Assembly (NCBI GenBank): GCA_011526085.1
Contig: WYBC01000008.1
Span: 36,724 to 100,723, forward strand
Source: Lysobacter sp.
Lineage (GTDB): Bacteria > Pseudomonadota > Gammaproteobacteria > Xanthomonadales > Xanthomonadaceae
Direction of reading: 5' to 3'
DNA: 64,000 nt
Below the pieces are notes generated by a model. It worked only from the letters and a program-made list of their open reading frames with translations. It was not told where the DNA came from and did not search any database. Made by a program: the position numbers and the translations under genes. Within the stretch, counting starts at the first letter, position 1, and every line of letters begins with the position of its first letter. This document shows, piece after piece, positions 1 through 64,000 of the stretch.

Positions 1-1944
1 GCGCGGGATCCCGGCGCCTTCGACGATAGTAAATCCACCGGCGCCTGAACCCGACCCCGCCGCACCGTCCAGGCCGGCCATCTCGCAGACGCCGTTGTGC
101 AGGCGGCAGGCGATGCCGATCCGGCGATAGCCGAAATCGTCGAACAGGCCGATCAGCTGGCCCTGCAGGGTGGTCACGAACGAGGCGTCGCCGACGCTCG
201 AAATGTTCTGCACCGCGCGCTGGCTGATGCGCTGGCGCACGCCGCGCTTCTTTTCGGTATGCAGTTCGGCGTCGAAGGCGGTGGCGGTCCAGTCGACCAG
301 GCGCAATTCGCGGATGCCGCCGTGCAGCCGGCCGCTGATGCTGCCGAAGTCGAACACTTCGGTGACCGACAGCAGATCGAGATCCTGCAGCGCGAGGTCC
401 GCCGACAGCGTCGGCGCGACGCCGAAGGGCCGCTCCATCGCCAGCGACGACACCGTCACCCGGCCATCGAACACCCGCATCTCCAGGCCGCCTTCGAACA
501 CCAGACGGTCGGCCGCGAAACGGGCATCGGGAATCGTGCCGCTGAGCGTGCCGCGGAACGCCGGCCAGCCGAGATTCTTCGCGAGCGTGCCGATGTCGAT
601 CGCATCGAGGGTCAGGCCGAAATTCGCCTCCACGCCGCGGTCGCCCGACGGCGGGCGCAGCTGGAATCGGTCGAAACGCAGGCTGCCGCCGACCGCGGGC
701 ACGGTGGCCGGCGCGCGCAGGCCGATGCCGCCGTCGGCGCTGCGCAACGCCAGCGTCGATGCGCCGAAATCGAGACCGTAAAGCTGTCCGCTGCGCCAGC
801 GCAGCGCACTGTCGGCGGGGCCGTCGCCGGAGAAGCGTACATCGCCGTCGAGACCGTCGAAGCGGAACATGCCGCCGCCTTCGCGCACATCGACCGCTTC
901 GAAGCGCGCATCGAAACCGCGCAGTCCGGTGGCATCCAGTTGCACGCGGCTGCGCAGTCTTCCGGCAAGGCCGAGATCGCTCAGGCCGAAACTGCCGAGC
1001 CAGCCGGACAGATAGCGACCGGTCACCGGCGCCAGGTCGTCACTGGAGACTTCGACATCAAGCGCGCGCAGCGCGCCGTCCGGCGCGAACGCCGCCTCGC
1101 CGCGCGCCGCGAGCGTGCCGCCGTCGCGCCAGTCGATGGTCGGCAGGCGCCAGCCGGCATCGTCGCCGACGGCCTCGATGCGCAGCGCCACCGGCGTCTT
1201 CGGCAGCGCGACATAGGCGCTGCCGAACAGGAATTCGCCGCCGCGCAGTTCGCCGTCGAGATCGATGCGCTGTTCGTTCGCGGCGATGCGGTAATCGAGC
1301 GCGAACCGCGCGCCGAGACCTTCGGCGGCGATGGTGGCGTCGGGCGTTTCCAGCGCAACGCCCTGGAAAGTCAGCGGCCCGGCGATGCGCAGCGGACGGT
1401 CGGCCGGTGCGCTGACGACGAGCCGGCCGTCCATCAGGCCGTTCTTGAAACGGCCGTCGGCCCACGCACGATCGAGCAGCGCCTGCGACCAGCGCATCGG
1501 CACCTGCAGCAGATCGATGCGGGTGTCGTCGGGCGCCGCGGCCTGGCGATGGACTTCAAGCCGCGCCGCCCCCTGGCGCAACGCCACGTCGGTGTAGGCG
1601 GTGCCGAGATCGACACCGAGCCGCATCGGGGCGCCGCGGCCGGCGCGCAGATCGCCATCGCAGCGCCAGCCGCCCGCGCCGTCGCGCTGCAGCGGGCACT
1701 GCCAGACGAGATCGTGGAAGCGATAACCGAGGTCGGGCGCGTCGAGCGTGCCGACCCGCAATCGCAGGGTGCCGCGGTCGGCCTGCGCTGGCCAGTCGAG
1801 CCGCACGTCGACGCGTTCGAGCGTGGCCAGTCCGGTCGCGATCCGCGCGATGCTGGCGGTCGCGGTGCGCGCCTGCGTCGTCTGCGGCCAGAAGGCCGCG
1901 CAGAGCGCGAGCGACAGCAGGATCGGTAAGATGCGCGACGACAT
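1..1944 (-). CDS. AsmA/YdbH-like envelope protein, partial (C-terminus off the left edge)
   Basis: One open frame of 648 codons starts at 1944 and has not reached a stop at base 1, so the gene continues outside the window. Residues 1-25 form a signal peptide or anchor (LPILLSLALCAAFW, then QTTQA). The rest lacks enzyme motifs and is built of short alternating polar/hydrophobic strands with many L-x-G-x-L steps, the style of the AsmA/TamB/YdbH family of long beta-groove proteins linked to phospholipid transport between membranes. Segments GVRQRISQRAVQNIS and DDFGYRRIG near the visible end suit the C-terminal part of YdbH-type members. The gene is read divergently from the receiver-Hpt gene with 24 bp between starts. 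Being an exported protein is well supported; the family is inferred from architecture. Confidence 0.62.
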   Translation of the reverse strand, partial: MSSRILPILLSLALCAAFWPQTTQARTATASIARIATGLATLERVDVRLDWPAQADRGTLRLRVGTLDAPDLGYRFHDLVWQCPLQRDGAGGWRCDGDLRAGRGAPMRLGVDLGTAYTDVALRQGAARLEVHRQAAAPDDTRIDLLQVPMRWSQALLDRAWADGRFKNGLMDGRLVVSAPADRPLRIAGPLTFQGVALETPDATIAAEGLGARFALDYRIAANEQRIDLDGELRGGEFLFGSAYVALPKTPVALRIEAVGDDAGWRLPTIDWRDGGTLAARGEAAFAPDGALRALDVEVSSDDLAPVTGRYLSGWLGSFGLSDLGLAGRLRSRVQLDATGLRGFDARFEAVDVREGGGMFRFDGLDGDVRFSGDGPADSALRWRSGQLYGLDFGASTLALRSADGGIGLRAPATVPAVGGSLRFDRFQLRPPSGDRGVEANFGLTLDAIDIGTLAKNLGWPAFRGTLSGTIPDARFAADRLVFEGGLEMRVFDGRVTVSSLAMERPFGVAPTLSADLALQDLDLLSVTEVFDFGSISGRLHGGIRELRLVDWTATAFDAELHTEKKRGVRQRISQRAVQNISSVGDASFVTTLQGQLIGLFDDFGYRRIGIACRLHNGVCEMAGLDGAAGSGSGAGGFTIVEGAGIPR

Positions 1945-1968
1945 GGCCGTCAGAGTAAACGACCCGCG

Positions 1969-2739
1969 ATGAATGCATCCGTCCCGCTGCCGTCGGGTCC
2001 TTCGCAACCCGCCGCCCTGCCCCGCGTCCTGCTGCTCGAAGACGACCCGGTGAGCGCGGCCTTCCTCGCCGAAGGGATCGCAGGACTGCCGGCCACGGTG
2101 GACATCGCCGGCACCGTCGCCGAAGCGCGGACGCTGGCCGGAGACCGCCATGCGCTGTGGCTGTTCGATGCGAGCCTGCCGGACGGCCGCGGCGACGCAT
2201 TGCTGGCGGAACTGCGGGCCCGGGGACTGGCGGTGCCCGCGCTGGCGCATACCGCCGACGCCCGGCGCGAAGAACGCGACGCGCTGATCGCCGCGGGGTT
2301 CGTCGATGTCCTGCCGAAGCCGCTCGCGATCGCACATCTGCATGCGGCGCTGCGACGCGCGCTGGGAACGCAGGCGACGTGGTCCATAGAGGACATCGCG
2401 GCACCGTGCTCATCCATCGATGGCGAGACGCCGCCGATCTGGGACGATGCCGTCGCCCTGCGCGCGCTCAACGGCCAGCGCGCGCATGTCGACACGATGC
2501 GCGGCCTGTTCCGCGGCGAGTTGATCCAGACCGTGGCGCGCGTCGCCGGTGCGTTCGACCGCGGTGATATTGACGCACTGCACGCAGAACTGCACCGGCT
2601 GCAGGCGGCCTGCGGCTTCACCGGCGCCGCGCGACTGGCCATGGCGGTCGATGCGCTGCGGGCGACGCCGGATTCGAGCGTCGTGCATGCGCAGTTCGAA
2701 CGCGCGGCTCAGGACACGCTGTCGTCGCCTTCCGGCTGA
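1969..2739 (+). CDS. Response-regulator receiver domain fused to an Hpt domain
   Basis: A 256-residue cytoplasmic phosphorelay protein. Residues 17-132 form a CheY-like receiver: acidic pair D25/D26, phospho-acceptor D67 in LFDASLPDG, and the conserved lysine K117 in LPKPL, with normal spacing. Residues 155-250 form a four-helix Hpt-like domain with the likely phospho-histidine H209 in [13 protein letters not shown], where most Hpt domains read H-x-L-K-G-(S/A). No kinase or output domain is present, so it can only relay phosphate, as in the C-terminal part of hybrid kinases such as RpfC of Xanthomonas. No partner kinase is nearby. The 3' end overlaps the 3' end of convergent recO by 31 bp. 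The partner cannot be told from the sequence. Confidence 0.8.
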
Positions 2740-3494
2740 GTGGCGGAGGGTGGCACCGACGCATCGCCGCGCGGCAAGGCCGCGATCAGCTCCCACGATT
2801 TCAATCCGCGCCCGCCGAGATGGTGCAGCAGCAGCGCGCGCATCGCGCGGCGCAAGCCAGGCATGTCCTCGGCGCAGGGTTCGCGGTCGGCGGCGAGATC
2901 GAGCAGCGCGCGGCCGGTCGCGGCTTCGTTGCGGCCGGTGCGGCCGGTATTCGCCGCCTCGCCGAGCACGCGACGCGGGCCGTGCTCGGCATCGAGGTGA
3001 TAGCGCGCGGCGGGGTCGATCGCGGTGCCGTCGCCGTCGCAGTCCCAGGCGAAACCGACGCCCAGCGCCTCGAGCAGATCGCGCTCGAAGCGTCGCAGCG
3101 TCCACGCCAGCGGCAGATCGTCGAGACCCAGCCGCGCGCGGGTTTCGCCGTAGATCGCATACAGCATGCCGACGCCGTCGTGGCGCGGCGCGAGACGCAG
3201 CATCAGTTCGTTGAGATAGAAGCCCGCCAGCATCGCGTCGCCGTGCAGCCGCGGCGCTTCGTCGATGGCCTCGGCGGCGTTGAGATGCGCCAGCTCGCCG
3301 CGCTGCACGGCATCGAAGCGGATGTGCTGCAGCGGCTGCAGCGCCGCGCGGAATGGCTGTTTCTTCGGCCCGTGCACGCCGCGCGCGACCAGGCCGACGC
3401 GACCATGCTCACGGCTCAGCACTTCGACCAGCAGACTGGTTTCGCGCCAGGCGCGGGCATGGAGGACGAACGCGGGTTCGGCGGTGTAGCGCAT
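2709..3494 (-). CDS. recO: DNA repair protein RecO
   Basis: RecO works with RecF and RecR to load RecA on gapped DNA and anneals strands. The 261-residue product has the N-terminal OB-fold ([23 protein letters not shown] at residues 8-30 in part; then [15 protein letters not shown]) and the helical C-terminal half ending in the typical [17 protein letters not shown] block. I use the ATG at 3494, which gives the family N-terminus; an in-frame ATG at 3527 would add 11 atypical residues. The gene is the last of the leftward lepA-lepB-rnc-era-recO block common in gammaproteobacteria, here separated from era by one small exported-protein gene. Its last 31 bp overlap the convergent receiver-Hpt gene. 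Confidence 0.93.
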
Positions 3495-3545
3495 CGCGTC
3501 AGCCGGCGGGGACGAACCGCAGACCATCGGATGTCGCGGGGTGCA

Positions 3546-3980
3546 TCATGGCGACGCGCGCTCGACCAGACGCACACCGACGATCTCTCGCTCCCACTCG
3601 CCCTGCATGCTCGACGCGGTCGCCTTCTCGATACGCAGGCAACCCGCGTCGCCGCGACCGACCACGATCGCACCATCGAATGCGGAGAGATCGTCCAGAG
3701 CGCCGGCACCATGACCGGCGCTTGCGTCGAAGCCGGCACGCCCCGAAATCGGACGGGAAACACCGACATTCCAATCCGCCGGTATCCGCTCGATGGCGAC
3801 GAATTCGCCGCACGCGATCACGATCCGGACGTGGTCGATGGCGAGGCCCGCGGGCGGCTTCACGAACTGTGGCGGGAAACGGATTTCATGGCGATGCGTC
3901 GGATCGCCCGCCATCGCGACGCCGGGCGACGCCACAAGCCAGAACGCGAGCGCGAGCGCGACGCGCACGGTGCGGATCAC
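3546..3980 (-). CDS. Hypothetical exported protein between era and recO
   Basis: A 144-residue product starting at GTG 3980 that overlaps the era stop by four bases (GTGA), so translation is probably coupled to era. Residues 1-24 form a clear signal peptide ([20 protein letters not shown]). The mature part has [23 protein letters not shown] and two cysteines (C58 and C114), which could pair in the periplasm. Stop at 3546 is 51 bp before the recO ATG, so the three genes are likely co-transcribed. I recognise no family. The start and exported nature are well supported; the role is unknown. An odd feature is an envelope gene lodged in the era-recO pair, which are usually adjacent. Confidence 0.72.
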
Positions 3981-4912
3981 TCCGTGTATCCGAAGGCCTT
4001 CAGCGCCGCTTCGTCGTCCGACCAGCCTTCGCGCACGCGGACCCAGGTTTCGAGGAACACGCGACAGCCGAACATGCGTTCCATCTGCTGCCGCGCCTTG
4101 GTGCCGATCTCGCGCAGGCGGGCGCCGCCCTTGCCGATGACGATGGCCTTCTGGCTCTCGCGCTCGACGAAGATCACCGCGCCGATGCGGTACATCGACT
4201 CCGGCGGCGCGCCCTTGCGCAGCGACGGCTCTTCCTCGAAACGTTCGATCTCGACGGTGGTCGCATAGGGCAGCTCGGCGCCGAGCTGACGCATCAGCTG
4301 TTCGCGCACCAGTTCGCCGGCGAGGAACCGCTGGCTCTTGTCGGTGATCTCGTCTTCGCCGTACAGCGCATCCTGTTCCGGCAGCAGACCGAGCACGGTC
4401 TTCACCAGAGGCTGCAGGCCGCTGCGCTTCAGCGCCGACACCGGATGCACGCTGGCGAATTCGCGGCCTTCGCTGGCCGACTGCAGGAACGGCAGCAGCA
4501 CGGCCTTGTCGGGATAGCGGTCGACCTGGTTCACGACCAGCACGGTGGGAATGCCGGCGCCCTTCAGGGCGTCGTAGGCCAACGTGTCTTCGTCGCTCCA
4601 CTGCCCGGCGCGGATCACCAGCATCGCCGCGTCCACGCCTTCCAGCGCGCCGCGCGCCGCGCGGTTCATCATCCGGTGCATGGCCGACGCGGTGGCCTTG
4701 CCCTTGTCGGCGTGGATGCCGGGGGTGTCGACCAGCACCAGTTGGCCTTCGGGGAAGGTGGCGATGCCCAGCATGCGGTGACGGGTGGTCTGCGGCCGCG
4801 GCGAGACGATGCTGACCTTGGTGCCGACGAGGGCGTTGATGAGCGTGGATTTGCCGACGTTCGGCCGGCCGAGGACGGCGACATGGCCCGCGCGATGGGT
4901 GGTTTCGGTCAT
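3977..4912 (-). CDS. era: GTPase Era (ribosome biogenesis)
   Basis: Era is an essential GTPase that binds the 3' end of 16S rRNA during 30S assembly. The 311-residue product shows G1 GRPNVGKST (15-23), the switch region ending [11 protein letters not shown]3 DTPG (62-65), G4 NQVD, and a C-terminal KH domain with the GxxG-type loop [13 protein letters not shown]. Length matches the family (about 300). It lies downstream of rnc with a 142-bp gap, and its stop overlaps the GTG of the following small exported-protein gene. All key residues are present. Confidence 0.97.
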
Positions 4913-5054
4913 GCCGCGATTGTACGGCCCGGCCGGGGGCGGCGATACCCGGACCCGCGGAATGCACGGGATTTTCCGCCCATCACCGCAGCGGACGATG
5001 CGGAGCGATCGACGCGGAACGATCGAAGCCGGGACGGCGTCGGGCCGGACGCGC

Positions 5055-5726
5055 TCAGGCGTCCGGCGCGACCGCCTGCAACACCGCTTCGGCCGCGAGC
5101 TGTTCGGCGGCGCGCCGCGAGCCGGCCTCGCCTTCGCGACGCAGCGGCGGATCGCTCAATGCGCATTCGGTGCGGAACAGCTTGGCGTGGTCTTCGCCGG
5201 ATTCCGACAGCAGGGTGTAGGCCGGCAGCGGCAATTGCCGGGCCTGCAGCCATTCCTGGAGACGGGTCTTGGCGTCCTTGCCGAGCTTGTGCGGCGGCGG
5301 CAGCGCTTCGATGGCCGCGGCGAACCACGGCAGCACGACCGCGCGGCAGGTATCGAAGCCGGCGTCGAGATAGATCGCACCAACCACCGCCTCGAAGGCG
5401 TCTGCGAGGATCGAGTCGCGGCGGTGGCCACCGGATTTCATCTCGCCGGGGCCGAGCAGGATCCGCGTTCCCAGTTCGAGTCCGCGGGCGAGCGCCGCGA
5501 GCGAGGATTCGCGCACCAGTTCGGCGCGGGCGCGGGTCAGTTCGCCTTCGGCCGCCTTCGGCCAGCGGGCGTACAGCGCCTCCGCGACGATGGCGCCGAC
5601 CAGGGCGTCGCCGAGGAATTCCAGCCGTTCGTTGTGGACGGCGGCGGCGCTGCGGTGGGTCAGTGCCCGTTCCAGCAGCGCCGGGTCGCGGAAGACATGG
5701 CCCCCGCAGGCGATCGCGGCGCTCAC
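5055..5726 (-). CDS. rnc: Ribonuclease III
   Basis: RNase III cuts double-stranded RNA in rRNA and mRNA processing. The 223-residue product has the catalytic signature [13 protein letters not shown] (about 31-43), the second acidic cluster [17 protein letters not shown], and a C-terminal dsRNA-binding domain ([20 protein letters not shown] and the closing [15 protein letters not shown]). Metal-binding E and D residues in both motifs are intact. It follows the DUF4845 gene after 27 bp and precedes era, the conserved lepB-DUF4845-rnc-era order in Xanthomonadaceae and pseudomonads. Confidence 0.97.
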
Positions 5727-5753
5727 CTCAGGCCCGGCCTCACTGCTCCGGGC

Positions 5754-6137
5754 TCAATACGTGGCCGTTCCCGAGAGCGCCTGCTCGGCGCTGAACTTGC
5801 CGACCGCATCGAGGTTGTACATCAGCGGCACGCGCACTTCGTAATTGACGTACATCACCTGGCCCTGACCGCTGCCCTTGTTCTCGATCTTCACGTGCTG
5901 GGGCTTCACGTTTTCCGAGTAGCTGATGTAGAGGCGCTTGAAGAATTTTTCCTTGATCTGCGCCGGCTGCTCGTTGGCGATGCCGGCTTCGGCGGCAAGG
6001 CCCTTCATCGCGGATTTCACCGCGAAGAACTCCTGGTACATCGGGAACAGCTTCATGACGATGAACAGGAAGAAGCCGACCACCGATGCAACGATGACGA
6101 AGCTGATCAAGGTCATGCCGCTCTGATTGCGTCGCAT
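5754..6137 (-). CDS. DUF4845 single-pass membrane protein
   Basis: A 127-residue protein starting at ATG 6137, chosen because GGGGGAA lies about eight bases upstream and the product then begins MRRNQSGMTL as in the family. Residues 7-29 (MTLISFVIVASVVGFFLFIVMKL) are a type-IV-pilin-like N-terminal membrane segment; the remainder is a soluble domain with EKFFKRLYI and a mixed beta tail. DUF4845 proteins sit between lepB and rnc in many gamma- and betaproteobacteria. The function is not known; co-transcription with lepB suggests an envelope role. Confidence 0.88.
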   Translation of the reverse strand: MRRNQSGMTLISFVIVASVVGFFLFIVMKLFPMYQEFFAVKSAMKGLAAEAGIANEQPAQIKEKFFKRLYISYSENVKPQHVKIENKGSGQGQVMYVNYEVRVPLMYNLDAVGKFSAEQALSGTATY

Positions 6138-6242
6138 ATCCGATTCCCCCAAAACGATGACGTGTGAACGATGGTGTGTGGACGATGGCACGCGGGCGAT
6201 CGCTTCCGGGCGATCGCTGGACGCGCTGCCGGCGGCGACGCC

Positions 6243-7061
6243 TTACGGAATGTCGTTGCCGATGCGGGACGGCTCGAAACTGTCGGTGCAGAACCAGCCA
6301 CTGCAGTTCAACCACACCAGGAACGCCTTGCCGCGGAGCCTCTCTTCCGGCAGATACCCCCAGAATCTACCATCATCGCTGCGGTCGCGGTTGTCGCCCA
6401 TCACAAGATAATGACCGGGCGGCACGGTCCAGCGGCTCTCGCCACGGGGGTCGACGAACTGATCCGGCAGCTCCAGGACTTCGTGCTCGTGGCCGGGCAT
6501 TTTCTCGAGCAGGCGGGTCGCGCCGTTCATTTCGGCGTTGCGGCCGTTGCCCTTGAATTCGCCCTTCGGCGCGTACTGCATGACCTGGCCGTTGATCGAC
6601 AGCGTGGTGCCGGCGTATTCAATGGTGTCCCCCGGCAGGCCGATCACGCGCTTGATGTAGTCGGCGCCGGTGTTCGGGTCGCCGGGCCCCTTGCCCGGAT
6701 AACGGAACACGACCACGTCGCCGCGCCCGGGTTCGCCGACCTCGATCACCTTCCTGTTGGTGATCGGCAGGCGCAGGCCGTAGGCGAACTTGTTGACCAG
6801 GATGAAGTCGCCGATCAGCAGCGTCGGCATCATCGAACTGGAAGGAATGCGGAAGGGCTCGGCGACGAAGCTGCGCAGCATCAGCACCAGCGCCAGCACC
6901 GGGAAGAACGCGCGGGCGTAGTCCACGACCACCGGCTCGGCACGTTCGTCCAGCAGGCCGTCGGCCGTGGCCCGCCGCTTGGCGAAGAACAGCTTGTCGA
7001 GCAGCCAGATCACGCCGGTGATCAGGGTCAACGCGACGAGGATGATTTCGAACCAGACCAT
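6243..7061 (-). CDS. lepB: Signal peptidase I
   Basis: LepB removes signal peptides from exported proteins at the outer face of the inner membrane. The 272-residue product has two N-terminal membrane segments (residues 2-22 and about 52-66), the catalytic serine S76 in IPSSSMMPTLLIGDF and the general-base lysine K137 in DYIKRVIGLPGD. The C-terminal box GDNRDRSDDGRFWGYLPEE is also complete. The gene follows lepA, with which it forms a leftward operon ending in recO. Confidence 0.97.
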   Translation of the reverse strand: MVWFEIILVALTLITGVIWLLDKLFFAKRRATADGLLDERAEPVVVDYARAFFPVLALVLMLRSFVAEPFRIPSSSMMPTLLIGDFILVNKFAYGLRLPITNRKVIEVGEPGRGDVVVFRYPGKGPGDPNTGADYIKRVIGLPGDTIEYAGTTLSINGQVMQYAPKGEFKGNGRNAEMNGATRLLEKMPGHEHEVLELPDQFVDPRGESRWTVPPGHYLVMGDNRDRSDDGRFWGYLPEERLRGKAFLVWLNCSGWFCTDSFEPSRIGNDIP

Positions 7062-7079
7062 ACAGTCTCCAAATGAAAG

Positions 7080-7102
7080 CCCCTCTCCGACCGGAAGAGG
7101 GG
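7080..7102 (-). terminator. Hairpin between lepA and lepB
   Basis: A 7-bp GC-rich stem (CCCCTCT at 7080-7086 with AGAGGGG at 7096-7102, loop of nine) sits between the lepA stop (7230) and the lepB start (7061). Read leftward it is followed by CTTTCATTT, a weak U-tract, so it may attenuate rather than stop transcription from lepA into lepB. Confidence 0.45.
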
Positions 7103-7229
7103 TCGCGATGAGGGTACGGCAACGCGGCGAAAGTTCAACGACCGGCGTTTCCTGCCCCCCATCCGCCTCCGGACCGGGTCCGGTGCATGCCGTTCGGGCA
7201 CCGCCTCCCGGCGGGAGACGGCATCGGGA

Positions 7230-9035
7230 TCACTTGCTGTCCACCTGCAGCACGGCGAGGAAGGCCTCCTGCGGGATTTCCACCCGACCGACCTGCTTCA
7301 TCCGCTTCTTGCCTTCCTTCTGTTTCTCCAGCAGCTTCTTCTTGCGGCTGATGTCGCCGCCGTAGCACTTCGCCAGCACGTTCTTGCGCAGCGCCTTGAC
7401 CGTGCTGCGCGAGATGATCTGCGAACCGATCGCGGCCTGGATGGCCACGTCGAACATCTGCCGCGGGATCAGATCCTTCATCTTTTCGCACAGCTCGCGG
7501 CCGCGCCGGTCGGCGTGGCTGCGATGGACGATGATCGACAGCGCGTCGACGCGGTCGCCGTTGATCAGCGTATCCACGCGCACGAACGGACCGGCGTCGA
7601 AACGCAGGAAGTGGTAGTCCAGCGAAGCGTAGCCGCGCGAGACCGACTTGAGCTTGTCGAAGAAATCGAGAACCACCTCGGCCATCGGCAGTTCGTAGCT
7701 GATCTGCACCTGTCCGCCCAGATACTGGATGCCGATCTGCGAACCGCGCTTCTCTTCGCACAGCGTGATGCAGTTGCCGACGTAGTCCGGCGGGGTGAGG
7801 ATGTTCGCGCGGATGATCGGCTCGCGGACTTCCTCGATGTGATTGGTCGGCGGCAGCTTCGCGGGATTGTCCAGCGACACCACCGTGCCGTCGGTCTTCA
7901 GCACTTCGTACACCACGGTCGGCGCCGTGGTGATGAGGTTGAGGTTGTACTCGCGCTCCAGACGCTCCTGCACGATCTCCATGTGCAGCATGCCGAGGAA
8001 GCCGCAGCGGAAGCCGAACCCCATCGCTTCGGAGCTTTCGGGCTCGAAACGCAGGGCGGCGTCGTTGAGCTGCAGTTTTTCCAGCGCTTCGCGCAGGTCC
8101 GGATAGTCTTCGGCATCGACCGGAAACAGGCCGGCGAACACGCGCGGCTGCATTTCCTGGAAGCCCGGCAGCGGCTTGTCGGCCGGATCGCTGGCCAGCG
8201 TGAGGGTGTCGCCGACCGGTGCGCCGTGGACATCCTTGATGCTGGCGTTGATCCAGCCCACTTCGCCCGCGCCGAGCTTCTTCAGTTCCTTGCGCTTGGG
8301 CGTGAACACGCCGACCTTGTCGACCAGATGCGTGCGGCCGGTCGACATCACCAGGATCTTGGTGCCGGGCACGATTTCGCCCTGCATCACCCGCACCAGC
8401 GAGACCACGCCGAGATAGTTGTCGAACCACGAGTCGATGATCAGCGCCTGCAGCTTGTCGGTGTCGCGCGGCTTGGGCGGCGGGATGCGGTGGACGATGG
8501 CTTCGAGCACGTCGCCGACGTTCAGGCCGGTCTTGGCGCTGATCGCGACCGCGTCGGTGGCGTCGATGCCGATGACCGCCTCGATCTCGGCCTTGGCGCG
8601 ATCGATGTCGGCGGTCGGCAGATCGATCTTGTTGAGGATCGGCACCACTTCCAGGCCCTGCTCCACCGCGGTGTAGCAATTGGCGACCGACTGCGCCTCC
8701 ACGCCCTGGGCGGCATCCACCACCAGTAGCGCGCCCTCGCAGGCGGCCAGCGAGCGGCTGACTTCGTAGCTGAAGTCGACATGGCCGGGCGTGTCGATGA
8801 AATTGAGCTGGTAGACCTGCCCGTCCTTCGCCTTGTACGGCAGTGACACGGACTGGGCCTTGATGGTGATGCCGCGCTCGCGCTCGATCGGATTCGAATC
8901 GAGCACCTGCGCCTCCATCTCGCGCGCCTCCAGACCGCCGCACAATTGAATGATGCGATCGGCCAGCGTGGACTTGCCGTGATCGACGTGGGCGATGATG
9001 GAGAAGTTGCGGATGTTCCGCATGGAATCGGACAT
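7230..9035 (-). CDS. lepA: Elongation factor 4 (LepA)
   Basis: LepA is a ribosome-associated GTPase that affects translation initiation and elongation under stress. The 601-residue product (usual length about 600) starts [19 protein letters not shown] a few residues in, with the P-loop HVDHGKST, switch [22 protein letters not shown] and NKIDLP. EF-G-like domains II and III follow, then the LepA-specific C-terminal domain ([41 protein letters not shown]). Nothing is missing. Located upstream of lepB as in most proteobacteria. Confidence 0.98.
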
Positions 9036-9148
9036 AGGGAAGCGCGGCGCGGGGCCGTCGTGGCCTTGTGTGGTCGAACCCGGGATTATCGCACAGGCGG
9101 AAAGCCCGCCGGCCGCAGCCGCGACCGGCCGACCGCCCTCCGGACGCG

Positions 9149-9175
9149 CCGAAGGCGGCCAACGGCCGCCTTCGG
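9149..9175 (-). terminator. Hairpin terminator after the Do-family protease gene
   Basis: A perfect 12-bp stem (CCGAAGGCGGCC at 9149-9160, loop AAC, complementary arm 9164-9175) lies 28 bp beyond the protease stop and 113 bp before lepA starts. There is no clear T-run, so intrinsic termination is plausible but not certain. Confidence 0.5.
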
Positions 9176-9203
9176 ATGGGCCGGACGCCCGTGACGACCG
9201 CGA

Positions 9204-10805
9204 TCAGCCCGTCTTGTCGGGCGAGACCGCCAGGAACTGGGTCGCACCGCCGCGACGGACCAGCAGCATGACGGTCTGGTCGTCGCGGACCTTGGCCAGT
9301 TCGCGGTCGAACGCGGCCACGTTGCCCACCGGGGTGGTACCGACCCGCAGGACGATGTCGCCCTGACGCAGGCCGGCGCTGCGCGCCGACTTGCCCTCGA
9401 CCCGGGCGATGACCACGCCTTCGCCCGGACGCAGGCCCAGTTCGCGACGCGTGTCGGCGGCGATGTCCTCGCCGATCAGCCCCAGCGCATTGCGCTTGCC
9501 GCTGGCCGCGGGCTCGCGCGGCGCCTGCCGCTGCGGGCCCTCGGCGACCGCGGTCTCGTCGAGACGGGTCAGCGTGACCGTGCGTTCGAGGGTCTTGCCG
9601 CCGCGCAGGATCGAGAGCTTCGCGGTGGCGCCCGGCGCCATCGATCCGATCACCGGCGGCAGATCGCTGGAATCGTCGATCGGGGTGCCGTCGACCGCGC
9701 GGATCACGTCACCGGGTTCGATGCCCGCCTTCTCGGCCGGGCTGCCGGCGCGCACGTCGCTGACCAGCGCGCCGCGCGTGTCGGGCAGGCCGAAGCCCTT
9801 CACCGCTTCCGAAGTGACGGCGCCGACCACGACGCCGATCTGGCCGCGGCTGACCTTGCCGGTGGTGCGGATCTGCTGCGCCACGTTCATCGCCACGTCC
9901 ATCGGAATGGCGAAGCTCACGCCCATGTAACCGCCGGAGTTGCTGAAGATCTGCGAGTTGATGCCGACCACTTCGCCGTGGGTGTTCAACAGCGGGCCGC
10001 CGGAATTGCCGCGGTTGATCGCCACGTCGGTCTGGATGAAAGGCACGTAGCGCTGCTGCGCGTTCGCGGCGCGACCGACCGCGCTGACGATGCCGGCGGT
10101 GACCGAGTGATCGAGACCGAACGGCGAGCCGATCGCGACCACCCACTGCCCGGGCTTGAGCGATTTGGAATTTCCGGTGCGCAGGTATGGCAGGTCGTCC
10201 GCGGCGATCTTCAACACCGCGACATCGGACTGCGGGTCGCTGCCGACCACCTTCGCCTTGAATTCGCGACGATCCGACAGCGTGACCTTGACCTCGTCGG
10301 CGCCATCGACCACGTGATGGTTGGTCAGCAGATAGCCGTCGCCGGAAATCAGGAAGCCGGTGCCGATCGACATGCCCTGGGGGCCACCATCACCACCGCC
10401 GCCGTCCCCATCGTCGCCCGGCGCACCGGGGCCACCCGGGCCACCGGGCATGCCCGGCATCGGCATGTCGGGGCCGAAGAACCGGCGGAAGAACTCGGGC
10501 AGTTCATCGTCGTCGGGGACGCCACCGCCGCGCGCCATCGGGTTGCGGGCGCTGCCGGTGGCTTCGATGCTGACGACCGCGGGTCCGACCCGCTCGACCA
10601 GCAGGGTGAAATCCGGAAGGCCGGTCACCAGCGGCGCGTTCGGCGCGTTGATGGCTTCGGCCGCGGCGGCCGTGACGACGGACGACGATGCCGCGGGCTG
10701 TGCGGCGGCAGGCTGTCCCGCGCCGATCGGCAACACGGTGGTGGCCGCCGCGGTCGCGGCAGCCGTGGCGGTGACGAGCACCAGGGTACGGAAGGTCGGT
10801 TTCAT
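9204..10805 (-). CDS. mucD: Periplasmic Do-family serine protease (DegP/MucD type)
   Basis: A trypsin-like protease and chaperone for misfolded envelope proteins. The 533-residue product has an N-terminal signal segment (residues 1-26), catalytic H164 in LTNHHVVDG, D194 in DPQSDVAVLKI and S268 in RGNSGGPLLN, followed by two PDZ domains (about 300-400 and 440-530) with LVSDVRAGSPAEKAGI and VIARVEGKSARSAGL. Residues 114-144 are an unusual Pro-Gly-Asp-rich loop (PMPGMPGGPGGPGAPGDDGD then GGGG) just before the catalytic domain core. It follows rseA by 99 bp in an rpoE-rseA-protease block, as algU-mucA-mucD in Pseudomonas, so it is expected to be under sigma-E control. Confidence 0.93.
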   Translation of the reverse strand: MKPTFRTLVLVTATAAATAAATTVLPIGAGQPAAAQPAASSSVVTAAAAEAINAPNAPLVTGLPDFTLLVERVGPAVVSIEATGSARNPMARGGGVPDDDELPEFFRRFFGPDMPMPGMPGGPGGPGAPGDDGDGGGGDGGPQGMSIGTGFLISGDGYLLTNHHVVDGADEVKVTLSDRREFKAKVVGSDPQSDVAVLKIAADDLPYLRTGNSKSLKPGQWVVAIGSPFGLDHSVTAGIVSAVGRAANAQQRYVPFIQTDVAINRGNSGGPLLNTHGEVVGINSQIFSNSGGYMGVSFAIPMDVAMNVAQQIRTTGKVSRGQIGVVVGAVTSEAVKGFGLPDTRGALVSDVRAGSPAEKAGIEPGDVIRAVDGTPIDDSSDLPPVIGSMAPGATAKLSILRGGKTLERTVTLTRLDETAVAEGPQRQAPREPAASGKRNALGLIGEDIAADTRRELGLRPGEGVVIARVEGKSARSAGLRQGDIVLRVGTTPVGNVAAFDRELAKVRDDQTVMLLVRRGGATQFLAVSPDKTG

Positions 10806-10904
10806 CGGGGAGGCGTCCTCGATAAAGGGTGGGGATGCTGGATCCTGGAAGACGGGCTTCGGAAGAACGGAATTGCGCAGGGATGCCGGAGACGCCGGGC
10901 GCCG

Positions 10905-11813
10905 TTATGGCGCCTCCGCGGCGGCGGGCGGCGGCGGCAACTCGATGAATCGCGGCTGCGACTGGGACCGCGGCTGGAATGCGGGATGGACGGCATGACT
11001 GCCGTCGCCGAAACCGGCGGTGACCGCGCCGTTGTCGGACGCGCCAGGGACCAGCGCGCGCGGCCACGGCTTGGACACGATCTGCGCGTTCGGCGCCAGA
11101 TCGCCGCCCTGAGTCGACTGCGCGACGACGATGGCTTCGGATTCGCGGGCCCGCGCAGCGGCTGCGGCGCGGTCGCGTTCGAGACTGGTGGCCCGGCTGC
11201 CGGCCTTGATCCGGGGATGGGTCCCGCGGCTTTCCGCAGCGGCGGCGGCCGCGGCCGCGGAGGCCACCAGCACCGCGGCGGCGGCCTGATCGCCGACCGG
11301 CGCTTCCGGGCGCGGTTCGGGCAGAGGTACCGGCACCGGCGCACCGGATGCCGCGCCCGGCGGATGGATGACGGCCACGGCCGGCGGAATCGCGCCGGCG
11401 GCAGGCGCCTCGGGTTCGCGGCCGCCGAGGAATGCGGCCAGGGCGACCGATGCCGCGAGGGCGGCACCGCCGCCCCAGCGCAGCAGCGGACGTTGCGACA
11501 GCAGGCGGCGGGCATCGACGGATGCCGCCACCGGCACCACTTCGGCCGCGGCGATGTCGTCGGCGATGGCGCGGCCGACGCGCTGCGAAAAATCGGCGGG
11601 CAAGGCGCGGCCGGCATAGCCGCGCAGGGCATCGCCGTAGAACTGCCAGCGGCCCCAGCAATCGGCGAGTTCGTCGTCGTGCTGCATGCGCCGCAGCAGG
11701 AACCGGGTCTCGTCCGCGGAGAGCGCGCCGTCCAGCATCGCGGACAGCTGTTCTCGATGGAATTCGCGGGCGTTGGCGTCGCGATCGGAAGAAATGTCGT
11801 GCAATCCGGTCAT
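10905..11813 (-). CDS. rseA: Anti-sigma-E factor RseA-like
   Basis: An inner-membrane anti-sigma factor that holds RpoE inactive until cleaved by envelope-stress proteases. The 302-residue product has the cytoplasmic anti-sigma domain (HREQLSAMLDGALSADETRF, then LLRRMQHDDELADCWGRWQFY) at about 18-75, a membrane-like segment GGGAALAASVALAAFLGG at about 113-130, and a long periplasmic Ala/Pro-rich tail of low complexity. It lies 45 bp after rpoE and before the Do protease, the standard arrangement. Identification rests on position plus the N-terminal domain; the tail is not conserved in the family. Confidence 0.88.
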   Translation of the reverse strand: MTGLHDISSDRDANAREFHREQLSAMLDGALSADETRFLLRRMQHDDELADCWGRWQFYGDALRGYAGRALPADFSQRVGRAIADDIAAAEVVPVAASVDARRLLSQRPLLRWGGGAALAASVALAAFLGGREPEAPAAGAIPPAVAVIHPPGAASGAPVPVPLPEPRPEAPVGDQAAAAVLVASAAAAAAAAESRGTHPRIKAGSRATSLERDRAAAAARARESEAIVVAQSTQGGDLAPNAQIVSKPWPRALVPGASDNGAVTAGFGDGSHAVHPAFQPRSQSQPRFIELPPPPAAAEAP

Positions 11814-11858
11814 GGGCTCTTTATCGGAGTGGAGACGGCGTCGGGGGAAGGGAGTCGA

Positions 11859-12473
11859 TCAGCGGATCGCGCGTTCGCGCGGATCCGGCGCGTCCATCAA
11901 CGGTCGCAGCTGCGCGTCGATCGCGTCGCGGGCCCGGAAGATGCGCGAGCGGACCGTGCCGATGGGGCACTGCATCTGCTGCGCGATCTCCTCGTAACTC
12001 AGACCCTCGACCTCGCGGAGCGTGATCGCCACCCGAAGCTCCTCGGGCAATGCTTCGACCGCGCGCATCACCGTTTGTTCCATCTCCTGTCGCATCAACT
12101 CGCGCTCCGGGGTGTCGTTGTCGCGCATCCGCACGGCGGATTCGAACTGTTCGGCATCGTCGATGTCGATGTCCTCGCCCGGCGGCCGGCGCTTGTGCGC
12201 CACCAGATGATTCTTCGCGGTGTTCACCGCGATCCGGTGCAGCCAGGTCGAGAACTGGGCGTCGCCGCGGAAATTCCCCAGCGCGCGATATGCGCGCAGG
12301 AAGGTTTCCTGGGCCACGTCCTGGGATTCGCTCCAGTCGTGGACGTAGCGCCCGATCAGCGCCACGACCCGGTGCTGGTACTTGCGCACCAGCAGGTCGA
12401 AAGCCGCGCTGTCGCCGCGCTGCACCCGCCGGACCAGTTCGAGGTCCACGTTTTCGGTCATCGTCTCGGCCAT
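11859..12473 (-). CDS. rpoE: RNA polymerase sigma factor RpoE (sigma-E)
   Basis: Extracytoplasmic-function sigma factor for envelope stress. From ATG 12473 the product is 204 residues: region 2 with YVHDWSESQDVAQETFLRAY and FSTWLHRIAVNTAKN, region 4 with LPEELRVAITLREVEGLSYE and the helix-turn-helix IAQQMQCPIGTVRSRIFRAR. I chose 12473 because AGGAG lies ten bases upstream; an internal ATG at 12461 lacks a good ribosome site. First gene of rpoE-rseA-protease, and preceded by a promoter of the type its own product recognises. Confidence 0.95.
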   Translation of the reverse strand: MAETMTENVDLELVRRVQRGDSAAFDLLVRKYQHRVVALIGRYVHDWSESQDVAQETFLRAYRALGNFRGDAQFSTWLHRIAVNTAKNHLVAHKRRPPGEDIDIDDAEQFESAVRMRDNDTPERELMRQEMEQTVMRAVEALPEELRVAITLREVEGLSYEEIAQQMQCPIGTVRSRIFRARDAIDAQLRPLMDAPDPRERAIR

Positions 12474-12520
12474 CCGGCCGGCACTCCTGCAGGGAATCGT
12501 CCGGCTCGATGGCCGGCTGT

Positions 12521-12549
12521 TCCGACAATACACGCCCGGGAAAAGTTCC
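12521..12549 (-). promoter_or_regulatory. Sigma-E type promoter upstream of rpoE
   Basis: On the minus strand GGAACTT (12549-12543) is followed after 17 bases by TCGGA (12525-12521), about 48 bp before the rpoE ATG. The -35 matches the sigma-E consensus GGAACTT exactly and the -10 (TCnnA) fits. This predicts autoregulation of the rpoE operon. Confidence 0.72.
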
Positions 12550-12701
12550 CGGTCCCCACGGCCGCCCACCGGCCGTCCTGTGCAACATCGGTTCATCTGG
12601 GGGCCCGACGCCACTGCCACAAGCCATGCCGGGCCCGGCGGCGACGCGGCATTTGACGACCCGCAGGCCTCGTCGGGATCATAGGCCCCATTCTCCAGCG
12701 T

Positions 12702-14783
12702 ATGGATTCCCCCATGACCACGCCCCAGCCCGGCCTCGACGGCCTGCGTCTCCGCCACTGGAAGACCGAACTCCGCCCCGACCGCGTGCTCGTCCTGTCC
12801 TTCGACCGCGAAGGCGAATCGGTGAACACGTTCGGCCAGGACGTGCTGATCGAACTGGGCGCCCTGCTCGAACGCATCGTGCTGGAACCGCCGAAAGCCC
12901 TGGTGCTGCGCTCGGCGAAGGAGAAAGGCTTCATCGCCGGCGCCGACATCCGCGAATTCCAGGAATTCGACCGCAAGGGCACCATCGGCGATTCCATCCG
13001 CCGCGGCCAGCAGATCTTCCAGCGCATCGCCGAGCTGCCCTTCCCCACCCTCGCCGCGATCCACGGCTTCTGCATGGGCGGCGGCACCGAAATCTCGCTG
13101 GCCTGCCGCTATCGCATCGCCTCCAGCGACCCGTCGACGAAGATCGGCCTGCCGGAAGTGATGCTGGGCATCTTCCCGGGCTGGGGCGGCAGCGCCCGCC
13201 TGCCGCAACTGGTCGGCGCCCCCGCGGCGATGGACATGATGCTCACCGGACGCAGCCTCTCGGCCTCCGCCGCGCGCGCGATCGGTCTGGTCGACAAGGT
13301 CGTGGATGCCGACCAGCTGGTCGAAGCCGCCGCCACCCTCGCGCTGCGCGGCATCGAGCGCCCGTTCAAGCAGCGCTTCCTCGGCTGGGCCACCAACACC
13401 TGGGCGGCGCGCCAGCTGATCGCGCCGAAGATGGTGAAGATGACCGCGCGCAAGGCGCGCCGGGAACACTACCCGGCGCCGTACGCCCTGATCGACACCT
13501 GGCGCCGCAGCGCCGGCGCCGGCATCAAGGCGCGCCTCGACGCCGAGCGCAGGGCGGTGGTGAAACTCGCCGCCACGCCGACGGCGCGCAACCTCACCCG
13601 CGTGTTCTTCCTGCAGGAACGGCTGAAGGGCCTGGGCGGCAAGGATCACGGCATCCGCCACGTGCACGTCGTCGGCGCCGGCGTGATGGGCGGCGACATC
13701 GCCGCATGGGCCGCGTACAAGGGCTTCGACGTCACCCTGCAGGATCGCGAACAGCGCTTCATCGACACCGCCATGGGCCGCGCGCAGGAATTGTTCGCCA
13801 AGCGCGTCAAGGACGAGCGCAAGCGCCCCGAAGTCGCGGCGCGTCTGGTCTCGGACCTCGCCGGCGACGGCGTCGCCAAGGCCGACCTGCTGATCGAAGC
13901 GATCATCGAGAAGCCCGAGGCCAAGCGCGACCTTTACACGAGCGTCGAGCCCAAGATGAAGGCCGATGCGCTGCTCACCACCAACACCTCGTCGATCCCG
14001 CTGACCGAACTGCGCGAACACATCGCACGTCCGGCGCAGTTCGCCGGCCTGCACTACTTCAACCCGGTGGCGATGATGCCGCTGGTGGAAATCATCCACC
14101 ACGACGGCATGGACCCGGCCACCGAGAAACGCCTCGCCGCGTTCTGCAAGGCCATCGACAAACTGCCGGTGCCGGTCGCGGGCACGCCGGGCTTCCTCGT
14201 GAACCGCCTGCTGTTTCCGTACATGCTCGAAGCCGCGACCGCCTATTCCGAAGGCATTCCCGGCCCGGCCATCGACAAGGCCGCGACGAAGTTCGGCATG
14301 CCGATGGGCCCGATCGAACTGATCGACACCGTCGGCCTGGACGTGGCCGCGGGCGTCGGTGCGGAACTCGCACCCTTCCTCGGCCTGCCGATTCCCGCCG
14401 CGCTGGCCGCCCCGCCCGAAGCCGGCAAGCGCGGCAAGAAGGATGGCCAGGGCCTCTACACATGGGAGAACGGCAAGGCGCGGAAGCCTGAAATTCCCGC
14501 CGATTACAAGGCGCCCGATGACCTCGAAGACCGCTTGATCCTGCCCTTCCTCAACGAAGCCGTCGCCGCCCTGCACGAAGGCGTGGTCGCGGACGCGGAA
14601 CTGCTGGACGCCGGCGTGATCTTCGGCACCGGCTTCGCGCCCTTCCGCGGCGGCCCGATCCAGTACATCCGCGACACCGGCACCGACGCGCTGCTCGCGA
14701 AACTGGCCGCGCTGCAGGCGAAATACGGCGACCGCTTCGCCGCCCGCCCGGGCTGGGACAATCCGGCGTTGAAGAACGGCTGA
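12702..14783 (+). CDS. Fused enoyl-CoA hydratase / 3-hydroxyacyl-CoA dehydrogenase (FadB/FadJ-like)
   Basis: A two-domain beta-oxidation enzyme of 693 residues. The N-terminal crotonase domain has oxyanion-hole segments GFIAGADIREFQEF and HGFCMGGGTEISLACRYRIA followed by GLPEVMLGIFPGWGGSARLP. The dehydrogenase half begins at about 316 with the NAD-binding motif HVHVVGAGVMGGDIAAWAA, then TTNTSSIPLTEL, FAGLHYFNPVAMMPLVEII and TPGFLVNRLLFPY. Length is close to FadJ (about 710). No thiolase (fadA) gene adjoins it. An ATG at 12714 is an alternative start; neither has a strong ribosome site. A perfect hairpin follows the stop. Divergent from rpoE over 228 bp. Confidence 0.92.
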   Translation: MDSPMTTPQPGLDGLRLRHWKTELRPDRVLVLSFDREGESVNTFGQDVLIELGALLERIVLEPPKALVLRSAKEKGFIAGADIREFQEFDRKGTIGDSIRRGQQIFQRIAELPFPTLAAIHGFCMGGGTEISLACRYRIASSDPSTKIGLPEVMLGIFPGWGGSARLPQLVGAPAAMDMMLTGRSLSASAARAIGLVDKVVDADQLVEAAATLALRGIERPFKQRFLGWATNTWAARQLIAPKMVKMTARKARREHYPAPYALIDTWRRSAGAGIKARLDAERRAVVKLAATPTARNLTRVFFLQERLKGLGGKDHGIRHVHVVGAGVMGGDIAAWAAYKGFDVTLQDREQRFIDTAMGRAQELFAKRVKDERKRPEVAARLVSDLAGDGVAKADLLIEAIIEKPEAKRDLYTSVEPKMKADALLTTNTSSIPLTELREHIARPAQFAGLHYFNPVAMMPLVEIIHHDGMDPATEKRLAAFCKAIDKLPVPVAGTPGFLVNRLLFPYMLEAATAYSEGIPGPAIDKAATKFGMPMGPIELIDTVGLDVAAGVGAELAPFLGLPIPAALAAPPEAGKRGKKDGQGLYTWENGKARKPEIPADYKAPDDLEDRLILPFLNEAVAALHEGVVADAELLDAGVIFGTGFAPFRGGPIQYIRDTGTDALLAKLAALQAKYGDRFAARPGWDNPALKNG

Positions 14784-14807
14784 GGCCCACCGCACATGCG
14801 CCACCTG

Positions 14808-14833
14808 CAGAACCCCGCCCCGGCGGGGTTCTG
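14808..14833 (+). terminator. Hairpin terminator after the fad gene
   Basis: A perfect 12-bp inverted repeat (CAGAACCCCGCC, loop CC, complementary arm) begins 24 bp after the fad stop. No T-run follows. The Doc-like fragment starts just beyond it, so this hairpin marks the border of the two. Confidence 0.6.
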
Positions 14834-14844
14834 CCGTTGCGGGC

Positions 14845-15168
14845 TTGCGAAGCCGGCCGCAGCAGTTGTTCGCCCATGGCGACCCGCCGCCCGATCTCGC
14901 CGCGCTGGCGGCGAGTCTGGCGTTCGGCCTCGCCCGCAATCACCCGTTCGTCGACGGCATCAAACGCACCGCGCACGTGTGCTATCGCGCGTTTCTCGCG
15001 CTCAACGATGCCGAACTCGTCGCGGCCGAAGAAGAAAAATACATCGTCATGCTGAGCCTCGCCGAAGGCAGCCTCGACGAAGCCGGATTCGCCGACTGGC
15101 TGCGCAAGCATCTGATGCTCGCTAACGTGGATCAGGTCAACGAACCACAGACCGCGTATTCGGGCTGA
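14845..15168 (+). pseudogene. Truncated Doc/Fic-type toxin (C-terminal fragment)
   Basis: The 107 readable codons match the C-terminal two thirds of death-on-curing (Doc) proteins: RPQQLFAHGDPPPDLAALAA, LAFGLARNHPFVDGIKRT, then EGSLDEAGFADWLRKHL. Doc and Fic proteins transfer a phosphate or AMP to targets using the motif HPF(x)DGNKRT; here the conserved asparagine is isoleucine (DGIKRT). The N-terminal third is absent: only the terminator hairpin and fad stop lie upstream, there is no ATG (a TTG at 14845 is the first possible start) and no antitoxin gene. I read it as a dead remnant of a toxin-antitoxin pair. A short functional protein cannot be excluded, but both defects argue against it. 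Confidence 0.75.
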
Positions 15169-15260
15169 TCGCGACGTGCCCGTCCGGCGCTCGACACCGA
15201 CGGCCGCGGATCCAATCCGGCAGAAACTGTGTCGATGACGGCATGCGGCTGCTCATCGGC

Positions 15261-15716
15261 TCACGCGGCGCGCACCTCGCAAGACAAGACAGGCACCACG
15301 TCATCGCCGACCGCCTCCAGCAGCGCATGCGCCTGCAGCGCCGCCACCATCACATCGGCGCCCAGCGCCAGTTCCGAATCCTCGGCGCGATCGGCCAGCC
15401 GCCGCAACCGCAACAGACGCGGATGCAGCGCATCCGCCGCGGCCAGATCGGCCTGCGCCCGCGACAGATCGAACGTCACCGACGATACAGGTGACCGCTC
15501 GGCCATCGCCGCCAGCGTCTGCCGGCAGAACCGTTCCGACACTTCGCCCATCCGCGCCCAGCCCTGCCGCACCTCCGGCCGCAGCGACACCAGCGCCGCC
15601 AACCGCGCTTCCAGCGTCGTCAGCGCCGCGTCCACCGCGTCCAGATCCTCGGCTGCGAACGTCAGCGGCAACCGCTCTTCCAGCGACCGCTTCGCCGACG
15701 CATCTCTCTCGTCCAT
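15261..15716 (-). CDS. Hypothetical helical protein
   Basis: A 151-residue product starting at ATG 15716 with AAGGAG eight bases upstream, a good ribosome site that fixes the start. The sequence is rich in Ala, Leu, Arg and Glu with heptad-like runs (FAAEDLDAVDAALTTLEARL; LSRAQADLAAADALHPRLLR), suggesting a helical bundle or coiled coil; there is no signal peptide or membrane segment. No family is recognised. It stands alone, convergent with the Doc fragment. Confidence 0.6.
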   Translation of the reverse strand: MDERDASAKRSLEERLPLTFAAEDLDAVDAALTTLEARLAALVSLRPEVRQGWARMGEVSERFCRQTLAAMAERSPVSSVTFDLSRAQADLAAADALHPRLLRLRRLADRAEDSELALGADVMVAALQAHALLEAVGDDVVPVLSCEVRAA

Positions 15717-16130
15717 CCCGCATCTCCTTTTCCGCACGGGAGGGTTCCCGTGATGCGCACAGCATCGCGAAACGCGCGATCGCGCACCGTCGGCGAACGG
15801 CACGACTTCGTGTCGGAGTTTTCCGAAACGCTGTCATTTCAAACACGCGCAGACGAACCACGGCAGCCCCCTGCCACAGCCCCTGCACAGGAACGACGCA
15901 AGTCGCGACGAACGAAGCCGTACACGCATCCTCGCCGCCGCACACGCGACACGCGCTCGACGACACGGTTCCGGCAGTCACGTCTCGCGATATTCGATCG
16001 CACGCGGCTGGCATGCCTCTGGCGCAGGACCGAAACGATGCCGGCAATGGCGGCATGCGCAGGGGGCGCGGCGGCCTCGGCTAGAATCCCATCCTCGCAG
16101 GCGCCCGCTGATCGGGCCGGGGGATTCGCA
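15717..16130 (+). other. Gene-free stretch upstream of the CPA1 antiporter
   Basis: This 414-bp gap between two divergent genes holds no credible gene on either strand: the open frames that cross it have arginine-rich, low-complexity translations. It should carry the promoters for the hypothetical gene and the antiporter, but I see no clear -35/-10 pair. GGGGGA at 16119-16124 is the ribosome site of the antiporter. Confidence 0.5.
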
Positions 16131-17390
16131 ATGACGCTGGGAATGTTCGATGTCGCAGTGGTGTGCCTGGTGATCACGGCTGTGTTGGCCTACCTGAATT
16201 ACCGCTTCGTGGGCTTGCCGACCACCATCGGGGTGATGGCGATCGCGCTGTTGATGTCATTGGGGCTGATCGCGCTGGACCGTCTGGGCTTCGGCGCACT
16301 GCGCGACTACGAGGCGACATTGCTGTCGTCGATCGATTTTTCCGAACTGTTGATGCAGGGGATGTTGTCGCTGCTGCTGTTCGCCGGCGCGCTGCACATC
16401 GACATGAGCGAGTTGCGCAGTCATCGCTGGCCCGTGGGCCTGCTGGCGGTGCTGGGAACGGCCTTGTCCACGGTGATCGTGGGTGTGGCGGTGTGGTGGC
16501 TGCTGCCGCTGCTGGGCCTGACGCTGCCGCTGGCGTACTGCCTGGTGTTCGGGGCGCTGATCTCGCCCACCGACCCGATCGCGGTGATAGGCATCCTCAA
16601 ATCCGCCGGCGCGCCGCAGAGCGTGAAGCTCGTGGTGTCCGGCGAGTCGCTGTTCAACGATGGCGTGGGCGTGGTGCTGTTCTCGCTGCTGCTGGCGGTG
16701 GCGGTGAAGGGGGAGATGCCGGGTTTCGGCGAAAGCGTGTGGCTGCTCCTGCACGAGGCGGGTGGAGGGTTGTTGCTGGGCGCGGCGCTGGGCGCGGTGC
16801 TGTACTTCATGCTGCGGAGCATCGACAACTACCAGGTGGAAGTGTTGCTGACGCTGGCCGGCGTGCTGGGCGGCTACGAACTGGCGAGCCATCTGCACGT
16901 CTCCGGCCCGCTGGCGATGGTGGTGGCCGGCCTGATCGTGGGCAATCAGGGGCGCGCCTATGCGATGTCGGACACCACGCGCCATCATGTCGATCTGTTC
17001 TGGGAGTTGATCGACGAGATCCTCAACGCCGTGCTGTTCGTCCTGCTGGGCCTGGAGATCGTGCTGATCGCCTTCACCGGGCAGGTGATGCTGGCGTCGC
17101 TGGGGGTGATCGTGATCGCGCTGCTTGCGCGCCTGTTGGCTGTGGGGTTGCCCGTCGCGGTGCTGAAGCCGGTGTTCAAGCTGCCCGACGGCGCGTGGAA
17201 GGTGTTGACCTGGGGCGGCCTGCGGGGCGGCATTTCAGTGGCGCTGGTGTTGTCGCTGCCGCATGGTCCGCAGCGAGAGTTGCTGCTGGCGCTGACCTAC
17301 GCTGTGGTGGTGTTCTCGATCCTGGTGCAGGGGCTGACGATCAAGGGCGTGATCGTGCGCAGCCTGAAGGACGCGCCCGCCCCGGCCTAG
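16131..17390 (+). CDS. Na+/H+ antiporter, CPA1 (NhaP) family
   Basis: A 419-residue inner-membrane cation/proton antiporter with about twelve hydrophobic segments. Family hallmarks are LISPTDPIAVIGILK (the ND/TDP transport motif), GESLFNDGVGVVLFSLLL and the late WGGLRGGISVALVLSLP. The start at 16131 is chosen for GGGGGA six bases upstream and a product that begins directly with the first membrane segment; longer readings of the frame add arginine-rich sequence. No regulatory domain (TrkA-C) is attached. Specificity for Na+ or K+ cannot be told. Confidence 0.9.
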   Translation: MTLGMFDVAVVCLVITAVLAYLNYRFVGLPTTIGVMAIALLMSLGLIALDRLGFGALRDYEATLLSSIDFSELLMQGMLSLLLFAGALHIDMSELRSHRWPVGLLAVLGTALSTVIVGVAVWWLLPLLGLTLPLAYCLVFGALISPTDPIAVIGILKSAGAPQSVKLVVSGESLFNDGVGVVLFSLLLAVAVKGEMPGFGESVWLLLHEAGGGLLLGAALGAVLYFMLRSIDNYQVEVLLTLAGVLGGYELASHLHVSGPLAMVVAGLIVGNQGRAYAMSDTTRHHVDLFWELIDEILNAVLFVLLGLEIVLIAFTGQVMLASLGVIVIALLARLLAVGLPVAVLKPVFKLPDGAWKVLTWGGLRGGISVALVLSLPHGPQRELLLALTYAVVVFSILVQGLTIKGVIVRSLKDAPAPA

Positions 17391-17486
17391 ACGGGGCTCT
17401 GCCGCGGGAGCGCTGCGCTCGGGAGTCCCTGGCGCCGGGCTTCGTTGCGCCCAACGCTAGCCCGCGGGAGAGGCGATGGGCGCCAT

Positions 17487-17539
17487 CGACGCCAACATCG
17501 TCCTGCGCGAGCGGATCGCGCAGGACGATGTTGGCGTCG
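17487..17539. repeat. 23-bp stem hairpin made from purA tail sequence
   Basis: A perfect 23-bp inverted repeat (arms 17487-17509 and 17517-17539, loop of seven) sits between nhaP-like and purA 3' ends. Both arms are copies of the sequence coding the last residues of PurA (DANIVLRDP). It may now serve as a convergent terminator, but its origin is a duplication of purA sequence. Confidence 0.8.
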
Positions 17540-17552
17540 CGATCCGGACCGG
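17508..17552. repeat. Direct duplication of the purA 3' end
   Basis: These 45 bases match the true purA end (17639-17683) with three mismatches and in the same orientation. They would encode [13 protein letters not shown], the penultimate residues of PurA. The copy lies about 85 bp downstream of the authentic stop. Duplicated gene ends of this sort arise by recombination or at integration sites; no integrase is present. Confidence 0.85.
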
Positions 17553-17634
17553 CCCAGGCAGACCTCATCGCACGACGACGATGAGGCCGTGCTCACACGG
17601 GTGGTGAAAATGAAGCGGCCGCGTTTCGCGCGAC

Positions 17635-19038
<1,404 letters not shown>

Positions 19039-19063
19039 TCAGGGGACGTGTCACCGACACGGA

Positions 19064-19098
19064 AAAAGCCGGAGGGGCAGATGCCCCGTCCGGCTTTT
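19064..19098 (-). terminator. Long hairpin with A/T ends, likely terminator
   Basis: AAAAGCCGGA (19064-19073) pairs with TCCGGCTTTT (19089-19098), with an inner GGGGC/GCCCC stem. Read leftward it is followed by T-rich bases, so it can terminate transcription of the repeat-protein gene before purA. The gap 18928-19240 (313 bp) otherwise holds only this, the palindrome at 18956 and the hairpin at 19196. Confidence 0.65.
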
Positions 19099-19195
19099 GT
19101 GCATTATCCGGGTTTTGGGCCCCGGGACCACCCTTGGGGCGGATTATTTTGCGGTGCCGCATCCGCACCCGGCCGCCCACCGGTCAAGCGGCCTT

Positions 19196-19223
19196 CCCTC
19201 TCCACCGCTAGGCGGTGAGAGGG
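19196..19223 (-). terminator. Hairpin 17 bp after the repeat-protein stop
   Basis: CCCTCTC and ACCGC at 19196-19208 pair with GCGGT and GAGAGGG at 19212-19223, with one bulged C. It lies 17 bp beyond the stop at 19241 and has no T-run; it may act with the stronger hairpin at 19064. Confidence 0.45.
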
Positions 19224-19240
19224 AATGCGGGGACCGGGCC

Positions 19241-21787
19241 TCAGAAGCCCCGCGAGATGAACGCGCTGAAGTCCAGCGGCAGGCATTCGGCCTCGGTGGT
19301 GCAGTTGAAGCCCGGCCACTGCATGACGTGGCGGATCGGCTGCGACGGCGTGTTGAGGATGAAGCTGCGGATGGCGTTGGCCGAAGCGGTGGAGCGGTTG
19401 TCGGTCTCGCCGATGATCCACGGCCGACGACCGAAATTGCCGGTGACCTGGTAGGCGCGGTTCAGGCCGCCGGTGATGTCGCCGGAGGCGGTGTAGCTGT
19501 GCAGCGAGTAGACCGGCGGCAGCGGCGAGAGGAACTGCGGCATGCGCGCGAGACGGTTGTCGGCGTCCCAGCTGTTGCCGACGATCACCGAGAACCCGAC
19601 CGTGTCCTGGTTGCCGTAGGCGGCGACGTAGCGGCCCCACAGGAAGCTGAGATAGCCCTGATGCTGCGGCGTGCCTTCGATGATGTCCTTCACGCACTGG
19701 CCGAAGTCGGCGATGTTGGACGGCGGGATGTATTCGTTGCCCAGATCCATCAGGTACGGCAGGCCGGAGGCGACCGCGATCGCGCGCAGTTCCTTCGCCA
19801 CGCCCCAGGCTTCTTCGAACAGTTCGTTGACCAGCGGCGAGCCGGCGTAGAGCTGCTGGCGCAACGACAGCGGCACTTCGTTGCTGTTGCAGGAATAGAA
19901 GTCGTTGATCCACTGCGGGCCCATCGCGATCATCACCCGCTCGAACCCGGCGGTGCGGATGTCGGCGAGATAGTCGCGCAGGTTCTGCTGGTATTGCAGC
20001 GGCAGGAAGTATTCGCTGCCCGGCGGGCAGGTCTTCGCCGAAATCAGGCATTTCTTCGACGATTCGGCCGGCGTGCTGGTGATCACGCCGCCCGGCGCAT
20101 GCAGGTAGTGCACGAGCACGCGCAGCGAACGCTGACCGTTGGCGTGCATCTGCTGCAACTGGCCGCGCACGGTGTCGCGCACGCCCTTCTCGTGGTAGTG
20201 GAGCATGATCCCGTAGTTGTAGGCCTGATCGCCCGAACCCGGCGCCGGATGGCGATAGAACAGGTGGTTCGAGCCGCCGCGCTGCGTGGTGATGAGCGTC
20301 TGCGTCTGCTGGCCGGTGACCGTGACCGAGCCGAGCAGCGTGCCGCCCGCGCTGTCGGCGCGGAGTTGGAAGGTGCACGACGCGCCGACCGGAATGAAGT
20401 TCGCGATCTGGCTGAAGCTGCCGGCGCCGGTGACGGCGAAACCGGTCTGCGCGGCGCCCGCGCAGGACGAACGCACGTGCGCCTGGGTGACGCCACTGGC
20501 GTTCCAGCTGATGGTGCTGCTGCCGGTGCTCTGCCCGGACGGAATATTCACCGTGGTCGGAGACGCGGAGATGCTGCCCGTCGGGGCCTGCCCGGCGACG
20601 CCGGTGACGTTGGCGCTGGCGAGGATCGGGCCGCTGGTGGTGTTCGCGCGCAGGCGGAAGGCGCAATTGGCGCCGACGGTGATCCACGACGCGCTCTGGC
20701 TGTAGCTGCCGGCGCCGCTGGAGGCGAACAGCGATTCCGCACCACCGCCGCAGCTGACGGTGACGTGGAAGGCGCTGGCGCCCTGGGCGGTCCAGTTCAG
20801 CGTGGTGGTGCCGGTGGACTGGCCGGACGGAATGGTCACGGTGGACGGCGTGGCGGTCAGGGTGCCGGTGGCGGTCTGCGTGGCCACGCCGGTGACGGCG
20901 ACGCTGCCGAGCACGGTGCCTGCGGCGCTGTCCGCGCGCAGGCGGAACGCACAGTTGGCGCCGGCGGTGATGCCGGAGGCGACCTGGCTGTAGCTGCCCG
21001 CGCCGCTGGAGGTGACGACGCTTTCGCCGCTGCCGCAGTCGCGGGTGACGACGAAACTGCCGGCGTTCTGGCCGACCCAGCTGAGGGTCGTGCTGCCGCT
21101 GGACTGCCCGGCCGGAATGTTGACCGTGGTCGGCGACGCGGAAATGCTGCCGCTCGGTGCCTGCCCGGCCACGCCGTTCACGGCGACGCTGTCCAGCACC
21201 GGGCCGGACGCGCTGTCCGCGTGCAGGCTGAAGACGCATTGGCTGCCGACGCCGATCCACGGCGCGCCCTGGCTGTTGCTGCCGGGACCGCTGGAGGCGA
21301 ACAGGCCGTCGCCGCCGCCGCAGTTCACGGTGACGTGGAAGCTGTCCGCGTATTCGCCGACCCAGCCGATGTTGGTGTTGCCGTGGGTCTGCCCGGCAGG
21401 AATCACGACGGTTTCCGGAGACGCGGAAATCGCGCCGTTCGGGGTGACGCCGTTGACGGTCACGCTGCCGAGCACCGGGCCGCCGGGGGCGTTCGCGCGC
21501 AGGCTGAAGACGCAGCTGGCGCCGACCGTGATCCACGGCGCGCCCTGGCTGTAGCTGCCGGCGCCGCTGGACGCGAACAGGCCGTCGCCGCCGCCGCAGT
21601 TCACGGTGATGTAGAAGGCTTCGCCGCCGGAGACGGTCCAGAAGACATCGGTGGTTCCGGTCGTGCTGCCGGTGGGGATGACCACGGTGGAGGGCGAGGC
21701 GTCGATGCCGCCGCTCTGCGCATGCGCGACAGGCGTCAGGCCGAGGCCGAACGCCGCGGCCAGCAGGGTGTGGATGAGCATTCTCAT
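19241..21787 (-). CDS. Secreted five-repeat protein with a C-terminal TIM-barrel-like (putative glycoside hydrolase) domain
   Basis: From ATG 21787 (AAGGA about ten bases upstream) the product has 848 residues. Residues 1-24 are a signal peptide ending VAHA. Residues 26-497 are five tandem repeats of 92-96 residues, each opening GxIxASPxTVxIPxGQ, with one Trp, a cysteine in VNCGGG-like context, SSGAGSYSQ and a second cysteine in xxCxFxLRA; the two cysteines probably form one disulfide per repeat, and the fold looks like a beta-sandwich. Residues 498-848 resemble a clan GH-A barrel: LMDLGNEYIPP offers an acid/base glutamate after Asn, and RPWIIGETDN a candidate nucleophile. Substrate and exact family are not recognised. 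The gene interrupts the usual DUF2065-purA neighbourhood. The repeats being surface or carbohydrate-binding modules is inference. Confidence 0.75.
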   Translation of the reverse strand: MRMLIHTLLAAAFGLGLTPVAHAQSGGIDASPSTVVIPTGSTTGTTDVFWTVSGGEAFYITVNCGGGDGLFASSGAGSYSQGAPWITVGASCVFSLRANAPGGPVLGSVTVNGVTPNGAISASPETVVIPAGQTHGNTNIGWVGEYADSFHVTVNCGGGDGLFASSGPGSNSQGAPWIGVGSQCVFSLHADSASGPVLDSVAVNGVAGQAPSGSISASPTTVNIPAGQSSGSTTLSWVGQNAGSFVVTRDCGSGESVVTSSGAGSYSQVASGITAGANCAFRLRADSAAGTVLGSVAVTGVATQTATGTLTATPSTVTIPSGQSTGTTTLNWTAQGASAFHVTVSCGGGAESLFASSGAGSYSQSASWITVGANCAFRLRANTTSGPILASANVTGVAGQAPTGSISASPTTVNIPSGQSTGSSTISWNASGVTQAHVRSSCAGAAQTGFAVTGAGSFSQIANFIPVGASCTFQLRADSAGGTLLGSVTVTGQQTQTLITTQRGGSNHLFYRHPAPGSGDQAYNYGIMLHYHEKGVRDTVRGQLQQMHANGQRSLRVLVHYLHAPGGVITSTPAESSKKCLISAKTCPPGSEYFLPLQYQQNLRDYLADIRTAGFERVMIAMGPQWINDFYSCNSNEVPLSLRQQLYAGSPLVNELFEEAWGVAKELRAIAVASGLPYLMDLGNEYIPPSNIADFGQCVKDIIEGTPQHQGYLSFLWGRYVAAYGNQDTVGFSVIVGNSWDADNRLARMPQFLSPLPPVYSLHSYTASGDITGGLNRAYQVTGNFGRRPWIIGETDNRSTASANAIRSFILNTPSQPIRHVMQWPGFNCTTEAECLPLDFSAFISRGF

Positions 21788-21966
21788 CGGAAGGGCTGTC
21801 CTTGGAAGAGTCATGGGCGCGGGCCCGGCCGCAATGGCCGGCCCGCGTAGCGCGAGGCGCGCTATCTCCTGCAGCGCGAAAGACGCCGCGGCAGGATCAT
21901 GAACCCTTCGGCGATGGGCCCGGAATCTCCCGGATCATCGCGGAAATCATCGCGGAAACGATCGCG

Positions 21967-22152
21967 TCAACCGCGCACCAGATACAGCGCGATCAGCCCT
22001 GCCGCCATCACCACGCCACCCACCACGCGCAACTGGCGGAGAGGCATCGACAGCATCTGTTCGGCCGCGCGACGCCATACGCCCGGGAAGGCGAACAGCA
22101 TCAATCCTTCGATCACGGCGACGAGGGCCAGAGCGGCCCAGAGGTCGGTCAT
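21967..22152 (-). CDS. DUF2065 family small membrane protein (YjeT-like)
   Basis: A 61-residue inner-membrane protein with two hydrophobic segments, residues 5-24 and 42-59 (LRVVGGVVMAAGLIALYLV). DUF2065 genes lie immediately after hflC in many proteobacteria, as here (13 bp gap). Function unknown; a link to the HflKC-FtsH complex is only suggested by position. Confidence 0.9.
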   Translation of the reverse strand: MTDLWAALALVAVIEGLMLFAFPGVWRRAAEQMLSMPLRQLRVVGGVVMAAGLIALYLVRG

Positions 22153-22165
22153 CGCGACGCCGACC

Positions 22166-23029
22166 TCAACGATCGCTGCGCATGTACTGCAGGAACGGAT
22201 CGTCCTTGTCGAGCACGATCACCGCGTCGCCGTCGGCGAACGAGGCGCGATAGGCTTCGAGACTGCGCTGGAAGGCATAGAAACCGGGGTCGGCGTTGGC
22301 GGCGCCGCCGTAGATGCGCGCGGCCTCGGCATCGCCTTCGCCGCGCATCTTCTGGGCGTCGCGTTCGGCTTCGGCCAGGATCACCGCGCGGTCGCGGTCG
22401 GCCTGGGCGCGGATCTGGTTGGCCTGCTCCTCGCCTTCGGCGCGCAGTTTGCTGGCGACCTGCTGGCGCTGCGCGCTCATGCGGCGGTAGACGTCGCGGA
22501 TGACCTGGCTGTCGGTGGGCAGATCGATCTGCTTGATGCGCAGGTCGACGATCTTCACGCCGAGCGTGGCCGCGCCCTTGTTGATCGCGGCGAGCTGGGC
22601 GTCGACGATCTTGCTGCGATCGCCGGACACCACCTGCGACAGCGTGCGCGCGTTCACTTCGTTGCGCAGCGCGTCCTTGATGATCGGCGCGAGGCGATCG
22701 ATCGCGGCCAGCTCGTCGCCGGCGGTGGCGCGATAGAACGCGCGACCATCCTGGATCTGGCCGACGGCGAAGAAGTCCACGCTCACGTCCTTGCGTTCGG
22801 AGGTGAGGTAGCGCTCGGGTTCGGCCGGCAGCACCAGCAGACGGGCGTCGAAGATGCGCGCGCTTTCGACCAGCGGCCATTTGAAATGCAGACCGGGGCC
22901 GATGTCGCTGCGCACGACCTTGCCGAGGTTGAGGACGATGGCGGTGTGGCCTTCGCGCACGACGTAGACCGATCCGAACAGCATGAACAGCGCGGTCAGC
23001 GCGATCGGGATCCAGAGCGAGAGTCTCAT
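22166..23029 (-). CDS. hflC: HflC, FtsH-regulating SPFH protein
   Basis: HflC and HflK form a periplasmic cage around FtsH. The 287-residue product has an N-terminal membrane anchor (WIPIALTALFMLFGSVYVV), an SPFH/band-7 domain starting at REGHTAIVLNLGKVV, and a long charged coiled coil (RMSAQRQQVASKLRAEGEEQ, AERDAQKMRGEGDAEAARIY). Start ATG at 23029 overlaps the hflK stop (ATGA), showing coupled translation. Length matches the family. Confidence 0.96.
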   Translation of the reverse strand: MRLSLWIPIALTALFMLFGSVYVVREGHTAIVLNLGKVVRSDIGPGLHFKWPLVESARIFDARLLVLPAEPERYLTSERKDVSVDFFAVGQIQDGRAFYRATAGDELAAIDRLAPIIKDALRNEVNARTLSQVVSGDRSKIVDAQLAAINKGAATLGVKIVDLRIKQIDLPTDSQVIRDVYRRMSAQRQQVASKLRAEGEEQANQIRAQADRDRAVILAEAERDAQKMRGEGDAEAARIYGGAANADPGFYAFQRSLEAYRASFADGDAVIVLDKDDPFLQYMRSDR

Positions 23030-24168
23030 CGGCCGTCTCCATCGCGGCCGCTGCTGCGACCCTTGCGCGTGGTGTCTTCGTCGGGGGTCGCGGTCACGGT
23101 GGGCGCGATCAGTTCGGGCGGCGGCGCCGCGGCGGCCGCGGGCGCCTGGTTGCGCGCCGGCGGCACCGGCAGATACAGGATCTGGCGACTGTCGCCACCG
23201 ACGACCTTGCGGTTGTCGGCCAGCACCTGCTGCACGGTCTCCAGCCACAGGCGCTTGCGGGTCACTTCCGGCGCGCCGCGGTACTGCTGCAGCAGCGAGG
23301 TGAAGCGCGACGCGTCACCGGTGGCGCGGGCGATCGACGCGGTCTTGTAGCCTTCGGCGACGGTGCGGGTGCGCGAGGCCTCGCCGCGCGCTTCGGGCAC
23401 GACCTTCGCGGCGTAGGCGCGGGATTCGCTGATCAGGCGGTCCTTGTCCTGCTGCGCGGAGTTCACGTCGTCGAACGCGGGCTTCACTTCTTCCGGCGGA
23501 CGCGCGTTGGGCAGGTTGAGCTCGGTGACGACCAGGCCGGTGTTGTAGGCCTGCAGCGATTTCTGCAGGCGGACGCGCGCGGCCACGGCCAGCGCGTCGC
23601 GCGCGCCGAGCACGGTGTCGAGGGTGGAACGGCCGACCTGCTCGCGCACCGAGCTGAGCACGGCCTGCTTCAGCACTTCGTCGCCGTCGCGGGTGCCGAA
23701 CAGGTAGAGCCTGGCGTTGTTGATGCGGTACTGCACGTTGATCTCGACCTGGACGATGTTCTCGTCGCTGGTGAGCACCGGCACGCTGTCGCTGTAGTTC
23801 TTGATCTGGGTCGCGTTGACCTTGTAGACGCTCTCGATCGGCCACGGCAGCTTGAAGCTGGGGCCCGGATCCATGGTCCGCGAAAACTCGCCGAAGCGCA
23901 GCACGACGCCGCGCTGCTGTTCGGTGATCAGCACGAAGCTGCTGAAGACCAGCCACAGGCCGATCGCGATCGCGACCCAGCGCAACGGACCGCTGTTGCC
24001 GCCGCCGAACAGGCCGCGCAGACGGTCGAGGATGTCGTCGAAACCGCCGCCGCCACCGCCGCGACCGCCCTGACGGGGCTTCCACGGGTTGCGGTTGCCG
24101 GAACCACCCGACGAATCGTTGTTGTTGCCCTTGTCGGGCGAGCCCTTGCCGGGCGTGTTCCAGGCCAT
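23026..24168 (-). CDS. hflK: HflK, FtsH-regulating SPFH protein
   Basis: The 380-residue partner of HflC. A glycine/asparagine-rich cytoplasmic N-terminus (residues 1-45; GRGGGGGGFDDI) precedes one membrane segment (RWVAIAIGLWLVFSSFVLI) and the band-7 domain (TEQQRGVVLRFGEFSRTMDPG), then a helical region ending in a Pro/Ala-rich tail. This is the standard HflK layout. Lies 51 bp after hflX and overlaps hflC by four bases. Confidence 0.96.
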   Translation of the reverse strand: MAWNTPGKGSPDKGNNNDSSGGSGNRNPWKPRQGGRGGGGGGFDDILDRLRGLFGGGNSGPLRWVAIAIGLWLVFSSFVLITEQQRGVVLRFGEFSRTMDPGPSFKLPWPIESVYKVNATQIKNYSDSVPVLTSDENIVQVEINVQYRINNARLYLFGTRDGDEVLKQAVLSSVREQVGRSTLDTVLGARDALAVAARVRLQKSLQAYNTGLVVTELNLPNARPPEEVKPAFDDVNSAQQDKDRLISESRAYAAKVVPEARGEASRTRTVAEGYKTASIARATGDASRFTSLLQQYRGAPEVTRKRLWLETVQQVLADNRKVVGGDSRQILYLPVPPARNQAPAAAAAPPPELIAPTVTATPDEDTTRKGRSSGRDGDGR

Positions 24169-24219
24169 GCCTGCTCCGAAGCCGTTGCGCTCCGCAGGAA
24201 TGCGGGCGAGAGGTGAAGT

Positions 24220-25731
24220 TTACAAGGTGCCGTCGTCCGGGCCGCGGTCCCGGTCGGGATCCCGATCCTGATCGAGCTGGAGTTTGGGCTGGGGTTCGGG
24301 TTCGAGATCGGCAGGGCGCGCGGGCCGGCGGTCTGGCCGCCAATGGTCGTCCGCATCGTCCCGCGGCAACAGGGCGTCGAGCGCGTCGCCGCCCGGGCCG
24401 GCGGCCAGCTTTTCGGCATCGGCCTGGGCCAGATCGACTTCGAGCGTCCAGCCGCCGTCTTCGTCGTGGGTCTCGGCGCGGACCGCCTCCAGCGCGTAGA
24501 GGCGCGCGCGCAGGCGCCCGGCACGGGCGGGCAGATGCACCGTGCCGGCGACCCGCCGCAGTCCCAGCCGCGCCACCAGCGCCGCACGCAGCAGATCCAG
24601 GCCGCTGCCGTCGCGGGCCGACAGCCACACGCGTTCGCGCGCGATCTCCTCCAAGCCGTGATGCTCGACCGGCGCCGCCAGCGGATCGTGTTCCGTGGAC
24701 GCATCGTCGCCCTCGCCCGCGATCGCCGAACGCAGCGCCGGATCGTGACGCGGCACCGCGCCCTCGATGCGATCGATCTTGTTGAAGACCAGCAATTGCG
24801 GCAGATCGCCGGCGCCGACCTCGGCCAGGACCGCGTCGACCTGGCGGATGCGCTCATCGCGCAACGGATCCGCGGCATCGATCACGTGCAGCAACAGATC
24901 GGCCTCGCGCGCTTCCGACAGGGTGGAGCGGAACGCCGCGACCAGTTCGTGCGGCAGATCGCGGACGAAGCCGACGGTATCGGCCAGGACCACGCCGCCA
25001 CCGGGCAGCGCGATCCGGCGCACGGTGGGATCGAGCGTCGCGAAGAGGCGGTCGTCGGCGTAGGCCTCGGCGCCGGTCAGCGCGTTGAACAGCGTCGATT
25101 TGCCGGCGTTGGTGTAACCGACCAGCGCGACCCGCGGCAGTTCGCTGCGCACGCGGGCGCGACGCATCTGCGTATGCTGCACTTCGACCTTCTCCAGCCG
25201 GCGCTGCAGCTGTTCCACCCGCTTCTGCAGCAGGCGACGGTCGGTTTCGAGCTGGGTTTCGCCGGGACCACGCAGACCGATGGCGCCGCCGCGCTGGCGT
25301 TCGAGATGGGTCCAGCCGCGAACCAGGCGCGTGGCCATGTGCCGCAGCTGCGCGAGCTCCACCTGCAGCTTGCCTTCATGGCTGCGCGCGCGCTGGGCGA
25401 AGATGTCGAGGATCAGTCCGGTGCGGTCGACGACACGACGGCCGAGCGCCTTTTCGAGGTTGCGCTCCTGCACCGGGCTGAGGGTGTGATTGACCAGCAC
25501 CAGATCGGCGCCGGTGGCGTCGGCGGCGGCCTTCACTTCTTCCAGCTTGCCGCTGCCGATCAGCAGCGCGGCCTTCGGCTTGTCGATCCGCGCATGCAGC
25601 ACGGCCGCGACCGTGGCGCCGGCGGAACGGGCGAGATCGGCGAATTCTTCCAGCACGTCCGCTTCCGGCGGGCCGCCGGCATGGGTCTGGATCAGCAGTG
25701 CGGTTTCGCCCTTGCGGGAACGTTCGAACAA
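24220..25731 (-). CDS. hflX: GTPase HflX
   Basis: HflX is a ribosome-splitting GTPase used in stress recovery. The 503-residue product has the N-terminal subdomain with GSGKLEEVKAAADATGADLV and LSPVQERNLEKALGRRVVDRT, the linker GPGETQLETDRRLL and a G domain with GYTNAGKST, DTVGFVRDLP and NKID. It is longer than most HflX (about 430): the last 50 or so residues form a Pro/Asp/Arg-rich low-complexity tail (DRDPDRDRGPDD) that looks disordered. Part of the miaA-hfq-hflX-hflK-hflC operon. Confidence 0.96.
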   Translation of the reverse strand: MFERSRKGETALLIQTHAGGPPEADVLEEFADLARSAGATVAAVLHARIDKPKAALLIGSGKLEEVKAAADATGADLVLVNHTLSPVQERNLEKALGRRVVDRTGLILDIFAQRARSHEGKLQVELAQLRHMATRLVRGWTHLERQRGGAIGLRGPGETQLETDRRLLQKRVEQLQRRLEKVEVQHTQMRRARVRSELPRVALVGYTNAGKSTLFNALTGAEAYADDRLFATLDPTVRRIALPGGGVVLADTVGFVRDLPHELVAAFRSTLSEAREADLLLHVIDAADPLRDERIRQVDAVLAEVGAGDLPQLLVFNKIDRIEGAVPRHDPALRSAIAGEGDDASTEHDPLAAPVEHHGLEEIARERVWLSARDGSGLDLLRAALVARLGLRRVAGTVHLPARAGRLRARLYALEAVRAETHDEDGGWTLEVDLAQADAEKLAAGPGGDALDALLPRDDADDHWRPDRRPARPADLEPEPQPKLQLDQDRDPDRDRGPDDGTL

Positions 25732-25842
25732 ACCGGGACTTCCATGGGGACGGGACGCGCAGTATGCGGCCTGCGGCGCTTCCGCGCCGCATCCGCTGCG
25801 ATCCGCATCGACGCGCGGCGGCCGGTCGGCCGCCGCAGGACG

Positions 25843-26133
25843 TCAGTCGTCGCCGACGAGCGCGCCCACCGGGGCGCCTTCGTCGTGATCGGAGGCCGAA
25901 TGCACGTAGCCGCCGCCCGGGCCCACGCGCACGTTGCGCGCCGGCACGACGGTGGAGATCGCGTGCTTGTAGACCATCTGGCTGACGGTATTGCGCAGCA
26001 GCACCACGAACTGGTCGAAGGATTCGATCGTGCCCTGCAATTTGATGCCGTTGACGAGATAGATCGAAACCGGAACGCGCTCGCGGCGCAAAGCGTTCAG
26101 GAAAGGATCCTGCAAAGACTGCCCCTTCGACAT
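25843..26133 (-). CDS. hfq: RNA chaperone Hfq
   Basis: Hfq hexamers pair small RNAs with mRNAs. The start is ATG 26133 (GGGGAA eight bases upstream), giving the canonical [20 protein letters not shown]. Sm1 ([20 protein letters not shown]) and Sm2 ([10 protein letters not shown]) motifs are complete; the 96-residue length includes a short acidic C-terminal tail ending [16 protein letters not shown]. It follows miaA (144-bp gap) and precedes hflX. Confidence 0.98.
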
Positions 26134-26172
26134 GGTGTTCCCCGTTTTGGGTCTTGTTATTGGCTGAAACAT

Positions 26173-26204
26173 GAGTTCTTCGAGAATTGAGTTCTTCGAG
26201 AATT
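26173..26204. repeat. Two tandem copies of a 16-bp sequence upstream of hfq
   Basis: GAGTTCTTCGAGAATT occurs twice head to tail (26173-26188 and 26189-26204), 40-71 bp upstream of the hfq ATG. Each unit contains TTCT-TCGA-GAA, nearly a palindrome. It is AT-richer than its surroundings and lies where an hfq promoter or operator is expected. Confidence 0.8.
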
Positions 26205-26277
26205 GACGATTGATCATCACGAGCCGGCCCCGCCCGTCGCCATGCGACGCGGCTCACCCCTGCCGGACAGCCGATGT

Positions 26278-27297
26278 TTACATAACTGGGAGCTGACCGG
26301 AAGCCGCCCGAAGGTCGAATCGCCCCGTCCCGCCGTCGACGAGGAATGCGCGGATCGCCATTTCGAGACGTGCGTTGTCGTTTGCGGGGTCGAAGACGCG
26401 CAGATCGTGTTCGCCGCGCAGCCAGGTGCCCTGCCGTTTCGCGAGCTGGCGGGTGGCGAAGATCGCGCGGTCGCGGAATCCGGTCGCGGACAGCGCGCCG
26501 TCGAGATGTTCCCAGGCCTGGCGATAACCGACCGCGCGCAGCGCGGGCAGATCCAGCGGCGCCGGATGGTCGCGCAGCGGCGGCAACGCGCGCAGCGCGC
26601 GGACCTCGTCCAGGAAGCCGGCCGCGAGCATCGCGTCGAAACGGCGCTCGATGCGCGCGTGCAGCACGGCGCGGTCGTGCGGCGCGATCGCGAGTTTCAG
26701 CACCCGGCACGGAAACCGCGGCGATGCGCTGGCTTCGCGCTGCCATGCGCTGATCGGGCGGCCGCTGAGGCGATACACCTCGAGCGCGCGCTGGATGCGC
26801 TGCGGATCGGTGGCGTGGATGCGCGCGGCGGCGGATGGATCGACCGTCGCCAGTTCGGCGTGCATCGCGGGCCAGCCGCGTTCGGCGGCTTCGGCTTCGA
26901 TCTGCGCGCGCATCGCGGGATCGGCCTGCGGCATCGGCGACAGGCCCTGCAGCAGCGCGCGGAAATACAGGCCGGTGCCGCCGGCGAGGATCGGCAGGCG
27001 CCCGCGATCGACGATGTCCTGCACCGCGGCGCGCGCATCGGTGGCGAAGTCGGCGGCGGAATACGGCTGCCAGGGCTCGCGCAGGTCGATCAGATGATGC
27101 GGCACCGCCGCCAGTTCTTCGCGGCTGGGCTTGGCGGCGCCGATGTCGAGCCCGCGATAGACCAGCGCCGAATCGACGCTGACGATCTCGCCGCCGAAGC
27201 GCTGCGCCCAGTCGAGCGCGAGCGCGGTCTTGCCCGATGCGGTCGGGCCCATCAGGGCGATGGCGAGAGGGCGGCTGTCGGCTGGCATCGCGGTCAT
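26278..27297 (-). CDS. miaA: tRNA dimethylallyltransferase
   Basis: MiaA adds a dimethylallyl group to A37 of tRNAs reading UNN codons. The 339-residue product has the P-loop GPTASGKT (17-24), [37 protein letters not shown] and [17 protein letters not shown]. Length is in the family range (about 310-320 plus a short tail). First gene of the miaA-hfq-hflX-hflKC set. AGAG lies about eight bases before ATG 27297; an ATG nine bases inside is an alternative. Confidence 0.96.
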
Positions 27298-27350
27298 GTC
27301 GTCTCTTTGCAGGAGCGCCGGCTTTCAACAACCGGCGCTCCTGCAAAAAC

Positions 27351-28859
27351 TCAATACCCGTGCACCTTCAACGTCTCCTGCACGCCCTTGTGCCGGAACT
27401 GCACCTCGTCGGACGGCGGCTTGCCGATGCGACTGACGACGAAGATCGCGACGAACGCGGCGATCACGCCGGGCACGATTTCATAGAGTTCGCTGCCGTG
27501 CTGCTTCACCGCGATCTCCTTCCACAGGATCACGGTCGCGGCGCCGGCCAGCATGCCGGCGAGCGCGCCGTTGCGGGTCATGCGGCCCCAGAACAGCGAG
27601 CACAGCACCACCGGCCCGAACGCGGCACCGAAGCCGGCCCACGCATACGACACCAGGCCGAGCACCTTGCTGTCGGGATCGCGCGCGATCCAGATCGCCA
27701 GCAGCGCCACCGACAGCACCATCGCGCGGCCAAACCACACCAGCTCGCGCTGGCTGGCGTTCGGACGCAGGAAGCCCTTGTAGAAATCTTCGGTGAGCGC
27801 GCTGGAGCAGACCAGCAACTGGCACGACAGCGTGCTCATGATCGCGGCCAGGATCGCCGACAGCAGCACGCCCGCCACCCACGGATTGAACAGCACGGTC
27901 GACAACTGGATGAAGACGCGTTCGGAATTCTCGGCGACCGGCCCGACCTGGTCCGGATGCGTCGCGAAATAGGCGTTGCCGAAGAAGCCCACCGCCATCG
28001 CACCGAACAGGCACAGCACCATCCAGGACATGCCGATGCGGCGCGCCTTGGGAATGGTGGTCAGCGAATCCGCGGCCATGAAGCGCGCGAGGATGTGCGG
28101 CTGGCCGAAATAGCCCAGCCCCCAGGCCAGCAGCGAGACGATGCCGACGACGCCCAGCGTGCCGCCCTTGAACCAGTCGAGCTTCGCCGGATCGGTCTGT
28201 TCGATCAGGGCGAGACTGGCATCGACGCCGCCGCTGCCCAGCACCACCATCACCGGCGTCAGCACCAGCGCGAAGATCATCAGCGACGCCTGCACGGTAT
28301 CGGTCCAGCTCACCGCGAGGAAGCCGCCGATCAGCGTGTAGAGGATGGTGGCCGCGGCGCCCCACCACAGCGCTTCGGCATAGGGCACGCCGAACACGCT
28401 CTCGAACAGGCGCGCGCCGGCGACGATGCCGCTGGCGCAGTACAGCGCGAAGAACACCAGGATGACCACCGCCGAGAACACCCGCAGCAGCCGCTGGCGA
28501 TCCTCGAAACGATGGGTGAAGTAATCCGGCAGGGTCAGCGCGTTGCGCGTTCGCTCGGTGTAGACGCGCAGCGGCCCGGCGACGAATTTCCAGTTGCACC
28601 AGGCGCCCACGATCAGCCCCAGCGCGATCCACGATTCCGACACGCCGCCGAGATACAGCGCACCGGGCAGGCCCATCAGCAGCCAGCCGCTCATGTCCGA
28701 TGCGCCGGCCGACAACGCGGTGACCACGCTGCCCAGCGAACGCCCGCCGAGGATGTAGTCGTCGAAGCTGCGGGTGGAGCGCCAGGCCCAGACGCCGATC
28801 AGGATCATGGCGACGAGATAGATGCCGAAGGTGATGAGCAGCGGCTGGCCAGCGGTCAT
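27351..28859 (-). CDS. putP: Sodium/proline symporter PutP
   Basis: An inner-membrane Na+-coupled proline carrier of the SSS family. From ATG 28859 it has 502 residues and about thirteen hydrophobic segments. PutP features visible are DDYILGGRSLGSVVTALSAGASDMSGWLLMGLPG in parts, YTERTRNALTLPDYFTHRF, and LSAILAAIMSTLSCQLLVCSSALTEDFYK in the later core. Longer open reading upstream is a shadow of the alkB gene. It is read divergently from alkB over a 132-bp gap. No putA adjoins. Confidence 0.93.
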   Translation of the reverse strand: MTAGQPLLITFGIYLVAMILIGVWAWRSTRSFDDYILGGRSLGSVVTALSAGASDMSGWLLMGLPGALYLGGVSESWIALGLIVGAWCNWKFVAGPLRVYTERTRNALTLPDYFTHRFEDRQRLLRVFSAVVILVFFALYCASGIVAGARLFESVFGVPYAEALWWGAAATILYTLIGGFLAVSWTDTVQASLMIFALVLTPVMVVLGSGGVDASLALIEQTDPAKLDWFKGGTLGVVGIVSLLAWGLGYFGQPHILARFMAADSLTTIPKARRIGMSWMVLCLFGAMAVGFFGNAYFATHPDQVGPVAENSERVFIQLSTVLFNPWVAGVLLSAILAAIMSTLSCQLLVCSSALTEDFYKGFLRPNASQRELVWFGRAMVLSVALLAIWIARDPDSKVLGLVSYAWAGFGAAFGPVVLCSLFWGRMTRNGALAGMLAGAATVILWKEIAVKQHGSELYEIVPGVIAAFVAIFVVSRIGKPPSDEVQFRHKGVQETLKVHGY

Positions 28860-28991
28860 GCGGCGGTTCCGGTCGAGGGGCGAAGAGCGGGCAGGATACC
28901 CCGGCCGCCGGGCGTCGCGGGCGTGGACCGGCGCGGTTGAATCGGCCATGCGTTGGCGTACGCTGTCGACGTCGCCCGCCCTCGATCCGCC

Positions 28992-30113
28992 ATGCCGCTC
29001 TGGAAACGCCTCGGGTTCCTGTTCGTGTTCGTGGTGCCGGCGCTGATGCCCGCGGCCGCCTGGCTGGGCGCGCGCAGCGGCCATCCGGACCTGATGGCGT
29101 GGTTCCCGCTGTTCTTCCTGTTCGTGCTGCTGCCCGTGGCCGACTACGCGCTGGGCCACGACCCGCGCAATCCGACGCCCGACGAGGCGCGCGCGCTGGA
29201 AGCGGACGGCGTCTCCGCAGGCTGGTTCAAGACGATGACGCTCGCCGCCCTGCCCGCGCAGCTCGGGGTGATGGCGTGGTCGGGCTGGCATCTCGTCCAC
29301 GCGGACTTCGGCGTTCCCGGCATCGCCGGCTGGCTGCTGTCGCAGGGCATCGTCGGCGGCGTGCTGGCGATCAACGTCGCCCACGAACTCATCCACAAGG
29401 ACACCGCGCTCGAACGCATCGCCGGCGGCCTGCTGTTGACCAGCGTCGGCTACCACGGTTTCAAGATCGAACATGTGCGCGGCCATCACGTCCACGTCTC
29501 GACGCCCGAGGACGCATCGAGCGCGCGCTACGGCCAGTCGCTGTGGCACTTCCTGCCGCGCGCGCTGCTGCGCAACACCGCGAACGCCTGGACGCTGGAA
29601 GCGCAGCGGCTGGCGAAACGGGGGCGACGCTGGTGGAGCGCCGACAACGAGCTGCTGCGCTGGAGCGCGCTGTGGCTGGCACTGATCGCCGTCTTCGCGT
29701 TGTGGCTGGGGCCGGCGGGCGCGGCCTACTTCCTCGCCCAGGGGTTCTTCGCGGCGTGCGCGCTGGAGATCATCAACTACATCGAGCATTACGGCCTGGA
29801 ACGGCGGACACTCGCCGACGGTCGTTACGAGCGCACCACGCACCTGCACTCGTGGAATTCGGACTATCTGCTCAGCAACCTGCTGCTGTTCCACCTGCAA
29901 CGTCATTCCGATCATCACGAAACGCCGCGCCGCCGTTACCAGTCCCTGCTGCATCACGACGACAGCCCGCAGTTGCCGGGCGGCTATGCCGCGATGTTCC
30001 TGCTCGCGCTGTGCCCGCCGCTGTGGTTCCGGATCGTGGATCCGCGGGTGCGCTCTTTCCGCGATGGCACCGGCGCACGCGGAACCGCGGCCACATCGAC
30101 CGACGGAGCGTGA
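28992..30113 (+). CDS. alkB: Membrane alkane 1-monooxygenase (AlkB family)
   Basis: A non-heme di-iron hydroxylase that oxidises terminal methyl groups of alkanes. From ATG 28992 the product has 373 residues with about six membrane segments. All histidine boxes are present: HELIHK (131-136), EHVRGHHVHV (160-169) and LQRHSDHHE (302-310), plus NYIEHYGLER (262-271), the signature that separates AlkB from desaturases. No fused rubredoxin and no rubredoxin or rubredoxin-reductase gene is in the window, so electron donors must be encoded elsewhere. The next gene (105 bp on) encodes a heme lipoprotein, possibly co-transcribed. Confidence 0.93.
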   Translation: MPLWKRLGFLFVFVVPALMPAAAWLGARSGHPDLMAWFPLFFLFVLLPVADYALGHDPRNPTPDEARALEADGVSAGWFKTMTLAALPAQLGVMAWSGWHLVHADFGVPGIAGWLLSQGIVGGVLAINVAHELIHKDTALERIAGGLLLTSVGYHGFKIEHVRGHHVHVSTPEDASSARYGQSLWHFLPRALLRNTANAWTLEAQRLAKRGRRWWSADNELLRWSALWLALIAVFALWLGPAGAAYFLAQGFFAACALEIINYIEHYGLERRTLADGRYERTTHLHSWNSDYLLSNLLLFHLQRHSDHHETPRRRYQSLLHHDDSPQLPGGYAAMFLLALCPPLWFRIVDPRVRSFRDGTGARGTAATSTDGA

Positions 30114-30217
30114 ATCGCATCACAGCCCGGTTGCACGACGACGCCTAGACTGCGGGCGCGGATACCGGGGGGCACTCGCAGCGCGACGGCAGCCGACCGC
30201 ATCGGCAAGGCAACGCC

Positions 30218-32569
30218 ATGTTTCCAGCGTCCGGTTCGTCTCCACACGTTGCGGTGTACGCGCTCGCCTGCGTGCTGCTGTTGGCCGCCTGCGGCCGCGA
30301 CGCGGATTCCGCGTCCGCATCGAACGCCGCACGCGACGCCGCGGTCACCGATGACAGGGCACACGCGACCACATCCGCGGCGCGCGCGTCGACGAAGGCC
30401 GTGAACGGTGCGCCCCTGCAGAATCCGGTGCTGTTCGTCACCCAGGTGCCGACGCCCGGCAGCGACCCGTTCGCGAGCCGGATGTCGACCTTCGCGAATC
30501 ATCTGCCGGGCATCGGTTCGGTGCCCCGCGGCGGCGATCTGATGATCCGGTATCCGGACGGCAGCCTGCGCAATCTCACCCGCGAAGCCGGTTACGGCAT
30601 GGACGGCCAGCAGGGCGACAACGCCATCGCCGTGCGCGAACCCACCGTGCACTGGGACGGCGACAAGGCGATCTTCAGCATGGTGGTCGGCGCGCCGCCG
30701 CGGCAGTATGTCGACAGCACCGGCAAGTGGCAGTTGTACGAAGTGACCGGACTGGCGCAGGGGCAGACCGCCGTCGTGACGAAGGTGCCGAACCAGCCCG
30801 CGGACTACAACAACGTCTCGCCGCTGTACGCGAGCGACGATCGCATCCTGTTCGCGTCGGACCGCCCGATCGGCGGCGCGGCGCATCTGTATCCGCAGCT
30901 CGACGAATACGAAAGCACGTCGACGATCACCGGGCTGTACAGCCTCGATCCCGCCAGTGGCCGCCTGCGCATGCTCAACCACACGCCCAGCGGCGCGTTC
31001 TCGCCGACCATCGACAGTTACGGGCGGCTGATCTTCGTGCGCTGGGATCATCTGCAGCGCGACCAGCAGGCGGACGCCGGCACCTATGGCGCGGTGAACT
31101 ACGCGAGCGAAGCGCCCGGCGCGGCGAAACTGGCGGCAGCGACCGAAGTCTTCCCCGAACCGCGCCAGGCCTCGACCGGCCCGTACGGGCGGGTCGCGGG
31201 CTTCACCAGCAATCTGTTCACGCCGTGGCAGATGCACCAGGACGGCAGCGAGGAGCTGACGCTCAACCACATCGGCCGGCAGGAGATGGCGTTCGGCTAT
31301 CTGCCGCGATCGTTCATCGACGATCCTGCGCTGAGCGATTACACCAACGAGAGCATCATCGCCAACCGGAAATACATCCGCCACGATGGCGGCGTGTTCC
31401 ATGTCCGCGAAGATCCGAAGGCGCCCGGCGTCTACTACGCCATCCTCGCGCGCGAATTCGGTTCGATGACATCCAACCAGATCGTGCGCTTCACCGGCGC
31501 GCCGACGATGAACGCGGAGCAGATGGTGTTCGAGGACGCGTCGCCGCCGGAAACGAACGGCAGCCTGCCGGCGGGCCGGTTCCGCAATCCGCTGCCGATG
31601 ACCGGCGGCCAGATGGTGGCCTCGCACACCGCGAGTCCGACCACCGCGACCGGCACCCTGTTCCGCCTGCGCCAGCTGGTCACGAACGGCAGCGGCATGC
31701 TCGAAGCGGGCCCGTCGCTGACGCCGGGCATCCAGAAAACGGTATCGTGGTGGAGTCCCGACGTCGCCCTCGTCTACAGCGGACCGCTGTGGGAGATCGA
31801 GCCGGTCGAAGTCGTGGCGCGTCCGCGACCTCCGATCGCGCAGTCGGCCATCGAAGCGCCGGAAGCCGCGGTGTTCGCCGAAGAACGCATCAGCGAACAC
31901 GTCTTCCGCGACTGGATGAAGGCCAATGGTCTCGCGCTGATCGTCACCCGCAACCAGACCAGCCGCGATCGCGGCGACAGGCAGCAACCGTTCAACCTGC
32001 GCGTGCCGCTGGGCACCAGCACGGTCGGCGGCAGCGGCCGCGTGTACGACATCGCGCACTATCAGATCCTGCAGGCGAACGCCGTCCGCGGTTACGACAA
32101 TTTCTCCGCCGGACGCCGCCTGATCGCGCAACCGATCGATGCCGGACGCAATCCCGCGAATGCGTCCGGGCCGCCCGGCAGCGTGCGGATCGCCGCCGAC
32201 GGCTCCACCGCGGCGCTGGTGCCGGCCAATCGCGCGCTGACCTGGCAGACCACCGACGGTGCCGGCGTCGCCATCGTCCGCGAGCGCGTCTGGATCACCA
32301 TGCAGCCCGGCGAAATCCGCACCTGCGCCGGCTGTCACGGCCAGAATTCGAAGAACCAGGCCGGGCTGTCGACGCCGACGAACGCGCCGGAAGCGCTGCG
32401 CGCGCTGCTTCGTCACTGGAAACAGACGACGCCGCTTTCGCCGGGCCGCGGCTCACGGCCGCTGCTGCGGCCGCGGACACCCATCGTGTCCTCCGCATCG
32501 ATGGCGACGCCTGCGCAGGCGCCGCAGGTCGCGAACCGCATGCGCGGCGCGGGCGAACGCGGACGGTAG
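30218..32569 (+). CDS. Large lipoprotein with beta-propeller-like body and one CxxCH heme site (HzsA-like)
   Basis: A 783-residue exported lipoprotein: lipobox LLAAC with C25. From about residue 70 the sequence shows repeated strand blocks with aspartate turns (EPTVHWDGDKAIFSMV; NNVSPLYASDDRILFASDRP; SPTIDSYGRLIFVRWDH) typical of TolB/WD40-type propellers that carry dibasic or YD-like repeats. Near the end GEIRTCAGCHGQNSKNQAG gives a single c-type heme site (C703, C706, H707). This arrangement resembles proteins related to the hydrazine synthase alpha subunit, which are found outside anammox bacteria with unknown roles. The C-terminal 75 residues are Arg/Pro-rich and probably disordered. Lies 105 bp downstream of alkB. 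Heme attachment and lipidation are well supported; the family link is moderate. Confidence 0.72.
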   Translation: MFPASGSSPHVAVYALACVLLLAACGRDADSASASNAARDAAVTDDRAHATTSAARASTKAVNGAPLQNPVLFVTQVPTPGSDPFASRMSTFANHLPGIGSVPRGGDLMIRYPDGSLRNLTREAGYGMDGQQGDNAIAVREPTVHWDGDKAIFSMVVGAPPRQYVDSTGKWQLYEVTGLAQGQTAVVTKVPNQPADYNNVSPLYASDDRILFASDRPIGGAAHLYPQLDEYESTSTITGLYSLDPASGRLRMLNHTPSGAFSPTIDSYGRLIFVRWDHLQRDQQADAGTYGAVNYASEAPGAAKLAAATEVFPEPRQASTGPYGRVAGFTSNLFTPWQMHQDGSEELTLNHIGRQEMAFGYLPRSFIDDPALSDYTNESIIANRKYIRHDGGVFHVREDPKAPGVYYAILAREFGSMTSNQIVRFTGAPTMNAEQMVFEDASPPETNGSLPAGRFRNPLPMTGGQMVASHTASPTTATGTLFRLRQLVTNGSGMLEAGPSLTPGIQKTVSWWSPDVALVYSGPLWEIEPVEVVARPRPPIAQSAIEAPEAAVFAEERISEHVFRDWMKANGLALIVTRNQTSRDRGDRQQPFNLRVPLGTSTVGGSGRVYDIAHYQILQANAVRGYDNFSAGRRLIAQPIDAGRNPANASGPPGSVRIAADGSTAALVPANRALTWQTTDGAGVAIVRERVWITMQPGEIRTCAGCHGQNSKNQAGLSTPTNAPEALRALLRHWKQTTPLSPGRGSRPLLRPRTPIVSSASMATPAQAPQVANRMRGAGERGR

Positions 32570-32939
32570 CGCTTCGACATGGATCGTCGGCGATCCATCG
32601 TCGACGACGAAGCGTCGCCCGGAGAAACCGATCGCCGCGGCCATCGCGTCGATCGGAAAAACATCAAGCACGACATGTCAAGCATGCAGCGACACGATGC
32701 GGCCTCATCCACAGGTTCTGTGGACAACGCGTGCACAAGTCTGTGGATGAAACGCTGCGCCCCTGTCGCAGCGCGGCCCGCAGCCGATGTGGTCAATTTT
32801 TGATCACGTGGAACCGGGAAACCGGCTGTCGTTTTTTTCGCCACTGTGCCTGCAGGGCCCGCCACGACAGGGCCGCAGCAGGTTGTCCACAGAACAATCC
32901 CGATACTTGTCCACAGATTCTGTGCACAAGCGCGGGCGA
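32570..32939. other. Gene-free convergent gap with a cluster of DnaA-box-like 9-mers
   Basis: This 370-bp gap lies between the 3' ends of the heme lipoprotein gene and folP, so no gene promoter is expected. It holds TCATCCACA at 32705 and (inverted) 32742-32750; TTGTCCACA at 32883, 32907 and inverted at 32719-32727; inverted TTGTGCACA at 32921-32929; and a weaker match (TTGTGCACG inverted) at 32730-32738. The DnaA consensus is TTWTNCACA, so these are 7-8 of 9 matches. They form two groups, each containing a head-to-head pair, separated by a stretch with T-runs (32796-32802 and 32831-32838). No dnaA, dnaN, rpmH or gidA gene is in the window, so it is not shown to be oriC. Confidence 0.65.
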
Positions 32940-33842
32940 TCAGTCATCGTCCGGCCAGCGGATGCCCGCCGATGCGGACGCGGACGATTTCGGCATCGGC
33001 ACCGCCGCCACCGCGTTCCAGACCTTGAGCGCATCGACGGTCGCAGCGACATCGTGCACGCGCAGGAGCTTCGCGCCGCGCTGCGCGGCGATGACGTGCG
33101 CGGCGACCGACCCGTGGATGCGCGCCTGCGGATCGTCGCGGCCGGTGATCTCGCCGATGCTGCGCTTGCGCGACAGGCCGGCGAGCGCGGGCACGCCGAG
33201 ATCGGTGAAGCGTTCGAAGCGCGCCAGCAGCGCGAGATTGTGCGCGGTGGTCTTGCCGAAGCCGAAACCCGGATCGACCACGATCCGTTTCTTCGGAATG
33301 CCGGCCATTTCCGCAGAGAAGATGCGCTCGGCGAGGAAGCGGTGCACCTCGGCGACCACGTCCTCGTAATCGGGCGCATCCTGCATCGAACGCGGCTCGC
33401 CCAGCATGTGCATCAGCACCACCGGCACGCCGAGCGCCGCGGCGGCGTCGAGCGCGCCTTCGCGCCGCAGCGCGTACACGTCGTTGATCATGCCGGCGCC
33501 CGCGGCCACCGCGGCGCGCATCACCTCGGGCTTGGAGGTATCGATGCTGAGCGGCAGCGCGGTCTCGCGGGCGAGCCGTTCGATCACCGGGATCACCCGC
33601 GCCAGTTCTTCCTCGACCGACACGCCATTCGCGCCCGGACGCGCGGACTCGCCGCCGATGTCGAGCACGTCCGCGCCCTCCTCCGCCAGCCGCAGCGCAT
33701 GCGCGACCGCGGTGTCGACGTCGGCGTGCAGACCGCCGTCCGAAAACGAATCCGGGGTGACGTTGACGACGCCCATCACGCGCGGGCGATCGAGCACCAG
33801 CACGCGGCCGGCGCAGTCGAGCTGCGGAGAAATATCGAACAT
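32940..33842 (-). CDS. folP: Dihydropteroate synthase
   Basis: FolP joins 4-aminobenzoate to the pterin diphosphate in folate synthesis, and is the sulfonamide target. The 300-residue product has VMGVVNVTPDSFSDGG, DIGGESARPGA, SIDTSKPEVMRAAVAAGAGMIND and the closing GLSRKRSIG and VHDVAATVDALKV. The start is ATG 33842, after a strong terminator that separates it from ftsH. The C-terminal tail (PMPKSSASASAGIRWPDDD) is a little longer than usual. glmM, its usual next gene, is not here. Confidence 0.96.
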   Translation of the reverse strand: MFDISPQLDCAGRVLVLDRPRVMGVVNVTPDSFSDGGLHADVDTAVAHALRLAEEGADVLDIGGESARPGANGVSVEEELARVIPVIERLARETALPLSIDTSKPEVMRAAVAAGAGMINDVYALRREGALDAAAALGVPVVLMHMLGEPRSMQDAPDYEDVVAEVHRFLAERIFSAEMAGIPKKRIVVDPGFGFGKTTAHNLALLARFERFTDLGVPALAGLSRKRSIGEITGRDDPQARIHGSVAAHVIAAQRGAKLLRVHDVAATVDALKVWNAVAAVPMPKSSASASAGIRWPDDD

Positions 33843-33860
33843 CGGATGTCCCGGAAACGG

Positions 33861-33888
33861 AAAAGGCCAGAGCGGACTCTGGCCTTTT
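33861..33888 (-). terminator. Intrinsic terminator of ftsH
   Basis: A perfect 12-bp stem (AAAAGGCCAGAG, loop CGGA, arm ending CCTTTT) lies 22 bp beyond the ftsH stop and just before the folP ATG. The A/T ends give a T-run in either direction, so it is a strong intrinsic terminator. Confidence 0.85.
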
Positions 33889-33910
33889 CGGGATTGCAGG
33901 GCAAGTCGCC

Positions 33911-35806
<1,896 letters not shown>

Positions 35807-35921
35807 CCTTCGCTGACGTCCCCCGCGGGGACGCATGGTTGGAAACGTACTGCTTTCGAAACGTGGAACCGATGCACACCGCCGAAACGCGCGACCGGAA
35901 CCGCCGATACCGCCCTGCGAC

Positions 35922-36554
35922 TCACCCGGCCGGAGCCGCGTGCCTGCCCTGGGCCAGGGCGTAGACCTCGGTGGAACGCTTGCGCGAGGCCGCCGGTTTG
36001 CGGATCACGACACGGGCATAGCGCTTGCGCAATGCCCGGACGTAATCGTCGAACCCCACCCCCTGGAACAGCTTGATCAGGAAGGTGCCCCCGGGCCGCA
36101 GGTGGTGGTCGGCGAAATCCATCGCCAGCTCCGCCAGATGCATGGCCCGCGGCAGGTCCACCGCGTCGACTCCGCTCATATTGGGGGCCATGTCGGACAG
36201 CACAAGGTCCACGGCCTGCCCGTTCAGCAGACCTTCGAGCTGGGCGAGGACGGTGTCCTCGCGGAAATCGCCGTGGATGAATTCCACCCCGGCCAGCGAC
36301 GGCATGTCCAGGATGTCCAGGGCCACCACCCGGCCGCTGTCGCCCATCGCCTGGCGAACCCACTGCGACCAGCCCCCGGGGGCGGCGCCAAGATCCACCA
36401 CCACCATGCCCGGCTTGAGCAGGCGGTCGCGTTCGACCAGTTCCTCCAGCTTGTAGGCCGCCCGCGACCGCAGCCCTTCCGCCTGCGCCTTTTTGACGTA
36501 GGGGTCGGAGAAGTGCTCCTTGAGCCAGCGGTGGCTGCTCTTGCTGCGGGTCAT
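35922..36554 (-). CDS. rlmE: 23S rRNA (uridine-2'-O-)-methyltransferase RlmE
   Basis: RlmE (RrmJ/FtsJ) methylates U2552 of 23S rRNA in the large subunit. The 210-residue product has [28 protein letters not shown], the SAM-binding [21 protein letters not shown] and [11 protein letters not shown]; the catalytic K-D-K-E set is present (SRAAYK, SDMAPN, LIK, STEVY). It precedes ftsH as in E. coli rrmJ-ftsH, with a 115-bp gap, and is divergent from yhbY over 135 bp. Confidence 0.97.
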
Positions 36555-36689
36555 GCGGGGAATACGGCTCGGGAAGGCGGGCGGAGGCAGCCGGGAAGGC
36601 CGGTGTGCGGGCCATGATACCCTGCCCGCCCGATCCGCTCTTCCGCAGGCGCCCTCGGGCGCCCGCATGCCACACGAGACGCCATCCGC

Positions 36690-36992
36690 ATGTCCACGCT
36701 CACCAATGCCCAGATCCGATTCCTCCGCGGCCACGCCCACGGCCTGAAAGCGATGCTGCAGGTGGGGGCCAAGGGCCTGACCGACGCGCTGGTGGCCGAG
36801 GTCGATCTGGCGCTGGAACACCATGAGCTGATCAAGGTGAAGGTGGCCGCCGAGGACCGCGATGCCCGCGATGCGATGGTCGCCGACCTGGCCGGCCGCA
36901 GCGGCGCGACCCTGGTGCAACGGATCGGCAACGTCGCCGTGCTGTACCGCCAGAGCACGGACCACCGCCAGATCGTGTTGCCGCGGGCGTGA
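36690..36992 (+). CDS. yhbY: YhbY/CRM-domain RNA-binding protein
   Basis: A 100-residue single CRM-domain protein associated with pre-50S particles. Recognised by [21 protein letters not shown] (GxxG loop region [13 protein letters not shown]), HHELIKVKV and the closing [11 protein letters not shown]. Divergent from rlmE, as in E. coli, which suggests joint ribosome-assembly regulation. Confidence 0.94.
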
Positions 36993-37002
36993 GCGCCGGC
37001 CG

Positions 37003-37377
37003 ATGCAGCTCCATCTCGAACGTCCGGATCACGAATTCTTCCTGCGCGGTGCCGACGGCGCCAGCGCGCTGGTCAACGACCGCCGCCTGACCGCGAGTTT
37101 CCTGCTGTCCCCGGACACGCTGGTCGAGTCCTGGCCGGTGCGTGATGTGGCCGCGATGTCGCCGGCCGATCTGGAGCCGCTGTTCGCGCTGTCGCCGGAA
37201 CTGGTCCTGCTGGGCTGCGGTGACCGCCAGACCTTTCCGCCCGCCGCCACCCTCGCCGCCTGTCTCTCGCGCGGCATCGGCCTGGAAACGATGACGAACG
37301 CCGCCGCCGCGCGCACGTTCAACGTGCTCGCCAGCGAAGGCCGCCGGGTGGTCGCCGGCTTCGTGCTGGCGGGATGA
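37003..37377 (+). CDS. Mth938/NDUFAF3-like domain protein (DUF498)
   Basis: A 124-residue protein starting at ATG 37003, ten bases after the yhbY stop. The family signature is seen in [32 protein letters not shown] and [32 protein letters not shown]. The human homologue NDUFAF3 helps assemble complex I; the role in bacteria is unclear. The stop overlaps the next gene by ATGA, so translation is coupled. Confidence 0.9.
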
Positions 37378-37976
37378 AGGCGGCGCCGCGCCGACGCTGG
37401 CTCGCGCTCGCGATGCTGGGCGTCGCGCTCTCCGCCTGCACCTCGATCCTGCCGCCGGCATCACGGCATGCCCGCTGGCTCGATGCCGGGCATCGCGACG
37501 CCGCCGAAGGCTATGCCGCCTATCTGCGGAACGAAGGCGTGGGCGACATCGTTCCCGCCGCGGCGCTGGCGCGGACCGCGCGCCGTTGGCGACTCTGCGG
37601 CAACCGGGAGTTCGACGTCCCGCCGCCGGCGTTGCAGGCCAACATGCCACCGACGCTGCGTCTGGTCGCACGCCTGCGCGACGAAGGCATCCTCGATCCG
37701 CAGCGCGCGCGATCGGTGTATCGCGATCCGGCGATGAACACCTGCGCCGGCGGCAGCGCCCGCAGCAAGCATCTGGAAAACCGCGCGATCGATTTCGATC
37801 TACCGAAGCGCGGCGACAACGTCGAAAGACTCTGCGCGTTCTGGCGCGAGCATGGACAGGCGCTGGACATGGGCCTCGGGTTCTACACGCCGACCGCGAT
37901 CCACATCGACACCGCCGGCTATCGCACCTGGGGCGAGGATCACAGCTGGCGAACATCGCTCTGCACCGCGCGTTGA
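37374..37976 (+). CDS. Lipoprotein with peptidase M15-like (D-Ala-D-Ala carboxypeptidase type) domain
   Basis: A 200-residue exported lipoprotein: signal segment WLALAMLGVALSAC with C22 as lipidated cysteine. The C-terminal half contains SKHLENRAIDFDL followed by GFYTPTAIHIDTAGYRTWG, matching the His-Asp-His zinc pattern (H-x6-D and H-x-D) of M15 peptidases such as VanY-like and Peptidase_M15_3 proteins that cut peptidoglycan stem peptides. Start overlaps the preceding stop (ATGA). Catalysis is inferred from the motif; the substrate is not shown. Confidence 0.8.
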   Translation: MKAAPRRRWLALAMLGVALSACTSILPPASRHARWLDAGHRDAAEGYAAYLRNEGVGDIVPAAALARTARRWRLCGNREFDVPPPALQANMPPTLRLVARLRDEGILDPQRARSVYRDPAMNTCAGGSARSKHLENRAIDFDLPKRGDNVERLCAFWREHGQALDMGLGFYTPTAIHIDTAGYRTWGEDHSWRTSLCTAR

Positions 37977-37992
37977 ACGCGACGCGCATCCG

Positions 37993-38020
37993 CCCTGCCG
38001 GGCGCGGAGGCCCGGCAGGG
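37993..38020. terminator. Bidirectional hairpin between convergent genes
   Basis: A perfect 11-bp stem (CCCTGCCGGGC at 37993-38003, loop of six, arm 38010-38020) lies in the 69-bp gap between the M15-type lipoprotein gene and the TonB receptor gene, whose 3' ends face each other. Confidence 0.65.
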
Positions 38021-38045
38021 GGAATCGACGCGCGGAGCCCTGCGG

Positions 38046-40367
38046 TCAGAACGTGACCTTCACCGCCGCGAACACCGAACGTCCCGCGCCGGGCACGGCG
38101 ATGCCCCACCGTGGATAGTTCGGCGCCGCCGGATTGATCGACATCGTGGTGCCCTGCCCGACGTAGGCGCCGCCGGTCGGCAACGCATGAAAACGGTCGA
38201 AGAGATTGTCGACGCCGACATCCACCCGCAGCCGCGACCATTCGCGCGACAACCGCAGATTCGCCAGCCCGTAGCCGGCGGTCTCGACTTCGTTGCGCAC
38301 GCGCGAGACGGCGTCCTTGCGGTCCACGCCCACCGCTTCCAGCGCACCTTCCAAACCGCCGTTGCGCCAGGTCAGCGCCATGCGCGCGTTCAGCGGCATC
38401 TGGTGATGGAGATTGTCGCCGGTGCGGGTGTTTTTGCCGGTGGACCACGCCAGGTCGCCCTCGACGCCGAACGTGCCGAAGCGGGTTTCGCCGAACGTCA
38501 CCTTGCCGGACAGATCGACGCCGAACAAACGCGCGCTCTGGTTGGCGTAGCGCAGCGTGGTGAAGGCGTCGCGCACCGGCACCGTGCGCGGCGCGTTGGT
38601 CGCGGGGTCCCACTGCACCGCGTCGATGTAGTCGGCGATCCGCGTGTAGTACGGCGTGATCTGCAGCTCCCAGCTGCGATCGGCGGCATGCCGGTCGAGG
38701 GTGAGCGATACCGTCGCGGCACGCTCCGGGCGCAGATCGGGATTGCCGATGTAACCGTTGCCGTCGCCGACGAAGTTGTTCATCACCGCGGCCATGGTCC
38801 ACGTCGACCACGGATAGACTTCGTAGAGACCGGGCGAGCGCGTCTTGCGGGCGAGACCCAGCGCGAGATCGGTGCGGTCGCCGGCGGCGAAACGATAGAT
38901 CGCGGTCGCATCCCAGTTGCCGTCGCTGCGTTCGCGATCGCTGGCGTTGAACCGCGTGGCGTCGCGCATCTGGTACGACCCCATCATGTTGCTGGCCGGG
39001 TCGTAGCCGCGGACATCGCCGGCATCCATGCGCACGCGTTCGTAGCGGACGCCGAGTTCCAGGGTGCTGCGCGCATCGAAACGACGCTCCCATTCCGCAT
39101 AGCCGGCGCTGCGGTCGCGCCGACCGTCGCGGATGTTCCAGAACACGCCCGGCCACATCATGCCGCCCGACGGCGGCCACCAGTCGTCCAGCCGATAGCG
39201 GCGGTGCTCCACGCCGAGGCGCAGGCGATCGTCTTCGCCCAGCACCAGATCGGCCTCCGCCGACAGCGCCGTGGTGTCGCTCTCGGTCAGCATCGGCATG
39301 CCCGCGGCGCAGGTCGATCCCAGCGGCGAACACGCCACGGCGTTGCCGCCGGGCGGGAACTGCCCACCGGACGCCATGCCGTACCAATAACGCTTGTCGG
39401 CGCCGAAATCCATCGTGTGTTCGAGCGTTTCGCGATAGGCGCGCACGTCCAGCCGGCCCCAGTCGAAATCGCCGAGGTAGCGCAGATTCAGGCGCCGCTG
39501 GCGGTTGTCGGTGAGATCCATGCGCTGGTTCGGGAAGCCCTGTTCGGGGATCGACTGCCAGCCAAGTTTCGCTTCCAGCAGGTGGTCGCCCCAGGTCCAG
39601 GCGAGATCCAGGCGCTGGTTGTGCACGCGATATCCCGTGGAGCCGACCTCGTCGCGATCGAGGTCGTGGCCGGCGCGGCCGGTGAAGTCGTAATCCTTGA
39701 AGTCGTCGCCGGCGCGGTAATCGTCGGCGCGCGCGGTGGAACCGCCGTAATGGATGCGGAAGCGTTCGCTGGCCCAGGTCGCGCCGACGTTCGCGCCATG
39801 AGCGTCGCCGTTGCTGCGATAGAAGGCGCCGACTTCGCCCGAGAACCGCGGATCTTCGCCCGCGGCGGCGAACGTCGGCGGCGCGGTGTCGACGACGATG
39901 CTGCCGCCGATGGAGTCGCCGCCCTTCGAGACCGGCACGATGCCCGGGTAGACGACGATCCGGCCGACGGCCGACGGCGACACATAGGACAGCGCGGGAT
40001 TCATGTGGTTCGGACACGAAGCGGTGATGTCGGCGCCGTCGACGAGGATGCGCAGGCGATCGTCGGCGAGACCGCGAATCGACGGCAGACCGGACACGCC
40101 CCCCGCCTGGTTGATCGACACGCCGGGCAGACGATCGAGCAGCGCGGCGGTGTCGTCGGTGGCGGCAGCGCGATCGAGGGCGCCCTGTTCGACGCGGCGC
40201 GCGGGCGCGATCGAGGCGCGATCCGCTTCGACCAGCACTCTGGGCAGGGTGGCGACGGCGGTGTCGCCATCGGACGGGGTTTGCGCATCGGCGGGTTCGG
40301 CGGCGGACGCGCAGAGCGGAAGCGTGGCGAGGATGGCCGCAGCGAGCGGCCGGAAACGGAACGGCAT
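38046..40367 (-). CDS. oprC: TonB-dependent copper receptor (OprC/NosA type)
   Basis: An outer-membrane beta-barrel for copper entry. The 773-residue product has a signal peptide (residues 1-22), a plug domain with GVSINQAGGVSGLPSIRGLA and a barrel ending in aromatic F (VFAAVKVTF). The copper-binding motif of OprC, CxxxM plus HxM, is present: C118 to M122 in ASCPNHMNPALSY and H317 to M319 in LEHTMDF. The adjoining DUF2946 gene is a frequent partner of copper receptors. No Fur-type box is obvious. Copper rather than siderophore specificity is strongly suggested by these residues. Confidence 0.9.
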   Translation of the reverse strand: MPFRFRPLAAAILATLPLCASAAEPADAQTPSDGDTAVATLPRVLVEADRASIAPARRVEQGALDRAAATDDTAALLDRLPGVSINQAGGVSGLPSIRGLADDRLRILVDGADITASCPNHMNPALSYVSPSAVGRIVVYPGIVPVSKGGDSIGGSIVVDTAPPTFAAAGEDPRFSGEVGAFYRSNGDAHGANVGATWASERFRIHYGGSTARADDYRAGDDFKDYDFTGRAGHDLDRDEVGSTGYRVHNQRLDLAWTWGDHLLEAKLGWQSIPEQGFPNQRMDLTDNRQRRLNLRYLGDFDWGRLDVRAYRETLEHTMDFGADKRYWYGMASGGQFPPGGNAVACSPLGSTCAAGMPMLTESDTTALSAEADLVLGEDDRLRLGVEHRRYRLDDWWPPSGGMMWPGVFWNIRDGRRDRSAGYAEWERRFDARSTLELGVRYERVRMDAGDVRGYDPASNMMGSYQMRDATRFNASDRERSDGNWDATAIYRFAAGDRTDLALGLARKTRSPGLYEVYPWSTWTMAAVMNNFVGDGNGYIGNPDLRPERAATVSLTLDRHAADRSWELQITPYYTRIADYIDAVQWDPATNAPRTVPVRDAFTTLRYANQSARLFGVDLSGKVTFGETRFGTFGVEGDLAWSTGKNTRTGDNLHHQMPLNARMALTWRNGGLEGALEAVGVDRKDAVSRVRNEVETAGYGLANLRLSREWSRLRVDVGVDNLFDRFHALPTGGAYVGQGTTMSINPAAPNYPRWGIAVPGAGRSVFAAVKVTF

Positions 40368-40481
40368 GGTGGAACTCCTGGATTCGGTGTCGTGCGCGCG
40401 ATGGCACGAGCGCGCCGCGCGCGAAGGCGCGCGAAGGCGCGCGACGCATGCGAGGCGATGGGATGTCGATCGGGCGGGCGA

Positions 40482-40913
40482 TCAGCCCGCGAAGACCATC
40501 GTCGGCGGCCCGCGCGGGCCCAGGCCCATGCGATGCGCAGCGGTGACGCCGCGATCGGACGGCGAACGGAGATCGTCGGAGGACGACACGGACGCCGGAT
40601 GCGCCATCGGCGGCGGTGCCGGCAGATCGAGCGAGGCCAGCAGCGGACAATAGGCGCAGTCGTCGCCATGACCGGCCGGCGCGGGATCGCCCTGCGGTGC
40701 CCGCGGATCGGCGGACAGCACGTCCGCACGCGACGCAGGCACGTATTCGAGTCCCCGCACCGTGCACATCGCCAGCGCGACGTCGCTCTCCGCCTCCTGC
40801 GCGAACGCCTGCTGCAACCGCCCCACCGTCGGCAACAGCGACAGCAGCAGACTCGCGGCGAGCGCGAGCGCGAGCGCGGACAGCCATCGATGCGGGCGGC
40901 GGAAAGACCTCAT
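40482..40913 (-). CDS. DUF2946 family protein (copper-locus associated)
   Basis: A 143-residue exported protein, 114 bp upstream of the copper receptor gene. Residues 5-38 form a long signal or anchor (WLSALALALAASLLLSLLPTVG). The family mark is the cysteine pair in HGDDCAYCPLLASL, with a third cysteine at ALAMCTVRG and a His-containing C-terminus (GVTAAHRMGLGPRGPP). DUF2946 genes often flank oprC-type receptors; a metal-binding role is inferred, not proven. Start ATG 40913 is chosen because the frame upstream is low-complexity. Confidence 0.82.
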   Translation of the reverse strand: MRSFRRPHRWLSALALALAASLLLSLLPTVGRLQQAFAQEAESDVALAMCTVRGLEYVPASRADVLSADPRAPQGDPAPAGHGDDCAYCPLLASLDLPAPPPMAHPASVSSSDDLRSPSDRGVTAAHRMGLGPRGPPTMVFAG

Positions 40914-41054
40914 GCGGAAAATGTTAACAGCCGGGCCTCGTCCGGGACGTTGCGCGCGATCAATTCCGCAAGCCCGGCCGCATCCCTGCGCGAACCGCGC
41001 GGCGTGCCGTCGGCATGGACTCGACGGCGATGCGTCGACCGACACGTCGATCGA

Positions 41055-41912
41055 TCAGCGCGGCAGCAGGCGCACCCGCACGCCGTAGTGATCCGACGGC
41101 CATGCGCCGCTGGCATCGGCGCGATCAAGGATGATCCGCGCATCGTCGATGCGGAAAGCCTCGCGCGGGAAGAACACGTGATCGATGCGCAGCGGCGCAT
41201 GACCCGCATGGGTGTTGAGCGTGCTGCGTTCCGGCGCGTCGAGATCCTCCCCGGGATGCGCGGTGGCGTAGGCGTCGGCGAAGGCATCGACCAGCGGCTT
41301 CAGTTCGGGCGCGTCGGCGCGGGTGTTGAAGTCGCCGCCGATCAGCGCCGGCGCATCGCCGCGGGTGGCCACGACGAAGCCCAGCAGGTCCTCGACCTGC
41401 CGCGCGCGGATCGCGCCGCCTTCGGCGGTGTGGTGGAGATGAGTGACGTAGATCGAGATCCGGCGACCGCCGATGTCGGCGAGCACATGGCCGGCGTTGC
41501 GGTAATCGTCGAGCGGCGCGAGTTTGATCTCGTGCGTCGCCAGCGGCTCCGCGCGGGTGAGGATCGCGTTGCCGTAACGACGCGCGCGATCCGGCGGATC
41601 GACCGAGAAGAACCGGTACCGGTAACCGAGGCGTTCGGCGAGCGTCGCCGCCTGGTTCGGCAATCCGGCGTCCTGCAGCACTTCCTGCAGCAGGATCACG
41701 TCCGGCGACTGCGCCTGCAGTCCGGCGACGATCAGGTCCTGGCGATGCGGCCAGTCCTGTTTGTCGTGCCAGAGATTGAGAGTGACGACGGTCAGCGGCG
41801 CATCGGCGCGGGTCCCGCGATGACAGCCCGCCAGCAGCATGGCGAACAGCAGCGCCGCGATCGCCGACCGCAGGACGAGCGCAGCGACGATGCGAGTGCG
41901 GGTGGCTCGCAT
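41055..41912 (-). CDS. Endonuclease/exonuclease/phosphatase-family lipoprotein
   Basis: A 285-residue exported protein with lipobox LLAGC (C30). The EEP fold motifs are all visible: TLNLWHDKQDW, ILLQEVLQD (metal-binding Glu), YVTHLHHT, GGDFNTR and the final SDHYGVR (Asp-His pair). Such secreted enzymes may be nucleases or sphingomyelinase-like phosphodiesterases; the substrate cannot be assigned. It lies seven bases upstream of the nlpD stop, but reads in the same direction as nlpD, so it is probably the last gene of the surE-pcm-yqaA-nlpD transcript. Confidence 0.87.
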   Translation of the reverse strand: MRATRTRIVAALVLRSAIAALLFAMLLAGCHRGTRADAPLTVVTLNLWHDKQDWPHRQDLIVAGLQAQSPDVILLQEVLQDAGLPNQAATLAERLGYRYRFFSVDPPDRARRYGNAILTRAEPLATHEIKLAPLDDYRNAGHVLADIGGRRISIYVTHLHHTAEGGAIRARQVEDLLGFVVATRGDAPALIGGDFNTRADAPELKPLVDAFADAYATAHPGEDLDAPERSTLNTHAGHAPLRIDHVFFPREAFRIDDARIILDRADASGAWPSDHYGVRVRLLPR

Positions 41913-41919
41913 CGGAATG

Positions 41920-42780
41920 TCAGCGCTTCGGCAGCGCCTGCAGCGGATCCTGCGGCTTGCCGTTGAAACGTATTTCGAAGTGCAGCATGTCGCGCGAGGC
42001 GCCGCTGCGGCCCATCTCGGCGATCTGGTCGCCGGCCTTCACGCGCTGGCCTTCGTTGACCAGGCGCGCGCGGTTGTGGCCGTAGGCCGAGAGCCACTGT
42101 TCGTCGTGCTTGACGATGATCAGCTCGCCGTAGCCGACCAGTCCGGCGCCGGAATACACCACCACGCCGTCGGCCGCGGCGCGCACGGGAGCGCCGCTCT
42201 TGCCGGCGATGTCGATGCCCTGGCGGGTGGGATCGCCCGCGGCGAAGCGGCCGACCAGCGCGCCATCGGCCGGCCAGCGCCAGTCGAACGCGGCGGCGGC
42301 CGGCGGTGGGACGGGTTGAGACGGCACCGGTCGCGGCGTGGTCGCGGGCGGCGTCGTGGCAGGCGATGTCGTGGTCGACGGCGGTCGCGTGCCGGCCGGG
42401 GGGCGGGGCGTCGGCGCGGGTGTCGTGCCGGCGACGCGCGGCGGCGTCGGTCCCGCGGGTCGCGGCGGTTCCGGGCGACGCGCATCCGGCGGCGTCAGCC
42501 GCAGGCGCTGGCCCGGATGGATGGTGTACGGCGGCGGGATGCGGTTCCACATCGCCAGATCGAGCGGGCTGACGCCGTGCGTCGTGGCGATCCGGTAGAC
42601 GGTGTCGCCCTTGCGCACCAGCGCGGTCGATCCGGGCTTCGGCGGCGACACCGGACGCGCGGCCTGCGGCTTGCCGCGCGGCGCGGTCCGCACCACGGTG
42701 GTCTGCGCGCACGCCGCGAGCAGCGCCAGCATCAGCAGCGCCGCGAGCGCGCGCATCGCCGGAACGCGACGCCCGCTCAT
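41920..42780 (-). CDS. nlpD: NlpD-like lipoprotein, LysM plus degenerate LytM domain
   Basis: NlpD activates the amidase AmiC in cell separation. From ATG 42780 (overlapping the yqaA stop by ATGA) the product has 286 residues: lipobox LLAAC, a LysM domain (VRKGDTVYRIATTHGVSPLD), a Pro/Thr-rich linker, and a C-terminal M23/LytM domain. The zinc ligands are lost: TRQGIDIAG has Arg-Gln where active enzymes read H-x, and MLHFEIRFNG lacks the first His of HxH. This is the degenerate, activator form, as expected for NlpD. The usual order surE-pcm-nlpD-rpoS is kept, except for yqaA; rpoS does not follow. Confidence 0.93.
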   Translation of the reverse strand: MSGRRVPAMRALAALLMLALLAACAQTTVVRTAPRGKPQAARPVSPPKPGSTALVRKGDTVYRIATTHGVSPLDLAMWNRIPPPYTIHPGQRLRLTPPDARRPEPPRPAGPTPPRVAGTTPAPTPRPPAGTRPPSTTTSPATTPPATTPRPVPSQPVPPPAAAAFDWRWPADGALVGRFAAGDPTRQGIDIAGKSGAPVRAAADGVVVYSGAGLVGYGELIIVKHDEQWLSAYGHNRARLVNEGQRVKAGDQIAEMGRSGASRDMLHFEIRFNGKPQDPLQALPKR

Positions 42781-43391
42781 CCGGCCCACGCCCGGTAACC
42801 GAGATAGCAGCCGGCGACCAGCAGCACCGCGGATGCGCCCCAGCCGATCGGTTCGATGTAACGCTGCAGCGCGCGTTCTGCGCGCTCGCCGCCGAGGCGG
42901 ATCGCGATCGCGATCAGGTACACGCGCTTGCCGCGACCGATCGCCATCGCGGCGAGATACGGCACCCACGGCACGCCGACCACGCCCGAGGCCCAGGTGA
43001 AGACCTTCATCGGGATCGGCGCGAAACCGCCGGCGACCAGCAGCCAGAAGACCGCCCACGGCGACTCTTCCATCTTCGTGCGGACGGTGTCGATGCCGTG
43101 CTGGATGCCGTCCATCATGCCCAGCGCCTCGAACGCCGGCTTCATCAGTTCGAAGGCGTAATGGCCGAGCAGATAGCCGACGACCGCGCCGGCCATCGAT
43201 GCCGCGAGGCTGATCGTGGCGAACCACAGCGCGCGCTTCGGTTGCGACAGCGACATCGGCGCCAGCATCGCTTCCGGCGGCACCGGAAAAATGATCGCTT
43301 CGACGAAGCTCAATCCGGCGAGCAGGCGCGGCGCGTGCGGATGGCGCGACCAGACGATGGCGCGCTGGTACATCGGGGCGAAGATCTTCAT
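42777..43391 (-). CDS. yqaA: YqaA/DedA-family membrane protein
   Basis: A 204-residue inner-membrane protein of the SNARE-associated/DedA superfamily, members of which flip lipids or affect membrane energy. It shows SFVEAIIFPVPPEAMLAPMSL and FAPIPMKVFTWASGVVGVPW, the paired re-entrant segments with conserved P and G, and a final membrane segment (GWGASAVLLVAGCYLGYRAW). Thirteen bases separate it from pcm; it overlaps nlpD by four bases. Confidence 0.9.
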   Translation of the reverse strand: MKIFAPMYQRAIVWSRHPHAPRLLAGLSFVEAIIFPVPPEAMLAPMSLSQPKRALWFATISLAASMAGAVVGYLLGHYAFELMKPAFEALGMMDGIQHGIDTVRTKMEESPWAVFWLLVAGGFAPIPMKVFTWASGVVGVPWVPYLAAMAIGRGKRVYLIAIAIRLGGERAERALQRYIEPIGWGASAVLLVAGCYLGYRAWAG

Positions 43392-43404
43392 GCGGCGCGT
43401 CCGC

Positions 43405-44091
43405 TCATCCGTCGATCGCTCCCGACAGCAGCGGTACGAACACGACCGACGCCAGATCGCTGCGCTCGATCGTGCCGTCCGCGGCCTTGCGCAGTTTCAC
43501 CAGCGACTGCCCGCCGCTGCCGCCGACCGGGGCGATGAGCGTGCCGCCGGGCGCGAGCTGCGCGGTGAGCGCATCGACCAGCGCCGGCGCCGCGGCGGTG
43601 ACGACGATGGCGTCGAACGGACCGTTCTCCGCCCAGCCGATGCGGCCATCGTCGTGTTTGCTGCGGATGTTCAGGCCGAGGGTGCGGAAGCGCTTGCGCG
43701 CGGTGCGCAGCAGGTCGCCGATGCGCTCGACGGTATGCACTTCCAGCCCCAGCGCGGCCAGAATCGCGGCCTGGTAGCCGGAACCGGTGCCGACTTCCAG
43801 CACCTTCTTCGGCTGCGCGCCGTCCTCGAACAGCGCCTCGGTCATGCGCGCGACCACCCACGGCTGCGAAATCGTCTGGCCGTGGCCGATCGGCAGCGCA
43901 TTGTCCTCGTAGGCGCGTGCGGCCAGCGCTTCGTCCACGAACAGATGGCGCGGCACGGTGCGGATGGCATTAAGCACGTTCTCGTCGACGATGCCTTTCT
44001 CTCTGAGACGCTCGATCAGGCGATCGCGCACGCGCTGCGAGGTCATGCCCATGCCGATGGCCTCCGGCTGCAGGCGCATGCGCGCGGTCAT
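43405..44091 (-). CDS. pcm: Protein-L-isoaspartate O-methyltransferase
   Basis: Pcm repairs isoaspartyl residues in aged proteins. The 228-residue product, starting at ATG 44091 that overlaps the surE stop, contains [18 protein letters not shown], the SAM motif [16 protein letters not shown] and [12 protein letters not shown]. Located after surE, as in most gammaproteobacteria. Confidence 0.96.
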
Positions 44092-44912
44092 GCCGGGGCT
44101 CCCGGATCGCGCGGCGCGTCGTGCTGCGCATCGTGTTGCGCATTGTCCAGACCGGCGGCAAGGCCGCCGACCCAGCTCGCCACCTGTTCCAGCGCCTGAT
44201 AGCGGGTCAGGTCGACGTGGATCGGGGTGATCGAGATGAAACCGGTGCGCACCGCCTGGAAATCCGTGCCCGGGCCGGCGTCCTGCTCGGGACCGGCGGC
44301 ACCGATCCACCACCAGGTGCGGCCGCGCGGGTCTTCCTGCGCGGTGCAGGGTTCGGCGCGGTGGCGGTTGCCCAGCCGGGTGACCTCGAAGCCGCGGATC
44401 TCCGCCCACGGCAGGTCGGGCACGTTGACGTTGAGGATGGTGTCGGCCGGCAGCGGGTCGGCGCGCAGGCGGGCGACGATCTCCACCGCGGCGCGCGCGG
44501 CGGTTTCGTAGTGCAGGCCCTTGTGATCGGCGGTGACCAGCGACACCGCGACCGCGGGCAGGCCCAGGAAACGGCCTTCCATCGCCGCGGCGACGGTGCC
44601 GGAATAAATCACGTCGTCGCCGAGGTTGGCGGTGTTGTTGATCCCGGAGACCACGATGTCCGGCTCGTGCTCGAGCATGCCGGTGATGGCGACGTGGACG
44701 CAGTCGGTGGGCGTGCCGTGCACGCGCCAGGTGGTCTCGTCCTGACGGATGACCCGGATCGGCATGTCCAGGGTCAGCGAGTTGCTGGCGCCGGAGCGGT
44801 CGCGGTCCGGCGCGACCACCAGCACCTCGTGCCCGGCCGCACGCAGACCGGCGGCGAGGACGCGGATGCCGGGGGCGTCGACGCCGTCGTCGTTGCTGAC
44901 CAGGATGCGCAT
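44088..44912 (-). CDS. surE: 5'/3'-nucleotidase SurE
   Basis: SurE is a stress-survival nucleotide phosphatase. From ATG 44912 the product has 274 residues: [16 protein letters not shown] (metal-binding DD), [34 protein letters not shown] and ITPIHVDLT. It ends with a species-specific hydrophilic tail ([15 protein letters not shown]) not found in E. coli SurE. First gene of surE-pcm-yqaA-nlpD, divergent from the Smr gene over 111 bp. Confidence 0.96.
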
Positions 44913-45023
44913 GGAGTCGGAATCGTCGCCATCGGAGGGAGATGCCCCGAATGATACCGGATGCACCGGACCAGCTCGCGCACGCATGCGCCGCACCCGC
45001 CCGCCCTGCTAACCTCGACGGCG

Positions 45024-45581
45024 ATGAAACCGCGCAAAGACCCGCCTGCAGCGCCCCTGCCCGAGGACGACGACGCCGCGCTGTTCCGCGCCGCGATCGG
45101 CCCGGTGCGAGAACTGCCGGCGGCGGAAACCGGGCCGCAGAAACCCAGGCCGAAGCCGGCCGCGCGGATGCGCGACCTCGACGAAGACGATGCCCGCAGC
45201 GAGTTCCGGCGCGCGCTGGACGCCAGCCCGCTGCTGGCCGGCGACACCCTGAGCTACCGCCGCGACGAGGTGCCGCAGCGGGTGCTGCAGCGGCTGGCGC
45301 GCGGCCACTACGCCGCGCAGGACGAACTGGATCTGCACCACGTCGACGCGGCGACCGCCGAGGCCATGCTGCGGCGGTTCCTGAAGGAAGCGCGCGATGC
45401 GGGCGCCGGCTGCGTGCGGGTGATCCACGGCAAGGGCCTGAACTCGCCGGACGGGGTGCCGACGATCAAGAATCTGGTCGACCGCGTCCTGCGTCAGCGC
45501 AGCGATGTGCTGGCGTTCCATTCCGCGCCGGCGGCCGCGGGCGGCACCGGTGCGGTGCTGGTGCTGATCACCGACCGCTGA
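45024..45581 (+). CDS. smrA: Smr-domain protein (SmrA/SmrB-like)
   Basis: A 185-residue protein with a disordered N-terminus and a C-terminal Smr domain (about 100-185): [31 protein letters not shown] (HGKG loop) and [21 protein letters not shown]. Smr proteins nick DNA or cut mRNA on collided ribosomes (SmrB). The D-L-H and HGxG residues needed for activity are present. Start ATG 45024 gives [11 protein letters not shown]. Stand-alone transcript ending in a hairpin. Confidence 0.9.
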
Positions 45582-45587
45582 GCGCCG

Positions 45588-45607
45588 CCCGATCCCGCAG
45601 GATCGGG
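45588..45607. terminator. Bidirectional hairpin between smrA and a small lipoprotein gene
   Basis: CCCGATCC, loop CGCA, GGATCGGG: a perfect 8-bp stem seven bases after the smrA stop and 20 bases before the stop of the convergent lipoprotein gene. Confidence 0.6.
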
Positions 45608-45626
45608 GGCACGGGATCTCGCGTGA

Positions 45627-45899
45627 TCAGTCGTGATCGATCGGCACGTCGACGTGCCGCTTCACCGGCTTGTTGACCCAGCGCACGATGATGCCGCGGC
45701 GGCGGGCCATGCTCTCGACATAGGCCACGTATCTCGCATCCTCTTCGATCCGCGGCTGGTAGGTCGTGGCGGCCTGCGCCGGAGCGGTCTGGATGCGGGC
45801 GGGCGGCGAAGTCGCCGCGGATTCGTCCATGGTCCTGCACCCCGGCAGGGACACGGCGGCGACGGCCAACACGAGCGGCAGGAAGCGTCTTGCGTTCAT
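45627..45899 (-). CDS. Small hypothetical lipoprotein
   Basis: A 90-residue exported lipoprotein, start ATG 45899 with GGAGG six bases upstream. Signal segment RFLPLVLAVAAVSLPGC with C21 lipidated. The mature part ends in a short basic-acidic domain (EEDARYVAYVESMARRRGII; VRWVNKPVKRHVDVPIDHD). No known family. It is monocistronic between the Smr gene and truD. Confidence 0.75.
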   Translation of the reverse strand: MNARRFLPLVLAVAAVSLPGCRTMDESAATSPPARIQTAPAQAATTYQPRIEEDARYVAYVESMARRRGIIVRWVNKPVKRHVDVPIDHD

Positions 45900-46016
45900 C
45901 TGAAACCTCCGGAGCGACGGCGGTTCACGCGCGCCCGGCGACCGCAGGGCGCTCACCACGGCTTATACGCCTGCACCGGGAATCCGGCGGTGCGCGGCTT
46001 GCGTTTCCGACGAACG

Positions 46017-46044
46017 GCACCTGATCGGCAGCACCTGATCGGCA
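46017..46044. repeat. 14-bp direct repeat upstream of the small lipoprotein gene
   Basis: GCACCTGATCGGCA occurs twice in tandem (46017-46030, 46031-46044), followed by GATCAGG, which is complementary to the repeat's CCTGATC. It lies about 120 bp upstream of the lipoprotein start and 32 bp beyond the truD stop, so it could be regulatory or a terminator stem. Confidence 0.6.
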
Positions 46045-46075
46045 GATCAGGATCGGCGGTGACGAAGCGGCCTGT

Positions 46076-47113
46076 TCAGCCGTAGGCCGCGTCCACGACC
46101 TCGCCCAGCTCGGCAAGCACGGTGGTGGCGTAACAGCCCGCCGGCAGCTCGAACCGCAGGCACAGCGCATCCGCCTCCCGCCACTCCCAGGCCAACGCCC
46201 GCGGCCGCAGGCGCAGCGCGCGCCGTTCCTGCTCCAGGCCGGCGCGCTCCAGACCGGCGCGCAGGGCCTGCACGCCGGGCTCGTCCAGCACCGCGAGTTC
46301 GAGCGCGCGCGCTTCGCCCTGGCTGCGCGATTCGCCGCGTCCCCACAGCGGCCCGCTGGGATGGATGTCGAAACGCGCCAGACGCTCGGCCAGCGTGTCG
46401 TTCCAGGGCTCCGGGCCGAACACGCTGCGGCTGCCGTCGAGCATCCAGACCTCGCCGTCGAGGCCGCGGTCCCAGTCGCCGCGGCGCACGCGTTCGGCCA
46501 GCACCCGGTTGAACAGCTCCGAACGCGCGGCCGAGAGCAGATGCGTGCGCTCCTCGCGCGGCACGCGGCGGCCGGCGAACATCGCCAGCGCCTTGCCGAC
46601 GTTGTCGCCGCCGCGGCCGAAGCGCTGCTCGCCGAAGTAGTTCGGCACGCCGCGCGCGGCGATCGCGCGCAGGCGTTCGTCGATCGCACCGGCATCGCCG
46701 GCGACCCCGCGCAGGGTCAGCGCGAAGCGATTGCCGGCCAGCGCGCCGCGCGGCAATTTGCGCGCGTGCCATGCATGGGCGAGCACGCGCAGATCGTCCG
46801 ATTGAAGCGCCGCGATGTCGGGCGCGATCTTCTTCGGAATCCAGACGCTGAAGCGCTGTCGGGTCAACGCGTGACGGTCCTTCAGCCCGGCATAGCCGAT
46901 CGCCGATTCCGCGACGCCGGCCCATTGCGCGATCCGCTTCGCGGCGAACGCGGTGTTCATGCCGCGCTTCTCGATCGTCAACAGCAGATGCTCGCCCGCG
47001 CCGCTGGCCTCGAACGCATCGATCTCGTCGACGACGAAATCCTCCGGCGCGCTGCGGATGCGCGCGGACAGCACCGCCTCGCCATGGGCGCGCGCCGATG
47101 CGCTGTCGCTCAT
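46076..47113 (-). CDS. truD: tRNA pseudouridine(13) synthase TruD
   Basis: TruD makes pseudouridine 13 in tRNA-Glu. The 345-residue product (start ATG 47113, overlapping the ispF stop) has the family signature [13 protein letters not shown] with the catalytic Asp, [18 protein letters not shown], and the TRUD insertion domain. Found with ispD-ispF as in E. coli ispD-ispF-truD-surE. Confidence 0.96.
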
Positions 47114-47595
47114 GCGTGGACCAGCAGGCAGACGGCCTGCGCGGCGATGCCTTCGCCGCGGCCGGTGAAGCCGAGCTTCTCGGTGGTGGTGGCCTTCACG
47201 CTCACCGCATCCAGGGCGATGCCGAGATCCTCCGCGATCACGTGACGCATCGCTTCGGCATGCGGCCCGACCTTCGGCCGCTCGCAGATCACGGTGAGAT
47301 CGACGTTGCCCGCCTTCCAGCCCAGTTCGCGGATGAGGCGATCGCAGTGGCGCAGGAACGCGCGGCTGTCGGCGCCCTTCCACTGCGGATCGCTCGGCGG
47401 GAAATGGGTCCCGATATCGCCCAGCGCCAGCGCGCCCAACAGCGCGTCGCAGAGCGCGTGCAGGGCCACGTCGCCGTCGCTGTGGGCGACGATGCCGCGA
47501 TCGTGCGGCACGCGCACGCCACCGAGCATCACGTGGTCGCCATCGCCGAAGGCGTGGACGTCGAAACCCTGGCCGATGCGGATCTCGGCGGTCAT
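47110..47595 (-). CDS. ispF: 2-C-methyl-D-erythritol 2,4-cyclodiphosphate synthase
   Basis: IspF closes the cyclodiphosphate ring in the MEP isoprenoid route. The 161-residue product has [14 protein letters not shown] (zinc Asp-His), [19 protein letters not shown] and the closing [20 protein letters not shown]. Overlaps truD downstream and the unknown exported-protein gene upstream by ATGA in each case. Confidence 0.97.
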
Positions 47596-48122
47596 GGCGC
47601 GATCAGCGCGATCAGGATGCGCTGCATGTCGAGGTGCTTCAGCAGGCCCGCTCCGCTGGACATGACCTGCGGGTTCTGCAGCATGTCGGTGGCGGCGGAC
47701 GTGCCCAGCGCCTGGAAACTCCTGCCGATCGCATCGGTGCCGGATTGCTTCACCGCGGCGCGCAGCGGCGCCGCGCATTGTTCGGCGAGCAGCTTCTCGA
47801 ACACGCCGGCCGCGGCCCGATCGATGACCAGACGCTGCGCGGCATCGATCTGCGTCATCGAGGCGATGTCGGGATGCTGGGCGATGACCGCGAACACCCA
47901 TTTCACCAGGATGCGCTTGTCCTCGGGCGACGAGGATTCGACCAGGCATTTCGTCAGCGCGTCCTGCGCGCGGACGGTCGGCACGGCCTTCGGCGCTGCC
48001 GGCGCGACGCGGGCCGGCGCGGGCGTTGCGGCCTGCGGCTGCGCGGCGGATACGGGAGCGGGCATCATCGACGCCAGCGCGGCCAGCGACAGCATCGCCG
48101 TCAACATCACAGTCTTCATCAT
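47592..48122 (-). CDS. Hypothetical exported protein between ispD and ispF
   Basis: A 176-residue product with a signal peptide ([21 protein letters not shown]). After a Pro/Ala-rich linker comes a helical domain with two cysteines ([35 protein letters not shown]) about 60 residues apart. AAGGGAG precedes a double ATG at 48122/48119. The stop overlaps the ispF start, so it is co-translated with isoprenoid genes. I recognise no family. Being inserted between ispD and ispF, which are usually adjacent or fused, is notable. Confidence 0.75.
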
Positions 48123-48144
48123 TCTCCCTTGCGTCGTCGCGGCA

Positions 48145-48834
48145 TCAGCGATGGCGTTGCGAAAGCACGAACTCGAACCGCGCCAGATCGGCCGGCGTGG
48201 TGATCTTGAAATTGTCCTCGCGGCCTTCCACCAGCAGCGGGCGCAGGCCCTGCCGTTCCATCGCCATCGATTCGTCGGTGATGGCCACGCCCGCGGCCTG
48301 CGCTGCGGCGAGCGCGCGGCTCAGCTGCATCCGCCGGAACAATTGCGGCGTGTACGCGCGCCAGAGCCGCTCGCGCGGCTCGGTGCGATCGATGCCGCCG
48401 TCGTCGCCGGCGCGTTTCAGGGTGTCGCGCACCGGCGCGGCGAGGATCGCCCCCACCGGGTCGCCGCAGCCCAGATCGAGCAGGCGATCCAGATCGGCAT
48501 GCGCGAGATTCGGCCGCGCGGCATCGTGGACAAGGACGAATTCGTCCGCGCGCACGTTGTCGGGCAAGGCGTCCAGGCCGGCCAGCACCGAATCGGCGCG
48601 CTCGGCACCGCCGCTGCAGGTCAGCACGGGTTTGCCGGCCACCGCATCCATGCCGCGCCAGAAGCGATCGTTCTCCGCGATCACCACCATCACGCCATGG
48701 ACCGAAGGATGCGACAGCAGCGCATCGAGGGTGTAGGCGATCAGCGGCCGCCCGCCCACTTCGAGATACTGCTTGGGCAATTCGCCGCCGAAGCGGGCGC
48801 CACGTCCGGCCGCGGGCACCACCGCCCAGGTCAT
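48145..48834 (-). CDS. ispD: 2-C-methyl-D-erythritol 4-phosphate cytidylyltransferase
   Basis: IspD couples CTP to MEP. The 229-residue product has the nucleotide-binding [44 protein letters not shown] and [13 protein letters not shown]. Overlaps the ftsB stop by ATGA at its start. Length normal. Confidence 0.97.
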
Positions 48835-49178
48835 GGCGCCTCGTCCCCATCGATGGCGGCATCGACGGCAGCGTCGACCGGCGCCGGCGGTTCGACCACG
48901 CGGTAGAAGGTCTCGCCGGGCTTGATCATGCCCAGCTCGCTGCGCGCGCGCTCTTCGGCCGCGGCCTCCCCGGACTTGAGGTTTTCGACTTCAGCCGCGA
49001 GCTGGTCGTTGCGCTGGCGCAGCCCGCGGTTCTCGACCGCCTGCCGTTCGACCTTGGTCTGCAGCGCGCCGGTGGCGGACGCGCCGCCTTCGCCGAACCA
49101 CAACCGATACTGCAGCCACGCCAGCAGCACGAGAAGCAGCATCGCGAGGATGCGCAGCGGGCGGAGACCTTCGGTCAT
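48831..49178 (-). CDS. ftsB: Cell division protein FtsB
   Basis: FtsB joins FtsL and FtsQ in the divisome. The 115-residue product has one N-terminal membrane segment ([19 protein letters not shown]) and a periplasmic coiled coil ([40 protein letters not shown]) followed by the conserved [16 protein letters not shown]. Located between eno and ispD, the standard order eno-ftsB-ispD. Confidence 0.95.
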
Positions 49179-49188
49179 CGTGCCGGCA

Positions 49189-51189
<2,001 letters not shown>

Positions 51190-51197
<8 letters not shown>

Positions 51198-52023
51198 CGG
51201 CTTCGAGGAATCCATTGCGCTTGGTCACCGCATCCAGCGCCTGCAGCGTTTCCAGCAGGGCGCGCATTTTCGGCAGCGGCCACGCATTGGGGCCGTCGCT
51301 CAGCGCCTTGGCCGGATCGGGATGGGTTTCCATGAACAGGCCGGCGATGCCGACGGCGGTGGCCGCGCGCGCCAGCACCGGCACGAATTCGCGCTGGCCG
51401 CCGCTGCTGCTGCCCTGCCCGCCCGGCAACTGCACCGAATGGGTGGCGTCGAACACCACCGGGCAACCGGTGTCGCGCATCACCGCGAGGCTGCGCATGT
51501 CGCTGACCAGATTGTTGTAGCCGAAGCTGGCGCCGCGTTCGCAGACCATGATGTCGTGGTTGCCGGTCGACTTCGCCTTCTCGACCACGGGCTTCATGTC
51601 CCAGGGCGAGAGGAACTGGCCCTTCTTGATGTTCACCGGTTTGCCGGCGGCGCAGACCTTTCTGATGAAATCGGTCTGACGCACGAGGAACGCCGGCGTC
51701 TGCAGCACATCGACCACGCTCGCCACTTCGTCCATCGGCGTATATTCGTGCACGTCGGTGAGCACCGGCACGCCGATCTGGCGCTTCACTTCCGCCAGCA
51801 CGCGCAGACCTTCCTCCATGCCCGGGCCGCGGAAACTGGTGCCCGAGGTGCGATTGGCCTTGTCGAAGCTGGACTTGAAAATGAAGGGAATGCCGAGCGC
51901 GGAGGTGATCTCCTTCAGTTGCCCGGCGACATCGAGCTGCAACTGCTCCGACTCGATCACGCAGGGGCCGGCGATCAGGAAAAAAGGCCGGTCGAGACCG
52001 ACTTCGAAACCGCAGAGTTTCAT
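51190..52023 (-). CDS. kdsA: 3-deoxy-8-phosphooctulonate (KDO 8-P) synthase
   Basis: KdsA condenses arabinose 5-phosphate and PEP for lipopolysaccharide. The 277-residue product opens [20 protein letters not shown], with [51 protein letters not shown] and [11 protein letters not shown]. Starts at 52023, overlapping the stop of the small membrane-protein gene. Lies between pyrG and eno as in E. coli relatives. Confidence 0.97.
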
Positions 52024-52328
52024 TGTGCGACAGGCCCCCGTTGCAACATGGAATAGGACAGCAGCGCGGCGCCGGCGAGCGCGCCGAGGCCGATCAGCAG
52101 ATAACGCAGCAGCCAGCGCGCCGACCGGCCATGACGGATGAGATAACACCAGCCGATCACCGGCACCACCATCGCCAGCACCGCGAAGCGCTCGCGACCC
52201 CGTTCGCGCGCGAGACCGGTGGCGCTGACGGTGGCGGCCACGGCGACGAAGAACAGCATGGAGATCGCGATCGCCAGCAGCGTCACGAACGACAGCGCCA
52301 TCAGGGCCGAGACCGTCGCGTCGCTCAC
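52020..52328 (-). CDS. Small hypothetical membrane protein
   Basis: A 102-residue protein with three hydrophobic segments ([20 protein letters not shown] and on to 32; [34 protein letters not shown]). It overlaps kdsA by four bases (ATGA) and follows pyrG by 31 bp, so it belongs to the pyrG-kdsA-eno transcript. No family recognised. Confidence 0.75.
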
Positions 52329-52359
52329 CGCCCTGCGCTCCCCGGCGTCGCCGCAGTCG

Positions 52360-54093
<1,734 letters not shown>

Positions 54094-54160
54094 CTACCGG
54101 GAAGCGGCGGTCGCGGCGACCCCCAGCGACGCAAGCGATTGATTTTCCGGGAAAGAAAAA

Positions 54161-54179
54161 CGCCCCGGAGTCCGGGGCG
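54161..54179 (-). terminator. Intrinsic terminator of the charged exported-protein gene
   Basis: Leftward it reads CGCCCCG, GACTC, CGGGGCG and then TTTTTCTTTC: a GC stem with a T-run, 25 bp beyond the stop at 54205. This is the clearest intrinsic terminator in the window and isolates pyrG from the gene upstream. Confidence 0.88.
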
Positions 54180-54204
54180 TGGAATGCGGAGCGGGTGGTC
54201 GGGC

Positions 54205-54489
54205 TCAGATGTCCTCTTCTTCCTCCAGCTCGCGCTCGGGGTGCTTGCGATCCCCGTTCTGGTCGCGCTTCGGCTTGCGCGCCTCGGCCTTGCGGGCGGC
54301 CTCGGCGCGGGCGGCGTCATCGGCCTGGCGCTTGTCGGCTTCGGTCTTGGCCTTGTCGGCCTCATCGTTGGTTTTTGCGGGCGGGCTGCCAGTATTGGAC
54401 TGGGCGGCGACGCTGCCGACGACTGCCAGCAACGCGGCCGCCAGCGCCAGCGGCACCAAGACGAAAGCGGGGCGGCGGAAACTTTTCAT
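54205..54489 (-). CDS. Small exported protein with charged coiled-coil tail
   Basis: A 94-residue product, start ATG 54489. Signal peptide FVLVPLALAAALLAVVGSVAA (about 9-30), then an Ala/Lys/Glu/Arg-rich helix (DEADKAKTEADKRQADDAAR and on) ending in a run of acidic residues (ELEEEEDI). Probably a periplasmic coiled coil. Own terminator at 54161. No family recognised; composition bias means chance similarity to many proteins. Confidence 0.7.
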   Translation of the reverse strand: MKSFRRPAFVLVPLALAAALLAVVGSVAAQSNTGSPPAKTNDEADKAKTEADKRQADDAARAEAARKAEARKPKRDQNGDRKHPERELEEEEDI

Positions 54490-54708
54490 GGTCGGGATTG
54501 GCCGCATGCGCCGGAGGATCGGCGGGTTCTTCGCGGTCCCGGGCACCATACCGGCGCGGAACACACTGCGGCATGAATCCGGCCGCCCCGCCGGCTACGG
54601 GCTGAACGGCTTGACCCCGCACGGCCGGGCCGCCAAGCTCGCCGCCTTCGATCGCGGCCCATCCACGCCCGTGGCACGCGATCCGCCCCGCCGCCAGACG
54701 ATGCCCGC

Positions 54709-55155
54709 ATGAACGTCCGCAAGACCGCCAGCCCGCGCAAGACCGCCACCCCGTTCCAGCCGCTGTGGCTCGTGCTGGGCCTGCTGGTGGTGGTCGGGCT
54801 CGCGTGGCTGATCGGGCGGCCCGGCACGCCGATCACCGCCCAGGCGCTGGCGACCGAAATGAACCGCCGGGTCCGGTTGCCCCGCGATCTCGGCGACGGC
54901 TTCAAACTCGAACGCATTTCGGCGCAGGGCAACACGCTCGTGTTCACCACCTCGACCACCAGCCTTCCGCCCGGGCCGCTGACCGCCGATGAAGTCCGGA
55001 CCCTGGAAGGGGCGCTGGTCTCCGACGCCTGCCGCGAACTGGTGAAGGAACGGGCGCTGCTCGTCCAGCACCGCATCGACGTGCTCAAGGAACTTCGCGA
55101 CGGTTCGGGCAAGATGCTCGCTTCGGCCCGCATCCGCCCCGCCGACTGCCGCTGA
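54709..55155 (+). CDS. Hypothetical membrane-anchored protein upstream of parE
   Basis: A 148-residue protein with a basic N-terminus (NVRKTASPRKTATP), one membrane segment (LWLVLGLLVVVGLAWLIG, 19-36) and an exported domain with two cysteines (SDACREL and RPADCR at the C-terminus). Followed after 54 bp by parE on the same strand; probably co-transcribed. No family recognised. Confidence 0.72.
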   Translation: MNVRKTASPRKTATPFQPLWLVLGLLVVVGLAWLIGRPGTPITAQALATEMNRRVRLPRDLGDGFKLERISAQGNTLVFTTSTTSLPPGPLTADEVRTLEGALVSDACRELVKERALLVQHRIDVLKELRDGSGKMLASARIRPADCR

Positions 55156-55209
55156 GCCGGCATCGCGCTTCCCCGCTCCCACACGACAACGCCAATCGAC
55201 TCCCCCCGC

Positions 55210-57117
55210 ATGAGTTCACGCTACAACGCTGCAGACATCGAAGTCCTGTCGGGCCTGGATCCGGTCAAACGCCGGCCGGGCATGTATACCGACACCTCGC
55301 GCCCGAACCATCTGGCGCAGGAGGTGATCGACAACGCCGTCGACGAAGCCCTCGCCGGCCACGCCAAGGGCATCGACGTGGTGCTGCACGCCGACGGCAG
55401 CTGCGAAGTCTCCGACGACGGCCGCGGCATGCCGGTGGACATCCATCCGGAAGAGAAGATCCCGGGCGTCGAACTGATCCTCACCCGCCTGCACGCGGGC
55501 GGCAAGTTCAGCAACAAGAACTACACCTTCAGCGGCGGCCTGCACGGCGTCGGCGTCAGCGTGGTGAACGCGCTGTCGAAGCTGGTGGAAGTGCACATCA
55601 AGCGCGACGGCAACGAATACCGCATGACCTTCCGCGACGGCGACCGCGCCACGCCGCTGGAAGTCGTGGGCACGGTGGGGAAGAAGAACACCGGCACCCG
55701 GGTCCGGTTCTGGCCGGACGGCAAGTATTTCGACTCGCCGAAGTTCGTGATCCGCCATCTGCGCCATCTGCTGCGCGCGAAGGCCGTGCTCTGCCCCGGC
55801 CTCACCGTCACCCTGCTGGACGCCGCGACCGGCGAAAAGGACCAGTGGTATTACGAAGACGGCCTGCGCGATTACCTGAAGGGCGCGCTCGGCGCGACCG
55901 AAGTCCTGCCGCCGGAACTGTTCGTCGGCCAGCTGAAGAAGGATTCCGAAATCGTCGACTGGGCCGCGGCCTGGGTACCGGACGGCGAACTGGTGCAGGA
56001 AAGTTACGTCAATCTGATCCCGACCGCGCAGCACGGCACCCACGTCAACGGCCTGCGCACCGGCTTCACCGATGCGTTGCGCGAGTTCTGCGATTTCCGC
56101 AACCTGCTGCCGCGCGGCGTGAAGCTGGCGCCGGAAGACGTGTGGGACCGCGTCGCCTTCGTGCTCAGCATCAAGATGACCGACCCGCAGTTCAGCGGCC
56201 AGACCAAGGAACGGCTGTCGTCGCGACAGGCCGCGGCCTTCGTCGAGAGCGCCGCGCACGACGCGTTCTCGCTGTGGCTCAACCAGCATACGGAACTCGG
56301 CGAGAAGATCGCGCAGCTCGCGATCGAGCGCGCCGCCGCGCGACTGAAGACCGAAAAGCAGATCGTCCGCAAGAAGGTCACCCAGGGCCCCGCCCTGCCC
56401 GGCAAGCTCGCCGACTGCATCAGCCAGGATCTCTCGCGCACGGAACTCTTTCTGGTCGAAGGCGATTCGGCCGGCGGTTCCGCGAAGCAGGCGCGCGACA
56501 AGGATTTCCAGGCGATCCTGCCCCTGCGCGGCAAGATCCTCAACACCTGGGAAGTCGCCTCCGGCAGCGTGCTCGCGTCGCAGGAAGTACACGACCTCGC
56601 GGTCGCGATCGGCTGCGATCCGGGCAAGGACGACATCAGCGGCCTGCGCTACGGCAAGGTGGTGATCCTCGCCGACGCCGACTCCGACGGCCTGCATATC
56701 GCGACCCTGCTGTCGGCGCTGTTCCTGAAGCATTTCCCCGCGCTGGTGAACGCCGGCAACATCTTCGTGGCGATGCCGCCGCTGTTCCGCGTCGACGTGG
56801 GCAAGCAGGTGTTCTACGCGCTGGACGAGGAAGAGAAGCGGCTGCTGCTGGAAAGGATCGAACGCGAGAAGGCCGCGAACACGAAGGGCTTCGGCGGCGC
56901 GGTGAACGTCACCCGCTTCAAGGGCCTCGGCGAGATGAACCCGATGCAGCTGCGCGAATCCGCGATCCATCCGGATACCCGCCGGCTGGTGCAGTTGACC
57001 GTCGACGGCGGAACGGAGACCCATGCGCTGATGGACATGCTGCTGGCGAAGAAGCGCGCGGGCGATCGGAAGAATTGGCTGGAGGCGAAGGGCGACCTCG
57101 CAACGCTTGAAGTCTGA
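55210..57117 (+). CDS. parE: DNA topoisomerase IV subunit B
   Basis: ParE is the ATPase half of topoisomerase IV, which unlinks daughter chromosomes. The 635-residue length (ParE about 630, GyrB about 800 in this class) and the lack of the GyrB insert identify it. GHKL motifs: EVIDNAVDEALAG, DDGRGMPVD, GGLHGVGVSVVNALS; TOPRIM: LVEGDSAGGSAKQARD and LADADSDGLHIATL. parC is not in the window. DUF1697 follows at once. Confidence 0.97.
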   Translation: MSSRYNAADIEVLSGLDPVKRRPGMYTDTSRPNHLAQEVIDNAVDEALAGHAKGIDVVLHADGSCEVSDDGRGMPVDIHPEEKIPGVELILTRLHAGGKFSNKNYTFSGGLHGVGVSVVNALSKLVEVHIKRDGNEYRMTFRDGDRATPLEVVGTVGKKNTGTRVRFWPDGKYFDSPKFVIRHLRHLLRAKAVLCPGLTVTLLDAATGEKDQWYYEDGLRDYLKGALGATEVLPPELFVGQLKKDSEIVDWAAAWVPDGELVQESYVNLIPTAQHGTHVNGLRTGFTDALREFCDFRNLLPRGVKLAPEDVWDRVAFVLSIKMTDPQFSGQTKERLSSRQAAAFVESAAHDAFSLWLNQHTELGEKIAQLAIERAAARLKTEKQIVRKKVTQGPALPGKLADCISQDLSRTELFLVEGDSAGGSAKQARDKDFQAILPLRGKILNTWEVASGSVLASQEVHDLAVAIGCDPGKDDISGLRYGKVVILADADSDGLHIATLLSALFLKHFPALVNAGNIFVAMPPLFRVDVGKQVFYALDEEEKRLLLERIEREKAANTKGFGGAVNVTRFKGLGEMNPMQLRESAIHPDTRRLVQLTVDGGTETHALMDMLLAKKRAGDRKNWLEAKGDLATLEV

Positions 57118-57118
57118 A

Positions 57119-57661
57119 ATGTCGACCCACATCGCCCTGTTCCGCGGCATCAACGTCGGCAAGGCCAAGCGCATCGCGATGGCCGAGCTGAAGGCGATGT
57201 TCGAGGACCTCGGTTTCTCGAACGTGCGCACCCTGCTCAACAGCGGCAACGTGGTCTTCGATACAGCGCGCGGCGCACCCGCGGCCCATGCGGCGCGCAT
57301 CGGCGCGGCGCTGGTCGAACGCACCGGCGTCGCGGCGAACACCTTGGTGCTCAAGGCGACCACGCTGGACGCGACGATCGCCGACAATCCGTTCGCGGAC
57401 CGCATCGACGATCCCTCGCGGCTGCTGGTCGGTTTCTACCTCGACGGCGCCGACCGTACGCCGTTCGAAGTCCTGCGACGCGAATGCCCGGACGAAGCCT
57501 TCGCGCTCGGCGCGCACGCCTGTTATCTGTGGTGTCCCGACGGCATCCTCGAGAGCCGCATCGGCGAGGCCTTGGGGGGATCGAAATTCCGCGACCGCGT
57601 CACCGCGCGCAACTGGGCGACCACGCTGAAATTGCAGGCGCTCGCCGCGTCGAAAACCTGA
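57119..57661 (+). CDS. DUF1697 family protein
   Basis: A 180-residue protein of the DUF1697 family, recognised by the opening HIALFRGINVGKAKRIAMAE, LKAMFEDLGFSNVRTLLNSG NVVF pattern and the closing RDRVTARNWATTLKL. Start ATG 57119, one base after the parE stop (57117), so it is co-translated. Function unknown; the fold is ferredoxin-like in solved members. Confidence 0.9.
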   Translation: MSTHIALFRGINVGKAKRIAMAELKAMFEDLGFSNVRTLLNSGNVVFDTARGAPAAHAARIGAALVERTGVAANTLVLKATTLDATIADNPFADRIDDPSRLLVGFYLDGADRTPFEVLRRECPDEAFALGAHACYLWCPDGILESRIGEALGGSKFRDRVTARNWATTLKLQALAASKT

Positions 57662-57743
57662 GCACGACGCGGCCGTCAAAGCACATCGCAATCTCCGCGC
57701 CCGGTCGAGATCGCCGGTTCAATCGCTTGGTCTCGACGCCCAC

Positions 57744-57876
57744 GGTAGAGCGGCCTTCAGGCCGCTGTCTTCCGTATTTGAACGGCAATGGCCTGAAGAC
57801 CGCAAGGCCGCTCTATTTTTCTGAAGAGCAGCGGCCTGGCTTTCAACAGTCGAATGACTGGTCAGGCCGCTCTACC
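57744..57876. repeat. REP-like intergenic inverted repeat cluster
   Basis: GGTAGAGCGGCCT (57744-57756) is mirrored by AGGCCGCTCTACC (57864-57876); two inner copies of the same AGGCCGCTCT motif lie at 57805-57814 and 57825-57836, the first followed by ATTTTT. This makes nested hairpins between the convergent DUF1697 gene and the next gene, so it can terminate both. The form (short palindromes in an intergenic gap) is that of a REP/BIME element. Confidence 0.7.
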
Positions 57877-57908
57877 GATTGGATTCGATGCGGATTCGGT
57901 ACAGGCCG

Positions 57909-58949
57909 TCAGGCCATCCCGACGTAGATCTGCGCGTACAGCGGGTGATCGACCTCGCCGAGCAGGCGCAGGCGCTGATGCTCGGGCAACACCGAGGCGA
58001 TCTTCTCGAACGTATCCAGCGGCGACAGACCTTCGGCCACGACTTCGTCGACCACCGGCTGCGAGAGTTCCCAGTCGGCGGCCGTGCGCGCGAGATCGGC
58101 GGCGTCCTCGCGACTGAGCAGATCGTGGACGACCATCACCCGGTCACGCACCCGCTCCCACTCGCGGGCGTCGACCTGCCCCGACTGCAGGAAACGATCG
58201 ATGATCGCCTCCTGCAACGCGGACAGACGGCTGGCGCGCTCCATGTCCACCGCCATCTGCATCTGGCGCTCGTCCAGCTGCGGCACCGCCTGCCCGGTGG
58301 CTTCGGAAACGCGCTCGCCGACCTGGCGCATCTTCTCGGCATCCGGCATTTGCTTCGCCAGGATGTGATCGATCGAGCGCGCGTAAAGCTCGATGAAGAC
58401 CGGCGCGAAATTCAGTGCGTCCACCCGCAGCGCGTCGCCGTCGAGCGGCTGCGTGCGCAGCGCGGCGAAGGCATCGGCCGGCGCCAGCGCGGGATCGGCG
58501 ATGCAGCGGCTGCCCGGCGGCACGTTGTCCGGATCGTGGATGGGATTGGTGGTGACGGTGCAGGTGCGGTAGTCCTCGTACACCCGCACCACGTCGAAGA
58601 ACGACGGCATGACCTTGTGATCGTAGACCGCGGCGGCGGTGCCGTCCTGCGGGTGGGTGCCCGTCCACAGCTGCATGCCCTGCATCTCCGGCACCGAGTA
58701 GCGGCCGACTTCGGCGAAACCGGCGGCCAGCATCGCTTCGATCAGGCCGGCGGTGCCCGGCTGCTGCCAGGGCTGCACGTTCGGCTCCAGGGTGATGCGC
58801 GCGGCGATCCCGGTCTGCGGCAGGTTCGCCATCGCGGCGATCTTGCGCGCCAGCCACCACGGCAGCGCGTAACGCAGCAGCAGCCACAGCAACAGGATCA
58901 ACCCGATCAGCGTGGCCACCGCCACGATCAGCACGTTCAACAGCGTCAT
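57909..58949 (-). CDS. Hypothetical membrane-anchored protein
   Basis: A 346-residue product with an N-terminal membrane segment (LNVLIVAVATLIGLILLLWLLLRY, 4-27) and a large soluble domain with RITLEPNVQPWQQPGTAGL, YDHKVMPSFFDVVRVYEDYR and helices rich in charged residues (EKMRQVGERVSEATGQAVPQ). Two cysteines (CTVTTNP and SRCIAD) might pair. The C-terminal side is predicted cytoplasmic or periplasmic; this is not clear. No family is recognised. Confidence 0.72.
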   Translation of the reverse strand: MTLLNVLIVAVATLIGLILLLWLLLRYALPWWLARKIAAMANLPQTGIAARITLEPNVQPWQQPGTAGLIEAMLAAGFAEVGRYSVPEMQGMQLWTGTHPQDGTAAAVYDHKVMPSFFDVVRVYEDYRTCTVTTNPIHDPDNVPPGSRCIADPALAPADAFAALRTQPLDGDALRVDALNFAPVFIELYARSIDHILAKQMPDAEKMRQVGERVSEATGQAVPQLDERQMQMAVDMERASRLSALQEAIIDRFLQSGQVDAREWERVRDRVMVVHDLLSREDAADLARTAADWELSQPVVDEVVAEGLSPLDTFEKIASVLPEHQRLRLLGEVDHPLYAQIYVGMA

Positions 58950-59373
58950 CTTGCATTCCCCGGCCGAGCGACCTTTCCGTCAGTGTACGGATCCCCGGGG
59001 AAATACGGAATTCGGGGTGTCCGGCGGCCAGCCCGCCGCTGCGCTGATCGGTGCCCGGGTGGAGATGGCGTGACCTCGGCCGCCGGCAACAGCGACCGAC
59101 GACTGCGGCCATGGGGCAGGTCGCGGAACCACCATCCGCAGACCATGGCAGCCAGCCGCCCAGGATGGCGGTGAGCGCAGCGAACCCCACTCACGCGACG
59201 CGTCCGCATGTCGCAGGAAAACGAAACGACCGCATGCGGGCGGCCGTCGATACATCGCTTCGGAGTTCGCCGCGGCTGTTGCGCCGATGGGTGGGATTCG
59301 CTGCGCTCACCGCTACCCGACGAGTCCACCCTGCGAGCTTGCGGGTTGAAACTCTACTATGCCCCCTGTTTTC
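58950..59373. other. Gene-free stretch bordering the integron, with a 23-bp inverted repeat
   Basis: No credible gene lies here. It contains an imperfect inverted repeat: GCGGTGAGCGCAGCGAA at 59168-59184 (arm to 59190) and its complement at 59291-59313, one mismatch in 23. The right arm is followed by GGGTAGCGG-type sequence (CGCTACCCG on +) typical of short intergenic repeats. The right border abuts the truncated attC at 59374, and base composition changes there. Confidence 0.6.
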
Positions 59374-59384
59374 AATTGTTAGGC
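59374..59384 (-). repeat. Truncated attC at the end of the array
   Basis: Only GCCTAACAATT of the attC (minus strand) remains after the last cassette gene; the next bases (GAAAACAGGGGGCATAG) do not match. The site has lost its stem and far core, so the terminal cassette can no longer excise. Confidence 0.82.
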
Positions 59385-59873
59385 CTCACTTGCCGGCCCG
59401 CATTTCACGCTGGAGAGTGCAGTGAACTGCTCATGCAGCCGCGCGACTTTGAGGCGCCGCCAGCCCTCAAGATTCTCATCTTGCGCAAGTCCTTTTTCAA
59501 TCAAGAGCTTTAGCGCCCAAGCATCTAATCCATAGAAATCGTACCTATCTAAGTACGACAATAACTGCGGCTCTAGTTTTGCAACTACGTCCGCCGGCCA
59601 AGATGGCAAGACATGCTGAATCAAAGCCGATTTTTGCGCGGGTTTGATGGAGGACTCAAGAGCATCTCTGACGAGTCCCAGTGCAGGCTCACCAAGTTCC
59701 GCAAAGAAAGGGCGAATCAACAACTCAACTTCAGACCCATTTGTTTCGAGCCACTGAAATAGGCTCGGAAGAACAGGTTCCACGGCAGGAAATCCAAGCG
59801 CAAGGATTGCACGAGCACCTTCAACGTCCGTTCTGTCTTTTGGCAGGAGTTTGGTCAGCTCAGATCTTTCCAT
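59379..59873 (-). CDS. Cassette gene 1 (terminal): DUF5071 protein
   Basis: A 164-residue protein with the DUF5071 pattern LLPKDRTDVEGARAILALGF, PAVEPVLPSLFQWL and IKPAQKSALIQHVLPSWPAD: helical, HEAT-like. DUF5071 proteins occur widely as small, single-domain proteins of unknown role. The stop TAA is the one inside the attC core (GCC-TAA-C). Last cassette of the array, beside the truncated attC. The trailing PASEA residues are partly encoded by the cassette end. Confidence 0.85.
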   Translation of the reverse strand: MERSELTKLLPKDRTDVEGARAILALGFPAVEPVLPSLFQWLETNGSEVELLIRPFFAELGEPALGLVRDALESSIKPAQKSALIQHVLPSWPADVVAKLEPQLLSYLDRYDFYGLDAWALKLLIEKGLAQDENLEGWRRLKVARLHEQFTALSSVKCGPASEA

Positions 59874-59876
59874 AAG

Positions 59877-59988
59877 GCCTAACGCCTGAGTTAAGCCGCC
59901 CCGCAGTGGGGCGGCGGACGCCTGCTAGCGTAGCGTAGGCACGTGGCCGACGCCACGGCGCGGGGTCGGCTTGAATGAATTGTTAGGC
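59877..59988 (-). repeat. attC site A (112 bp)
   Basis: Long-type attC of cassette 2. Outer cores GCCTAAC (59877-59883) and GTTAGGC (59982-59988); inner arms CTTGAATGAATT/AACGCCTGAGTTAAG and a long GC-rich stem region with the CTGCTAGCGTAGCGTAGGCACGT-type inner imperfect palindrome. Confidence 0.93.
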
Positions 59989-60405
59989 CTCACGCCTGCG
60001 GACGTAGAAGGCAGTGGCAATTGCCCATATGGATAAAAGAGCTGGTGCCTGTAGGAGCATTAGATCAAAACCGTAGGACAGGCCAAGAGCGACTGACTCC
60101 AACAGCTCCAACAAAGCCAACGAAACAATACAAGCTATCAGTAAACGTCCGCACCACTTGCTAAAACGGAGAAAAATTGTGGATGCGATGATTGTGATGC
60201 TTGAGATGACAAGTAGTAACGAAACGAGCCTAACTCTGAGCGGCCATTCATAGGGGGTGCCGGCAAGAACTTCAATACGCATCTCGCCGAGAACCCATGC
60301 GCTAGCCAATAGATACCAGGATGCAATGCCGATATTGATTAGCAGAAATAAGGTGTAGCCAAGCCACATCACGGGCGTCATTATTTTTACAGACGAAATT
60401 TTCAT
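59983..60405 (-). CDS. Cassette gene 2: small multi-pass membrane protein
   Basis: A 140-residue protein with four hydrophobic segments (MWLGYTLFLLINIGIASWYL; VSLLLVISSITIIASTIFL; LLIACIVSLALLELLESVAL; LLQAPALLSIWAIATAFYV). Start ATG 60405. The reading ends VRRREA-TAA, with GCC and TAA supplied by the attC core. No family recognised. Confidence 0.8.
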   Translation of the reverse strand: MKISSVKIMTPVMWLGYTLFLLINIGIASWYLLASAWVLGEMRIEVLAGTPYEWPLRVRLVSLLLVISSITIIASTIFLRFSKWCGRLLIACIVSLALLELLESVALGLSYGFDLMLLQAPALLSIWAIATAFYVRRREA

Positions 60406-60417
60406 GTGTGACGTGAG

Positions 60418-60530
60418 GCCTAACGCCTGAGTTAAGCCGCCTCCCGGCGGGGCTGCGGACACGTGCAAGCGTAGCGCATAGCACGCGGCTGACGCCACGA
60501 CGCAGGGTCGGCTTGAACGAATTGTTAGGC
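60418..60530 (-). repeat. attC site B (113 bp)
   Basis: Long-type attC of cassette 3. Cores GCCTAAC (60418-60424) and GTTAGGC (60524-60530). The central part (TCCCGGCGGGG; GCAAGCGTAGCGCATAGCACGCG) differs slightly from the others. Confidence 0.92.
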
Positions 60531-60953
60531 CGCGCCCTCAAGGGCGCGCTCAATGCTGTGTTCGAATGCGCTGCTGAAGGGAGTGCGCGCCCCTGCAAGC
60601 AGCTGCTCTAAGAAGTCTTCGGCGACCGTGCAAGCAGGCTTCCAAAACTTCTTGAAGAAATAGCGTGGTACATCAGTTGCGCCTTGAGCATATGCGGCAT
60701 GCACGAGATATACGCCTACCCAGATTCTGCCACGTTGCACGAGAATTCCAGCTTCTCCTCGGGAAGAATGCACAGCCTGGTCCAGCTGTTCGCGCTCGTT
60801 ACGGAGCCACATATCTAACAGCGCTATAAATTGTGGCTTGACGAAAGCGCCACCTTCGAAGCTCGGCCCAGTCATTTTAGCCGAGGAGAACGCCTGATAG
60901 ATCACGGAATGGACTTGATTGGTGAAGTGGCGCTTCAGAATCCACGAAAACAT
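60525..60953 (-). CDS. Cassette gene 3: hypothetical protein
   Basis: A 142-residue soluble protein with no signal peptide. Aromatic-rich helix FVKPQFIALLDMWLRNEREQ, then EAGILVQRGRIWVGVYLVHA and YFFKKFWKPACTVAEDFLEQ. Ends LEGAA-TAA using the attC core stop. Not recognised; might be an orphan cassette protein. Confidence 0.72.
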   Translation of the reverse strand: MFSWILKRHFTNQVHSVIYQAFSSAKMTGPSFEGGAFVKPQFIALLDMWLRNEREQLDQAVHSSRGEAGILVQRGRIWVGVYLVHAAYAQGATDVPRYFFKKFWKPACTVAEDFLEQLLAGARTPFSSAFEHSIERALEGAA

Positions 60954-60969
60954 ACAAACGCTCCTAGCG

Positions 60970-61029
60970 GCCTAACGCCTGAATTAAGCCGAGCCGCGAA
61001 GCGGCTTCGGCTTGAATGAATTGTTAGGT
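60970..61029 (-). repeat. attC site C (60 bp)
   Basis: Short-type attC of cassette 4. Cores GCCTAAC (60970-60976) and GTTAGGT (61023-61029). The terminal T (minus strand A) is mirrored by the start of cassette 4 (TTAGGT), the expected core/inverse-core complementarity. Confidence 0.93.
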
Positions 61030-61427
61030 GCCATGGCCGAGATCACCGAGCGCAGGTCCTCCACGGCACGCTGCCGAATTTTGGGGGACTTGATATGGCC
61101 GGGCAAACGGCTGAGCCAGTGACTGTTTGGGCCGTGCCCGCCGCCGCGGATTGCGGACAGGCGGCGTGAGGTGGGCAAAGGCTTGCGCCCAAGCACCTCA
61201 ATGCACTCACTGAGCTGGTCGGCAGATGAGAAACGAAAGACAAAACCTTGAGACTCGATGCAGAGCACCGGGTAGCCACTGCGGCCCTCAGGCCTTGGGG
61301 CGGGAGGCTGATATTTCTCAGACGAACGCCAAAGGGAACCGGCTTGCTCTACATGAACCCAATAAGCCATGGGCTCGTCCCGCCAGTCTTGGACGTGCTC
61401 AATCCAGTTATGGGCAACTTTTCCCAT
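60984..61427 (-). CDS. Cassette gene 4: hypothetical protein with attC-encoded tail
   Basis: A 147-residue protein: HNWIEHVQDWRDEPMAYWVH, RSGYPVLCIESQGFVFRFSS, and LPGHIKSPKIRQRAVEDLRS. The end, APNNSFKPKPLRGSA, is translated from attC site C in the frame CCT-AAC-AAT. The functional protein is thus about 131 residues plus a 16-residue tail. Cassette proteins with such tails are common in integron collections; family unknown. Confidence 0.7.
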   Translation of the reverse strand: MGKVAHNWIEHVQDWRDEPMAYWVHVEQAGSLWRSSEKYQPPAPRPEGRSGYPVLCIESQGFVFRFSSADQLSECIEVLGRKPLPTSRRLSAIRGGGHGPNSHWLSRLPGHIKSPKIRQRAVEDLRSVISAMAPNNSFKPKPLRGSA

Positions 61428-61430
61428 GGC

Positions 61431-61490
61431 ACCTAACGCCTGAATTAAGCCGAGCCGCGAAGCGGCTTCGGCTTGAATGAATTGTTAGGC
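61431..61490 (-). repeat. attC site D (60 bp)
   Basis: Short-type attC of cassette 5. Outer core on the left is ACCTAAC (61431-61437), matching the start of cassette 4, and GTTAGGC (61484-61490) on the right. Nearly identical to site C over its length. Confidence 0.93.
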
Positions 61491-61874
61491 CGCAGCACGA
61501 CGGCCCGCAAGCCGAACACGAGCGCCGATAAGGGTGCCAAGAATGAGAGCCACCAATAGCGCCAAGTATCCGATCACCAGCAAAGCGAAAGGGGTTGGAG
61601 GAACCTCTAGGGGAACAAGCGCCATCAGTATGAGCCCAATACCCTCACTGAGTAGGACAGTGAGAAAAGCATGTAAGTAGGGGCGACGGGCAACTCGATA
61701 TGCCAGGTGCACAAAGACGCCAGCATACACAGTTAACACCACAGCCTCGGTCCTGAGATATGCGAGAAAAAGGGCTTGTGGATTATCTGAATCTGGCCGG
61801 GGCTCGAAGAATCCGCCAGCTACGCTTGCCAAAAGCAGCAAGAGAGCGTGGGTAGTGACGCTTTTCCAGTTCAC
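61485..61874 (-). CDS. Cassette gene 5: small membrane protein
   Basis: A 129-residue protein with four hydrophobic segments (ALLLLLASVAGGFFEP; TEAVVLTVYAGVFVHLAYRV; AFLTVLLSEGIGLILMALV; FALLVIGYLALLVALILGTL). GTG start at 61874 is the best candidate; the ribosome site is weak. Ends GRRAAA-TAA in the attC core. Not recognised. Confidence 0.75.
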   Translation of the reverse strand: MNWKSVTTHALLLLLASVAGGFFEPRPDSDNPQALFLAYLRTEAVVLTVYAGVFVHLAYRVARRPYLHAFLTVLLSEGIGLILMALVPLEVPPTPFALLVIGYLALLVALILGTLIGARVRLAGRRAAA

Positions 61875-61892
61875 GACGGATCTTCGTCTGCG

Positions 61893-62004
61893 GCCTAACG
61901 CCTGAGTTAAGCCGCCCCGCAGCGGGGCAGCGGGCGCGTGCTAGCGTAGCGCAGGCACGTGGCCGACGCCACGATGCGGGGTCGGATTGAACGAATTGTT
62001 AGGC
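61893..62004 (-). repeat. attC site E (112 bp)
   Basis: Long-type attC of cassette 6. Cores GCCTAAC (61893-61899) and GTTAGGC (61998-62004); central palindrome near GTGCTAGCGTAGCGCAGGC. Confidence 0.93.
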
Positions 62005-62011
62005 GGCAAGC

Positions 62012-62377
62012 TCATTGCTGAAATTCCTCAAAAGGAAGGCCAATGGGCGAAAGCATGAAGGAGATACCGTCACTTTCTTGTTTGACATGCCAGAGGATCA
62101 CTCCATCCGGTTTTACGCCGAAATTGAGTGGAAAAACAAAAGGCGGCAGCCAAAGCAATTGAATATCGCCGTCTCCTGCCCAGCCAGCCTCAAGAAATCT
62201 CTCTTTTGCAATAGCGATGTATGGCGCTGCGTTGCCATCTGTGAATGAGGCTGGGTTTGCCAAGAAATACAGATTGTCTATCCACTCAAACCCATAGACA
62301 TTGAAGGAATTCAAAGCCTCAGGGGCGTATGGAATCACCATGCTCTTTGGTGTAGAAAATGCCAATGAATTCTCCAT
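62012..62377 (-). CDS. Cassette gene 6: hypothetical protein
   Basis: A 121-residue acidic protein, start ATG 62377 just inside the cassette, four bases from the attC F edge. Blocks: VYGFEWIDNLYFLANPASFT, DGNAAPYIAIAKERFLEAGW and GDIQLLWLPPFVFPLN. This is the only cassette gene here with its own stop (TGA at 62012), eight bases before the attC. The shape recalls small SMI1/immunity-type proteins but I do not assign it. Confidence 0.75.
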   Translation of the reverse strand: MENSLAFSTPKSMVIPYAPEALNSFNVYGFEWIDNLYFLANPASFTDGNAAPYIAIAKERFLEAGWAGDGDIQLLWLPPFVFPLNFGVKPDGVILWHVKQESDGISFMLSPIGLPFEEFQQ

Positions 62378-62380
62378 GCC

Positions 62381-62491
62381 GCCTAACGCCTGAGTTAAGC
62401 CGCCCGCAGCGGGGTGGCGGTCACGTGCTAGCGTAGCGCAGGCACGTGGCCGACGCCACGATGCGGGGTCGGCTTGAACGAATTGTTAGGC
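62381..62491 (-). repeat. attC site F (111 bp)
   Basis: Long-type attC of cassette 7. Cores GCCTAAC (62381-62387) and GTTAGGC (62485-62491). One base shorter than sites A, E and I in the central region. Confidence 0.93.
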
Positions 62492-62887
62492 GGCGCCCTC
62501 ATGCAAGATGAGCTGCTGTGATGCACGCAACTCTCTATGTTGATGCGAGCCATCCGGCATTGAGACTTGCACAGAGATCTTTGCTGAGACTTCGTAGGCG
62601 CCAGGGACCAACCCGCTTGGATTCTCTTCATGTTCCAGAGCATCGACCGTGAGGACAACCTCGGTGCCAGCGGTGATCAAGTGTTCTATGCCAGGAAGGC
62701 AAGTAATGTTCTTGACGTATCCAACAATCATTTCGGTGTCCGCCTTGTTCTTGACGAGGCAGGTGGTCGCCTTGATAGAGCCCAAGATTGTCGTGTCTTC
62801 TTCGAAGGCAACGTGGTATCGGAATGGCAGCGATCGCGCTGCGGCCAGATACGAAAAACCTTCCACGAGAGAGACTGAGAGTTGCAT
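62486..62887 (-). CDS. Cassette gene 7: hypothetical beta-rich protein
   Basis: A 133-residue soluble protein, start ATG 62887. Repeated strand pattern (TTILGSIKATTCLVKNKADT; VVLTVDALEHEENPSGLVPG; VSAKISVQVSMPDGSHQHRE) suggests a beta-sandwich. Two cysteines (TTCLV and ITCLPG). Ends LHEGAA-TAA in the attC core. Not recognised. Confidence 0.72.
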   Translation of the reverse strand: MQLSVSLVEGFSYLAAARSLPFRYHVAFEEDTTILGSIKATTCLVKNKADTEMIVGYVKNITCLPGIEHLITAGTEVVLTVDALEHEENPSGLVPGAYEVSAKISVQVSMPDGSHQHRELRASQQLILHEGAA

Positions 62888-62895
62888 TGAGGGCT

Positions 62896-63300
62896 CTACT
62901 GCCGCCTAACGCCTGAGTTAAGCCGCGCCGAACTCGGCAGACGGGAGCCAGTATTGCTCGCACTCCAGCAAGTTTCAACGAAGCCGAGATACGGCGTCGG
63001 CTTGAACGAGTAGTTAGGCGCGAAGGACGCCGGCGAGAGTGAAGCCCTGACGAGCAGGCCGAAAAGCCGAAGCTCGGATACCTGAGCGCACCCAGCGAAC
63101 TGTCCGCCGGTCGTCATCGAAGTGACGCCATCTGGGGCAGGGATGCCGACCGTGAGCCGGCCAGTGCCTCCGAAGCCGAGGACCGCAACGCATGTGACGC
63201 CTGAGCGCGCATTGAGCGCTTGCCGAAGTGACAACGCGCCGGGAGCGTGTCCGAAGAGCACAACTGACCGAAGCCAGTGAATTGCATTTGCGGGCAACAC
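62896..63300 (-). CDS. Cassette 8: doubtful reading frame, possibly non-coding cassette
   Basis: The cassette between sites G and H (about 300 bp) has only one open frame of size, GTG at 63300, 134 codons, running through attC G to stop at 62896. About 94 residues precede the attC; then it continues APNYSFKPTPYLGF in the common tail frame. There is no good ribosome site and the sequence has no recognisable motif (NARSGVTCVAVLGFGGTGRL). A cassette without a gene is possible; some carry promoters or small RNAs. Confidence 0.3.
   Translation of the reverse strand: MLPANAIHWLRSVVLFGHAPGALSLRQALNARSGVTCVAVLGFGGTGRLTVGIPAPDGVTSMTTGGQFAGCAQVSELRLFGLLVRASLSPASFAPNYSFKPTPYLGFVETCWSASNTGSRLPSSARLNSGVRRQ
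62904..63019 (-). repeat. attC site G (116 bp, diverged)
   Basis: The longest and most divergent site, of cassette 8. Cores GCCTAAC (62904-62910) and GTTAGGC (63013-63019); the inner arm reads CTTGAACGAGTA and the centre has GTATTGCTCGCACTCCAG in place of the usual palindrome. Confidence 0.88.
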
Positions 63301-63321
63301 AACTAGAGAAGGCTTTTCACC

Positions 63322-63381
63322 GCCTAACGCCTGAATTAAGCCGCGCCGCGAAGCGGCGTCGGCTTGAATGAATTGTTAGGG
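63322..63381 (-). repeat. attC site H (60 bp)
   Basis: Short-type attC of cassette 9. Cores GCCTAAC (63322-63328) and GTTAGGG (63375-63381). The final G differs from the consensus Y, and the matching start of cassette 9 (TTAGGG at site I) differs likewise, so the mismatch travels with the cassette. Confidence 0.92.
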
Positions 63382-63833
63382 CGAAAAGCGATGCGGTCAC
63401 TGGGTTCTACCGCATCCTGCAATTTGCGAAGTGCCGCGATTGAGACTGAGTACAAATTGGTCTTTGTCCGAGTGCGATTCGCTACGGCCTGTCTAGCAAT
63501 TGTGCCCGGGCCATTGAAAATCTCGACAAAGCTCCCGTCAGCGTTGATCTTTACGGCGATGTAGTAGTCCGGGGTGTGGTCGCAGGGGAAGGTGACGTGG
63601 CCTTTCATAGTGGCTTTGATCTGCACTGACCTGCCAGTGGAACAAACCGCATCGTGGTGATGCTGAAGCCCTTCTAGGAGCTTCAGGTCGTATGCCTCTT
63701 CTACGAGGATCTCACCAATGTCTCCGACCAAGCGGCCGTCGAGGGTGAACCGTTTGTGCGGATAGGTGTGACAGAGCTGCGCGACTATAGCGAGCATCTG
63801 TTTTACAGCCTCGGGAATGCTGATTTGTGTCAT
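63336..63833 (-). CDS. Cassette gene 9: PD-(D/E)XK-like protein with attC-encoded tail
   Basis: A 165-residue soluble protein, start ATG 63833. LVGDIGEILVEEAYDLKLLE followed by HHHDAVCSTGRSVQIKAT gives E-x(n)-D-x(n)-QxK, the layout of a PD-(D/E)XK nuclease core in which Q replaces E, and then the beta-hairpin HTPDYYIAVKINADGSFVEI. The last residues PNNSFKPTPLRGAA come from attC H. DUF6998-like proteins look similar; no methylase or partner is near. The fold is an inference and activity untested. Confidence 0.65.
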   Translation of the reverse strand: MTQISIPEAVKQMLAIVAQLCHTYPHKRFTLDGRLVGDIGEILVEEAYDLKLLEGLQHHHDAVCSTGRSVQIKATMKGHVTFPCDHTPDYYIAVKINADGSFVEIFNGPGTIARQAVANRTRTKTNLYSVSIAALRKLQDAVEPSDRIAFRPNNSFKPTPLRGAA

Positions 63834-63837
63834 TGCG

Positions 63838-63949
63838 CCCTAACGCCTGAGTTAAGCCGCCCCGCAGCGGGGTGGCGGACGCGTGCTAGCGTAGCGCAGG
63901 CACGTGGCCGACGCCACGATGCGGGGTCGGCTTGAACGACTTGTTAGGC
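63838..63949 (-). repeat. attC site I (112 bp)
   Basis: Long-type attC of the partial cassette 10. Cores CCCTAAC (63838-63844), matching the start of cassette 9, and GTTAGGC (63943-63949). Confidence 0.93.
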
Positions 63950-64000
63950 CTCTGTCCGGTCGCCTAGACTCGCGCCCCACATCACAGCACATGCAAACGC
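63944..64000 (-). CDS. Cassette gene 10, 3' end only
   Basis: The last 18 codons of a frame entering from the right edge; it reads FACAVMWGASLGDRTEA and stops at the TAA of the attC core, as in cassettes 1, 2, 3, 5 and 7. Too short to identify. Confidence 0.5.
   Translation of the reverse strand, partial: AFACAVMWGASLGDRTEA

Follow-up and report, generated by a model that had tools for sequence, protein, structure and literature searches.

The cassette array and its genes

The right end of the 64,000-nt stretch of Lysobacter sp. DNA analysed here (the window) carries a run of gene cassettes. This raises the questions of which integron the run belongs to and how cassettes in such a position could be transcribed. 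Positions 59878-63949 of the window hold nine intact attC sites in a single orientation, and the cassette reading frames lie on the minus strand. All nine sites share the pattern CCTAACGCCTGA[A/G]TTAAGC ... GTTAGG on the plus strand. The last cassette (59379-59873) closes with half of an attC site, in which R'' and a few bases are followed by unrelated sequence. The window contains nine intact attC sites and one truncated site, all on the minus strand:

59373..59384, minus strand: truncated attC with the R'' half only, marking where the array ends distally (sequence comparison)
59878..59988, minus strand: attC 1, distal-most intact site (attC search, folding)
60419..60530, minus strand: attC 2, weakest fold (attC search, folding)
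60971..61029, minus strand: attC 3, short type, 59 nt (attC search, folding)
61432..61490, minus strand: attC 4, short type, 59 nt (attC search, folding)
61894..62004, minus strand: attC 5 (attC search, folding)
62382..62491, minus strand: attC 6 (attC search, folding)
62905..63019, minus strand: attC 7, type with TTGAAA-N17-AATACT (attC search, motif scan, folding)
63323..63381, minus strand: attC 8, short type (attC search, folding)
63839..63949, minus strand: attC 9; the cassette belonging to it is interrupted by the end of the contig (attC search, folding)

The initial annotation had claimed nine intact sites of consistent orientation; nine were located and none is reversed. The folding check that it named agrees. 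As single-stranded DNA, eight of the nine window sites fold far better than 200 shuffles (z -3.4 to -6.9), the exception being attC 2 with z -1.53; the test covered these nine sites. With as many as 3 mismatches allowed, the 21-base end of attC is found at 31 places in the genome of 4.2 Mb: nine on the contig of the window (C1), 18 on contig C20 and four stray ones. Read backwards, the same 21 bases occur nowhere in the 4.2 Mb. The right end of the window is the end of contig C1.

The following genes, all on the minus strand, are found in and beside the array:

57909..58949, minus strand: gene of the chromosome next to the array's distal end, 346 aa, without a Pfam match
59379..59873, minus strand: 164-aa ORF of the terminal cassette, DUF5071 match below threshold (Pfam)
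59983..60405, minus strand: cassette ORF of 140 aa counted from its ATG, no family
60525..60953, minus strand: cassette ORF, 142 aa, no family
60984..61427, minus strand: cassette ORF, 147 aa, no family
61485..61874, minus strand: cassette ORF, 129 aa, GTG start, no family above cut-off
62012..62377, minus strand: cassette ORF, 121 aa, no family
62486..62887, minus strand: cassette ORF, 133 aa, no family; nearest downstream gene to the predicted internal promoter
63336..63833, minus strand: cassette ORF, 165 aa, DUF6998 (PF22522, 164.8 bits, cut-off 27; Pfam)

The 346-aa flanking gene is conserved beside parE in six relatives. Ten window proteins were used as Pfam queries: the product of the flanking gene, eight cassette products (that of 140 aa being extended by one codon at its start) and a chance reading frame from a cassette without a recognisable gene. 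Apart from DUF6998, none of them matched above cut-off, and neither did any of ten frames from C20 cassettes. NCBIfam matched none of nine cassette products, and PADLOC returned weak restriction-enzyme matches for the cassette products and nothing else.

A genome-wide integrase search placed no integrase on C1. Contig C20 of the same genome encodes an intact integron integrase (TIGR02249, 485.6 bits against a cut-off of 265) as an open 339-aa frame on the strand opposite to the cassettes, that is, divergently. The nearest named integrases are Lysobacter-type records (80-81%). The same contig carries attI and 18 further attC sites in the orientation of the C1 sites, bringing the array total of the genome to 27. 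These features support the earlier reading of the window as the distal part of a chromosomal-integron-type array with mostly unknown cassettes. The attI core GGTCTAYTAGTAGTTAG lies at the first cassette junction and is exact in five of nine aligned integrons, with one change in three of them and more in one. The candidate Pc promoter is TTGACA-18-CAGCGT (score 7.4), and its TTGAC, upstream of the attI core, is kept in all nine.

A repeated cassette without a gene

The initial annotation missed that one of the nine cassettes belongs to a repeated family:

62905..63322, minus strand: cassette of 418 nt without a recognisable gene, the repeated family's copy in the window (BLAST, clustering)

Of 97 delimited cassettes, 27 match this family over the full length, 6 of 26 in the own genome and 21 of 71 in G004, a complete genome of the same genus. 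The genome set has one genome per species, and in BLAST clustering of cassette bodies this family is the only cluster spanning both genomes. The 27 copies are 66-96% identical in the listed pairs and share conserved sequence islands. The motif CTTCGG occurs 4.26 times per body on one strand and 0.00 times on the other, and GGCGCGC repeats are strand-specific as well. Family copies are absent from the proximal cassettes, i.e. from the first 10 of 18 in the own genome (p 0.0065) and from the first 6 in G004 (p 0.12).

A BLAST search, which found the body in 2 of 395 genomes of the bacterial family, had suggested restriction to one genus. This proved wrong: a profile of the body, at E up to 0.001, matched 18 of the 395 genomes and 14 of 54 genera, with uncertainty over the weakest matches. 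Thirteen loci outside the genus were fetched at E up to 1e-6. By a simple pattern, 11 of them have attC nearby, and the remaining two have an attC-like site of other spelling. The weaker profile hits mostly have no attC nearby, so true cassettes are fewer than the 18 genomes suggest. Plasmid records gave no match to the one family member searched, and viral contigs none to the attC pattern.

The family body has no recognisable protein-coding gene. A coding reading was rejected, since frames are not common to the copies. Close groups of copies differ by indels of 1 and 2 nt, and the codon-substitution z, calculated for each frame in four groups, remained within -1.5 to 1.6. For the longest sense frame, an ATG start within the initial 30 nt is seen in one of the 27 members and in 45 of 70 other cassettes. 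Counter to this, stops in one sense frame are rarer than expected (1.11 vs 2.70).

A predicted promoter within attC

In the window member of the family, two promoter-like hexamers lie inside the recombination site:

62950..62955, minus strand: predicted -10 hexamer AATACT inside attC 7 (motif scan)
62973..62978, minus strand: predicted -35 hexamer TTGAAA inside attC 7 (motif scan)

The arrangement TTGAAA-N17-AATACT is present in the attC of 16 of the 97 cassettes, 15 of them family members and one a gene cassette. It always occupies one fixed place and points into the next cassette; the antisense strand has none. The 16 carriers are exactly the cassettes whose attC, as cut, is 107 nt long, and this set is therefore independent of the motif. 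A search of the 395 genomes with one mismatch allowed gave 17 places in three species of one genus, all of them exact. Besides 15 of the 27 members, the copy in G007 also carries the promoter-like sequence. Over the 17 sites, none of the 12 hexamer columns varies, against 8 of the 17 spacer columns and 20 of the remaining 65 (Fisher p 0.009 and 0.016, respectively); the 17 copies are not independent, and the 17th was found by the pattern itself. In the attC zone the hexamer type reaches a promoter score of 12.5 and the other 81 cassettes at most 8.5. Among whole non-family cassettes, 1 of 69 reaches 12.5. We read the gene-less cassette as carrying a predicted internal promoter for the cassettes behind it.

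Twelve of the 27 members have no hexamers. All are in G004 (12 of its 21 copies) and have another attC type, and no comparable promoter site was found elsewhere in them (best 4.8-10.3). Promoter carriage is therefore not a property of the whole family. In other genera, a promoter-like pair lies in the last 80 nt of the body in four of nine members and is missing from five; the corresponding controls were 0.12 for shuffles and 2 of 70 for non-family cassettes, for a pattern chosen after the sequences had been seen.

We propose that the array is the distal part of a likely resident integron and that, probably, the repeated gene-less cassette acts as a mobile promoter that restarts transcription of the downstream cassettes, a role predicted from sequence. 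Transcription from Pc would start in the attI region and fade along the array. RNA polymerase would use the TTGAAA and AATACT hexamers in attC, and the transcript would start about 40 nt before the attC end and read into the next cassette gene. The gene-less copies may persist because they keep distal cassettes expressed.

It is also conceivable, though we regard it as unlikely, that the gene-less cassettes are non-functional passengers spread by repeated capture and duplication, with the hexamers kept for attC structure. The lack of a coding signal and of a consensus RNA fold with covariation fits this view, as do the G004 copies without hexamers. Bases next to the hexamers are conserved too, and a sliding control is passed at 3 of the 66 offsets, each being the same site shifted by at most 2; attC structure could thus be what is conserved. 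In the predicted fold of the window site, TTC...GAA beside the -35 hexamer forms a small stem. The islands, however, are kept in the 27 copies and across the 14 genera of the profile search, whose weakest matches are uncertain, and together with the one-strand CTTCGG they are not expected from drift. Conserved hexamers around a variable spacer fixed at 17 nt are, moreover, what a promoter would be expected to show.

Returning to the promoter proposal, a broader version of it is tentative. The family-wide lineage of gene-less cassettes, with its one-strand CTTCGG and GGCGCGC and its spread over up to 14 genera, may be a dedicated expression module of chromosomal integrons. In this genus the promoter would be built into the recombination site and would travel with whichever cassette gains this type of attC; a gene cassette of a related species already has it.

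A possible small RNA in the gene-less body

The conservation, copy number and strand-specific motif of the body would also suit a regulatory small RNA like sRNA-Xcc1 of a Xanthomonas cassette, but we regard this as improbable. A structured RNA was rejected on folding, covariation and cross-genus pairing tests. The RNAalifold energy of the sense strand is below that of 16 column shuffles (z -2.67), and one of six CTTCGG slots shows weak pairing covariation (p 0.008-0.014, uncorrected). Single sequences, on the other hand, do not fold better than their shuffles (mean z +0.31 for the sense and +0.40 for the antisense strand), none of 13 predicted pairs shows compensatory changes, and comparison across genera yields no predicted pair. 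A protein-binding RNA without structure may be compatible with these results. The Rfam search gave nothing at gathering score on the own array or on seven further loci, and sRNA-Xcc1 (RF02221) did not appear even among the hits at E up to 1 for the own array loci (L006 and L007). The hits at E up to 1 are sub-threshold only: CC3513 and mir-4847 sit on attC sites and not on the body, and mir-1301 on an inverted repeat outside the array.

Probable linkage of the two contigs and chromosomal location

The integrase that the initial annotation placed to the right of the array, and the attI whose absence would have spoken against its reading, are both present in the genome, on C20; the link itself spans a contig gap, and we infer from orientation and elimination that the C1 array joins the C20 integron there. 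By the 21-base pattern, attC runs extend to a contig end in just two places, where C1 ends on the right and where C20 begins on the left, in matching orientations. That the window array is a separate CALIN (an attC cluster without integrase) is improbable: the C1-C20 join is absent from the assembly and the blocks flanking the array ends are about 1 Mb apart in G004, but no other contig ends carry such runs by that pattern, the four stray attC hits lie inside their contigs, and members of the gene-less family that share an attC type occur on both C1 and C20. The window array is likely to represent the distal nine recombination sites of a resident (sedentary) chromosomal integron.

The array ends adjoin a parE-side block on C1 and an SDR/P-type-ATPase block on C20, which are on different contigs in five other relatives. 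In four of six relatives a fimbrial gene is found past the distal flank. An inversion model for the C1-C20 link failed, as the fimbrial gene sits inside C34 and not beside C15. The Xanthomonas-type location near ilvD suggested earlier was not borne out: ilvD is at C9:141253-142908, and the integron is not downstream of it.

Comparison with known integrons

Gene-less promoter cassettes have precedents in Vibrio and in the "empty" cassette of Xanthomonas, as far as the accessible parts of the sources go. The accessible part of PMC12444791 describes sedentary chromosomal integrons of Xanthomonas, a member of the same bacterial family, with the same IntI-attI-attC array and mostly unknown cassettes. 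Their recurring "empty" cassette may be present several times per array and could have promoter activity; it is likened to the gene-less family by description and not by sequence. Unlike the Xanthomonas integrons, the present one is not beside ilvD, and its hexamer attC type is confined to one genus among the 395 family genomes.

Vibrionaceae superintegrons contain gene-less cassettes with promoters, and one Vibrio cassette starts transcription even inside attC (PMC11014356, in part). A section heading of that paper states that promoters of gene-less cassettes are not identifiable in silico, a point against the present prediction. A promoter-bearing gene-less type is also described for Treponema-like oral cassettes (PMC6557892, in part). 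These share with our family the sense-strand promoter prediction and the proposed role in distal expression. In contrast to them, the cassettes here form one sequence family with many copies in several genera, and the predicted promoter, known here from sequence alone, is an unchanging element of a single attC type, at a fixed position.

The sRNA-Xcc1 RNA (RF02221), according to portions of PMC6557892, PMC12444791, PMC8876359 and PMC11701678, gives a Xanthomonas cassette a non-coding function. It is likewise a non-coding cassette of the same bacterial family; the gene-less family differs in having no RF02221 match and no folded-RNA signal. The Xanthomonadales-like attC clade, which PMC8352920 in its accessible part reports for Lysobacter and relatives, comprises chromosomal attC sites resembling those of aadA cassettes, as here, and aadA cassettes are predicted there to originate in Xanthomonadales; the accessible part names no attC type with TTGAAA-N17-AATACT.

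Significance

A strand-specific body motif that is kept across genera without a coding or folding signal is a puzzle of its own. How cassettes far from Pc are expressed in long chromosomal arrays is a partly answered question. If the gene-less cassettes are promoters, these bacteria would possess a standard mobile expression part. If attC is both recombination site and promoter, cassette shuffling would be coupled to expression.

Structure of the cassette array

Nine intact attC sites, all on the minus strand and with small open reading frames between them, occupy the right end of the window. The initial annotation had claimed these nine sites, and attC detection confirmed them; when their bottom strands were folded as single-strand DNA, eight gave z values of -3.4 to -6.9 and the ninth -1.53. 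The element as a whole is of an already known kind. The relevant features are as follows.

Features of the array (window coordinates)
59379-59873, distal-most cassette, its own attC gone except for R'' and a few bases
62486-62887, first gene behind the predicted promoter, a 133-aa frame lying some 55 nt beyond the predicted start
62905-63322 (-), copy of the gene-less cassette family
62950-62978, predicted promoter site

A weak PADLOC match (E 0.002) relates the product of the DUF6998 cassette at 63336-63833 (-) to methyl-directed type II restriction enzymes. An inverted repeat of 31 nt (87%) lies directly outside the distal array end (59163-59193 / 59288-59318).

The window covers C1:36724-100723, and contig C1 stops where the window stops; the assembly thus truncates the array. 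Another contig of the same genome, C20 (25,244 bases), carries 18 more attC in the same orientation as on C1, followed by attI and an intact integrase of 339 aa, which is oriented away from the cassettes and scores 485.6 bits against the integron integrase model TIGR02249 (cut-off 265). Nine integrons were aligned (this one, three same-genus records, Luteimonas, three Pseudoxanthomonas and Thermomonas). Five of them have the attI core GGTCTAYTAGTAGTTAG unaltered, three differ from it by one change and one by more; all nine share an upstream TTGAC. The array runs off a contig at two ends only, C1 right and C20 left, and the four stray attC-like matches in the genome are all internal to their contigs. 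Since these two ends are the only ones that interrupt the array and their orientations fit, we infer that the two contigs adjoin each other across a gap. An integrase had been expected to the right of the window: one with attI is indeed present in the genome, its placement to the right depending on the inferred join. Both array-flanking blocks are conserved in six relatives, yet they lie apart from each other there: in G004, a complete genome of the same genus, they are found at 232 kb and 1,250 kb, and in each of the remaining five they fall on separate contigs. That leaves a rearrangement marked by the array or a mistaken C1–C20 join as alternatives. The ilvD neighbourhood known from Xanthomonas does not apply here, as ilvD sits on another contig.

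The stray attC-like sites lie at C16:48389-49508 (two sites separated by 1.1 kb), C25:74363 and C23:23458 (3 mismatches). An inverted repeat containing GTAGAGCGGCCTTCAGGCCGCT is found close to both array flanks, at window 57740-57880 and at 10549-10622 of the C20 locus L007; a sub-threshold mir-1301 match falls on the latter copy. The left end of C15 (C15:63-230) and the right end of C20 (C20:25020-25189) share an inverted repeat (89%/170 nt), and the SDR gene and YCII block, near each other in relatives, are divided here between C20 and C15. The second cassette counted from attI, L007:7284-7811 (-), encodes a protein with about 10 octapeptide repeats of the type S-S-x-N-P-x-V-A; at least 31 relatives turned up among the best candidates scored, hypothetical wherever a source supplies a name.

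Within the genus, an integrase match at E ≤1e-40 is present in 9 of 11 genomes, this one counted (one of the nine has an internal stop), and attC ends are present in all 11 (range 1 to 71). By pattern, G004 has 72 attC-type ends, located around the record start.

A family of gene-less cassettes

Cutting both arrays at attC gave 97 cassettes, 26 from this genome and 71 from G004. Clustering of the cassette bodies (BLAST, E ≤1e-6, at least half of the shorter body) returned two multi-member groups, one of them a family without recognisable gene present in both genomes and the other a six-copy group in G004 alone. The gene-less family comprises 6 cassettes of this genome and 21 of G004 (414-452 nt), each matching one profile over its full length; no other cassette was common to the two genomes by BLAST at E ≤1e-6. 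The six-copy group (c12, c28, c33, c54, c56 and c70; about 450 nt, 81-100% alike) lies between approximately 19892 and 49098 of the G004 joined stretch. Gene-less copies are scattered through the arrays, none at proximal positions; the first stands at position 11 of 18 in the array of this genome (p 0.0065) and at position 7 in G004 (p 0.12).

A sequence-only body profile (E ≤0.001, its E-values being rough) gave matches in 18 of 395 Xanthomonadaceae genomes, from 14 of 54 genera. Apart from the two genomes analyzed here, six were matched more than once; as at most six candidates were scored per genome under strict filters, copies are undercounted. Outside the genus, 11 of the 13 loci at E ≤1e-6 have an attC close by according to a simple pattern. 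Behind the other two, L209 and L224, and behind L231, all from one genome of another genus, lies an attC-like site of different spelling. Seven weaker loci (L212-L218), without attC by the simple pattern, may be chance matches.

Gene-less bodies contain the motif CTTCGG 4.26 times on average, always on the sense strand; the remaining cassettes have 0.19 per 310 nt. In bodies of the usual length it recurs at about 55, 72, 100, 154, 207 and 257, and GGCGCGCTC islands are likewise recurrent. In other genera, 73 sense and 0 antisense occurrences were counted (24 aligned rows, some overlapping).

The sense frames of the family contain on average 1.85, 1.11 and 2.52 stops where composition predicts 2.70; one frame is thus stop-poor, which counts against a non-coding reading. 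The coding reading was rejected because ATG starts are rare (an ATG-initiated longest sense frame in the first 30 nt is found in 1 of 27 members vs 45 of 70 other cassettes), 1- and 2-nt indels occur inside four close groups of copies, and a codon-substitution signal is absent in these groups. A folded RNA is favored by the RNAalifold energy of the sense strand, which is lower than in 16 column shuffles (z -2.67), and by weak pairing covariation at one CTTCGG slot out of six. The covariation term is no better than in shuffles (0.2 vs 0.4), single sequences fold with a mean z of +0.31 on the sense strand and +0.40 on the antisense strand, compensatory changes are absent from all 13 pairs predicted on alignment A1 (26 of 27 members), and the cross-genus comparison predicts no pair. 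By the tests applied, this reading was rejected as well.

A predicted promoter within attC

A consensus scan of C20:1-8700 returned 7 promoter-like sites against 3.4 in shuffles (sd 2.0). Five of the seven are TTGAAA-17-AATACT, each within the attC of one of the five gene-less copies on this stretch. The hexamer pair is present in 16 of the 97 cassettes (15 gene-less members and the G004 gene cassette c22), at a fixed position in attC and always on the sense strand. Exactly these 16 have an attC of 107 nt (as cut), and no attC of that length is without the hexamers. When the 395 genomes were searched at up to one mismatch, there were 17 hits, spread over three species and every one exact. The cassette of the third species, G007, matches the full profile including attC at 4.8e-53; its body by itself matches weakly (15.7 bits, E 0.0034). 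Over the 17 sites, variable bases are found at none of the hexamer positions and at 8 of 17 in the spacer (Fisher p 0.009; hexamers vs all remaining columns, p 0.016), values that are not clean probabilities, given the relatedness of the copies and the detection of the 17th site by the pattern itself.

The hexamer-bearing attC zones score 12.5 as promoters, the other 81 attC zones at most 8.5 and the best attI-region site 7.4; one of 69 whole non-family cassettes attains 12.5, outside the attC zone. Twelve G004 members of the family carry the common attC type instead (best score 4.8-10.3). Cassette c22 (589 nt, 191-aa frame) has the gene-less type of attC including the promoter-like hexamers; it is possible that this attC was transferred onto a gene. 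From other genera, nine members were compared, each from a different genome; 4 of these 9 have a promoter-like pair (TTGnnn-15..19-TAnnnT or nATnAT) within the 80 nt that precede attC, where shuffles give 0.12 and non-family cassettes 2 of 70. The pattern was picked after the sequences had been inspected and is therefore a lead only.

Published work has demonstrated sense-strand promoters in gene-less cassettes of Vibrio (PMC11014356) and for Treponema-like oral cassettes (PMC6557892). For Xanthomonas, there is mention of a recurring 'empty' cassette (PMC12444791), which could belong to the same family, and the sRNA cassette sRNA-Xcc1 is known as well. Among the matches listed from openly licensed literature, neither this sequence family nor an attC type whose internal promoter is fixed is described. 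Judged from sequence, the part worth pursuing is the gene-less family with its predicted promoter inside the recombination site.
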